From contig JAUVGW010000005.1 in NCBI GenBank assembly GCA_030593565.1, forward strand, positions 1 through 39,369: DNA of 39,369 bases, in the 5' to 3' direction. The notes under the pieces were generated by a model that ran no database searches, was not told the origin of the DNA, and worked only from the letters and a program-made list of their open reading frames with translations. Made by a program: the position numbers and the translations under genes. This document shows positions 1 through 39,369 of the stretch, piece by piece. The stretch comes from Phycisphaerae bacterium (GTDB taxonomy: Bacteria > Planctomycetota > Phycisphaerae > UBA1845 > UTPLA1). The first letter of the stretch is position 1. Every line of letters starts with the position of its first letter.

Positions 1-15
1 GGCGTCGGCCGCCAC
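1..15. repeat. Possible end of a truncated GTAGCG-type palindrome
   Basis: The first bases (GGCGTCGGCCGCCAC) closely match the right arm of the palindrome at 4261-4332 (GGCGTCGGCCGCTAC). If so, a copy of that element is cut by the window edge and lies at the 3' end of the minus-strand nuclease-like gene, where it may supply the stop codon. Only one arm is visible, so this is tentative. Confidence 0.35.
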
Positions 16-1251
16 AGACAAAAGTGAAATGCTCTCGCGTGATATCAACAGGTTGTCCAGGAAGATCGGCAGATCATCATCGTCGATGATGCCGTCGGCA
101 TCGTAGTCGCCGTGGGCGATACGCGTGACATCGGCGGACGCGCCGGCGATGTACAGATCGACGAACACGGCAATGTCATCAAAATCAAGACGCCCGTCGA
201 GATTCACGTCACCATCTGGTTTGCTCGCAAGCGTAAACCGAAAATCGACGACGACGGGCAGATGGTCGAAGCCGCCCGGCGGCTCGAGCACGACATCGAA
301 CTTCCGAAGGCCGACGGCATCCAACGCCGTCTGCGGCATGGTCGTCGTATTGAGTACGAACTCGTGCGCGACGGTCAGCACGCTGTCGGTGTAGATCACG
401 AAGTCCAGCCTGGCAGGCTTGTATCGGCCCTTATCTTGCCGCCATGTGTAGTCGTTCGGGCCGATGCCGTTGTGCAACGGATGGCAGTCGGTGAGGTCGC
501 TGCCGTCCCAGTCGGGCGGGGCATCGCTGCCGTATCGTTTTTCGTCCCTGATGTCGCCGGTCAGCAGGGTTTTCAGCGGGCCGGGTCCTTCGACGAGGTT
601 CAGGTCGCCGAGCACGATCATCGGCGTGCCGTGCGGCAGGTCGATGGAGCCGCCGGCGGTGCGGGCATCGTGCATCCAGTTGGCAACGGCATCAGACTGC
701 TGCTGCCGTTTCCGCTCGCTGCCGCGCTGGCTACAGCACTTGTAGTGCTCGTTCATGATATACAGATCGCGGTCGGACAGGCGGTCCGGCAGATCGACCA
801 GGGCCATCGCCTGTTTCCGCTGGCCCGGCGGGACGGTCTGGTCGGCGGCCAGGGAGAGCGGATAGCGGCTGACGATGACGCAGTCGTTGCCGATGGTTGC
901 GTGCCAGTGCGCACCATCGGCCAGCGGCAAGACATCGTCGAAGATGTCGGCGACCTGCTGGGCCGGACGTTTTTGATTGATCTCCTGAACACACATGATG
1001 TCCGGGGCGAGCGCCGCGACGATCCGGCGGAAGGCCTGCGCCGAGGAATGGTCGCGTCGGTGGTCGTTCCTGCGATCGCCCGCCGGGAAGATCGAGTCCC
1101 AGTTGACGTTGTAGCTCACGAGCCGCAGGTCGGCGGGGCTGCGTCGGTCGATGAAGGTGCCCGTCCGGTCGTCGGCGCTCGCGTCACCGACACACACAAT
1201 GATCGTGACGGATAACAGCAGCAGCGATGGGGTCTGTCGTGTCGTTTTCAT
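1..1251 (-). CDS. Secreted endonuclease/exonuclease/phosphatase-family protein with dockerin-like repeats (3' end cut)
   Basis: The minus-strand frame opens at ATG 1251 and stays open for 417 codons to the window edge, so the C-terminus is missing. Residues 1-26 form a signal peptide ending in ASA. Residues about 40-338 carry the EEP (exonuclease-endonuclease-phosphatase) fold motifs in order: SYNVNW (46-51), VQEI with catalytic-type Glu90, NEHYKC (His169), GDLN (Asp216, Asn218) and DHLPV (Asp329-His330). These match DNase I/sphingomyelinase-type metal-dependent phosphodiesterases; the substrate cannot be told. Residues about 347-402 hold two Asp-rich EF-hand-like loops (DVNLDGRLDFDD and DYDADGIIDDDD) like a type I dockerin, probably binding calcium outside the cell. 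A plus-strand frame over the same DNA (112-1215) is a shadow. Family certain, role uncertain. Confidence 0.88.
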   Translation of the reverse strand, partial: MKTTRQTPSLLLLSVTIIVCVGDASADDRTGTFIDRRSPADLRLVSYNVNWDSIFPAGDRRNDHRRDHSSAQAFRRIVAALAPDIMCVQEINQKRPAQQVADIFDDVLPLADGAHWHATIGNDCVIVSRYPLSLAADQTVPPGQRKQAMALVDLPDRLSDRDLYIMNEHYKCCSQRGSERKRQQQSDAVANWMHDARTAGGSIDLPHGTPMIVLGDLNLVEGPGPLKTLLTGDIRDEKRYGSDAPPDWDGSDLTDCHPLHNGIGPNDYTWRQDKGRYKPARLDFVIYTDSVLTVAHEFVLNTTTMPQTALDAVGLRKFDVVLEPPGGFDHLPVVVDFRFTLASKPDGDVNLDGRLDFDDIAVFVDLYIAGASADVTRIAHGDYDADGIIDDDDLPIFLDNLLISRESISLLSVAADA

Positions 1252-1300
1252 CCCGACAGGGTAACATTTTGACGGTCGGTACGTCGAGCATCGGACTCAG

Positions 1301-1347
1301 TAGCCGCGACCCAGCGAGCCGGCTCGTCTCGAGCCGGTCTTTCTGCC
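1301..1347. repeat. Palindromic repeat (TAGCCGCGACCC plus GAGCCGGCTCGTCTCGAGCC)
   Basis: Two repeat motifs lie side by side upstream of purF. TAGCCGCGACCC recurs at 24937-24948 and 29802-29813. GAGCCGGCTC followed by TCTCGAGCCGG and a CTGCC tail recurs almost unchanged at 24859-24890. The GAGCCGGCTC core is self-complementary. They belong to the dispersed palindromes of this genome. Confidence 0.7.
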
Positions 1348-1428
1348 GGGGGCTTTTATTCCGAGGAGGCTAAAATCTACCTACAATCGTGACGTCCCCG
1401 CCCCCGCGTGTCGATATCGCCGGCGGGC

Positions 1429-1457
1429 TTGCAGTCGGACCGTACAATGCATATCCT
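1429..1457 (+). promoter_or_regulatory. Possible sigma70-type promoter of purF
   Basis: TTGCAG (1429-1434), a 17-base spacer and TATCCT (1452-1457) lie about 50 bases before the purF start. The spacing is ideal and both hexamers are partial matches. No purine riboswitch or operator was recognised in the leader. Confidence 0.3.
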
Positions 1458-1506
1458 GTGATATTCGATTTTCTCGACATACCCCACGCCGTCAGGAGCC
1501 CGCCAG

Positions 1507-2943
1507 GTGACACGCCCAGACATGCCGGTCGACCGGAGGATCAAGGAATACTGCGGGCTGTTCGGCATCTTCGGCCACCCGGAAGCGGTCGAACTGACCT
1601 ACCTCGGCATCTACGCACAGCAGCATCGCGGGCAGGAGTCCGCGGGCATCTGTTCCATGCGGGGCGAACGGCTGTACCGCCACGCGGCGCTCGGCCTCGT
1701 CACGCAGGTCTTCAATCGCAATCTGCTTTCCGAGCTGCGAGGCGACGCGGCCATCGGCCACGTTCGCTACTCGACGACCGGTTCATGCCATGACGTCAAC
1801 AGCCAGCCGATGCTGGTGCGGTACGCGGGCGGCCAGGTCGCGGTCGCCCACAACGGCAACTTGATCAACGCCGCCGAATTGCGGGCATCCTATGAGGCGC
1901 GCGGCGCGATCTTCCAGACAACGAGCGACACGGAGGTGATCCTGCACCTGCTCGCGAGCCCGGTGCATTGCGAATCGGCCGATCCACTGGCAAGCGTGCT
2001 GCGCGAGCTCCGCGGAGCGTTCAGCCTGATTTTCATCTTCCCGGACCGCATCGAGGCGGTTCGCGATGTCCATGGGCTCCGGCCGTTGTGCATCGGCCGA
2101 CTCGACAACGGAACGTACGTGGTCGCGAGCGAAACATGCGCGTTGGATATCGTGGAGGCGACGTATGTGCGGGATGTCGAGCCGGGCGAGATCGTGACGC
2201 TGTCCGATGCCAGGCTATCGAGCCGGCAGTTCACGGAGCCCACCGCCATCCGACCGGCGTACTGCATCTTCGAACAGGTTTATTTCGCTGATCCCGCGAG
2301 CAACGTGTTCGGGCAAAACGTCCACTCGTTTCGAGTGGCGACGGGGCGACAGTTGGCCCGCGAAGCGCCGGTCGAAGCCGACCTTGTCATTCCCGTTCCG
2401 AACTGTGCCAGGTGCGCCGCGATCGGCTACGGGCGAGAAAGCGGCCTGCCGCTGGACCGTGGTTTCACGACGAGCCACTACATAGGTCGGAGCTTCATCA
2501 TGCCGACCCAGGATCAACGCGATCTGACGGTGAAGATGAAGCTGAACGTGATTCGTGAGGTGGTTCGCGACAAACGGCTCATCGTCGTGGAGGATTCCGT
2601 GGTCCGCGGCACGACGACGCGCGGCAAGATGGGCGCGCTCCGCAAGGCCGGCGCGAAGGAGGTCCATTTGCGCGTCGCCAGCCCGCCGATTCGCCATTCG
2701 TGCTACTTCGGCATCGACTTCCCTGATAAGAAGAAACTGGCGGCCAGAAACCGCACGGTCGAGGAGATCCGCGACTATCTGGAGGTGGATTCGCTGGCGT
2801 ATCTATCGCTCGATGGCATGTTGAACTGCGCCCAACAAGTCGCGGGCAACTACTGCACGGCATGTTTCTCGGGCGATTACCCGATGGAGGTAACTTGCCC
2901 CGTCGAAAAACTCGGGCTGGAAAAATTCCCGCTACATAAGTGA
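1507..2943 (+). CDS. purF: Amidophosphoribosyltransferase (glutamine PRPP amidotransferase)
   Basis: Catalyses the first committed step of purine synthesis: PRPP plus glutamine gives 5-phosphoribosylamine. The GTG start at 1507 has AGGAG at 1494-1498; an ATG at 1522 is an alternative. Cys16 in YCGLFGIFG is the expected N-terminal nucleophile, so residues 1-15 would be a cleaved propeptide. The glutaminase part continues with QQHRGQESAGI. The phosphoribosyltransferase part has the PRPP loop VVEDSVVRGTT at about 361-371. Cys253, Cys399, Cys450 and Cys453 sit in contexts (YCIFE, SCYFG, YCTAC) matching the Fe-S ligands of the Bacillus subtilis-type enzyme, so an oxygen-labile 4Fe-4S cluster is likely. 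Length (478) is normal. It stands alone, not in a pur operon, and converges on the phospholipase gene. Confidence 0.97.
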   Translation: MTRPDMPVDRRIKEYCGLFGIFGHPEAVELTYLGIYAQQHRGQESAGICSMRGERLYRHAALGLVTQVFNRNLLSELRGDAAIGHVRYSTTGSCHDVNSQPMLVRYAGGQVAVAHNGNLINAAELRASYEARGAIFQTTSDTEVILHLLASPVHCESADPLASVLRELRGAFSLIFIFPDRIEAVRDVHGLRPLCIGRLDNGTYVVASETCALDIVEATYVRDVEPGEIVTLSDARLSSRQFTEPTAIRPAYCIFEQVYFADPASNVFGQNVHSFRVATGRQLAREAPVEADLVIPVPNCARCAAIGYGRESGLPLDRGFTTSHYIGRSFIMPTQDQRDLTVKMKLNVIREVVRDKRLIVVEDSVVRGTTTRGKMGALRKAGAKEVHLRVASPPIRHSCYFGIDFPDKKKLAARNRTVEEIRDYLEVDSLAYLSLDGMLNCAQQVAGNYCTACFSGDYPMEVTCPVEKLGLEKFPLHK

Positions 2944-2950
2944 GGAAGAA

Positions 2951-2980
2951 GGTGCCCCATCACTTTAGCAGTGGGCCACC
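2951..2980. terminator. Hairpin between convergent genes
   Basis: GGTGCCCCA (2951-2959) pairs with TGGGCCACC (2972-2980) with one mismatch around a 12-base loop. It sits 7 bases past the purF stop and 30 bases past the stop of the convergent phospholipase gene, so it could end transcription from both sides. There is no T-run, so a repeat element is equally possible. Confidence 0.35.
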
Positions 2981-3009
2981 CATCCAGTTGAGTAGTGACA
3001 CAACACCAG

Positions 3010-3039
3010 TTAGCCCCTCGCGGAAGCGAGGGGTTCGGG
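3010..3039. repeat. CCCCTCGC/GCGAGGGG palindrome, copy 1
   Basis: CCCCTCGC (3014-3021) and GCGAGGGG (3026-3033) form a perfect 8-bp stem with a 4-base loop, followed by TTCGGG. A second copy is at 4349-4379. This copy is inside the 3' end of the phospholipase gene and provides its last residues (LASARG) and its TAA stop. Confidence 0.7.
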
Positions 3040-3999
3040 ATTCGCATCCAACACGAGACAATCCCCTGGTTCCGCAAGGAACTGAGCATCCAGGCCGCGC
3101 TTCAATCGCGGCAGCGCGCGTGATGGGACTCGCGGCGCGTGCCCGGCCAGCGCTTCTTCGATAACGTGTGCCTGCGACATCCTGGCACGTTTCATCTGGC
3201 GGAGTTGCCTGCGCTGAGCCTTTGCGTAGCCGAGGGCGGCATTGCCGTTGGGGTCCTCATGCAACACGCTCGACGCCTCGCCACGCGTGATAACGTCCAC
3301 GATTCGTTCGAGCGCTTCACTGTGGTAGTCGGCCATGACGGTCGGGTCCAACTCGAATCGGGACAGCCGCGACCAAAGGTTGACGGAACGCCGCCACGCC
3401 TGCTCGCAGGAAAGCAGGTTCACGCGTTTGAAGATCACCTGATTGGTGCGGAACGAAAGCATGGTCTCCCGCAAATGAGCCCTTAGCATCTTCTGAGGCT
3501 CGGGGTAATCGCCCCGCAGCGTCATGCGAAGTTGTCGCCAACAGTCGTGGTCGATGGGGACATCAGCACGCATCTCCCAGTACAAGTGGCCGAAGGAAAC
3601 CGTCGACCGACAGGCCGCCATCTGATGCGGCAGGAACTTGTTGTGCGCGACCGTGTCCGAAGCCAGATGCGTCAGATAGCCGTACGCAAATGCCCGGCCA
3701 ATGTCCGTCTCGGCAGTGTTCAACAACGAGAAGCCGGTCGCCCAATGATGGCACGCCTGCTTGATCCGGCTCATCTTTTTCGCAAAGACGGTATCAGTGG
3801 CGGCGTTCCCGAACAGGAAGGCCCGGCGGTTTCGCGCAATGAGCGCGGCGAGCCCCGCCGGCAACATCCACAGATTCGAGAGCAGGTCGGAAGCGAGTTT
3901 GACGTGCGTGCCCGGTCCCCACGCCCAGGCCTCCTTGCCAAGGGCGAAGACTACCAGTGCCGCCACGATGAAGACGAATCTTCGGTGAGCGATCCCCAC
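3010..3999 (-). CDS. Exported zinc-dependent phospholipase C family protein
   Basis: Start is GTG 3999, with GGAGG nine bases upstream. Residues 1-26 are a signal peptide ending in AWA; the mature protein would begin with Trp27 (WGPGTH, His32). An N-terminal Trp and nearby His are zinc ligands in the zinc-dependent phospholipase C/S1-P1 nuclease fold. Further matching motifs are CHHW and GYLTHLASD followed by VAHN, supplying the His/Asp ligands. Family members hydrolyse phospholipids, but many planctomycete relatives are uncharacterised, so the substrate is unknown. The last residues and stop codon are encoded by a palindromic repeat, so the natural C-terminus may have been altered. Length 329. 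Confidence 0.85.
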   Translation of the reverse strand: MGIAHRRFVFIVAALVVFALGKEAWAWGPGTHVKLASDLLSNLWMLPAGLAALIARNRRAFLFGNAATDTVFAKKMSRIKQACHHWATGFSLLNTAETDIGRAFAYGYLTHLASDTVAHNKFLPHQMAACRSTVSFGHLYWEMRADVPIDHDCWRQLRMTLRGDYPEPQKMLRAHLRETMLSFRTNQVIFKRVNLLSCEQAWRRSVNLWSRLSRFELDPTVMADYHSEALERIVDVITRGEASSVLHEDPNGNAALGYAKAQRRQLRQMKRARMSQAHVIEEALAGHAPRVPSRALPRLKRGLDAQFLAEPGDCLVLDANPEPLASARG

Positions 4000-4260
4000 A
4001 GTTCATTCCCTCCAGGCCGCCGACAGCCTCTCGACACGCCAAGCACCGGATTCTATCCGACGCCCAGGTGTATTCCAAGCCGACGCTGATGCGCATCCCA
4101 AGCCATTGAATACATCGGCCGGTTTCGCCGGCGACTTCGGGGTTCGGGCACCGTGCGATCGGACCCACCGATAAGGACTACGCACAGATCGGCTCCGGGT
4201 TCACGGAAGCGAGGGGGGCGTCGAGCAGTAACACAATACTATGGCGGATTAAACGCAACT

Positions 4261-4332
4261 GTAGCGTCCGACCCCCGTGTCGGACGTAAAAGGCTATTGA
4301 CGCTCTCGGCCGACAGGGGCGTCGGCCGCTAC
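4261..4332. repeat. GTAGCG double-hairpin palindrome, copy A
   Basis: CGTCCGAC/GTCGGACG (4265-4272 and 4279-4286) and CGGCCGAC/GTCGGCCG (4307-4314 and 4321-4328) make two hairpins, and the ends GTAGC...GCTAC pair with each other, so the whole element can form a cruciform. Copy B at 24335-24407 is the same element in the opposite orientation, with a different central spacer. Confidence 0.8.
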
Positions 4333-4348
4333 ATTTGGAATGAACCCG

Positions 4349-4379
4349 TTCTAGCCCCTCGCGGGAGCGAGGGGTTCGT
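4349..4379. repeat. CCCCTCGC/GCGAGGGG palindrome, copy 2
   Basis: CCCCTCGC (4355-4362), a 4-base loop and GCGAGGGG (4367-4374), with the same CTAGC or TTAGC lead and TTCG tail as the copy at 3010-3039. Here it is intergenic. Confidence 0.7.
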
Positions 4380-4436
4380 GGAACACATCGTCAGCGAAAT
4401 CGACGCGTGAATCGATCATCGTCCGATCCTGAGGGC

Positions 4437-4464
4437 TTGGCTGCGGTCATCGAGCAGGTATACT
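4437..4464 (+). promoter_or_regulatory. Possible promoter giving a leaderless RDD transcript
   Basis: TTGGCT (4437-4442), a 16-base spacer and TATACT (4459-4464). The -10 box ends 6 bases before the ATG at 4471, so transcription would begin at or beside the start codon. No Shine-Dalgarno sequence precedes the ATG, which agrees with a leaderless message. Confidence 0.35.
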
Positions 4465-4470
4465 GCGGGT

Positions 4471-5127
4471 ATGGCTGCTGAACCGAATGCCGTCTATTAC
4501 GCCGACGCGGACTATGCCTCGCCAGCAAGGCGCGCGGGTGCATGGTCCACTGATCTACTGGTGCTGTTCGTCGCCTTCTGGGCACTGGGTATCGCCGCAG
4601 GCCTGCTTTATGTTCCGAGGGAATTGCGGACCCAGACGCGTACTCCCGAGACCCAGAAGCAGATTAGCAAACACATCAAGCCCGCACAGGTCCCGCTGTG
4701 TTTGGTGTGGATGGCGGGCGTTGTGTTCTACCATGTCGCGTTGCGCCGGTTACGGGGGGGGACGCTGGGCTATCGGATCATGGGCATCCGCCTGATCGAC
4801 AAGACGGGCGAGGCGCCGGCGTGGCGGGTTCTCGTCAAACGCTTCGGGCTGGCGATTCTGTTCATCATGCCGCTGGGCGCGTCCTATTTTCGCTGCCGAA
4901 AGTCCTCGAAGCGACAAGCCATGCACGATCTATTCTGCGGCACGTGGCTGGTGCGGAAAAAGGCCCGGCCCGCCGGACCGGCGATGATAGCCTACCTCAC
5001 GAGGCTTCTCGGCACGTATCCGCTCGGCTACATCGATGTTGAGCCGTTTGTCCCGGTGGAAAAGGCCGATGCCCCGAAAGACGAGCCCGCACCCGAGCCG
5101 AACGGCGTGTCGCCCCACGCACACTAG
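4471..5127 (+). CDS. RDD family membrane protein
   Basis: The protein (218 residues) begins with a soluble stretch, then PARRAGAWSTDLLVLFVAFW, the first membrane segment with the Arg and Asp that name the RDD domain. A second segment lies near residues 73-91, then GGTLGYRIMGIRLIDKTG and a third segment around 125-140 (FGLAILFIMPLGASYF), followed by RQAMHDLFCGTWLV, a conserved end motif of the family. The C-terminal 50 residues are soluble and rich in Pro, Glu and Asp. RDD proteins are integral membrane proteins of mostly unknown role; some are linked to ion transport. It stands alone just before tRNA-Gln. Start ATG 4471 has no clear ribosome binding site. Confidence 0.82.
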   Translation: MAAEPNAVYYADADYASPARRAGAWSTDLLVLFVAFWALGIAAGLLYVPRELRTQTRTPETQKQISKHIKPAQVPLCLVWMAGVVFYHVALRRLRGGTLGYRIMGIRLIDKTGEAPAWRVLVKRFGLAILFIMPLGASYFRCRKSSKRQAMHDLFCGTWLVRKKARPAGPAMIAYLTRLLGTYPLGYIDVEPFVPVEKADAPKDEPAPEPNGVSPHAH

Positions 5128-5205
5128 CAACCCGTCAGTCTTGACACGAGAGGTGTGGATGCTACACTCGTAAATGTGCGTTCGACCAGCGGATCGAACG
5201 GCGAA

Positions 5206-5276
5206 TGGCCCCTAGTGTAACGGTAGCACGACAGACTCTGGATCTGTTTGTGGAGGTTCGAATCCTCCGGGGCCAG
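5206..5276 (+). tRNA. tRNA-Gln (anticodon CUG)
   Basis: The 71-base sequence folds as a tRNA. The acceptor stem TGGCCCC (5206-5212) pairs with GGGGCCA (5269-5275). The anticodon stem ACAGA/TCTGT (5231-5235 and 5243-5247) encloses loop CTCTGGA with anticodon CTG at 5238-5240. The T arm GGAGG-TTCGAAT-CCTCC is at 5252-5268. G5276 is the discriminator. The 3' CCA is not encoded and must be added by tRNA nucleotidyltransferase. A short T-run (5278-5282) follows. Confidence 0.95.
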
Positions 5277-5486
5277 ATTTTTCCAACCCCTTATCAGATA
5301 TGGCTTTCGGGGGTGATGCCCCCGTGAGAGGTGTGCCGGAATCGGCCTCCGGGGTCAGTCTGGGGTCAGTTTGCACCGACACGGCGCTCGCCTGTCGCAC
5401 GAGTGTAAGCTGGTCGTCGCCGGTTTCGATAGCCATGATGAACTTACCCCCGGTCACTCACCATGCGGACAACTCGGTGTGCCGGA

Positions 5487-6281
5487 CTATCGATCGAGCA
5501 GTTGGTTGAGAATGATCTGGGTGTCCGCCTCATCTACTTGGCAATCCCCATTGAAGTCAGCCCGTGGACGGCCTTCGGAATCGACGAGGGTGCCGGGGGC
5601 GGTGTCCGGGCAGATATCGAGAGGATTGATGATTCCATCGCCATCGCAGTCGGCGTACTCGACCGCTTGGACGGCCAGGAAATCGTCCAAAAACATGCTT
5701 GGTGGAGGGGTCAAGAGGCAAGCGCAGGCTGACAGGCCGAGGCCGCCGACACCGTAACCGGCATCGGCCACGACGAGGCTCAGATTCGGGCTTGTATGCT
5801 CGAATGTGATGACCGCCCCCTGCATGGGCGGCAGCTTGGCGATGATCCGGGGAGACGCCGGAGCGCCTGGACAGGATTCGTCAATGGTAATCATCTCCGG
5901 GGCGTACTGGATGTTAGTGGCACCGATGGGGAGCAGGTCGTCGAAGAAGATGGCCTCGTCCCACCACAGCGAGAGGTCGAAGTTGATGAGAAACAACATT
6001 CCGGTGCCCTGCTCGAGATCGTATTCCCATTGGACGGTTATGTTCTCATCAGAGGTCGAACCCACAATCGGGTCGGCATAGGTATGTTGAGCGTGATAGA
6101 GACACAACAAGGCCGCTAACAGCATGACCGCAAAGCCGCGTCGGATTCTCTTGCCGTCTTGCCGGTGGTCCAACTCGTCGTCAGATGGTGAACCGTTGGC
6201 GGAAGATGGCGCTATCTCGGTAAGGATGTTCTCGCAAAGCATTTCGACCGAGCCCGCGAGAGGCGTTTGTTTAACTTTCAT
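5487..6281 (-). CDS. Exported protein with C-terminal dockerin-like calcium repeat
   Basis: The ATG at 6281 overlaps the TGA of the upstream gene (ATGA), with GAGG eight bases before it inside that gene, so translation is probably coupled. The 264-residue product has a long basic N-terminal region and a hydrophobic export segment at about 50-65 (FAVMLLAALLCLYHAQHTYA); an internal ATG (residue 52) is a possible alternative start, but it would shorten the signal. Residues about 70-200 show no known domain and contain several Cys. The C-terminus has DCDGDGIINPLDICPD and DFNGDCQVDEADTQIILNQL, a thrombospondin/dockerin-type calcium-binding pair, and shares the phrase VDSEGRP with its upstream neighbour. 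Function unknown; probably a secreted or surface protein made together with that neighbour. Confidence 0.75.
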   Translation of the reverse strand: MKVKQTPLAGSVEMLCENILTEIAPSSANGSPSDDELDHRQDGKRIRRGFAVMLLAALLCLYHAQHTYADPIVGSTSDENITVQWEYDLEQGTGMLFLINFDLSLWWDEAIFFDDLLPIGATNIQYAPEMITIDESCPGAPASPRIIAKLPPMQGAVITFEHTSPNLSLVVADAGYGVGGLGLSACACLLTPPPSMFLDDFLAVQAVEYADCDGDGIINPLDICPDTAPGTLVDSEGRPRADFNGDCQVDEADTQIILNQLLDR

Positions 6282-7723
6282 TGGAGCAACCTCTGTTGGA
6301 CGAATACCTGAATGTCACGTCCGTCCACTTTGCAATCGTCATTAAGGTCGGCATAGGGTCGGCCCTCACTGTCGACCGGGCATCCGACCGTGGAGTGTGG
6401 ACAGATATCTTCATCCTGGCCAAGCCCATCGTTGTCGATGTCCGGGTCACAGGCATCGCCGAAGCCGTCGTCGTCCCAGTCGGCCTGGTCGGGATTGTTG
6501 AGCGTTGGGCAGTTGTCACTGACGTCGGGAACGCCATCACCATCAGTGTCGTCGGGGAGGATGCCCGTGACTTTGGCCATGTGGATCCCGAAATCCCCGC
6601 CGTAGATGATCAAGGCCAGTTGATTCCCATCGAGGGCTTCTCGCCCCATTTGCAAATAGCTGACGGTCCCGTCGCCGAACGGATCGCCTTGAGCAATCAC
6701 TTTTCTCAGAACTCCGTCGCAGTACAAATAGACTCCGAAAGGATAGTCATGTGAGAACGCAACGTAACGGCCGCTGATGGAGACATCCCGAATATTCTCA
6801 AACGTCCCTTCGCCTTCCGGTATGCTCGTGTTTTCGTCGGCTACAAGATGGAGTTGTTCGTCGATGTAGGTATAGACGCCACTGAACCCCGAAGCTCCAT
6901 AGCCTACAAACGCGACATTCCCGCAGCCCAGAGACGGCAAACCAAAGCCGGTGAAAGTACCTTCTGCCCCTGGGATAGATGTGTTGGTGTCGGCGAGCAC
7001 GCTGAGTACGCCGTCCCGGAGTAGATAAATGCCACTTCCATCCTGACCGTCACCATGGAAAGCCACGCTTCCCTGCTTGATCATTGGCCAGTAGACGCTT
7101 GAGAATGTCCCCGTTCCGCCAGGAATGGTCGTGTTGTTGTCAGCAAGGACGCTCAACTCCCCGTTCGCCCACAAGTAGATACCACTCCCTTCAGCATGAT
7201 CTCCCCAGAACACCACTCTCTCTCCGTCAATGGATGGTTCCCCGAAGTCCACGAAATGCCCAGTTCCGCCCGGGATGAGTGTGTTGGTGTTCGCGACTTG
7301 TTTCAGCTTGCCTTGAGAATAGACGTAAATGGCCTCCTGCCATGTGGTGTCCGACGCGAGAAAGGCCACGGCGGCACCACTGATCGATGGCCAGTGGAAA
7401 CCGTAGAACCTCAGCCTTGCCGTACTCCCTGCGATCGGCGTGTTTGTGTCTGCCACGCAACTGAGTGTGCCGTCGACCACAAGGTATATGCCGCTATGGC
7501 GGTGGGGTTGGTCCGACCTTTCAAACGCCACGCGTCCGCTGCTGAGTGCAGACTTGCCGAAGCGTGTGAAGTCCCCTGGACCACACGGGATCGGGGTTTC
7601 GGCGTCGGCGATCTTCGTGAAGGTCACGGTGAATTGGGCCGAGACCTCGGCGGGAATGCCGAAGGTGGCGGTCAGGATGAGGCAGGATGCAACGATTTCG
7701 GTTCGATGGCGTAGATTCCGCAT
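6278..7723 (-). CDS. Secreted beta-propeller-like repeat protein with thrombospondin type 3 and dockerin-like repeats
   Basis: The start chosen is ATG 7723, with GAGGA seven bases upstream, followed directly by a signal peptide (MRNLRHRTEIVASC to EVSA); the frame is open to 7822 but the extra 33 residues lack these signals. The 481-residue protein has at least five repeats of about 60 residues containing VAF-type strands, then GSGIYLL or similar, then LSVLADTNTSIPGG. This resembles the tandem NxxGxxAF repeat proteins of planctomycetes and cyanobacteria and suggests a beta-propeller. The end holds thrombospondin type 3 motifs (DTDGDGVPDVSDNCP, DDDGFGDACDPDIDNDG) and one dockerin-like helix. 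Likely secreted and calcium binding; ligand unknown. Its stop overlaps the start of the next gene. Confidence 0.82.
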   Translation of the reverse strand: MRNLRHRTEIVASCLILTATFGIPAEVSAQFTVTFTKIADAETPIPCGPGDFTRFGKSALSSGRVAFERSDQPHRHSGIYLVVDGTLSCVADTNTPIAGSTARLRFYGFHWPSISGAAVAFLASDTTWQEAIYVYSQGKLKQVANTNTLIPGGTGHFVDFGEPSIDGERVVFWGDHAEGSGIYLWANGELSVLADNNTTIPGGTGTFSSVYWPMIKQGSVAFHGDGQDGSGIYLLRDGVLSVLADTNTSIPGAEGTFTGFGLPSLGCGNVAFVGYGASGFSGVYTYIDEQLHLVADENTSIPEGEGTFENIRDVSISGRYVAFSHDYPFGVYLYCDGVLRKVIAQGDPFGDGTVSYLQMGREALDGNQLALIIYGGDFGIHMAKVTGILPDDTDGDGVPDVSDNCPTLNNPDQADWDDDGFGDACDPDIDNDGLGQDEDICPHSTVGCPVDSEGRPYADLNDDCKVDGRDIQVFVQQRLLQ

Positions 7724-7864
7724 TGTTGGGTCCTCAGCCAGGACGTAGGGGAAGCCGGTGTCGCTATTCCGGTTATCGGACGGATAGTGCTCTTGACCCT
7801 TAAGGAAAACCACGAGAACCATCGGCTAAGCGTCATGAAGCTGGTGTACGGAGCGCTCCTCCTT

Positions 7865-7913
7865 CAGAGCCGGGGCGTGTCGCCCCGGTGCGGCTCGACA
7901 CGAGCCGGCTCTG
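7865..7913. repeat. CAGAGCCGG...CCGGCTCTG palindrome, copy a
   Basis: CAGAGCCGG at the left pairs with CCGGCTCTG at the right, with GGGGCGTGTCGCCCC forming an inner hairpin. Other copies are at 8601-8649, 22042-22112 and 29686-29759, all in spacers. Confidence 0.75.
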
Positions 7914-7972
7914 ATCCTCGGCGCTGGCCGGCTTTGATTCGCCGATGATCGCTCCTCGGCCACTATGTACAA

Positions 7973-8006
7973 CAGCCACCGGATCGAATGTTGGATCCGG
8001 TGGCTG
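7973..8006 (-). terminator. Perfect 13-bp hairpin after the Tyr/Asp lipoprotein gene
   Basis: CAGCCACCGGATC (7973-7985) and GATCCGGTGGCTG (7994-8006) pair perfectly around an 8-base loop. It begins about 35 bases beyond the stop of the minus-strand lipoprotein gene. On that strand it is followed by TTGTACAT, only a weak T-run, so termination is likely but not certain. Confidence 0.6.
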
Positions 8007-8041
8007 CTGCGCTTCGGAGGTCGGTTCGTCAGGCGTCGTGG

Positions 8042-8413
8042 TTAACCGCCCCGTTTCTTCTTCCAGTCGTCCCAGTACTCGTCGTCATAGTACCCGTCGT
8101 CGTAATAGTCATCCTCGTAGTAGTAGTCACCGTAGTAGTCGTCCTCGTAGTAGAAGTCATCGTAATACGAGTCCTCGTAATAGGTGTCTTCGTAGTACGT
8201 GTCTTCGTAATACGTATCCTCGTAATAGGTGTCCGTGACGTAGACGTCTTCGTACACGTCCACATAGTCGTAGCCGGGCAACCAATCGAGACCGAAGAAG
8301 ACGTCCGTGGACGATCCGCCGTGAGAGCCCGGCTTGTATTTGCATCCCGCAGCCGGGAGCAGAATTCCTGCCAGCAACAGGGTCAACGCGATCTTGCTCA
8401 GTTTTCCGTTCAT
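8042..8413 (-). CDS. Small lipoprotein with Tyr-Tyr-Glu-Asp repeats
   Basis: Start ATG 8413 has AAGGAG six bases upstream; a frame open further upstream lacks this. The 123-residue product begins with a lipoprotein signal (MNGKLSKIALTLLLAGILLP, then AAGC), so it is probably anchored through the Cys at about residue 23. After a short linker, residues about 47-115 consist of repeats of TYYED, which decay into YYDD, YYGD and YYED variants, ending with a Lys/Arg-rich tail (WKKKRGG). The composition is extreme: Tyr with Asp/Glu makes up most of the second half. No known domain. Such a chain could bind metal ions or be cross-linked through tyrosines, but that is speculation. The repeats are also visible in the DNA, as GTAGTA and CGTCGTA-like units. 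Confidence 0.8.
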   Translation of the reverse strand: MNGKLSKIALTLLLAGILLPAAGCKYKPGSHGGSSTDVFFGLDWLPGYDYVDVYEDVYVTDTYYEDTYYEDTYYEDTYYEDSYYDDFYYEDDYYGDYYYEDDYYDDGYYDDEYWDDWKKKRGG

Positions 8414-8906
8414 GACTGTCTCCTTTCTCGATGGTCGTTGCCGTGTGGGCTCTCGACCTGTCGTGTCTGGCGCCTGGCCGTGGCCGAGTGCCGAAGGACT
8501 GCGAGGCTGTCCCAATCTCGCCCATTGACGGGCCGTTGGGGCTCACCAGGATAGACACAGCGGCGGCCGGGAGGTTAGTAATACCGCACAAAGTAGGCAG
8601 CAGAGCCGGGGCGTATCGCCCTGCGCCGGCTCGGCACGAGCCGGCTCTGATCCCAAATTATCGAGATTCGGCGTCTTGTGTGGGCCGCGGCAGGAATATT
8701 CCCCGCAGCAGCCCCAATATGAGGGCGGAGAACCGGATTCGGCGTGTGTCGAGCCGTTCGGCAGACGGGCTCTCGGTGGGCCGAGAACCACTCAGAACCG
8801 GGTGCCGTGGTAGAATCGGCCCTGGCGAGGTATCGGTAGCTAAACGCGGACAAACGAAGGCGGAAAGCCGGACGCCGAAACAAGCCGCTTCTCAAGGAGT
8901 TCACCC
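8414..8906. other. 493-base spacer with a dispersed palindrome
   Basis: The two flanking genes point away from each other. The spacer holds the CAGAGCCGG palindrome (8601-8649) and further GC-rich inverted fragments (for example around 8752-8787). Short frames crossing it have no recognisable content. The AAGGAG at 8894-8899 is the ribosome binding site of the next gene. Confidence 0.55.
8601..8649. repeat. CAGAGCCGG...CCGGCTCTG palindrome, copy b
   Basis: Same arms and same length as the copy at 7865-7913, with changes in the centre (GCGTATCGCCCTGCGCCGG). The two copies flank the Tyr/Asp lipoprotein gene in direct orientation. Confidence 0.75.
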
Positions 8907-10556
8907 ATGCTTGGCAGACTGGCTGCTATTCGCATCAAGGCTGCGGAGGACGCTTTCGACCGGGGACGGTTCGACGAATCCTTCGAAATCGCCTCGGCCG
9001 TGGACCTTGCGAACCATCGACGTGCCCGTGGGCTGCTTCGGAAGCTGGTCGATCCCTTCCTGGAGCGCGGACAGGATCATCTCCTTTCGATGCGATTCAC
9101 CGAGGCGCTGGCGGATTTCGAACGGGCCGCGCGCTGCGGCCACAAAACAAAGAAGGTCGCCGAATGGCGCAAGCGGGCGATGGACGCGATGCAGGATGAC
9201 CAGCAGGTTCGGCACGAGCGAGACGCGGCCATTGCCGCGGCTCGCGATCGCCTGGCCGCGGGCAGTCTGCACAACGCGGCGGACGCGCTCGCCAAGGCGC
9301 CGGACGACGACCCGGACCGGGCCGTGATCGCCGACGAGATCGCCCGCCGATCGAAACGGGCGGAAGAAGCGCTCGCAGCCGCCAAGGCCGCGTTGAAGGA
9401 TGGTCAACTCGCCCAGGCGGTCGCGCGCTGGCGCGCTGCCAAGGCCCTGCACTCCGGATTGGACGGAGTCCACGATATGGAAACCAAGCTCGTTGCCCAC
9501 GCCGTCAAACTGGCGGCGGCCGATTTCAAAGACGGTCGACTCGAGCGAGCGGAACAGCAGTTCCACCTCCTCGACGATGCGGGGCGCACGATGCCCGAGC
9601 GCATCGAAATGGACGAAGCCCTGCGCCTGGCGCGCGAAGCAGCCAAGGCGCTGTCGGACGACCGCTACGCCCGAGCCAGCGTTTTGCTGGGCAGGTTGAC
9701 GCAGGTTGGTCCGAAGGCGGCGTGGATCGGCGATGTCCGCAAGCACCTGTCGGTGCTGGAAGACCATCGCCGCGCGCTTCTGGAAGGCCCGCTGGGGCTG
9801 ATCTCCGGCCACAATGTGCCAAGCGCGGTTGGGGCGAAATCACTGTCTCCGGCCAAGCCGTTTCGCGGCGACGCAACCTTGCCCGCTGCCGAACGGCCGG
9901 TTGCCAAGCCTGCCATGGACCACCGGCGAGACGCCGGTGCCACCCCGCCACGTCGGGGCAGGTTGCCCCGTCGCCTGCTGCTTCGTATCGACGGTGCCGG
10001 CAGTTTTCTGCTGCTGCGCGGCGACCGCATCGGGATCGGCCGAAGCGGCCCCGGCGCGACCGCCGATCTGCCGCTCGTGAGCGATTTGTCGGAGCGGCAG
10101 GCGGAGGTGATTCGTGCCGGTGAGGACTACTTCGTCGTGTCGAAGTCGGGCGTGGAATTGGCAGGCCGCAATGTGGATCATGCGTTGCTGCAAGATGGCG
10201 ACCGAATCAGGCTCGGAAACCGGATCCGTTTGAAGTTCCGGCGACCGAGCCTCAAGAGCACGACTGCTATCCTTGATCTAGGTGACGGCGTTCGCACGAC
10301 CACCGATTGTCGGCGTGTGATCCTGTGGGGTGGGCCGTTATTGATGGGTGGCACGCGGGAGTGTCACATCCGCCTCAGCCCGAGCCTGGGTGGGGCCATT
10401 CTGATGGAACGTAACGGGCAACTGTGCATCAAACCCATGGGACCGGGCGGACAGGCCGTGCCTGTCGAGCTGGGTGTCCAAACGGAACTGGGTGAGCTTC
10501 GCTTGACCGCCAAGCCCTGGTCTGATGAGTCGGGCGGCGGCAAGGTGATCGCGTAA
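8907..10556 (+). CDS. Helical-repeat protein with C-terminal FHA-like domains
   Basis: Start ATG 8907 with AAGGAG seven bases upstream. Residues 1-300 are alpha-helical, with TPR-like units (for example FDRGRFDESFEIASAVDL and RFTEALADFERAARCG). Residues about 358-440 fit an FHA domain: LLRIDGAGSF, GIGRSG, then DLSERQAEV and DGDRIRLGNRIRL. FHA domains bind phosphothreonine; here the usual His after the Ser-Arg motif is Gln and the NG loop is degenerate, so binding may be altered. Residues about 453-535 look like a second, weaker FHA-like sandwich (LLMGGTRECHIRL). The linker at 339-355 is encoded by dispersed palindromes. The gene lies 22 bases before a Ser/Thr kinase, so it is probably a substrate or adaptor of that kinase. 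Confidence 0.82.
   Translation: MLGRLAAIRIKAAEDAFDRGRFDESFEIASAVDLANHRRARGLLRKLVDPFLERGQDHLLSMRFTEALADFERAARCGHKTKKVAEWRKRAMDAMQDDQQVRHERDAAIAAARDRLAAGSLHNAADALAKAPDDDPDRAVIADEIARRSKRAEEALAAAKAALKDGQLAQAVARWRAAKALHSGLDGVHDMETKLVAHAVKLAAADFKDGRLERAEQQFHLLDDAGRTMPERIEMDEALRLAREAAKALSDDRYARASVLLGRLTQVGPKAAWIGDVRKHLSVLEDHRRALLEGPLGLISGHNVPSAVGAKSLSPAKPFRGDATLPAAERPVAKPAMDHRRDAGATPPRRGRLPRRLLLRIDGAGSFLLLRGDRIGIGRSGPGATADLPLVSDLSERQAEVIRAGEDYFVVSKSGVELAGRNVDHALLQDGDRIRLGNRIRLKFRRPSLKSTTAILDLGDGVRTTTDCRRVILWGGPLLMGGTRECHIRLSPSLGGAILMERNGQLCIKPMGPGGQAVPVELGVQTELGELRLTAKPWSDESGGGKVIA
9921..9971. repeat. Palindromic repeats inside the FHA-protein gene
   Basis: CACCGGCG-AGA-CGCCGGTG (9921-9939) is the same palindrome as in the spacers at 12818-12863 and 26393-26415. 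It is followed by CGGGGCA-GGT-TGCCCCG (9954-9970). Both are read in frame and encode the linker HRRDAGATPPRRGRLPRR between the helical and FHA parts. Confidence 0.75.
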
Positions 10557-10578
10557 CAACCACCGGGGTCGGAGTGTC

Positions 10579-12798
10579 ATGGCTTTCCAATTCAACCAAG
10601 GCGATCGGCCGCTATCGGGCTACACGATCGAACGCGGGGTCGGTCGCGGCGGGTTCGGCGAGGTCTATTACGCCAAGAGCGACGGCGGCAAGGAAGTCGC
10701 CCTCAAGTACCTCCGCGAGAATCCGCAGGTCGAGCTTCGCGGTGTGGCGCATTGCCTGAATCTCAAAAGCCCGTACCTCGTGGACCTGCACGACGTCAAG
10801 CAGAACGCCGACGGCGATTTCTTCGTCATTATGGAATACGTCAGCGGCCCCTCGCTGCGCGATCTGATGAACAACGAGCCCGACGGGCTCGGTCCGCAGA
10901 AGGCGGCCTACTTCCTTCGCGAGATCGGCAAGGGCTTGGCCTACCTGCACGATCGTGGGATCGTTCACCGCGACCTGAAGCCCGGCAACATTTTCTACGA
11001 GGACGGCTACGTCAAGATCGGAGACTATGGTCTGGCGAAGATCATGGCCGCGAGCCAGCATTCGGGGCAGACGGTGTCGGTCGGCACGGTTCACTACATG
11101 GCGCCGGAGGTCGGCAGCGGAAACTACGATCGCACGATCGACATCTATGCGATGGGCGTGATGTTGTACGAGATGCTGCTGGGCCGGGTACCGTATTCGG
11201 GTGCGACGATGGGCGAGGTGTTGATGAAACACCTGACGGCCCAGCCCGAGGTGGACGAGTTACCCGAGCCGTTTCCGCACGTGATTCGCAAGGCACTCGC
11301 CAAGGACCCGAAGGACCGGTACCAGAGCATCGGCGAGATGATGTCGGCCGTGTTTGGTGTCGAGAACATCGAGCGGTCGGTGGCGTCGTTGGATTCGTTA
11401 AGCCTGACTCGGATGGCCGCCGCGGTGTCGAAGAAGGTTCGGCAAGGCGTTGCCGTCGGCGCGGGTGGGGCGATGCGGGACGGCAGCAGCAATGTGCCAC
11501 CGCTTGGTGAAACACAGGCCGCGCAACCGCCGGTTATCGACCGAGCGCGGGGCGGGAAGCCGTATGCAGCAGATGGCGCCAGGCGCTTGCCGCACGCGAT
11601 GCCCGCGGCTGAACACCGCATGCGCGATTCCTCCGGTCAGCGGCTTCGCGGCTTTGTGAAGGACGGCTGGTTTCCAGAGAAGTCGCGCTTGACGACGGGT
11701 CTGTTGGGCGTGGTGTTGGGACCCGTGGGCGCCCACCGCTTCTATACTGGCTACGCCGGTGTCGGCGTGCTTCAGATCATCTTGACGTGCACAACGGGAT
11801 TTGGCGGTCTGTGGGGCTTCATCGAAGGCATCCGTATCTTGGCCGGCTTCGATTTTCGTGATTCGCTGGGTCGGCCGCTACTTGAGCGGGGGCTCCAGCC
11901 CGGCTCACGGCGCGGCACGGGCGAGGCGGTTGATGATGTGGTCAGGGAAATCGGCGATGGGATCGGGCGATTGGCAAAAGACGTTCGGGAGAAGGCCAGA
12001 AAGGTCGATCGCTGGGCGGTTTCCAGGACGATCTGGGGGATTGTGGCGGTGCTCGGTTTGTTGGCGGTGTGCGGATTCTTGTTGGGAGGGATGTTCGCAC
12101 CTGCCGAGATGGAGGAGATGAGCACGGGATTGAGCCCCGACTATTACGTCAATGTGTTTCATTGTTTCTATGGACTTGCCGCGGCATGTCTTGCGCTCGG
12201 CGTGTTTTCAGTTTGGAAGGCGGCACACCGTGCCGGGCTGTCGGCCTGGCGGGCGACCTTGCGCCCCGCCTTGTTATGCTGCCTGTTCACGATCATGACG
12301 GCCGGCTTCGTGTGGGCGCGTTTCTTCAGCGTCGGGCAATTTCAGCTTGCCGGGTTCATCGTGATGGGCGTTGCGGCATTGGCCTTCCTGTTCGTCTGGC
12401 TGCTGCGGGGGCCGAAGATTGCGATAGGACCGAGCGATCACTATTGGAACGTCGCCTGGGCACGTATTTTTGTGGTGCTGTCGATCGCAGCGATTGTCGG
12501 AATGGCCGCCGCAGGACGGTCATGGAATCGAGCCGGCCGCGTCTTCGAAACCTCCGACGAGGCTGTCTTCTCGTCGGTGAGCGTGTGGGACCACCAATGG
12601 GTGTATGACCCGGAGATCAAGGATAACAGGTACAGGCGAATCCGCGTGGACAAGCGGGGGCCCGCGCCGTCGTACAACGCGATGCCAGTGGCGCTCGGCC
12701 TGCTCGGCGTGCTGTTTGTCGGATCGATCAGCGAGGCTCAATATCGACGTAAGTCCGCGGCGCTGGCGTTGACGACGACGTCGGAAAGCACTGTTTAG
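10579..12798 (+). CDS. Membrane Ser/Thr protein kinase with TM2 domain
   Basis: Hanks-type kinase, 739 residues. Catalytic domain 15-255: glycine loop GRGGFGEV (22-29), Lys43 in VALKYL, HRDLKPGN with Asp132, metal-binding Asp149 in a DYG (not DFG) triplet, and the GTVHYMAPE motif after the activation loop. All catalytic residues are present. After a linker, residues about 367-425 form a TM2 domain (GVVLGPVGAHRFYTGYAGVG), then at least five further membrane spans to the C-terminus. The kinase is therefore cytoplasmic and N-terminal, with a multi-span sensor or anchor behind it. It follows the FHA gene by 22 bases, with GGAG close before the ATG, and precedes a paralogue whose first 249 residues differ at only two positions. 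Probably one operon with both. Confidence 0.93.
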   Translation: MAFQFNQGDRPLSGYTIERGVGRGGFGEVYYAKSDGGKEVALKYLRENPQVELRGVAHCLNLKSPYLVDLHDVKQNADGDFFVIMEYVSGPSLRDLMNNEPDGLGPQKAAYFLREIGKGLAYLHDRGIVHRDLKPGNIFYEDGYVKIGDYGLAKIMAASQHSGQTVSVGTVHYMAPEVGSGNYDRTIDIYAMGVMLYEMLLGRVPYSGATMGEVLMKHLTAQPEVDELPEPFPHVIRKALAKDPKDRYQSIGEMMSAVFGVENIERSVASLDSLSLTRMAAAVSKKVRQGVAVGAGGAMRDGSSNVPPLGETQAAQPPVIDRARGGKPYAADGARRLPHAMPAAEHRMRDSSGQRLRGFVKDGWFPEKSRLTTGLLGVVLGPVGAHRFYTGYAGVGVLQIILTCTTGFGGLWGFIEGIRILAGFDFRDSLGRPLLERGLQPGSRRGTGEAVDDVVREIGDGIGRLAKDVREKARKVDRWAVSRTIWGIVAVLGLLAVCGFLLGGMFAPAEMEEMSTGLSPDYYVNVFHCFYGLAAACLALGVFSVWKAAHRAGLSAWRATLRPALLCCLFTIMTAGFVWARFFSVGQFQLAGFIVMGVAALAFLFVWLLRGPKIAIGPSDHYWNVAWARIFVVLSIAAIVGMAAAGRSWNRAGRVFETSDEAVFSSVSVWDHQWVYDPEIKDNRYRRIRVDKRGPAPSYNAMPVALGLLGVLFVGSISEAQYRRKSAALALTTTSESTV

Positions 12799-12817
12799 TA
12801 GCCCATGACAAAACTGC

Positions 12818-12863
12818 GGCACCGGCATCTCGCCGGTGGGGTCACAGGCGAGACGCCGGTGCC
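12818..12863. repeat. CACCGGC double palindrome between the two kinase genes
   Basis: GGCACCGGC at the left pairs with GCCGGTGCC at the right, and each half (CACCGGCATCTCGCCGGTG and AGGCGAGACGCC) can fold on its own. The family recurs at 9921-9939 inside the FHA gene and at 26393-26415. In this 111-base spacer it could act as an mRNA stem that separates the expression of the two kinases. Confidence 0.75.
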
Positions 12864-12909
12864 ACAGAATATCGAGGTCGCGTTGCGAGGAAGATGAAGG
12901 ACGATAGCG

Positions 12910-15804
12910 ATGGCTTTCCAATTCAACCAAGGTGATCGGCCGCTGCCCGGCTACACGATCGAGCGCGGGGTTGGCCGCGGCGGATTCGGCGAGGTCTATT
13001 ACGCCAAAAGCGACGGCGGCAAGGAAGTCGCGCTCAAGTACCTCCGCGAGAATCCGCAGGTCGAGCTTCGCGGCGTGGCGCATTGTCTGAATCTCAAAAG
13101 CCCGTACCTCGTGGACCTCCACGACGTCAAGCAGAATGCCGACGGCGATTTCTTCGTCATCATGGAATACGTCAGCGGTCCGTCGCTGCGCGACCTGATG
13201 AACAACGAGCCCGACGGCCTCGGCGCGCAGAAGGCGGCCTACTTCCTACGCGAGATCGGCAAGGGCCTGGCCTATCTGCACGATCGTGGCATCGTTCACC
13301 GCGACCTGAAGCCGGGCAACATTTTCTACGAGGACGGCTACGTCAAGATCGGGGACTACGGTCTGGCGAAAATCATGGCCGCGAGCCAGCATTCGGGGCA
13401 GACGGTGTCGGTCGGCACGGTTCACTACATGGCGCCGGAGGTCGGCAGCGGGAACTACGATCGGACGATCGACATCTATGCGATGGGCGTGATGTTGTAC
13501 GAGATGCTGCTGGGCCGGGTGCCCTATTCGGGGGCGACGATGGGCGAAGTGTTGATGAAACACCTGACGGCCCAGCCTGAGGTGGACGAGTTGCCCGAAC
13601 CGTTCCCCCACGTGATCCGCAAGGCGCTCGCCAAGGACCCCAAGGACCGGTACCAGACGATCAACGAGATGCTCGCCGAGGTGTTCGCCGTCGAGGACCT
13701 CGATCGGTCGGTGGCGGCCTTCGAGCCGGTTGGACTGTCCGCCGTCGCCGCGCGGGTTGCGGCGCAGGTTGCCGTTGCTCAACAAGCGGTTGCGCCGGGC
13801 GCTCAACCTGCCGGCGGCGCGACGATCTCCGGACCGGGGCCGGGGCCGCTGGGCACGGGCAGCAGCAACGTCGGCCAGCAGGTCCCACCGCCTGTGATCG
13901 ACCCGACACCACACGCCGCGGGCGGGCGATTCGGGCGTATCCATGGTCGGATCAGCGCCCGCGTCGGCCACGTCGCGGAGCGCATAGATCACAGCACCAT
14001 AGGGCAACAGGTGTCGGCCGCTGCCCGGCGGCCGTCGCACTGGGCCGAGCGGATCTTCGTGGCGTTTCTGATTTCGGCCGGAATCTCCTTCGGCGCGAGC
14101 CTGATCGCGGCGGGCGGATGTTTTGACTACACCTTGGCCTGCTTCCTTCACGTGCTTGCCCTGGTGGTCGGCGTTGGCTTCGGCTATTGGCTTTGCGTGG
14201 ATCGGCTTCAACTCGCAGGTAAATGGCTGCCGCGGTTTGTCATCACGGCGTGCGCCGCGATCCTGCTTACTCCGGTTGGCATTGGCATTGGGATCGTCCC
14301 GATAAGCCCGTTTGCGGCAAATGTCCTGCACCTGCGCGTGGAGCACTGGGTCACGCCTTTCCTGTTGACGCTGTTTCTGTGTGATTGGCCATGGCGGTTT
14401 CATGAAGGCCGGAAAGGACGCGTCCACCTTGGCTCGGCGTTTTCCGCGGGGCTGTTCGCGTTCATTGTGGGCATGATCTTCACGCAGGGTAATCAAGGCC
14501 TGACGATCGCCGCGATCGTCGCGGCCACGTCGCTCACCTTGCAGACCATCGCGGGTATCTGGCCGCTTCGCAGCGCCAGGATGATCGCCCGGGCAGCGTC
14601 CGGCGTGGCGCCCGATGGCGGTTCTCCCGGTCATGGCGGCCCAGGCCACAAGACACCATTCGCGGTTGCTCGTGATGCCGCCAATGCCGCGTATGCCGAG
14701 AGGTACGGCGAACGAGCTTCGCCGGGTGTGGCCGTCGAGGCGGGTGGAACCGCGCCGCCCATGGCCTATGCCGCGGCCCCTGCGGTGGAATACGTGCGAC
14801 GAAGCGGCGGCGTCCGTACGTTATGGCTGTTCGTGGCGGTGCTCCTCGCGTTGACATCAGCGATGCTGTTCATCGCGTCCGGTACGTTACGGCTGAGCAA
14901 CGACGACGAAGCGGGCTTCATCGTGGGTGGTATCGTTGCCGGTAGTTACTTCTTGTTTGCATTGTGGTGCGCGGCCGCGCGGTTCAAGAAGGGCCTGTGG
15001 CGAGGCATCTTTCGCAAGGCGGTCTTCTTCACCGGTGCGGGACTGTCGGGCGGATGTGGTGCCGCCTTGGGGCTATTTTCATACCTGGGCAATGAGGGGG
15101 ATCTTATACTGATCGGCTGCATCATTGCCGGCGGGCTCATGAGCCTGTTTGTCTGGTTCGTTCCCGTGGGTGCATACATGCGGCCGCAGGATGCCGCCCG
15201 GGACGGCGACACCACACCGCAGCAGCGAAAGGGCAGGCAACTCAAGCTGGTCGGCGGCATTCTCATGGGCGCAGCCTTGATTGTATTGCTGCCGATCCTT
15301 GTGGCCGCGACTGAGGAGGGCATGGACGAGGAGGTGATTCCTGCTGTGATGGTGCCGGTCGTGGGCATGGCGACGGCGCTCCTCATCATCGGCGTCAGAA
15401 AAGGTCGCCCCCGGAAGCCCCAACCAGCCAAGCTGGAAATCCCACTTCGCGCCGTCTTCGAGATCGACGCCAACGCCAATCTCGCCGGTCTCATCGAGCG
15501 GCACATGACCCTGCTCGGGTACCGGTTGACGTCTTCATCCGATCTGTTGTGGTCGTTCGCGCGCGGGAACTGGACGGGCCAGTTCTGGCAATCCAACATC
15601 CGCCAATGGCTCACGCGGATCAACATCGCGGCCTACGTGCTGGACAACGGCGGCTATCGTCTGACCTGCTACGTCGACGTCGAGTCCGCCTTCAACCAGC
15701 CGGACCAGAAGATGTTCACGGTGTTGAAGGATGAACTCAACGACATGAAGGAACTCCTTGGCGGCCGCGATTTGGCGCGAAGCAACCAGGGAGAACCGGC
15801 ATGA
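12910..15804 (+). CDS. Membrane Ser/Thr protein kinase, paralogue of the upstream kinase
   Basis: Hanks-type kinase, 964 residues, with GRGGFGEV, Lys43, HRDLKPGN (Asp132) and DYG (Asp149). Residues 1-249 equal those of the upstream kinase except Pro13 for Ser and Ala106 for Pro, while the DNA differs at many third positions. From residue 250 the proteins diverge completely. This one has a Pro/Gly/Ala linker, about ten hydrophobic spans between residues 380 and 830, no TM2 domain, and a soluble C-terminal domain (about 840-964) with Trp- and Arg-rich stretches (GNWTGQFWQSNIRQWLTRIN) of unknown fold. Its stop overlaps the next ATG (ATGA). Likely the same type of substrates as its twin but a different input. 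Confidence 0.92.
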   Translation: MAFQFNQGDRPLPGYTIERGVGRGGFGEVYYAKSDGGKEVALKYLRENPQVELRGVAHCLNLKSPYLVDLHDVKQNADGDFFVIMEYVSGPSLRDLMNNEPDGLGAQKAAYFLREIGKGLAYLHDRGIVHRDLKPGNIFYEDGYVKIGDYGLAKIMAASQHSGQTVSVGTVHYMAPEVGSGNYDRTIDIYAMGVMLYEMLLGRVPYSGATMGEVLMKHLTAQPEVDELPEPFPHVIRKALAKDPKDRYQTINEMLAEVFAVEDLDRSVAAFEPVGLSAVAARVAAQVAVAQQAVAPGAQPAGGATISGPGPGPLGTGSSNVGQQVPPPVIDPTPHAAGGRFGRIHGRISARVGHVAERIDHSTIGQQVSAAARRPSHWAERIFVAFLISAGISFGASLIAAGGCFDYTLACFLHVLALVVGVGFGYWLCVDRLQLAGKWLPRFVITACAAILLTPVGIGIGIVPISPFAANVLHLRVEHWVTPFLLTLFLCDWPWRFHEGRKGRVHLGSAFSAGLFAFIVGMIFTQGNQGLTIAAIVAATSLTLQTIAGIWPLRSARMIARAASGVAPDGGSPGHGGPGHKTPFAVARDAANAAYAERYGERASPGVAVEAGGTAPPMAYAAAPAVEYVRRSGGVRTLWLFVAVLLALTSAMLFIASGTLRLSNDDEAGFIVGGIVAGSYFLFALWCAAARFKKGLWRGIFRKAVFFTGAGLSGGCGAALGLFSYLGNEGDLILIGCIIAGGLMSLFVWFVPVGAYMRPQDAARDGDTTPQQRKGRQLKLVGGILMGAALIVLLPILVAATEEGMDEEVIPAVMVPVVGMATALLIIGVRKGRPRKPQPAKLEIPLRAVFEIDANANLAGLIERHMTLLGYRLTSSSDLLWSFARGNWTGQFWQSNIRQWLTRINIAAYVLDNGGYRLTCYVDVESAFNQPDQKMFTVLKDELNDMKELLGGRDLARSNQGEPA

Positions 15805-16406
15805 ACGTCCACGGTTCAGCGGTCGGCGTCCTGGGGCTGCTCCTGCTCCCCGTGATTCTCGCGGTGGTCATCGGTCTGGTCTTCTTCGCCCGGCGGCGAC
15901 ACGGCTCACGGTCGACAGCCGGGCGAACCATCGGCTTCCTCATTTCCGCGGTATTCTGCCTCGCTCTGCTGGGTGCCGTCTCAGCTTTCTTCCTCAGTGC
16001 CAGCCCTGCACGTCGCGTGACTGCCGAGCGTATTCGCGTAATGGAAACTGAGCAGGCATACACCCTTGCCACCATCGAGCGCGGTTGCACCGCCGATGCA
16101 GGGACTCGAGACGATGCCGGGGAGGCGACGAGCTATCCGACGTTTGACGCCACCGTTCGTGTTCCCGACCCAGATGATGTGGACACGCTGACCTTCCAGT
16201 CCTGCACGTCATCAGAAGTTATCCAGCACAGCACGATCGTATCACAGATCACGGGTCTTAGCGGCATTTCTGTTCTGATCGTACTGGCATATCTGTTCGT
16301 CGACGCCGGTCGGCGCCGCCGCTATACTTGGCTCGTGAGGACCACTGCGGCCGCCGCGTTCATCGCCGTCTGCGTTCTGATTGCTGAGGTGTACCCGCTG
16401 ATGTAG
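15801..16406 (+). CDS. Small membrane protein coupled to the second kinase
   Basis: The ATG overlaps the TGA of the kinase gene, so the two are probably translated together. The 201-residue product has hydrophobic spans at about 8-30 and 45-66, a hydrophilic loop (about 70-148) with two Cys (residues 95 and 133), and two more spans at about 150-167 and 180-199, with a basic loop RRRRYTW between them. No family recognised. Gene order suggests a partner or regulator of the second kinase in the membrane; the loop between spans 2 and 3 may be periplasmic. Confidence 0.75.
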   Translation: MNVHGSAVGVLGLLLLPVILAVVIGLVFFARRRHGSRSTAGRTIGFLISAVFCLALLGAVSAFFLSASPARRVTAERIRVMETEQAYTLATIERGCTADAGTRDDAGEATSYPTFDATVRVPDPDDVDTLTFQSCTSSEVIQHSTIVSQITGLSGISVLIVLAYLFVDAGRRRRYTWLVRTTAAAAFIAVCVLIAEVYPLM

Positions 16407-16433
16407 GCGGGCGCCCTGAAGGTGGACGCACAC

Positions 16434-16469
16434 GGGTAAGCTACGCCGCCAAGGCGGCTTCGCTTACCC
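16434..16469. repeat. Strong hairpin between membrane protein and sigma factor genes
   Basis: GGGTAAGC (16434-16441) pairs with GCTTACCC (16462-16469), and the inner GCCGCC (16445-16450) with GGCGGC (16453-16458). There is no T-run behind it, so it resembles the other palindromes here more than an intrinsic terminator, but it could reduce read-through into the sigma gene. Confidence 0.6.
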
Positions 16470-16556
16470 ATGCCACCCCCACTGTATGCCTCTCCCGTTG
16501 CGTGCCACCTTCGCCAGATAGGCATTTGCGGCCGTCTACATCGAGGGTTTGCGGAC

Positions 16557-17459
16557 TTGGCTCAAACGAACGACGCCGACAGATTCCTGATCGAGGCCAT
16601 TCGAGGCGGCGATCAACGCGCCTGGCACCAGTTGATCGAGCGCTATCAGGGCCGATTGCTGGCCTTCGCCCGAAGCCGCCTGCGCGGCGTCGGTGACGCG
16701 GAAGATGCCCTCCAGGAAACCCTGATGGGTTTCGTGACAAGCCTGAAGCATTTCGACGAAAATCGCCCGCTCGAGACTTATCTGTTCGCGATTCTCCGCT
16801 ACAAGATCGGCGAAGTCCTTACGAAGAGGCAGCGCCATCCCGAATACACCGAGGGCTTCGACATCGACGACGACTCGCCGGGGCTCGTCGAGCCGTCCGT
16901 CTCCGAGACGCCCAGCCGGCTCGCGGCCGAGCACGAACGGACGGAGCGACAAGCCGACGTCGTAGCGACGATCCTCCGCCGGCTGATCGAGGAACTCCGC
17001 GACCGGGGCAAGCTCGAAGACTTGCAGGTCATCGAGCTGTTGTTCTATGTCGGGCTCCGCAACAAGGATGCCGCCGAGCGCCTCGGCCGTGACGAGAAGG
17101 CCGTCGCCGGCGTGAAGTTTCGGGCGCTCGGGCGACTTCGCGAGTTCGTCGACGAGTTGCAGGCCGACGACCGCGGCCTCCTCGATGATCAGCAGGTATC
17201 GAGCGAAGCCACGATCGCCCGCGTCTGGCGCGGCAGGCGACTGAGTTGCCTGAAACGCAGCACGATTGGCTCCTACCTGTTGGGCGTTCTCGAAGAACCT
17301 TGGTTGAGCTATACGGCGTTCCACCTCGATGCCGTCAAGTGCCTGATGTGCCGGGCCAATCTCGAGGACCTTTCCGCCGAGACGGAGCAGGCGCCCGAGG
17401 TCGATGTCACCGAGCGGATGTTCCAATCCAGCGTCGGTTTCCTGTCATATCGAGGCTGA
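16557..17459 (+). CDS. ECF-like RNA polymerase sigma factor with C-terminal Cys-motif extension
   Basis: The frame opens at 16470, but TTG 16557, with GAGGG nine bases upstream, fits the start of sigma region 2 better and gives 300 residues. Region 2: FLIEAIRGGDQRAWHQLIER through DAEDALQETLMGFV to RPLETYLFAILRYKIGEVL. Region 4 is the helix-turn-helix RNKDAAERLGRDEKAVAGVK. No sigma region 1 or 3 is seen, as in ECF factors, but the protein is much longer than a normal ECF sigma (about 180-200). The extra C-terminus holds GSYLLGVLEEPWLSY, then FHLDAVKCLMCRANLEDL, with a His-x5-Cys-x2-Cys arrangement like the zinc site of anti-sigma factors. It may be a built-in regulatory domain. It lies behind the two kinases on the same strand. 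Confidence 0.87.
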   Translation: MAQTNDADRFLIEAIRGGDQRAWHQLIERYQGRLLAFARSRLRGVGDAEDALQETLMGFVTSLKHFDENRPLETYLFAILRYKIGEVLTKRQRHPEYTEGFDIDDDSPGLVEPSVSETPSRLAAEHERTERQADVVATILRRLIEELRDRGKLEDLQVIELLFYVGLRNKDAAERLGRDEKAVAGVKFRALGRLREFVDELQADDRGLLDDQQVSSEATIARVWRGRRLSCLKRSTIGSYLLGVLEEPWLSYTAFHLDAVKCLMCRANLEDLSAETEQAPEVDVTERMFQSSVGFLSYRG

Positions 17460-17693
17460 GAAGGCCCAAGGTTGCGCCCCGCGCGGATGTCCATTTTCGG
17501 ACCAAGCGGCCGGAATCGCGTGAAAGGGCGGCCCGCAGCTCGTTCCTATATCCACGACAGTCACATGCCGCCACGCCGCGGATTGTCGTAACTACAGCCC
17601 ACGACGCTCCTGGGCGAAATACATTCAAGGCGGAGTGAACGCCGCTACGAAACGACCTGCCCGGCGGCTTAACGTGGCGATTCGTGCCACGGT

Positions 17694-17723
17694 TTGACAG
17701 CCGGCGGCACGATCTGGGATGAT
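17694..17723 (+). promoter_or_regulatory. Possible promoter of the 757-residue protein gene
   Basis: A perfect TTGACA (17694-17699), an 18-base spacer and GATGAT (17718-17723); GATAAT at 17721-17726 is a better -10 box but at 21 bases. The start codon is about 80 bases on. If the nearby sigma factor recognises a different promoter, this could be misleading. Confidence 0.3.
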
Positions 17724-17733
17724 AATCCGATAA

Positions 17734-17757
17734 TCCCGCAAGCAATATGCTGCGGGA
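17734..17757 (+). promoter_or_regulatory. Leader hairpin before the 757-residue protein gene
   Basis: TCCCGC (17734-17739) pairs with GCGGGA (17752-17757) and AGCA (17741-17744) with TGCT (17748-17751), leaving one bulged A and a 3-base loop. It would sit near the 5' end of the transcript predicted from 17694-17723. A role in mRNA stability or control is possible; no known riboswitch was recognised. Confidence 0.3.
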
Positions 17758-17802
17758 CTCGCCCAGTCGGAGGTGGTGGGGCTCAGTCAGGAGGATGGAA
17801 AC

Positions 17803-20076
17803 GTGGCGTATTCAGATTCGCCCGGAATCCCGTACATCGCACTGATCATCGCTGCTGTCGCGCTGACCGCGACTGCTGCGCGCCTCGACGCCACGAACGG
17901 TACGGCGGTCTGTGTTGTCGCCAACATTGCCGGGCCGAACGTCGATTCGTCCGCGCAGGGCGAACTGCCGCCGAAGCAGTCCGATGCCGAAAAGTCGTCC
18001 GATGATGATGCCGCTGAAAACGGTGGCAGTGCTGCCACGGTGGACGAGCCGTCGAGCGGCCAGGCCGCCTCCCAACCGTCGACGACGCCATCAACGGAAC
18101 CAGCAACAGCGGACGAGGAAGACGATGAATCCGACGCGCCGCGAGTCGAGGTCTATATTCCCTCCGTCACGGCGCTGATCGACGCGGCGAAACGGTCACA
18201 CACCGCCGAGATCGGCCGGGCGGTGTCTGGGATGGTGACGTTGCCGACCGACGAATCGGACGAAGACCTGGATTTCGACGCCGTCCTGGAGCTGATTGAA
18301 CAAATCGGCAATTGGCCCGACACCTCGGTCGTCCTGACGACGTACACCATGGATCGGGACGGCCGTTCGCGCTGGGCGCTTCGAGTCGATTGGCCGCTGG
18401 CCGAGCTTCGAAAACGGATCGACACACTACTCGCGCTCGATGCTACGGGCAAACTCCTCAAAGACATCACGGTGGAAGACGGCCCGGATGGAACCGCGCG
18501 CCTGGAAGCACCGGACCTGATCCTCGCCATCCTCCGAGGCGACGGCGATGGTTCGCTTGTCGCTTCGACGGCCGACCTGAAACCGCCCGAAGCCGTCTTC
18601 GGCAAGAAGCAAGAAACGACACAGCCTTCCAAAAAGAAGCCCTCACTCCTGTATTGCCGCCTGGATCTTGCCGCCGAGGAGGAAGGCAGCGATTCTCCGT
18701 TTGCCGGATTCTCGGTGGTCAAGGACATCCGGTACGCCGTGACGCTCCGAAAGAACGGCCAATGGAACGAGAAATTCGCCGTCCGCTGGCATCCTATCCT
18801 CGGGATCGCGATCAAGGCGACCTTGGGCAAGCTGGACACACCGTTTGATTGTCCCCGAGATGCCTATGTGGCGGCGGCCTTTAATGTCGGATTCGGTGAG
18901 AGCATCGCTGACAGCCTCACCGGTCTCCCTCCCGGCACGATTGGTGGACGCGCGAGCAACGAGGCCGCGGTCGCCGTCGTGCCCGGCACGGGTTTTCTGC
19001 CGCTACCCGACACCTTCTTCCAGTTCTACACACGAAGCAAAGAGCGCATCGTCAAGAAAATCCGCACGTTCATCGAGGAAGACCGGAAAGAGCGCGAGGA
19101 AGAAGACCGCGGCCTCGCCTGGCATGAGGAAGACATCGACGGCCGCGTCGTCTTCTGGCACGATCCGTCCGCCGACGGCCCCACCGGGATCATGCCCGTC
19201 ACCTACCGAACCGTGATATTCTTCGATGAGCCCGACGACGCGGATAAGTCGGACCGCATACGCCTGATCGTTGCCCAAACATCCACCTGGGCGGACGACG
19301 CCGTTCACAATTGGGACGCATTGATGAAATCGCGCAAGTCGCGGATTGCCATTCCGAGCAGAAAGAAGGCGCACTGGCAGGCGAGGATCAGTTGGCGACA
19401 CATCTACAAGCTGGCCCAACCGTATCTGGCCTTGCTCGCCGGCATGTCAGACGATGCAACGCTGCCGCCCGACGCGGAGGAGCTGGACCATGCATTGCCG
19501 GATTCCGTCATTGACGTTCGCGTTCAGTTTGGCGGGGTCCAGGTTCGCCATGTCGGCCCGATCCCGTTTGGTGCGGCTTACGTGCCGATTGTCATGATTG
19601 CCTCGCTTACAGCCGCCAACGATTGGTCGTCCGAGTCAGGTCGCGAGCGCATCGCCTGTCGACACCTTCGCGTGCTGCACCACCATGCCAAGCTGTTCAA
19701 GAAGGACTACGGCCGCTGGCCCGCCACGGTCGCCGAACTCGACGGATACGTCGATTTCGACACTCATCGGTATCTGCTGAGGCTGCGTCCACAGCACAAG
19801 GGCATTGCCGCCGGGTTGATCTCCAAGCTGACCGGCGAGAAAGACGAACCCGTGGATGAAGAGGGCGAGATCGTGATCGACGACTCGCTGTACGTCATCG
19901 ACTGGTCCCCGAGCGAGTGGAAATTGCGATTCCGGGATGATGAATTCAAACAATACCTAACCATCTACATCGATGCGGACGGTGAAATCCACCGTGAGCC
20001 TAAACAGGGAGAAAAAAGGGGGCAGGCTACTTTATCACCAGAGTCATCGCCCTATTCAAGGGGCAAGCCAAGATAA
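17803..20076 (+). CDS. Large envelope protein of unknown function
   Basis: Start is GTG 17803, with AGGAGG eight bases upstream; the frame is open from 17773 without such a signal. The 757-residue protein has one N-terminal hydrophobic segment (residues about 8-30, signal peptide or anchor), an acidic Ser/Glu/Asp/Pro-rich linker to about residue 110, and a long soluble part. A basic-acidic helical stretch lies near 415-435 (KKIRTFIEEDRKEREEEDRG). Near residue 630, ACRHLRVLHHHAKLFKKDYG then RWPATVAEL resembles the YG-RWP-EL pattern common in large secreted planctomycete proteins. No catalytic motif recognised. The last 20 or so codons and the TAA stop come from a palindromic element (20008-20100), so the original C-terminus may be lost. 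Confidence 0.78.
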   Translation: MAYSDSPGIPYIALIIAAVALTATAARLDATNGTAVCVVANIAGPNVDSSAQGELPPKQSDAEKSSDDDAAENGGSAATVDEPSSGQAASQPSTTPSTEPATADEEDDESDAPRVEVYIPSVTALIDAAKRSHTAEIGRAVSGMVTLPTDESDEDLDFDAVLELIEQIGNWPDTSVVLTTYTMDRDGRSRWALRVDWPLAELRKRIDTLLALDATGKLLKDITVEDGPDGTARLEAPDLILAILRGDGDGSLVASTADLKPPEAVFGKKQETTQPSKKKPSLLYCRLDLAAEEEGSDSPFAGFSVVKDIRYAVTLRKNGQWNEKFAVRWHPILGIAIKATLGKLDTPFDCPRDAYVAAAFNVGFGESIADSLTGLPPGTIGGRASNEAAVAVVPGTGFLPLPDTFFQFYTRSKERIVKKIRTFIEEDRKEREEEDRGLAWHEEDIDGRVVFWHDPSADGPTGIMPVTYRTVIFFDEPDDADKSDRIRLIVAQTSTWADDAVHNWDALMKSRKSRIAIPSRKKAHWQARISWRHIYKLAQPYLALLAGMSDDATLPPDAEELDHALPDSVIDVRVQFGGVQVRHVGPIPFGAAYVPIVMIASLTAANDWSSESGRERIACRHLRVLHHHAKLFKKDYGRWPATVAELDGYVDFDTHRYLLRLRPQHKGIAAGLISKLTGEKDEPVDEEGEIVIDDSLYVIDWSPSEWKLRFRDDEFKQYLTIYIDADGEIHREPKQGEKRGQATLSPESSPYSRGKPR

Positions 20077-20100
20077 AGTAGCCTGACCCCTTTTTTCTCC
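20008..20100. repeat. 93-base REP/MITE-like inverted repeat
   Basis: Two 28-base arms (20008-20035 and 20073-20100) are inverted copies with a single mismatch. They begin GGAGAAAAAAGGGG and continue to GGCTACTTTAT, around a 37-base centre. The form resembles REP-type elements mobilised by IS200-like tyrosine transposases, though no transposase is in the window. The right arm holds the TAA stop of the upstream gene (20074-20076) and ends directly before the AAGGAG ribosome binding site of the next gene. Confidence 0.85.
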
Positions 20101-20113
20101 AAGGAGCCTGAAC

Positions 20114-22030
20114 ATGCAGCGAATCATTCCATTCCTGATTGCGGTACTGTTTCTGACGTCGACGTCCGCGCAGGTTGCCTATGCCGACCGCGGCCTGGGC
20201 GACGAGAAAAAGGACAAGACGAAGCTCGCCGAGGACAAGGCCGAGTCTGGTGACGACAAAGAAAAACCAAAGGCAAAGCCCAGCCCGATCAAGAAGCTCG
20301 TCGAGGTGAAACTCGATCGGTTCCTGGTGTCGGCCAAGGCGATCAATCTGCCGTTGCCCGGCAAGACGCGGACAGTTCGAGAACTGATCGAACGGTTCGA
20401 GAAGCACGCCGAAGACGAGGAAGTCGGCGCGATCCTACTGAACCTCGACGGCCTCGCCTTGGCGCTGCCCGACGTCGAGGAACTACGCGCAGGCGTAGCC
20501 GACTTTCAGAAAGCGGACAAGAAGGTCTTCGCCTATCTCAACGGCGGCGGCCCGATGGGATATCTGCTGGCGTGCCAGGCCGACGAGATCGCCGTCGCCC
20601 CAACGGGCGGCCTGGTGATACCGGGCATCGGACGACTGTTCCCGTTCATGCGGGGCATGTACCAGATGCGTGGCATCGAGTACGACGTCATCACTGCCGG
20701 GCGGTTCAAGTATCCCGGTTTCGTCAATCGGCGGGAACCGAACAAGTACTTCGTCCAGGAGTTCGGCGAGATTCTCGACGACTGGTACGAGGACTACGTC
20801 AAGTTCATCGCCGAGGGGCGCGACATGCCGATCGAGAAGGCCAAGGAGGCCATCGACATCGCCTTGTTCGACGCGCAACGGGCGAAGAACCGGGACCTCG
20901 TCGACGTCATCGCCTATTACGAAGACTACCGCGACCGTGTCGTGCGACGCCACAAGTTCAAGAAGGCTCGCGACGACGACTCGGATTTCGCGAACATCAC
21001 CTCCTTCACCGACCTGCTCAACGCCATCCAGAAGCAGATGAAGGAGGCTCAGAAGGACTATGCCGAGGTCGGTCCGAAGATCGCCGTCATCCATGCCCGT
21101 GGACCGATCATCGACGTGAACATGGGGGCGTCATTCGCCAACCAACTCATTATGCGCGATCAGTTCGTCAAGACGATCGATCAGGTTCGGAAGAACAAGA
21201 CGATCCGCGCGGTCGTGCTGCACATCGACAGTCCCGGCGGGTCCGGCTATGCCTCTGACGTTATCTGGCAGAAGCTCCGTGAGCTGGACGAGGAGAAGCC
21301 GCTCGTCGTCAGCATGGGCACGGTTGCCGGTTCTGGCGGCTACTACATCGCGTGCCCCGGCCGGCTGATCTTCGCCCAGCCGACGACGATCACGGGATCC
21401 ATCGGCGTCATCACGATGATTCCCAATCAAGCCTCGGCAATCAACAGGCGGGACATCAACTTGTACGAAATGAAACGCGGCGCAAGGTCCTTGTTTGCCT
21501 CCGGTCATCGCGGCATGTTGCCCGAAGACCGCGCCTTCTTGCAGAAGTACATCCTCGACTTCTACGAGATTTTCCTCGATCGCGTCGCCGCCACGCGGAA
21601 GATGCCCAAGGACGAAATCCGAAAAATCGCCGGCGGTCGCATCTACACGGGTCGTCAGGCGCTCGAGATCGGTCTGGTGGATCGCCTCGGCGGTCTGAAA
21701 GATGCCGTGGCGGCCGTGCGCGAAATGGTGGATATCCCCGCCAGTGCCGAGATCAAGCTGGTTCACTATCCCCGGCCTGTCTCGATCGGTGAACTCGTTG
21801 GTGACTTCGCCGGGTTGGGCATGTCGATGGAGATGCTGATGCAGGCGCAATCGCAGGCGCCCCGGATCTCGTTCGACAATCAGCTTCGCTTCTTCGCACA
21901 GTCACCCAAGCCGCTGTGCTGGATGGCCCTGCCGGAGGCACACCTGCTGATGAATCCGCCTGTAGCCCAGCCATCGGCCGCCGATCTCCTCGGCCTGCCG
22001 CAGATGTCGCCAACGTTGCCGCTACGTTGA
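20114..22030 (+). CDS. sppA: Signal peptide peptidase SppA-type serine protease (S49)
   Basis: Membrane-associated protease expected to degrade cleaved signal peptides. Start ATG 20114 with AAGGAG seven bases upstream. Residues 1-24 form a signal peptide or anchor, then a Lys/Asp-rich linker. The 638-residue length and two S49-type halves match the long E. coli-type SppA. Lys199 in AGRFKYPGF occupies the place of the catalytic Lys in the N-terminal half, and Ser407 in GTVAGSGGYYIA is the nucleophile in the C-terminal half, close to the E. coli positions (209 and 409). SPGGSGYASD and TTITGSIGVI are further family motifs. The C-terminal 60 residues are a separate tail. It lies immediately behind the REP-like element. 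Confidence 0.92.
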   Translation: MQRIIPFLIAVLFLTSTSAQVAYADRGLGDEKKDKTKLAEDKAESGDDKEKPKAKPSPIKKLVEVKLDRFLVSAKAINLPLPGKTRTVRELIERFEKHAEDEEVGAILLNLDGLALALPDVEELRAGVADFQKADKKVFAYLNGGGPMGYLLACQADEIAVAPTGGLVIPGIGRLFPFMRGMYQMRGIEYDVITAGRFKYPGFVNRREPNKYFVQEFGEILDDWYEDYVKFIAEGRDMPIEKAKEAIDIALFDAQRAKNRDLVDVIAYYEDYRDRVVRRHKFKKARDDDSDFANITSFTDLLNAIQKQMKEAQKDYAEVGPKIAVIHARGPIIDVNMGASFANQLIMRDQFVKTIDQVRKNKTIRAVVLHIDSPGGSGYASDVIWQKLRELDEEKPLVVSMGTVAGSGGYYIACPGRLIFAQPTTITGSIGVITMIPNQASAINRRDINLYEMKRGARSLFASGHRGMLPEDRAFLQKYILDFYEIFLDRVAATRKMPKDEIRKIAGGRIYTGRQALEIGLVDRLGGLKDAVAAVREMVDIPASAEIKLVHYPRPVSIGELVGDFAGLGMSMEMLMQAQSQAPRISFDNQLRFFAQSPKPLCWMALPEAHLLMNPPVAQPSAADLLGLPQMSPTLPLR

Positions 22031-22041
22031 CAACGTTGATT

Positions 22042-22112
22042 CAGAGCCGGGGCGTGTCGCCAACAGAGCCGGGGCGTGTCGCTCCGGACCGGTTCGGCAC
22101 GAGCCGGCTCTG
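22042..22112. repeat. CAGAGCCGG palindrome, copy c, with duplicated left arm
   Basis: CAGAGCCGGGGCGTGTCGCC occurs at 22042-22061, and the arm ACAGAGCCGGGGCGTGTCGC is repeated at once (22063-22082), followed by the usual right half ending in GAGCCGGCTCTG. The doubled arm suggests slippage or nested insertion. It lies in the 174-base sppA-mreC spacer. Confidence 0.75.
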
Positions 22113-22204
22113 ATTCGGGGCGCGTCGCCATCTGCCGGGGCCGAGGACGGGCAGGCTCGCTACAATTCGCTATTCGCCATTCGCTATTCCGTTATCATAC
22201 GCCC

Positions 22205-23179
22205 ATGCCTTGGCATCGACACAAGCCCAGCAAGCGCGCCGTCTTCGTCAGCCTGATGCTGCTGGCCGCCGCATCCCTGTTTCTGCTGCCCGCGAGATGG
22301 AGCAACAGCCTTAAACACGCGGGGCAGTTTCTCGTCCCATTCGAGCACCCGGCGTACCGGATCGCACAAGGCGCCGCGGCATCGGTCTCCGATCTCGATC
22401 CCGCCCAAAACGACGACACCATCGAGCGCGACGCCCTCCGGCACCGGCTTACCTCGCAGAACCTCGTCGCACAGGCGCTCCGCGACGAAAACGCCAGACT
22501 CCGATCGGCCGGTCGTCTGGTAGGCAACGACGCCTCGGGGCTGCCCGTTCCGATCCTTCCCGCCAAGATCGTCGCCCGCGACATCATCGCCTCCCGAGAC
22601 TCCATCCTCGTCGCGCGCGGCTCGTCACGCGGCGTCCGGCACAAGGACTGGGTGGCCTCCCGCTTCTTCGTCGATCGTGGACAGATCCACGGCGTCACGA
22701 CAGGCCAGGCCGTCCTCGCCAGCGAGTGCCTTCTCGGGCATATCGAGCAGGTCAGCCCCTACATGGCGCGCGTCCAGCTTCTTACCGATGTCGCATGTCC
22801 CAGGATCGAAGTCCGCATCGGCAGCCTGACGGATAACACCGACCCTACATTCGTCGACTACCCGTGCAGCCTCCGCGGCCTCGGCTCCGGTCGTATGACC
22901 ATCGAGGACGTCCCCTGCCGATACGTGCAGGGGTTCGAACACGACGAAGCGGATCAGGTCAATCGCACTATTCGCGTCGGCGACCTCGTCCTCAGCGCGC
23001 CGGGCCAACTCGGCCTTCCCGAGCCCCTCGTGATCGGCAAGATCGCCGAGTTCATCGAGGACCCGCGGAAACGGCTCGTCGTCGACCTTGTCATCGAGCC
23101 GGCCGTGTCGATCGACCAACTGCGTGAAGTCTTGATCATCCCGCTCATTCCCCTCGACCACCTGCCGACGCCGGAATAG
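22205..23179 (+). CDS. mreC: MreC-like rod-shape protein
   Basis: MreC is a periplasmic scaffold of the elongasome, linking MreB and MreD to peptidoglycan synthases. Start ATG 22205 is chosen because it directly precedes a basic stretch and one membrane span (residues about 13-30); the frame is open from 22076 through a palindrome, which is unlikely to be coding. No clear ribosome binding site. Residues about 75-105 form a short coiled coil (DALRHRLTSQNLVAQALRDE). The rest is a beta-rich MreC-type core: PAKIVARDI, then GSSRGVRHKDWV, TGQAVLASECLLGHIEQV, YMARVQLLTD, and IRVGDLVLSAP further on. Length 324. No mreB or mreD adjoins it, which is unusual since these are often clustered. Confidence 0.8.
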   Translation: MPWHRHKPSKRAVFVSLMLLAAASLFLLPARWSNSLKHAGQFLVPFEHPAYRIAQGAAASVSDLDPAQNDDTIERDALRHRLTSQNLVAQALRDENARLRSAGRLVGNDASGLPVPILPAKIVARDIIASRDSILVARGSSRGVRHKDWVASRFFVDRGQIHGVTTGQAVLASECLLGHIEQVSPYMARVQLLTDVACPRIEVRIGSLTDNTDPTFVDYPCSLRGLGSGRMTIEDVPCRYVQGFEHDEADQVNRTIRVGDLVLSAPGQLGLPEPLVIGKIAEFIEDPRKRLVVDLVIEPAVSIDQLREVLIIPLIPLDHLPTPE

Positions 23180-23181
23180 AC

Positions 23182-23262
23182 GTAGCGTCGGCCCCCCGTG
23201 GCCGACGGATGCGCGGTCGAGCCCCTCAGTACTTCACGTCGGCCACGGGGGGCCGACGCTAC
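23182..23262. repeat. GTAGCGTCGGCC palindrome, copy A
   Basis: GTAGCGTCGGCCCCCCGTGG at the left is the near-exact inverse of CCACGGGGGGCCGACGCTAC at the right. Copy B at 36001-36081 is the same element in the opposite orientation, including the central TCAGTACTTCACGTCGGCC (TTAGTACTTCACGTCGGCC there). It starts two bases after the mreC stop. Confidence 0.85.
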
Positions 23263-23369
23263 CTTCGATGTCTCAGCCCGTCGAATCTGCCACGGACCTC
23301 CCTCCAGATCTTCCGAACAAAACACGCTGTCGGATTCCGCCGGACTTGATAGAATCCCGCGATCAAACG

Positions 23370-24200
23370 ATGAAAAGACAATCGAAACAAACCCGTGACG
23401 CCCACGCCGACGACGTAGACACGCTCCGCCGCAAGGCACGAGTGCAACGCCGAGGGTTCAGCCTGCTCCACTGCGATCAGGAAATGGTCATTGTGGACAA
23501 GCCGGCCGGCGCTTGGCTCGATGCCAAGTTCGATGACCAGCCGAGTATCGTTGATTACCTTGTCAAGAACGGCGCCATCGCAGAGGGCGACCAGTTGTGG
23601 CCGGCTTATCCTCCTGATCCCGAAGGCAGCGGCCTCGTCGTCTTGGCTCGAACGACGGATTCCGCCCGACGCCTCCAAGCCCGCCTCGCCGACGGGTCCC
23701 TCGACATCCGCTACCACGCCATCGTCCGCGGCCCGGTCGCACACGAAGCCGGCACGATCGATCGCCCTATCGGCCTGCGCCAAGATGCCGGCCTTCCACA
23801 GATCGACGAAGACGGCGGCTCGCGGGCCGTCACTGAATGGCGAGTCCTCGACAGCTACGTCGGGTTCGCCCTGCTGGAATGTCGCCCCCGCACGCCGGTC
23901 GGCGCGCAAATCCGCCTCCACCTCGAAGCCGCCGGCATCCCACTCGCCGTCGACGCCACCTACGGCGGCGCAACCCAACTCATGTTGTCGTCCTTCAAGG
24001 CAAACTACCGCCGAAGCCGAAAACACGCTGAACGCCCCCTCATCCAGCGCCTTTCCCTCCATGCCGCCACCGTCGTCCTGGACGATGACGCCACGGGTAA
24101 ACACCTGCGATTCGAGGCATCCCCGCCGAAGGATTTCCGCGCCGCAGTCGCGCAACTCGCAAAATACGGCCGCATCCCCCCGCCGCTCGGCGCGACATAG
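23370..24200 (+). CDS. Divergent RluA-type pseudouridine synthase
   Basis: RluA/RluD enzymes turn uridine into pseudouridine in rRNA or tRNA. The start is uncertain: the first ATG (23268) lies beside a palindrome, while ATG 23370 begins a basic stretch and gives 276 residues. EMVIVDKPAGAWLDAKF matches the conserved N-terminal motif. The active-site motif, normally HRLDxxTSG, reads YPPDPEGSG: the catalytic Asp (residue 84) remains but His, Arg and Leu are gone. The later motif RTHQIRVHL appears as QIRLHLEAAGIPLAVDATYG. No S4 domain is present. It may be an active but divergent enzyme, or one with a changed RNA target. Confidence 0.8.
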   Translation: MKRQSKQTRDAHADDVDTLRRKARVQRRGFSLLHCDQEMVIVDKPAGAWLDAKFDDQPSIVDYLVKNGAIAEGDQLWPAYPPDPEGSGLVVLARTTDSARRLQARLADGSLDIRYHAIVRGPVAHEAGTIDRPIGLRQDAGLPQIDEDGGSRAVTEWRVLDSYVGFALLECRPRTPVGAQIRLHLEAAGIPLAVDATYGGATQLMLSSFKANYRRSRKHAERPLIQRLSLHAATVVLDDDATGKHLRFEASPPKDFRAAVAQLAKYGRIPPPLGAT

Positions 24201-24592
24201 CCCTGTTGCCAACCACACACGCCTCGCCACCGCAAAACCGGTTATCGGCGCCAATATAGCTGACACTCCGCTGCCGCATTTGGGTTGCGAACTCCTGGTT
24301 TGCTGCTCGATGGTATAGCGGTTTGTCTGCTTTCGTAGCGGCCGACGCCCCTGTCGGCCAGCGGAAACCGTTAGTCTTCAGCGTCCGACACTGGGGTCGG
24401 ACGCTACGGTCGCCCTGAATCTGCTCTATCTTCGTGCAAGACAAATCAGACCGTATCGAGGAACCCGTTACAGCCCGCCCGTGATGGTCACGTCCGATTA
24501 GACCAACTCCACAAGTTCCTGGCCGCATCGAACGGATAGACATCACGCCCCGCCGCCGCCGAACCGATTAGCCAACGTATGGAGGTTGATCC
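24201..24592. other. 392-base spacer with a GTAGCG palindrome
   Basis: No gene was seen. The spacer holds the palindrome at 24335-24407. The remaining sequence shows no promoter or hairpin that I can support. GGAGG at 24581-24585 is the ribosome binding site of the small gene that follows. Confidence 0.55.
24335..24407. repeat. GTAGCG double-hairpin palindrome, copy B
   Basis: GTAGCGGCCGACGCCCCTGT at the left and GGGTCGGACGCTAC at the right. Read on the other strand it matches copy A (4261-4332) in both hairpins, while the central bases differ, so the paired parts are what is conserved. Confidence 0.8.
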
Positions 24593-24838
24593 ATGAGCGC
24601 CCAGACCAAATCTAAATGGTGGTATCTCACGCTGGCCGTCTTGGGTTTCTTGTGCGGAGTCCTCGGATTCCGATTCTTGGCCCCCCGGCCGACCGAGCGC
24701 GCCGTATGGCAGATCCCCAAATCTGATTCCCCCCACCCCAAGGAATACCAACACCTTCGCAAGGAACGCGAACAATACTACGCCGAGGTCGGACATCCTC
24801 GACACGACCTGGATGACACGGCCGAGTCCACCCCATAA
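24593..24838 (+). CDS. Small single-span membrane protein of unknown function
   Basis: An 81-residue frame with a good ribosome binding site (GGAGG, seven bases before ATG 24593). Residues 9-29 form one membrane span (WWYLTLAVLGFLCGVLGFRF); the rest is hydrophilic and charged, ending HDLDDTAESTP. No family recognised. The ribosome binding site and clear membrane topology support a real gene; its isolated position and short length argue for caution. Confidence 0.6.
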   Translation: MSAQTKSKWWYLTLAVLGFLCGVLGFRFLAPRPTERAVWQIPKSDSPHPKEYQHLRKEREQYYAEVGHPRHDLDDTAESTP

Positions 24839-24858
24839 AACAGCCCGCCCGGGTCTGC

Positions 24859-24890
24859 GAGCCGGCTCGTCTCGAGCCGGCCTTCCTGCC
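24859..24890. repeat. GAGCCGGCTCGTCTCGAGCC repeat, copy b
   Basis: Differs from the copy at 1316-1347 only in two T-to-C changes in the tail. The core GAGCCGGCTC is self-complementary. Confidence 0.65.
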
Positions 24891-24933
24891 GTCGTTCTTG
24901 TCCTTTACTGAAACGAGTTACACCCAGCACACT

Positions 24934-24998
24934 GTTTAGCCGCGACCCGCTGGGGAGCGCGCGCCCTCCACGCGCTCCCCTGTGGGTCGCGGCTAAAC
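24934..24998. repeat. GTTTAGCCGCGACCC palindrome
   Basis: The 15-base arms GTTTAGCCGCGACCC (24934-24948) and GGGTCGCGGCTAAAC (24984-24998) are perfect inverses, and GGGGAGCGCG (24952-24961) pairs with CGCGCTCCCC (24971-24980). The result is a long stem with one small internal loop. Half-copies of the arm occur at 1301-1312 and 29801-29814. Confidence 0.8.
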
Positions 24999-25031
24999 GT
25001 CAAGGCGCGGCATCATGCCAAGTTTCGACAT

Positions 25032-25098
25032 TTCGGTTTTCAGTTTTCGGCTTTCGGCTTTCGACTTTCGACTTTCGACTTTCGGCTTTCGGCTTTCA
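25032..25098. repeat. Short tandem repeat (CTTTCGG/CTTTCGA) at the sirtuin 3' end
   Basis: About nine units of seven bases, alternating CTTTCGG and CTTTCGA, with TTTTCAG/TTTTCGG at one end. On the minus strand it reads GAAAGTC/GAAAGCC and is translated into the Lys/Arg/Ser-rich tail of the sirtuin, including its TGA stop. Confidence 0.8.
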
Positions 25099-25849
25099 TC
25101 TGCTCCATCACCGCCTCCATCGTCTCCCCGATCGAGCCATGCACGACCAGATCCGCCATCGAGTCCAACGGCGTCGGATCTCGGTTGATGATCACCAACC
25201 TGGCTCCGCCACTCGCCGCCGTTTCGGGAAGACCCGCCGCGGGATGCACGACGAGGCTGGACCCCAACGCCAGAAACAGGTCGCACTCGCTCGCGAGTCG
25301 GGCGGCCTCCTGCCAAACGTCTTGTGGCAGATTCTCCCCAAACGACACCGTCATCGACTTCAAAATTCCCCCGCAGTCATCACATTGCGGCATCTCCTCG
25401 CCGGCCTCCAGCCGCGTCTGAATCTCCTCACCGGTGTACCGCTTGTCACAGCTCAGGCAATGGACCTTCATCGCGGTCCCGTGAACTTCCAGCACGCGCC
25501 GGCTGCCCGCTCGTTGGTGCAGCTCGTCGATATTCTGCGTGATCACCGCCGTCAGCCGTCCCTCCGCCTCCAACCTCGCCAACGCCAGATGGCCCGCGTT
25601 CGGCTTTGCGGCCAGAAACGCCGGGGCGGACTCCTTTCGCATCAGCCAGTACCGTTGCCGTTCCGACGCATCCGCCAGGAAATCCTGGTACATCACAGGC
25701 CGATGCCGCGACCACACGCCGCCGGGACTACGGAAATCCGCGATCCCGCTCTCAGTGCTGATCCCCGCACCGGTAAACGCGACGCCGGCCCGCGTCTCCC
25801 TCAGCCAACCCGCTAACATCCGCGCCGCCTCCGCGATCGACTTGCTCAT
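25040..25849 (-). CDS. NAD-dependent protein deacylase (sirtuin, Sir2 family)
   Basis: Removes acetyl or other acyl groups from lysines, using NAD. Motifs: GAGISTESGIADFR (28-40) of the NAD pocket, TQNIDELH (104-111), catalytic His123 in VHGT, and a four-Cys zinc site (Cys131, Cys134, Cys156, Cys159), then ALGSSLVVHP and a closing INRDPTPLD. All key residues are present; length 269. Its ATG overlaps the TGA of the arsenate reductase gene, so both are probably made from one mRNA. The last 18 or so residues (KAESRKSKVESRKPKAEN) come from a simple tandem repeat, so the tail is an add-on and the native end is probably near residue 251. A class-typical bacterial CobB/SirTM alternative cannot be excluded. 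Confidence 0.93.
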   Translation of the reverse strand: MSKSIAEAARMLAGWLRETRAGVAFTGAGISTESGIADFRSPGGVWSRHRPVMYQDFLADASERQRYWLMRKESAPAFLAAKPNAGHLALARLEAEGRLTAVITQNIDELHQRAGSRRVLEVHGTAMKVHCLSCDKRYTGEEIQTRLEAGEEMPQCDDCGGILKSMTVSFGENLPQDVWQEAARLASECDLFLALGSSLVVHPAAGLPETAASGGARLVIINRDPTPLDSMADLVVHGSIGETMEAVMEQMKAESRKSKVESRKPKAEN

Positions 25850-26310
25850 GTCCGTTCCCCGGGGCCGTCGCGCAGCTTCGCGGATTCGATCCCCACGTCC
25901 CGCAACAGGCCAGATAGCTTCTGCGCCAACTCGTCCCGCACCCGCCGAGCGACGGCCATCGCGGCTTGTTCATCCCAATGGACAGCGATTGGATCGTCCA
26001 ACGGCCAATGGTACGTCTCCCGCCGCCCGATCAGCGTCGGACACGCATCACGAGCGTGGTCGCACACCGTTACCACGTGATCAAATGTCCGATCCGCAAA
26101 TTCCTCCAGCCCTTTCGACCACTGATGGCCAATGTCGATACCGATCTCCGCCATCGCGGCGATGACGACGGGATGCACATACCCCGCTGGATGCGAACCC
26201 GCCGAATAGACCTCCAAACGGTCTCCCGCCAATCGGCGCATCAGCCCCTCGCCCATCTGCGATCGGCAGCAATTCCCCGTACAAAGGAAGATGATACTTG
26301 GCGTTGCCAT
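25846..26310 (-). CDS. arsC: Arsenate reductase, thioredoxin-coupled (low-molecular-weight phosphatase fold)
   Basis: Reduces arsenate to arsenite with electrons from thioredoxin. Start ATG 26310 has GAGG six bases upstream; an ATG three bases earlier is too near the ribosome binding site, and the frame further upstream runs into a palindrome. The phosphatase loop is CTGNCCRS (Cys10, Arg16), and Cys83 and Cys90 in VTVCDHARDACP match, almost residue for residue, the three-Cys relay of Staphylococcus aureus ArsC (10, 82, 89). The general acid Asp lies in HWPLDDP. Length 154. The loop has an extra Cys (14) where Ser is usual. No arsenite pump or ArsR gene is near; instead the gene overlaps a sirtuin. 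Confidence 0.88.
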   Translation of the reverse strand: MATPSIIFLCTGNCCRSQMGEGLMRRLAGDRLEVYSAGSHPAGYVHPVVIAAMAEIGIDIGHQWSKGLEEFADRTFDHVVTVCDHARDACPTLIGRRETYHWPLDDPIAVHWDEQAAMAVARRVRDELAQKLSGLLRDVGIESAKLRDGPGERT

Positions 26311-26392
26311 CATGTGCCTCACCATCCGACCGTGAATCCCGGCGCTTCTCGTTGCGCTGTGGCGCTGACGTCTTGCCGGCGTCGTCCAAACT

Positions 26393-26415
26393 GTGGCACC
26401 GGCGTCTCGCCGGTG
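26393..26415. repeat. GTGGCACCGGCG palindrome
   Basis: CACCGGCG (26397-26404), TCT, CGCCGGTG (26408-26415). Same family as the copies at 9921-9939 (inside a gene) and 12818-12863. Here it lies in the 148-base spacer between the DUF4091 lipoprotein gene and arsC. Confidence 0.7.
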
Positions 26416-26458
26416 TTTCATCCTTCATACTCCCGCCTTGGTCGCATTCAGTCCTTCC

Positions 26459-29374
26459 CTATTCCGGCCAGACCAGGTTGCCTAGCGTCCGCGGGTCGTA
26501 GCAGTAGCGCGCGGCGCGGGCCCAATCGGAATACTCCCCTCGAACCGGCTCCAAACGGGCAAGATTGACGCCCCAAATAGGATTCTCGCCGGCGTCGGTA
26601 CCGAAGGTGGCGATCGGGATGGCGATCTCGGCACACCATCCGTAGTCGGCATGTGTCACGCAGCAGGCCGGCGGGACGCCAGGCCACGTCTGATGCTTTC
26701 CGATAGGTGGGACGGTACCGACGCCACGTTCGAAGATCGGGTTGCCCGTGGACTTGAGCACGATGTGAAACAGGTCACCGCTTTGGGTACCGGTGTTAGT
26801 CGGGTCGATCATGATTTCGACGAGATCTTCGCCGAGCGGCATTAGGTCTTGATACTCGACGAAGTTTCGCATCCACGTGCGGTCGCCCGAGCCGGCCTTG
26901 CGCGGCGGTGCGGCGGCATGAACGGCGATATACAGGGTATCATCATTGCGGCAGAAATAGGCGACGGTTTGACTTTCCGCCCTGGGACGTGGCCCGTGCC
27001 CCCGGCCAGCGGTGGACGCGCCTGACGATCGGCCTTCATCTGCCCCCATCAGGCGAAAATCGCCCGCGATGTTGAACTCGTTGGGGGGCCAATCGGCAAG
27101 GTCGCCGTCGACGGTGATCGGGTTTGGCACGCGCGGGACTTGCACGACGGACAACACGGCGCCGACCTCGACGCGGCCTGATGTCCCGGCATCCATGACG
27201 ACGGCCTGCACGTAGTGGCCATCCAGGTCGGTCGGCGGCAGTTGGACGAACGCAGCCACCAATTGCTTTCTGACCATCCCCATCTCGGGAATCGGACCTA
27301 CCTTTACGATATCGCTGACACACCGCGCCCCGGGCGGCAAGGCGCCGAACGCCAGGCGGCCTGACAGCGGCGTCCTCAACTCGCTACGGATCGCCGCGTC
27401 ATACGTGACTAGATAACCTGTCTTGCCGGGGCGTTTGTCGACGGAAAGGCCGGCGGATTCAACGCCCAACTCGATGCGCCGGGTGGCGCTGAGGAACTTG
27501 GCCCAGGCTGCCTGCGTCGTGACGGATGCGGGCGTCGGGCCGGTCGTTTCGATCAGGGCGCCAGCCGCTTCTTCGATCAGAATGGATGCCGCAAGCTGCC
27601 AAACCTCCGGGTCATCCACACGTCGACCGAACAGACCGTCTTGATAGTTATCGCCATAGGCGTCCGTGCCGGCGGCCTTAATCAGGGACTCGGCAAGAAG
27701 ATGGGCGGTGGCGCCGCGCCCGTGCGCGTCCAGAAGCCGCAGGAGCTGGTAGTCCTGAATACCAAGCTGCAACTGCTTCAGTCGAATGGACGGAACCGGC
27801 TCTGCCAGCCCGAACGGAGTCCCCGGATACACAAGCCACGCATCAGTGGGTTGTTCCCGGTCGCTGATTGAATGGCGGAGCAGATCATCCGGCCAGTCGG
27901 TCGTGTGGCGAAGAAGAACAGCATCGTGATCCTGAATGAACGCCTGCCAAGCCAGACTGCGCGCATGCACGATGGGTGCTTCGACGGCGATCGACCCACT
28001 GTAGGGCGGCCGATCCGGCGGAAGCCACGTCCGTTTTCCCAGCATTTGGAGATATCGCTGCGTCGGTGGATGCTGGTATCTGGCAGGCGTCGCCCAAATG
28101 TCGACATCGGAGGACAAGTCCAGAAAGACATGGTCATGCCAGCCGAAGGCCGTCATCGCCTGTGGAATGAGTTTCGACACAAAGGAGCACCGGTCATCGA
28201 CGAGGTGGGTGATCGCAGCTAGCTGCTGAACCTGCGTCACGTCCTGCTTTTTAGGGTTCGCACAAACGGGCAGGTCGAATGAAACAAACGCACGGTTCAG
28301 CCAGCCGCTCTCCTCGAAGTGGTCCCTAACTCGAGCCTGATGATCCTTGAGAACGGCCGCATAGAGCGTGGAACGCAGGCCCCCATAGTAGGCCGGATCG
28401 GGTTGGTGCAAATCCGTCGGCATGGGCCATGCGTGGGCGGGCCGGCCGTCACTGTAGGCGGTGCCGTCGATCAATGGGCCGCAGAAGGCGTCGTAACTCG
28501 CCCAGTCGAGTTCGACGGTGCCATCCTGGTTTTGCGTGGCCGGCGGCCGGACCTCGTCGGTGTACGGGCTGAGACCGTGCTCGTGCAACAGGGTGAAAAC
28601 GCTCAACATGACGCGGCGGGCGGACTCGTCGGCAAGGGCTAACTTGAGATTGAACGGGTCCAACGATGTATGCGCGGCGAGGATCGGCGCAAGCTGAACA
28701 CGAGCGAGGATTGGGAGCGCGTCATGGGGCGACAAGAAGATATCGAGAACGATGATTTCGACGGGCACGCGGTCCGTATGCCCGTCGGCGTCGCCAACGA
28801 GAACGGCGGTTTTATACGTGCCGGGATTGGCGTCGGGCGGAATGTTGATTTCCACCCAAATAGGCAACTGCTCGTTCGGAAGGATCAGAAACGGCTGGCC
28901 GTGTCTCGGGGCATTGATCGGAACCAGCACGTCAAGGATATCGCGTGAGCGCCGGGGACCTTGGGAGCGTAAATACCAATTGGGATAGCGGTCGATCGTG
29001 ATCGGCCACTGGCGATACAGGCAAACAACGTCCCGCGAAATGACGGTCGGACCAACGAGGTCTTCCATGGCGAGCTTGACGCCGACGGCCTGATCCGTCG
29101 CCGCCGCCAGGATGAATTGAAAGGCTACGGTTTGGTTGACCGCAGCAGTCAGACGGACAACGTTTTCGTCCTCGATGAAGACGGACGTATCAGAACAAAG
29201 CGGTTTGCCGGTTTCAGCACGCATTGCCGGCCCGATGACAACCGGCTTCGGCAAGATGCCGGCGACCTTCCGACGGCCAACACATCCGGTCAACAAGAAT
29301 GCTGCCAGGACGATGAATGCGAGCCCGACGACGAGCAATGCGGGCACGAGTGTTGCCCACGATGGGCAGTCCAT
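26459..29374 (-). CDS. Large lipoprotein with DUF4091 region and C-terminal CBM9/DOMON-like domain
   Basis: The start is uncertain; ATG 29374 is chosen because it leads into a lipoprotein signal (LVVGLAFIVLAAFLLTGC), giving 971 residues. The frame is open 66 codons further. The central part (residues about 60-590) is glycoside-hydrolase-like, with IWVEINIPPDANPGTYKTAV and a DUF4091-type ending IRLKQLQLGIQDYQLLRLLD, as in proteins related to family GH123. The C-terminus (about 745-970) opens with ITVDGDLADWP and includes TLYIAVHA and VEIMIDP, the pattern of a CBM9/DOMON carbohydrate-binding sandwich. It is likely a surface glycan-binding or glycan-hydrolysing lipoprotein; I could not fix the catalytic acids. 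Transcribed towards arsC. Confidence 0.8.
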   Translation of the reverse strand: MDCPSWATLVPALLVVGLAFIVLAAFLLTGCVGRRKVAGILPKPVVIGPAMRAETGKPLCSDTSVFIEDENVVRLTAAVNQTVAFQFILAAATDQAVGVKLAMEDLVGPTVISRDVVCLYRQWPITIDRYPNWYLRSQGPRRSRDILDVLVPINAPRHGQPFLILPNEQLPIWVEINIPPDANPGTYKTAVLVGDADGHTDRVPVEIIVLDIFLSPHDALPILARVQLAPILAAHTSLDPFNLKLALADESARRVMLSVFTLLHEHGLSPYTDEVRPPATQNQDGTVELDWASYDAFCGPLIDGTAYSDGRPAHAWPMPTDLHQPDPAYYGGLRSTLYAAVLKDHQARVRDHFEESGWLNRAFVSFDLPVCANPKKQDVTQVQQLAAITHLVDDRCSFVSKLIPQAMTAFGWHDHVFLDLSSDVDIWATPARYQHPPTQRYLQMLGKRTWLPPDRPPYSGSIAVEAPIVHARSLAWQAFIQDHDAVLLRHTTDWPDDLLRHSISDREQPTDAWLVYPGTPFGLAEPVPSIRLKQLQLGIQDYQLLRLLDAHGRGATAHLLAESLIKAAGTDAYGDNYQDGLFGRRVDDPEVWQLAASILIEEAAGALIETTGPTPASVTTQAAWAKFLSATRRIELGVESAGLSVDKRPGKTGYLVTYDAAIRSELRTPLSGRLAFGALPPGARCVSDIVKVGPIPEMGMVRKQLVAAFVQLPPTDLDGHYVQAVVMDAGTSGRVEVGAVLSVVQVPRVPNPITVDGDLADWPPNEFNIAGDFRLMGADEGRSSGASTAGRGHGPRPRAESQTVAYFCRNDDTLYIAVHAAAPPRKAGSGDRTWMRNFVEYQDLMPLGEDLVEIMIDPTNTGTQSGDLFHIVLKSTGNPIFERGVGTVPPIGKHQTWPGVPPACCVTHADYGWCAEIAIPIATFGTDAGENPIWGVNLARLEPVRGEYSDWARAARYCYDPRTLGNLVWPE

Positions 29375-29685
29375 CCGAGCCCCGAGCGCAAGCGAGTGGG
29401 TCTGAAGACCAACGATCCGCCCACGAAGACCCCGCGCTGGTGCTTGGGGCTCGGAACATTCCCCGCCTAAATTGTCACGGACACTCACACACCCACCTCG
29501 GATTCGGTTGGCTGGGATGTTACGCCATTTGTCCATCGTCGTTACTATCCAATAGCCACACATTGTGTGCAACTTCGACGACTAGGCCTCGACGGGCGAT
29601 TATCCAAACCCCTCCTTCGCCCCGCTTCATCTTCACGTCGGCAATATTCAACTACCGCTACCTATATTATTGCCTGGTAATGCAT

Positions 29686-29759
29686 CAGAGCCGGCTCGTG
29701 CCAAGCCGGTCCGGACCGAGGACGGTCCGGCTCACTTGGCCGAGGGAGCCCCGGCTCTG
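29686..29759. repeat. CAGAGCCGG palindrome, copy d
   Basis: CAGAGCCGG at the left and CCGGCTCTG at the right, as in the other copies, but with a different centre that folds separately (GGTCCGGACC next to GAGGACGGTCCGG). Confidence 0.7.
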
Positions 29760-29800
29760 AATCAATGTCACAGCGACCACGCGCGGCTCGATTCCGTTAT

Positions 29801-29814
29801 TTAGCCGCGACCCC
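29801..29814. repeat. TTAGCCGCGACCCC half-palindrome
   Basis: Matches the left arm of the palindrome at 24934-24998, and the motif at 1301-1312, without the right arm. It ends 12 bases from the stop of the cyclase gene. Confidence 0.5.
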
Positions 29815-29825
29815 GTGCCACGAGG

Positions 29826-32800
29826 CTATTTTTCTTTTAGCTCCAGTGCGCCCTTCCAGTCGTCGCCGGGCGGGAAGACCTTGAATTCCTGGCAGGCGTC
29901 GATGTATCGGCCGGCGCCCAGGTCGTCGAACTTTCGGGCGAGCAGCCGCGTGAAATGGACGATGCACTCGTCCCACTTTCGCTGCTTGTAAAGGGCGACA
30001 CCGGCCTCGAAGCGCTCGATGTAGGCGCGTTGATCGTCCGTCAGTTCACCCTTACGACAGACGAGTTCGTACGCCGGGACGGTCTTCGCCTTTCCTTTGA
30101 CCTGCAATTCCGCAAGGTAGCGAAACTCGTACCGGTCTTCGACGCTTTGACGGGTCGGGCCGGAGACCATGATCTGCGTTCCAAAAACCTTGTTGGCCGG
30201 CTCCAGCCGGGCGGCAAGATTGACGATGTCGCCGATAACCGTGTAGTCGGCCTTGAGGTCGGAACCCAGGTCCCCGTTCTTGCACATGCCGGAGGCGACG
30301 CCCACTCGCATCCGGAGGTTGTCGAAGATCGGCGAGGCCGCGTGCTGCCGTTGTGATGTGCGAAGCGCGTCGAGTTCACTGAGGGTGATGAGACTGGCCT
30401 CGCAGGCGACGCGCTGGTGCTCGGGCAACGGATCGACGGAGGAATTGAAAAACGCCATGATGCCGTCGCCCATGAACTTGTTGACGAGACCGCGCTGCGA
30501 CCAGATCGCCTGGCTCATGCGATCCAGGTAGCTGTTGAGAACGTACTGGACGACCTCGGGATCTTCCTGCTCGGTGATGGTCGTGAAGCCCTGAAGATCA
30601 CTGAAGAAGCAGGTCATTTCGCGGGTTTGGACCGTCTTGAAGGCTTGGGCGGCTTCGGGGCTTTCAGCGATTCTCGCGGCAACGGCGGGCGACGTATATT
30701 GGCTGAGTTGCTTCGCGAAGAAACGCCTTTCTCGCTCGGCGGTAAGTTGCCTGAACAGCGTCACGACGGCCCACGTGGCGACGACCGTCGCGAGTACGCC
30801 GGCCAGGGACAACCACACGCGCATCCACATGAAGACGAGATACGAATTCACCAGCGTGTAGGCGACGAGGACTGCCACGGTCGTAAGCAGCGCAATCCGA
30901 GGGCCCTTTACGGCGGTAATCCATCCCACGAAGATGCCGAGCACCAGACAAACCAGGACTTCCAGTGGGCGGTCGGCCATGGCGATGAACTGATCTTGCA
31001 GGAACGAATCGAGAACATGGGCATGACACATGACGCCGTTGGTTCGCGGGTCAATGGGCGTCGCCACGATATCGCCGGCCGCCGTCGCGGCAAAGCCGAG
31101 GAAGACATACTTGTCCTTGATCAACGGGCCAAGTTCCCGCTTCAGTGAGGCGATGGACTCCTCGAGGGCTTGGTTCGCTTGCTCGAGGGCGGCAATGTCG
31201 GTATCGACCCGCCCCAGCGCCCTTTTGAATCGGTCGGCATCCTCGCGAAGCTGCGGATCCTGTTGGAACTCCTCCGGCGGGATTTCCGCGATTTCCTCGC
31301 ACATCCGCCGGATGAACGAAACGGCAGCCTGATGCTCCTGATCGATTCGCGTTTGCTGCGACTGAAGTTCCTGCCTCGCTCGGGCCAGATCGTCTCCCGC
31401 AAGCTCGCCCCGCAACCGGGCCAGCCGGACCCGATGGCTTTGCCGAATGTAATCATTCACCGCGACGCGAAACGCATGATCGCCGTGAACCCTGGTCGCG
31501 TCCTCATTCTCAGTGCCGGCCGTGCCGACTTGCATCTCACCCTTTGAGACCGCCACGACGTCCGCATAGAAATGAGCTATACGAACTTCGTTCCCATGAA
31601 TGGTTCTTCGAGCGTCAATAATTGCCCACAGCTTCGCGGCGGTTATGTGCGGAAAATCCCCGAAATCACGCCAGTGCTTCGCGGTTTTCGTCCAGTTGAT
31701 AATCAGGTTTCCGTGCCCGTCCAACGGTACGGCCATGGAGGTTGATCCATCGCGGCGCGGGATGGTAAGCGTGTGATTGTCCGCCAGCGTCGCCCCGTCG
31801 GCGTCGAGGCCGAGGACATCGCACGCGACCGCGAAGCCGAGTTGTTTGACGGCGCAACCTTGATAGTCGATCAGCAGCGGCACGCGGCGAGTCGCGCCGT
31901 CGACATCCGTCTCGAAGTTGACGGCACATACGTCCCGCGCGACCCTCCCAAGCGAGAAGTACGGGGGATCGGCTTGGACGGCACGGCTACCAACAGCTGC
32001 AACGGCAGGATCAAGCGGCTGAAAAAACTTGTTGGCCGCGGCAAGCCCCAAGCACCTTCGGTAGGCATCGAGCACATCCTTGCGATCGGGATTATTCTTG
32101 TCCTTCTGGTCACCAAGGACGGTTTCCAGAACGATCTCAAACTTCGGTGGGGACACACCCGTGAAACACGCGCCAACCAGTTCTCGCGCCACGCCGGACT
32201 TGACGCCCGCGACAACGGCTACGATCCGCGACAGCTCGACATCCAGCAAGGCGGCAAGCTCATCATCGGTAAGCGTGAAACGGTTGAGCAGCCTGTCGCG
32301 CATTCGCAGCCGCAGCAGTTCGTCGTCTACTCGTTTTCTGTTCGCCGGCGAATCCTCGATGTGGAGCTTGCGCAGGGCGTCCGGTGTTGTGAGCCGGATC
32401 GTCCCCGACCCGGTACCGGGCGGCGAACCGCCCGGCTCGCCCCACATGGCCTTGATGCGCTCTCGCGCATCGCCGGGTTCATCCGACGCACGAACGTCAA
32501 GCTGAATCGGAAGGAAGACATTTCCCGCCGACGCGATGGCGTCGGCCAGTTCGAGATCGCCGTGGAAAACATTTTGCTCTGAAAGCTCGCCCACCACACG
32601 CACATCGAGCTCGACATCAGCGTCCCTGCTGTACCGTGGATGGCTGATGAACGGGGATTCGTGCTCGCTCAGGAGCAGATCGATCGCGATGACACCCGCG
32701 CCGAGTTCATCCAATGTGCGAACGATGTCGGCAAGCTGATCCCTGCGCCACGGCCAACGCCCGACCCGTTCCAATGCGTTGTCATCGATGTCGAGATGGA

Positions 32801-32966
32801 CGATCGGCGTCTTCGGCTCCAGGGTGCTGCACGCACGAACACGGTAATCAAAGGTGAGCAACTCGAGTTCATTGCCCGGATTGACGCCGAAGAAGTAGAC
32901 GCTACAGAGCACGGTCACGACTGCGCCGATGAGGGTTCCTTGAAGTTTGGGATGATGGCCAAACAT
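29826..32966 (-). CDS. CHASE2-domain class III adenylate cyclase
   Basis: Start ATG 32966 with GGAG four bases upstream; 1046 residues. One N-terminal membrane span (about 10-28) precedes a periplasmic CHASE2 sensor (LELLTFDYRVRA, VHLDIDDNAL, AGVIAIDLLLSE) that ends in YVFLGFAATAAGDI and a segment with NGVMCHAHVLDSFL. A long coiled coil (about 500-612) is inserted before that ending. Three spans follow (about 665-735), then a linker helix and the cyclase domain: metal ligands Asp790 (FSDLQGFT) and Asp834 (MGDG), Lys830 and Thr909 at adenine-selecting positions, and Asn916 and Arg920 (VNLAARLE) for the transition state. All are present, so it should make cAMP. The C-terminal 100 residues are helical and TPR-like. 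Confidence 0.94.
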   Translation of the reverse strand: MFGHHPKLQGTLIGAVVTVLCSVYFFGVNPGNELELLTFDYRVRACSTLEPKTPIVHLDIDDNALERVGRWPWRRDQLADIVRTLDELGAGVIAIDLLLSEHESPFISHPRYSRDADVELDVRVVGELSEQNVFHGDLELADAIASAGNVFLPIQLDVRASDEPGDARERIKAMWGEPGGSPPGTGSGTIRLTTPDALRKLHIEDSPANRKRVDDELLRLRMRDRLLNRFTLTDDELAALLDVELSRIVAVVAGVKSGVARELVGACFTGVSPPKFEIVLETVLGDQKDKNNPDRKDVLDAYRRCLGLAAANKFFQPLDPAVAAVGSRAVQADPPYFSLGRVARDVCAVNFETDVDGATRRVPLLIDYQGCAVKQLGFAVACDVLGLDADGATLADNHTLTIPRRDGSTSMAVPLDGHGNLIINWTKTAKHWRDFGDFPHITAAKLWAIIDARRTIHGNEVRIAHFYADVVAVSKGEMQVGTAGTENEDATRVHGDHAFRVAVNDYIRQSHRVRLARLRGELAGDDLARARQELQSQQTRIDQEHQAAVSFIRRMCEEIAEIPPEEFQQDPQLREDADRFKRALGRVDTDIAALEQANQALEESIASLKRELGPLIKDKYVFLGFAATAAGDIVATPIDPRTNGVMCHAHVLDSFLQDQFIAMADRPLEVLVCLVLGIFVGWITAVKGPRIALLTTVAVLVAYTLVNSYLVFMWMRVWLSLAGVLATVVATWAVVTLFRQLTAERERRFFAKQLSQYTSPAVAARIAESPEAAQAFKTVQTREMTCFFSDLQGFTTITEQEDPEVVQYVLNSYLDRMSQAIWSQRGLVNKFMGDGIMAFFNSSVDPLPEHQRVACEASLITLSELDALRTSQRQHAASPIFDNLRMRVGVASGMCKNGDLGSDLKADYTVIGDIVNLAARLEPANKVFGTQIMVSGPTRQSVEDRYEFRYLAELQVKGKAKTVPAYELVCRKGELTDDQRAYIERFEAGVALYKQRKWDECIVHFTRLLARKFDDLGAGRYIDACQEFKVFPPGDDWKGALELKEK

Positions 32967-32991
32967 GATTCTCCGCAGCCGTGTTGCTCAG

Positions 32992-33016
32992 AAAAGCCCC
33001 CGACCTTGGTCGGGGG
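32992..33016 (-). terminator. Intrinsic terminator after the SpoIID gene
   Basis: On the minus strand CCCCCGACC and GGTCGGGGG form a perfect 9-bp stem with a 2-base loop, then C and TTTT. It lies 78 bases past the stop of the SpoIID-like gene and 25 bases before the ATG of the cyclase, so it should separate their transcripts. Confidence 0.6.
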
Positions 33017-33043
33017 GTAGCCCTGCGGCAGGTGAAAGTGTGC

Positions 33044-33063
33044 CCCCCGAGCAAGCTCGGGGG
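33044..33063. repeat. Second CCCCCGAGC hairpin in the same spacer
   Basis: CCCCCGAGC (33044-33052), AA, GCTCGGGGG (33055-33063). It has the same plan as the terminator stem beside it but differs inside the stem. Together they look like a two-hairpin element of the kind dispersed in this genome, one of which may serve as the terminator. Confidence 0.55.
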
Positions 33064-33093
33064 CTCTTGGGCATAGTCGCCGCCTACTTTGCG

Positions 33094-34395
33094 CTAGTAG
33101 ATCTTCTTGATCTTCGCGCCGGGATAGTATGTCGTGAGGATGTCTACGTACTTGACGCCACGACGAGCCTTGGTCTCCATTCCGTATTGGCATAGTCCGA
33201 TCCCGTGCCCGAAACCCTTGCCGTTCCGAAAGACGAAACAGTCTCCTCGATCTTCGATGACGAAATTCGTCGACTTGAGTGTGCGTCCGCCGATCGACAG
33301 CCGGAAATCCTCGCCGATGAGCGTCTCATTTCCACCCGTCTCGCCCACGAGTTGAACACGGATGATACGCCCGTCGGCGGTCTCGGCCTTCGGCTTGACG
33401 GTGACGATCGTTCCAAGCCGCTCAAGCGACGGGTACCTCGCGAGCAGGCGTTTCGTAACCTCCGCTTTTGTCAACGTGACCGGATCCCAACGATAGAACT
33501 TCGCCAGATAACAGTCACGACAAACTACGCCGCCGGCCAACGGCGGCACGGCGGGTTCATTGGCCTTCACGTTGTTGACGTGCTGTGAGCAACCACCACA
33601 CGTCGAGGAGTAGTAAGTGCAGAATATCTGATCTCCTCGCCCGTCGTTCCACGTACACACCTCGCCGGCGGTTTCTTCGACGGCTCGAACGGCGATGCGA
33701 TCCTCGCCGACCACACCCAGGTACATCTGGCTGCCTTCATGGTCAAAGACGTCGAATGATCGGTCTCGTCGTCCGTTGCGCTTTTGGTATAAGACATAGG
33801 TTCTGGCGGCGACCGCCTGGGCCTTGAACGACCCGGGGTGGAAGTACCTCGGCAACTCTCCGCGAAGGACGCCGCGGAGGTACGCCTCGACATCAACGTG
33901 ATTGTCGAATACGACGCCGCCCGGCATGCACTGTATTCGGAGCAAGCCACGATAGGTTTTCTTGTCGAGCACGATGGCCGCGTCGCGCTTTGGCGAAATC
34001 AGAACATCATCCGCGTTGACGTGAATTGTGCCTATTTGAAGACCTGATCCGGAGGCCGGACGGACCATGCACTGACGAAGCCTCGACTCCCGCTGGACGA
34101 GAATGCGCCCCGTAGCACTATTCGTGATGGTGAACGGCGCGGTGACTTCCAGCGCGGCACTGTCGCGCGGCTTCCACCCGCCAAGCCTCACCTTGATAAG
34201 ACGGTCAACCTCAACGGCAGGCGGCGGTTCAGGCTGACGCCAGGAGCGCGTAACCTTGGAAAGCTTGAGACAGCCGAAGAAAAGCAATGGGACCAAGCCC
34301 AAGACAATGGCGATGCCCGCGATGCGCCGTCTTTGCGATGGGCTCCGCAGAAAGCCATTGTTCTTCGCGATGGGGTTGTTCGGCTTCAGCGGCAA
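33094..34395 (-). CDS. SpoIID/LytB-domain peptidoglycan-acting protein
   Basis: SpoIID proteins are lytic transglycosylases on stem-peptide-free glycan; LytB relatives enhance amidases. The frame opens at GTG 34467, but that codon touches its GAGGA; TTG 34395 has GAAGGAG eight bases upstream and gives 433 residues. A membrane anchor lies at about 24-42 (IAGIAIVLGLVPLLFFGC). The SpoIID core has VEAYLRGVLRGELP (candidate catalytic Glu180), SFKAQAVAARTYVLYQ, TYYSSTCGGCS and HGIGLCQYGMETKARRG. Two CxxC pairs (Cys266/Cys269 and about 290/293) suggest a zinc site, not general in the family. Located 61 bases behind the TPR-alphaCTD gene and probably co-transcribed. Here no sporulation is implied; cell-wall remodelling is likely. 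Confidence 0.88.
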   Translation of the reverse strand: MPLKPNNPIAKNNGFLRSPSQRRRIAGIAIVLGLVPLLFFGCLKLSKVTRSWRQPEPPPAVEVDRLIKVRLGGWKPRDSAALEVTAPFTITNSATGRILVQRESRLRQCMVRPASGSGLQIGTIHVNADDVLISPKRDAAIVLDKKTYRGLLRIQCMPGGVVFDNHVDVEAYLRGVLRGELPRYFHPGSFKAQAVAARTYVLYQKRNGRRDRSFDVFDHEGSQMYLGVVGEDRIAVRAVEETAGEVCTWNDGRGDQIFCTYYSSTCGGCSQHVNNVKANEPAVPPLAGGVVCRDCYLAKFYRWDPVTLTKAEVTKRLLARYPSLERLGTIVTVKPKAETADGRIIRVQLVGETGGNETLIGEDFRLSIGGRTLKSTNFVIEDRGDCFVFRNGKGFGHGIGLCQYGMETKARRGVKYVDILTTYYPGAKIKKIY

Positions 34396-34456
34396 CGCGT
34401 TCGCTCCTTCGATCAGCGTTGCGGAGGTTTGTCGGCATAGCCGTGATCGCCACGCC

Positions 34457-35776
34457 TTATCCAACACTCCTCAAGGCTAGGTTCATCTCGGTCAGCCGAC
34501 CCTTGATCTCACTCAATGATGTCTGCCCAAAGTTTTTCGATTCGAGCAGTTCGTTTTCGGTCTTAATAACCAGTTCGCCGATTGTGGCGATTCCGAGACG
34601 CTGCAAGCACTTTCTGGATCTTACCGAAAGCTTCAGCTCGGAGACGGGTGAACTCAGGATCTCCGCATTCCCTTCTTCTACTATCGATGGGATAGGGCTC
34701 ACTGCGCCTTGGTCGTCGGCATACTGTCCAAGGGCGAGACCCTTTTGCTCAAGCATGGCCTTGATTTCCTTCAACGACGTTTCGCCGAAGTTCTTATAGG
34801 CGAGCAGTTCACTCTCGGTGGCTCTCAAAAGATCGCCAAGCGTGTGGATGTTCATCTTCTTGAGGCAATTGCGGCTCCTAACCGAAAGCTCGAAATCGCT
34901 GACAGGGATATCGAGGACGGCATCACGCTTTTCTTTCTCCTTGACCTGTTGTTCATCGATGTACATCTCGCCTGCCGCACTGACATCTTTCAGATATAGC
35001 CGCGCCCGTGCATTGTTCGGGTCGACGGCGAGCACACGGCGGAGACATTCGGCAGCTTTGTCGAATTCGCCTTCGTCTTCAAAAATGAGGGCGAGATTCG
35101 TCAGGACATTGGCATGCACGAACGGCGCGTCGGCACACGTGCGATACAGATCCATTGCCCGTTCATCACTACCGTAAAGATCGAGCAGGTAAGCGAGATG
35201 AAATAAGGTATGCACGTGCGAATCATCGTGATCCAGGGCATCCTCATAATGATCGATTGCTTGGTAGAATTCTCCGCGCTGCTCGGCCAGGCGCCCATTG
35301 GCGTAATGCCATTGGGCGGAGGTCTCCCCGGCGGTAGCGTTTCGCTCGAGAACGCCTTCCGCGCTATCATGGTCGCCGAGAAGGGCTAGGCACTCCGCTC
35401 GCAGGCAATCACACTCGATCTGGTCCCAGCCCTGTCGAGCTGCACCTTCGAATTGCATCGCGGCCGAATCGTATCGACCCTGATCCATAAAGGTCCAGCC
35501 GAGGAAGTAGCTGCGCTTGCTGGAATCGTCTGCCCGCTCGAGCCACTGGGCAGCCTTCTCCTGATTGCCCAACAGCAGATAACACATGCCGAGCTTCACG
35601 GCATGCGCTGCTACATTCCCGTCGCTTTCGGCCTGATCCTCGATCCCCACAAGAAGTTCCAAAAGTCGATTCAATGACGCTGTGCCGGCAAAGGCAAGCT
35701 CCTTGACTGCTTGATAGGCTTCAAGGCTAAGGTCTTCCTGCTGTAGGATCGTGCTGAGGTGCAAGGTCGTTTCCAT
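34457..35776 (-). CDS. TPR protein with two tandem RNA polymerase alpha C-terminal domains
   Basis: 439 residues, start ATG 35776. Residues about 55-275 are TPR helices (for example GRLAEQRGEFYQAIDHYEDA and AHTLF-type units ending at VDPNNARARLYL). After a charged linker come two copies of the RNA polymerase alpha C-terminal domain: about 287-347 (FELSVRSRNCLKKMNIHTLG, then NFGETSLKEIK) and about 377-438 (LKLSVRSRKCLQRLGIATIG, then NFGQTSLSEIK). Against E. coli alpha, Arg265 and Ser299 are kept in both, Asn268 only in the first, Lys298 is Thr in both. In polymerase these residues bind UP-element DNA. The protein has no alpha N-terminal domain, so it cannot replace alpha; a DNA- or sigma-contacting regulator is likely. 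Heads the operon with the SpoIID gene. Confidence 0.9.
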   Translation of the reverse strand: METTLHLSTILQQEDLSLEAYQAVKELAFAGTASLNRLLELLVGIEDQAESDGNVAAHAVKLGMCYLLLGNQEKAAQWLERADDSSKRSYFLGWTFMDQGRYDSAAMQFEGAARQGWDQIECDCLRAECLALLGDHDSAEGVLERNATAGETSAQWHYANGRLAEQRGEFYQAIDHYEDALDHDDSHVHTLFHLAYLLDLYGSDERAMDLYRTCADAPFVHANVLTNLALIFEDEGEFDKAAECLRRVLAVDPNNARARLYLKDVSAAGEMYIDEQQVKEKEKRDAVLDIPVSDFELSVRSRNCLKKMNIHTLGDLLRATESELLAYKNFGETSLKEIKAMLEQKGLALGQYADDQGAVSPIPSIVEEGNAEILSSPVSELKLSVRSRKCLQRLGIATIGELVIKTENELLESKNFGQTSLSEIKGRLTEMNLALRSVG

Positions 35777-36000
35777 GGTCTGTGGTATTACTCCCGTGGG
35801 GTTCTCTAGTCTGGTGCCACGCTCGCGTCAAGCAAAACTGTTGGGCGCAAACCAAGCATGACCCGTTGGGCCGCACGATGTCTGAATTCGGCAAGCCGCG
35901 CATTGTAGCCGACCGGCGCTGGGTGGCAAGCCTCGCAACAACGATGGCGTCACGAAGAGCTCCATGGCAGCTTCGGTGAGACGCTTCAGTGCCGCGAGAT

Positions 36001-36081
36001 GTAGCGTCGGCCCCCCGTGGCCGACGTGAAGTACTAAGAGGTTCCTCTACGCATACGTCGGGCACGGGAGGCAGATGCTAC
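36001..36081. repeat. GTAGCGTCGGCC palindrome, copy B, in the origin spacer
   Basis: Inverse of copy A at 23182-23262. The left arm GTAGCGTCGGCCCCCCGTGG is intact; the right arm has several changes (ACGTCGGGCACGGGAGGCAG). The sequence outside the right arm (CAGCCCGCCGAA) also resembles the flank of copy A (CAGCCCGTCGAA). Confidence 0.8.
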
Positions 36082-36163
36082 ATCTCGTGTCGCAGCCCGC
36101 CGAACCCTTTATGGATCGTGCCATAGGGGGGTGTACGTCAGGATTTGCTGGTAGGTTTTCGAC

Positions 36164-36192
36164 TTGTGAACAAGCCCCGTGTCTGGTATCAT
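36164..36192 (+). promoter_or_regulatory. Possible dnaA promoter
   Basis: TTGTGA (36164-36169), a 17-base spacer and TATCAT (36187-36192); four and five of six match the sigma70 consensus. The leader to the dnaA start would be about 110 bases. The -35 box overlaps the TGTGAACAA DnaA-box-like sequence, which would allow autoregulation by DnaA. Confidence 0.4.
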
Positions 36193-36308
36193 CCCCGGTG
36201 GCGGGCGGATACTGGTGGTTTTCTGTTACTGCTTTCTAATTAGGAAGTTACGCTCGCAAACCGAGCGGGAATCCAAGGACGAACAGGGCTCACTCGAACG
36301 GTAGACGA

Positions 36309-37721
36309 ATGGAAATGGTGCATCCTTTAAGCGACGTTGTCTGGGAAGATATCCTTGGATATGTCCGGACACGGCACCCATCGATTTCGAGGGGCTGGTT
36401 TGTCCAGTTGCACCCCGCCGATCTGACTGGCGGGCAGTTGGCCATTGCCGCCACCAACCTCGCACAGCTCGACTACCTCGATTCACACTGTGTCCGGCCA
36501 TTCGTTGAGGCAGCTCAAGCTGCAACAGGCCGGCTTATCTCCGTCCGGTTCTATTGCCGCGGCGGCAATAAGGAGAATTGTGCATCAGCGACTGGCGACC
36601 CAGCCAAGCCCGCTGCGCTGCCGGCGACGTTGATTGTCGCAGAACCAGATGCGCTCTGTCTGAATGTGGAGTATGTATTCGAGAACTTCGTCGTTGGACC
36701 CTGTAACCGCTTGTCCCATGCAAGCTGTGTGGCCGTCAGCGAATCGCCCGGAACAGGCTATAACCCGCTGTTTGTTCATGGCAACGTCGGCTTGGGCAAG
36801 ACCCACCTCCTGCAGGCCATTTGCCACAAGGTCGTGGAACACTATCCGACGGCTAAAATCCTGTATTTGACCTGTGAGATGTTTGTGAATCAGTTCATCG
36901 AGGCCGTTGAACGTGGCCTGCTGGACGGGTTTCGATACCGGTACCGACACGTGGACGTTCTGTTGATAGACGACATCCAATTTCTTGCGGGGCACGAACG
37001 CACACAGGAGGAGTTTTTTCATACGTTCAACACCTTGTATCAGCTCCAGAAGCAGATCATCCTGACGGCGGACTGCTCACCCACGGAGCTTCCCAGCCTG
37101 GAGGAGCGGCTTGTAAGTCGCTTCAATTGGGGGCTTGTCGCGAGGATCGATTCCCCGTGCTTCGAAACACGGCTAGCTATCATCCGTAAAAAAGCGCGGC
37201 TGCGGCAGATGGAACTACCCGAAGATGTGGCGACGTTCCTAGGTGAGCGGATTAAGGCCAACACACGCGAGCTGGAGGGCGCACTAAACCAATTGCGAGG
37301 CCTGGCATGTGCAGATGGCCGCCCGATCGACATGGCGCTGGCAAGGCAAGCGCTCGGAGAACCTTCGGAGGCGGCTACCCATCACGTGCGAATACAAGAC
37401 ATTATGAATCTGATCGCCGAAAGATACGGCGTCAAGCTGTCCGATCTTCAAGGGCGAAAGCGGAACCGCACAATCGCGCTGTCCCGGCATATCGGGATGT
37501 ACCTCGCCCGACGGCAGACATCTCACAGCTTGGCGGAAATCGGCGGTTTCTTCGGAGGCCGCGATCATACAACCGTGCTCCATGCAAACAAGCTTATAAC
37601 CCGGCGCCGGGAGTCCGATTTCGCTTTCCGCTCACAACTCGAGGAACTGGAGACGACGTTACAGGAGTCCGAAACCACGGACAGGACGCTACGGCAAGGC
37701 AAACCGATAACTCCCAGGTAG
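36309..37721 (+). CDS. dnaA: Chromosomal replication initiator DnaA
   Basis: Binds origin DNA as an ATP-bound filament and opens it. 470 residues. Domain I occupies about 1-80, beginning VVWEDILGYVRTRHPSISRG, with a short linker. The AAA+ core has Walker A GNVGLGKTHLL (Lys164), Walker B VLLIDDIQFLAG, and sensor-type segments ERLVSRFNWGL and ANTRELEGALNQLRG. Domain IV has the DNA-binding signature GRDHTTVLHANKLI near residue 418, preceded by SLAEIGGFF. The sensor 1 segment reads LTADCSP, where LTSDxxP is usual. The start is ATG 36309 or ATG 36315, two codons on; neither has a strong ribosome binding site. It is followed by dnaN, as at many bacterial origins. Confidence 0.97.
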   Translation: MEMVHPLSDVVWEDILGYVRTRHPSISRGWFVQLHPADLTGGQLAIAATNLAQLDYLDSHCVRPFVEAAQAATGRLISVRFYCRGGNKENCASATGDPAKPAALPATLIVAEPDALCLNVEYVFENFVVGPCNRLSHASCVAVSESPGTGYNPLFVHGNVGLGKTHLLQAICHKVVEHYPTAKILYLTCEMFVNQFIEAVERGLLDGFRYRYRHVDVLLIDDIQFLAGHERTQEEFFHTFNTLYQLQKQIILTADCSPTELPSLEERLVSRFNWGLVARIDSPCFETRLAIIRKKARLRQMELPEDVATFLGERIKANTRELEGALNQLRGLACADGRPIDMALARQALGEPSEAATHHVRIQDIMNLIAERYGVKLSDLQGRKRNRTIALSRHIGMYLARRQTSHSLAEIGGFFGGRDHTTVLHANKLITRRRESDFAFRSQLEELETTLQESETTDRTLRQGKPITPR

Positions 37722-38022
37722 TCGAACACGATAGGCCTCTACACGCGAATTCACAACGGGTGTGTTCAACATGAGCCAATCTCGGGCGGTTGTGCTACCC
37801 GATGGCAGCATTTGGTTCCCGTCTGTGTTTGTCTTACGTCAAAGGGCCGCGACGCACAACGTTCTTCACAGGAAGGAAAGATAGACGAGGAAAGTTAAGC
37901 CGTGTAACATACGATTTCCCGGTAGCTTGCGCCCAGGTACAACAGGCACACACACGTTTTACAGGGTATATAGAATACTGTTACGAGATTTTATTTCTTA
38001 TAGCATAACTTAGGAAACAGCG
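37722..38022. other. dnaA-dnaN spacer with AT-rich tract
   Basis: A 301-base spacer, long for dnaA-dnaN. The last 60 bases (about 37955-38013) are clearly AT-richer than the surroundings, including TTTTACAGGGTATATAGAAT and TTTTATTTCTTATAGCATAA, and could be a DNA unwinding element or hold the dnaN promoter. Weak DnaA-box-like words occur (TTCTTCACA at 37862-37870, 7 of 9 to TTATCCACA). No hairpin terminator was seen after dnaA. Confidence 0.4.
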
Positions 38023-39120
38023 ATGAAATGCATTTGTGATCGACAGGCGTTGCTGGAAGCATTGTCGGCCACGTCAAGCGTTATCCCCACGCGGACCACG
38101 AAGCCCATCCTCGAATGCGTACGGCTGACCGCCGAGGAAGATGTTCTCGTCATCACGGCCTATGACCAGGAGGTCGGGCTACGCTGCCGCGTACGTCAGG
38201 TGGATGTGACTGAACCTGGCGAGACGCTCGTGCCGGGGGGGCGCCTGCTCGCCATCGTGCGTGAGTCGCTGGATGAAACAATGGCGCTCGAGGCCGTCGA
38301 GGACATTCTGCATATACGGGGCTCGGATAGCCACTTTCAGGTCGTTGGCCAAAATGTGCGGGAGTTTCCACCGGTACCGGATCTGGAGGGTGAGCCGACC
38401 TTGCGGGTCAAGGTAGGTGCGTTACGCAGCGCGGTGGAGAAGACATTGTTCGCTGCCGCCCGCGAGAATACACGATATGCGATTAACGGCGTATTATGGC
38501 AGGGGAAGGGCAAGCGGCTGGAATTGGTGGCGACGGACGGTCGCCGGCTGGCCCTGTCAGGCACGTCGCTGGAGAAGCCAGTGCTAGAGGAGGACGTCCG
38601 AGCAATCGTCCCGACTAAAGCGTTAGGCTTACTGGGCCGGCTGCACATGAATGCGGACGAAGTGTTGGAGATTCGACTGTCGTCGAATCAGTTGGTTATG
38701 CGCACGGAGGCTGCGACTATCAGCACGGTATTGGTGGAGGGTCACTTTCCCAAACATGAGGATGTGATTCCGCAGGATCAGGACAAGGAGATCACGCTCA
38801 ATACGGTGGGCTTCCTGAGTGCGGTACGGCGCGCGGCGCTACTGGCCAACGCGGAATCCAAGGGCATTCGGATAGAACTAGGCGAGGGAAAGCTGGTCCT
38901 GTCAAGTCGTACGCCCGAGCAAGGCGAGGCCACGGTCGAACTGCCGGTGGAATACACGGGGGCTCCGCTAAAGATCGGGTTCAACCCGGAATTCCTTGCG
39001 GATGGCCTGAAGGTATGCGAGGAGAGCATGATGTTCCTACTGAAGGATTCCGGGAGGCCGGGGGTTGTGAAAAGCGGATCGGATTTCATGTACGTCATCA
39101 TGCCGGTGAATTTGTCATGA
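38023..39120 (+). CDS. dnaN: DNA polymerase III beta subunit (sliding clamp)
   Basis: Ring-shaped processivity clamp that holds DNA polymerase III and repair enzymes on DNA. 365 residues, the usual length, with the three clamp repeats. Recognisable segments: LLEALSATSSVIPTRTTKPI near the start, GRLLAIVRESL, then ARENTRYAINGVLWQ and LVATDGRRLAL in the middle domain, EGHFPKHEDVIPQD, and a C-terminus PLKIGFNPEFLADGLK, ending VIMPVNLS. The end departs from the usual MPMRL-type terminus. Start ATG 38023 has AGGA eight bases upstream. Its last bases overlap the end of a minus-strand frame. Confidence 0.97.
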   Translation: MKCICDRQALLEALSATSSVIPTRTTKPILECVRLTAEEDVLVITAYDQEVGLRCRVRQVDVTEPGETLVPGGRLLAIVRESLDETMALEAVEDILHIRGSDSHFQVVGQNVREFPPVPDLEGEPTLRVKVGALRSAVEKTLFAAARENTRYAINGVLWQGKGKRLELVATDGRRLALSGTSLEKPVLEEDVRAIVPTKALGLLGRLHMNADEVLEIRLSSNQLVMRTEAATISTVLVEGHFPKHEDVIPQDQDKEITLNTVGFLSAVRRAALLANAESKGIRIELGEGKLVLSSRTPEQGEATVELPVEYTGAPLKIGFNPEFLADGLKVCEESMMFLLKDSGRPGVVKSGSDFMYVIMPVNLS

Positions 39121-39369
39121 CGATCTAATAGACGGGGTCGCGCCAGCGCCCATTCGGATAAGATGGTTGCAGGTCGGAGATGGCGCAACGAGGAAGTCCA
39201 ATGCGGGATTTTGCTGCCGGGCGGCAGTCGATTCTAAATGACCATGATCTACTGGCATCAGCGGACTGGCGTCGGCGGTTTTTTTGGCTTTGAAATATTC
39301 ATTGACTTGCTGCGGCGTAAAGGGTTTCCCATCCGCCCGGGTAAAAAGGTATTCATTCTCTTCGTCGAT
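39115..39369 (-). CDS. C-terminal fragment of an unidentified frame (5' end outside the window)
   Basis: A minus-strand frame enters from the right edge and runs 84 codons to a TGA at 39115-39117, overlapping the last six bases of dnaN tail to tail. It reads ENEYLFTRADGKPFTPQQVN at its visible start, which loosely recalls the YLF-x-DGKP-x-VN pattern of tyrosine recombinases or type IB topoisomerases, but no catalytic motif follows, and the last 45 residues look like noncoding translation. It may be a real gene end, a decayed fragment or chance. Confidence 0.3.
   Translation of the reverse strand: MDEENEYLFTRADGKPFTPQQVNEYFKAKKTADASPLMPVDHGHLESTAARQQNPALDFLVAPSPTCNHLIRMGAGATPSIRSS

Follow-up and report, generated by a model that had tools for sequence, protein, structure and literature searches.

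A conserved FHA–kinase–sigma block in Planctomycetota with homogenised tandem kinase domains, a candidate membrane phospho-signalling locus

The window analysed here, a 39,369-nucleotide stretch of planctomycete DNA, carries five genes on the plus strand that we read, with equal weight for and against, as a membrane phospho-signalling block in which kinases with shared catalysis and different sensors would drive a single self-inhibited ECF sigma factor, probably under autoregulation. These genes encode a 549-aa TPR-like and FHA protein (8907–10556; ORF call, Pfam and structure model), two Hanks-type Ser/Thr kinases, K1 (739 aa, 10579–12798) and K2 (964 aa, 12910–15804), both assigned by Pfam and hydropathy, the 201-aa membrane protein MP4 (15801–16406; hydropathy and a layout common to same-position relatives) and a 300-aa ECF-like sigma factor with a TTG start (16557–17459; Pfam, orthologue alignment and Foldseek). 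The gaps between them are 22, 111, −4 and 150 bases, the negative value being an ATGA overlap through which MP4 is translationally coupled to K2. Pfam returned Pkinase (3e-49) in both kinases and Sigma70_r2 (7e-13) in the sigma factor, and hydropathy gave about six transmembrane (TM) segments for K1, about ten for K2 and four for MP4. The sigma start at 16557 is backed by relatives; a longer reading frame is open from 16470. A first-pass annotation had described five genes on one strand with these gaps, and all of its reading frames were recovered in place on the plus strand. It did not mention how nearly identical the kinase domains are, nor the C-H-C-C extension of the sigma factor or an upstream element at 8694–8720.

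Conservation and surroundings of the block

Gene order was compared with relatives, the named ones being Phycisphaerae or Planctomycetota metagenome genomes. The first-pass annotation had tied its proposal to an order retained in relatives, and the order holds, with a kinase of the K1/K2 family directly after the FHA gene in 40/40 order-level loci (loci taken around FHA orthologues) and FHA–kinase adjacency in 15 of the 16 further loci that carry this kinase family elsewhere in Planctomycetota. Beyond the window's own family and class this order is kept, mostly with the sigma gene, at kinase identities of 51–67%. Such conservation argues that the five-gene arrangement is not due to chance. As the remaining kinases of the source genome reach at most about 40% identity to the window kinase domain, the K1/K2 kinase is taken as a distinct family, which was found in 28 of 294 genomes sampled across the phylum (E<1e-75). 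From these comparisons the block appears ancient but patchy across the phylum, not universal. Many genomes have only one kinase, which shows that a second input is dispensable, and about half of the order-level loci with a sigma gene are without MP4. Three tandem kinases of the K1/K2 family (465, 545 and about 780 aa), no two with the same tail, occur together in one locus (L050, L051).

The sigma gene adjoins the FHA–kinase pair in 22/40 order-level loci, contig ends accounting for part of the remainder, and nine of ten genomes without an adjacent sigma gene carry one copy elsewhere. The tighter FHA–kinase than kinase–sigma adjacency, together with the displacement of the sigma gene in about ten genomes, would suit kinases whose signal passes mainly via the FHA protein to targets outside transcription, such as envelope or division proteins, the sigma factor being merely a co-regulated neighbour. 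We consider this unlikely, since the sigma gene stays single-copy and is adjacent in over half of the order-level loci and across classes.

Several features of the surroundings were also recorded. Right behind the sigma gene (17773–22030) lie genes for a 767-aa protein of no assigned function and an SppA-type S49 peptidase, a pair also found behind the sigma gene in L031, L033–L036, L040 and L171; a Pfam search of P7 returned no family. Two proteins encoded on the minus strand at 5487–7822 look secreted and contain thrombospondin type 3 repeats; a dockerin-like end is present in one of them and DUF7453 in the other. One record titled Alphaproteobacteria bacterium IP29b_bin.190 (L116) carries the planctomycete block, and its label is probably wrong. 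Among the titles and abstracts listed for papers about sigma/kinase loci of planctomycetes and about gene conversion in signalling systems, none described the block.

Tandem kinases and the FHA and MP4 proteins

The kinase domains of K1 (10579–11352) and K2 (12910–13683), both on the plus strand, are two copies of a homogenised module with 93.2% nucleotide identity. The likeness starts exactly at the ATG and stops near codon 258, and the sequences before and after it are unrelated. Over codons 1–248 the copies differ by 2 amino-acid changes. They are set apart by 41 synonymous differences, with a within-pair dS of 0.29 and dN of 0.004, and the Hanks-type residues K43 (catalytic Lys), D132 (HRD Asp), D149 (DYG) and G22/G24/G27 of the glycine loop are invariant in 13 aligned domains. 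The K1 tail contains a TM2 domain (aa 367–418, Pfam) that K2 does not have; the unrelated K2 tail has about ten TM segments and, at its C-terminus, a soluble domain. The earlier suggestion of two kinases with one catalytic specificity and different membrane parts is supported by both the near-identical domains and the unrelated tails.

Comparison between genomes shows that domains and tails have different histories. The window kinase domains are about 82% identical to those of any other genome, versus 93% to each other, and their dS to the G007 orthologues is 1.14–1.37, versus 0.29 within the pair. Tails of the K1 (TM2) type are orthologous in the window, G007, G016 and G008 (35–45%), K2-type tails occur throughout the window's family, and K1 of other families has an RDD tail. 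After an old duplication the kinase domains would be expected to sort by K1 and K2, and AU tests show otherwise, rejecting a single K1 clade (p 0.003; order-wide 3e-7). By dS, within-genome pairs of K1 and K2 are seen in the window, in G008 (0.17), in L099 (0.26, a single-chromosome record) and in L126 and L129; diverged, non-homogenised pairs are present in L148, L051, L115 and L037. With domains closer within a genome and tails orthologous between genomes, the pattern points to gene conversion, and its simplest reading would be recurrent conversion restricted to the shared domain under strong purifying selection, as the low dN suggests.

Near-identical domains in the window could also stem from recent duplication or from faulty assembly, and the source genome is a draft assembly in 461 contigs (with 36 Pkinase matches). 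We regard this as very improbable. The synonymous differences set the copies apart, which speaks against collapsed sequence, and the orthology of K1 tails between genomes speaks against recent duplication. In addition, the same pattern is present in the single-chromosome record L099 and in G008, where a 141-nt perfect repeat splits the kinase domain over contig ends and identity beyond the repeat is 95%. An artefact was rejected on the synonymous differences and on these two genomes. Between K1 and K2 in G008 (L170, about 2060–2900) lies a membrane protein that has no kinase domain and is homologous to the K1 tail, a sensor half with no catalytic half.

Gene conversion would keep one catalytic domain on different sensors, which supports the idea of a two-input system. 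The first-pass annotation had offered this idea for the window, and it now has firmer footing than it had there, with catalytic domains homogenised in several genomes and tails distinct.

The FHA protein comprises helical repeats (aa 1–299, 8907–9803), an FHA domain (aa 377–437, 10035–10217) and a second beta domain (aa 454–537, 10266–10517). Its AlphaFold model (pLDDT 87) shows a helical TPR-like array followed by two C-terminal beta domains, and TPR matches were obtained as well. The Pfam FHA match, at 19.0 bits, is under the cut-off of 20.7; despite this, the predicted FHA domain is supported by family conservation and by the model. Among the candidate phosphate-binding residues, G378, R379 and S395 are present in the window and Gln stands in place of His, and the phospho-binding motif is lost in f5, a sister family group retaining the locus. 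A role for this protein as a phosphothreonine reader is uncertain. MP4 is built of two TM segments, a loop and two further TM segments, and its same-position relatives (150–612 aa) have in common the 4-TM layout and a C-terminal motif, the loop being variable. The loop is a possible sensor.

The sigma factor and its C-terminal extension

Region 2.2 of the sigma factor reads GDAEDALQE, with A48, E49, D50 and Q53 fully or almost fully invariant across 23 orthologues, and most families, the window's own among them, keep the DAED motif. The mechanism of EcfP is defined by loss of this acidic motif (PMC8103513, PMC8999054), and an EcfP/ECF43-type phospho-switch was rejected on the intact DAED. Switching of the sigma factor in the manner of known kinase-linked ECFs is not supported, as DAED is kept and an anti-sigma-like extension is found instead. 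Control of this sigma factor probably differs from the known phospho-switch.

The extension spans 84 aa after region 4 (17205–17456, plus strand) and ends in an SSVGFL motif. Cys231, His256, Cys262 and Cys265 are invariant in 23 aligned orthologues, and nine columns are invariant over 21 sequences, two free-standing forms included. These two forms come from another family (L077, L080), in which the sigma factor stops after region 4 and the extension homologue is a separate protein of 135–142 aa, encoded about 0.8–1.1 kb downstream of the shorter sigma gene with one gene between and bearing an extra N-terminal helical-looking stretch. Fusion of the domain in one lineage and its separation in another suggest that it interacts with the sigma factor. 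The Pfam zf-HC2 family matched one of the 21 extension-domain sequences (E 0.04) and, weakly and below the cut-off, one full free-standing homologue (E 0.0016). Foldseek searches with the sigma factor returned ECF sigma factors only, and the extension by itself matched nothing. The extension may be a former anti-sigma partner, and it is read as inhibitory because of its anti-sigma resemblance.

A competing account of sigma control is direct phosphorylation, as in EcfP/PknT or EcfK/PknS, within region 2.2 or the sigma2–sigma4 linker, which would enable polymerase binding. The kinase and sigma genes are neighbours, EcfK is phosphorylated in its linker (PMC13147305), and a conserved ETPS stretch ends the linker here. 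This stretch coincides with the predicted start of a helix, however, and its role may be structural, and DAED is retained in most families, that of the window included. Direct phosphorylation is in our estimate improbable.

The upstream element and relation to known systems

A promoter-like bipartite element, GAATATT-N15-CAATAT, occupies 8694–8720 on the plus strand, ends 186 bases ahead of the FHA start codon and has no second RAATA-N17-VATAY match in the window. It emerged from a de novo count of dyads in the sequence ahead of the FHA gene, compared with shuffled sequences. AATA-N17-AATA, always identically spaced, is carried by 14/14 family-set loci, and two other family groups have AATA-N15-CGAA (38/44) and AATA-N16-GAAT (13/14), shuffled maxima being 4–6; in family group f5 the count gave no element. 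Away from the locus, AATATT-N15-AATAY occurs 36 times in 17 family genomes versus a mean of 11 at other spacings (hand-read). A spacing contrast of 13 at N17 versus 0–2 at every other spacing is a sounder argument than the binomial p-values, which are optimistic since coding sequence makes up most of the background. No spacing excess was seen in class-level genomes that have no clear sigma orthologue, with 15/135 among the matches listed (Fisher p 0.0005), a contrast that is supportive only, as base composition differs between the genome sets. In f8, genome-wide counts were 22 versus about 16 among the matches listed (hand count), with no clear enrichment.

The element also recurs at an unlinked membrane-protein gene (G000:C223:16941-17618), which is single-copy and kept in 16 of 17 family genomes, and upstream of which it is found in 10 of the 16 orthologues, G012 included. 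Pfam gave no family for this product, the candidate second regulon member, nor for another candidate target; the product has a recurring N-terminal TTVV-type motif. Placement of the element ahead of both the block and this gene suggests autoregulation.

An alternative, which we place only a little short of even, is that a different transcription factor binds the element, which would then not be the promoter of the block's sigma factor. Its half-sites resemble a direct repeat about 21–22 bp apart, it matches no common ECF motif (no standard GAAC..CGT was found upstream of the FHA gene), and a search upstream of displaced sigma genes did not find it. A promoter is favoured by a spacing that suits −35/−10 regions, by conservation that is tightest at the sigma factor's own operon and by the lack of spacing enrichment, among the matches listed, in class-level relatives without the sigma factor.

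Taken as a signalling block, the locus could work as follows. K1 and K2 would sense different membrane or envelope signals through their unrelated tails, with MP4 probably contributing through its outer loop, and a single catalytic domain, kept identical by gene conversion, would let both kinases act on the same substrates. The sigma factor, with DAED intact, would bind RNA polymerase unaided and would be held back by its zinc-like, anti-sigma-like C-terminal domain; kinase activity would lift this block, the TPR/FHA protein probably serving as a scaffold or a phospho-reader, and the released sigma factor would transcribe from the bipartite element. More tentatively, and with the balance somewhat against it, gene conversion within one operon may hold the catalytic domains of tandem kinases identical as sensor halves are exchanged, so that signals converge on a sigma factor with a fused former anti-sigma, released by kinase and FHA protein.

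EcfP/PknT of Vibrio parahaemolyticus and EcfK/PknS of Xanthomonas citri, of group ECF43, are like the block in having a membrane Hanks-type kinase beside an ECF sigma factor under presumed kinase control. The block's sigma factor differs in keeping DAED, where ECF43 (EcfP type) has neutral residues with a Thr, and the block adds the C-H-C-C extension, an FHA partner, often two to three kinases and a 4-TM protein. Regulatory domains fused after region 4, Cys/His-rich in some cases, are known from the ECF52 zinc finger, CorE-like ECF238 and IutY; the extension here is short and soluble, has the C-H-C-C pattern, is a separate gene in other planctomycetes and is accompanied by kinases. ZAS anti-sigmas have the ligand pattern H-x3-C-x2-C. 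Spacing in the extension is of a similar kind to that of ZAS/zf-HC2 proteins, and its free-standing homologue is likewise encoded close by, one gene downstream of the sigma gene, but the extension has H-x5-C-x2-C, a sub-cut-off Pfam score and no membrane attachment.

Parallel pathways are usually insulated, and paralogous two-component kinases diverge. If the proposed mechanism is true, homogenised sensor kinases would be the reverse of this insulating divergence, and paralogues held identical in specificity would be unusual among bacteria. In addition, a 2022 review noted that kinase-linked ECF groups retaining DAED may work unlike EcfP and need characterisation (PMC8999054). The block resembles these groups, by features alone, in its acidic motif and neighbouring kinase, and has the extension and the homogenised tandem kinases besides. 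It offers DAED-keeping kinase-linked ECFs a candidate mechanism, by way of the anti-sigma-like domain fused to the sigma factor, along with a candidate promoter and another gene as a second target, and the question of how such sigma factors are controlled thereby becomes testable.
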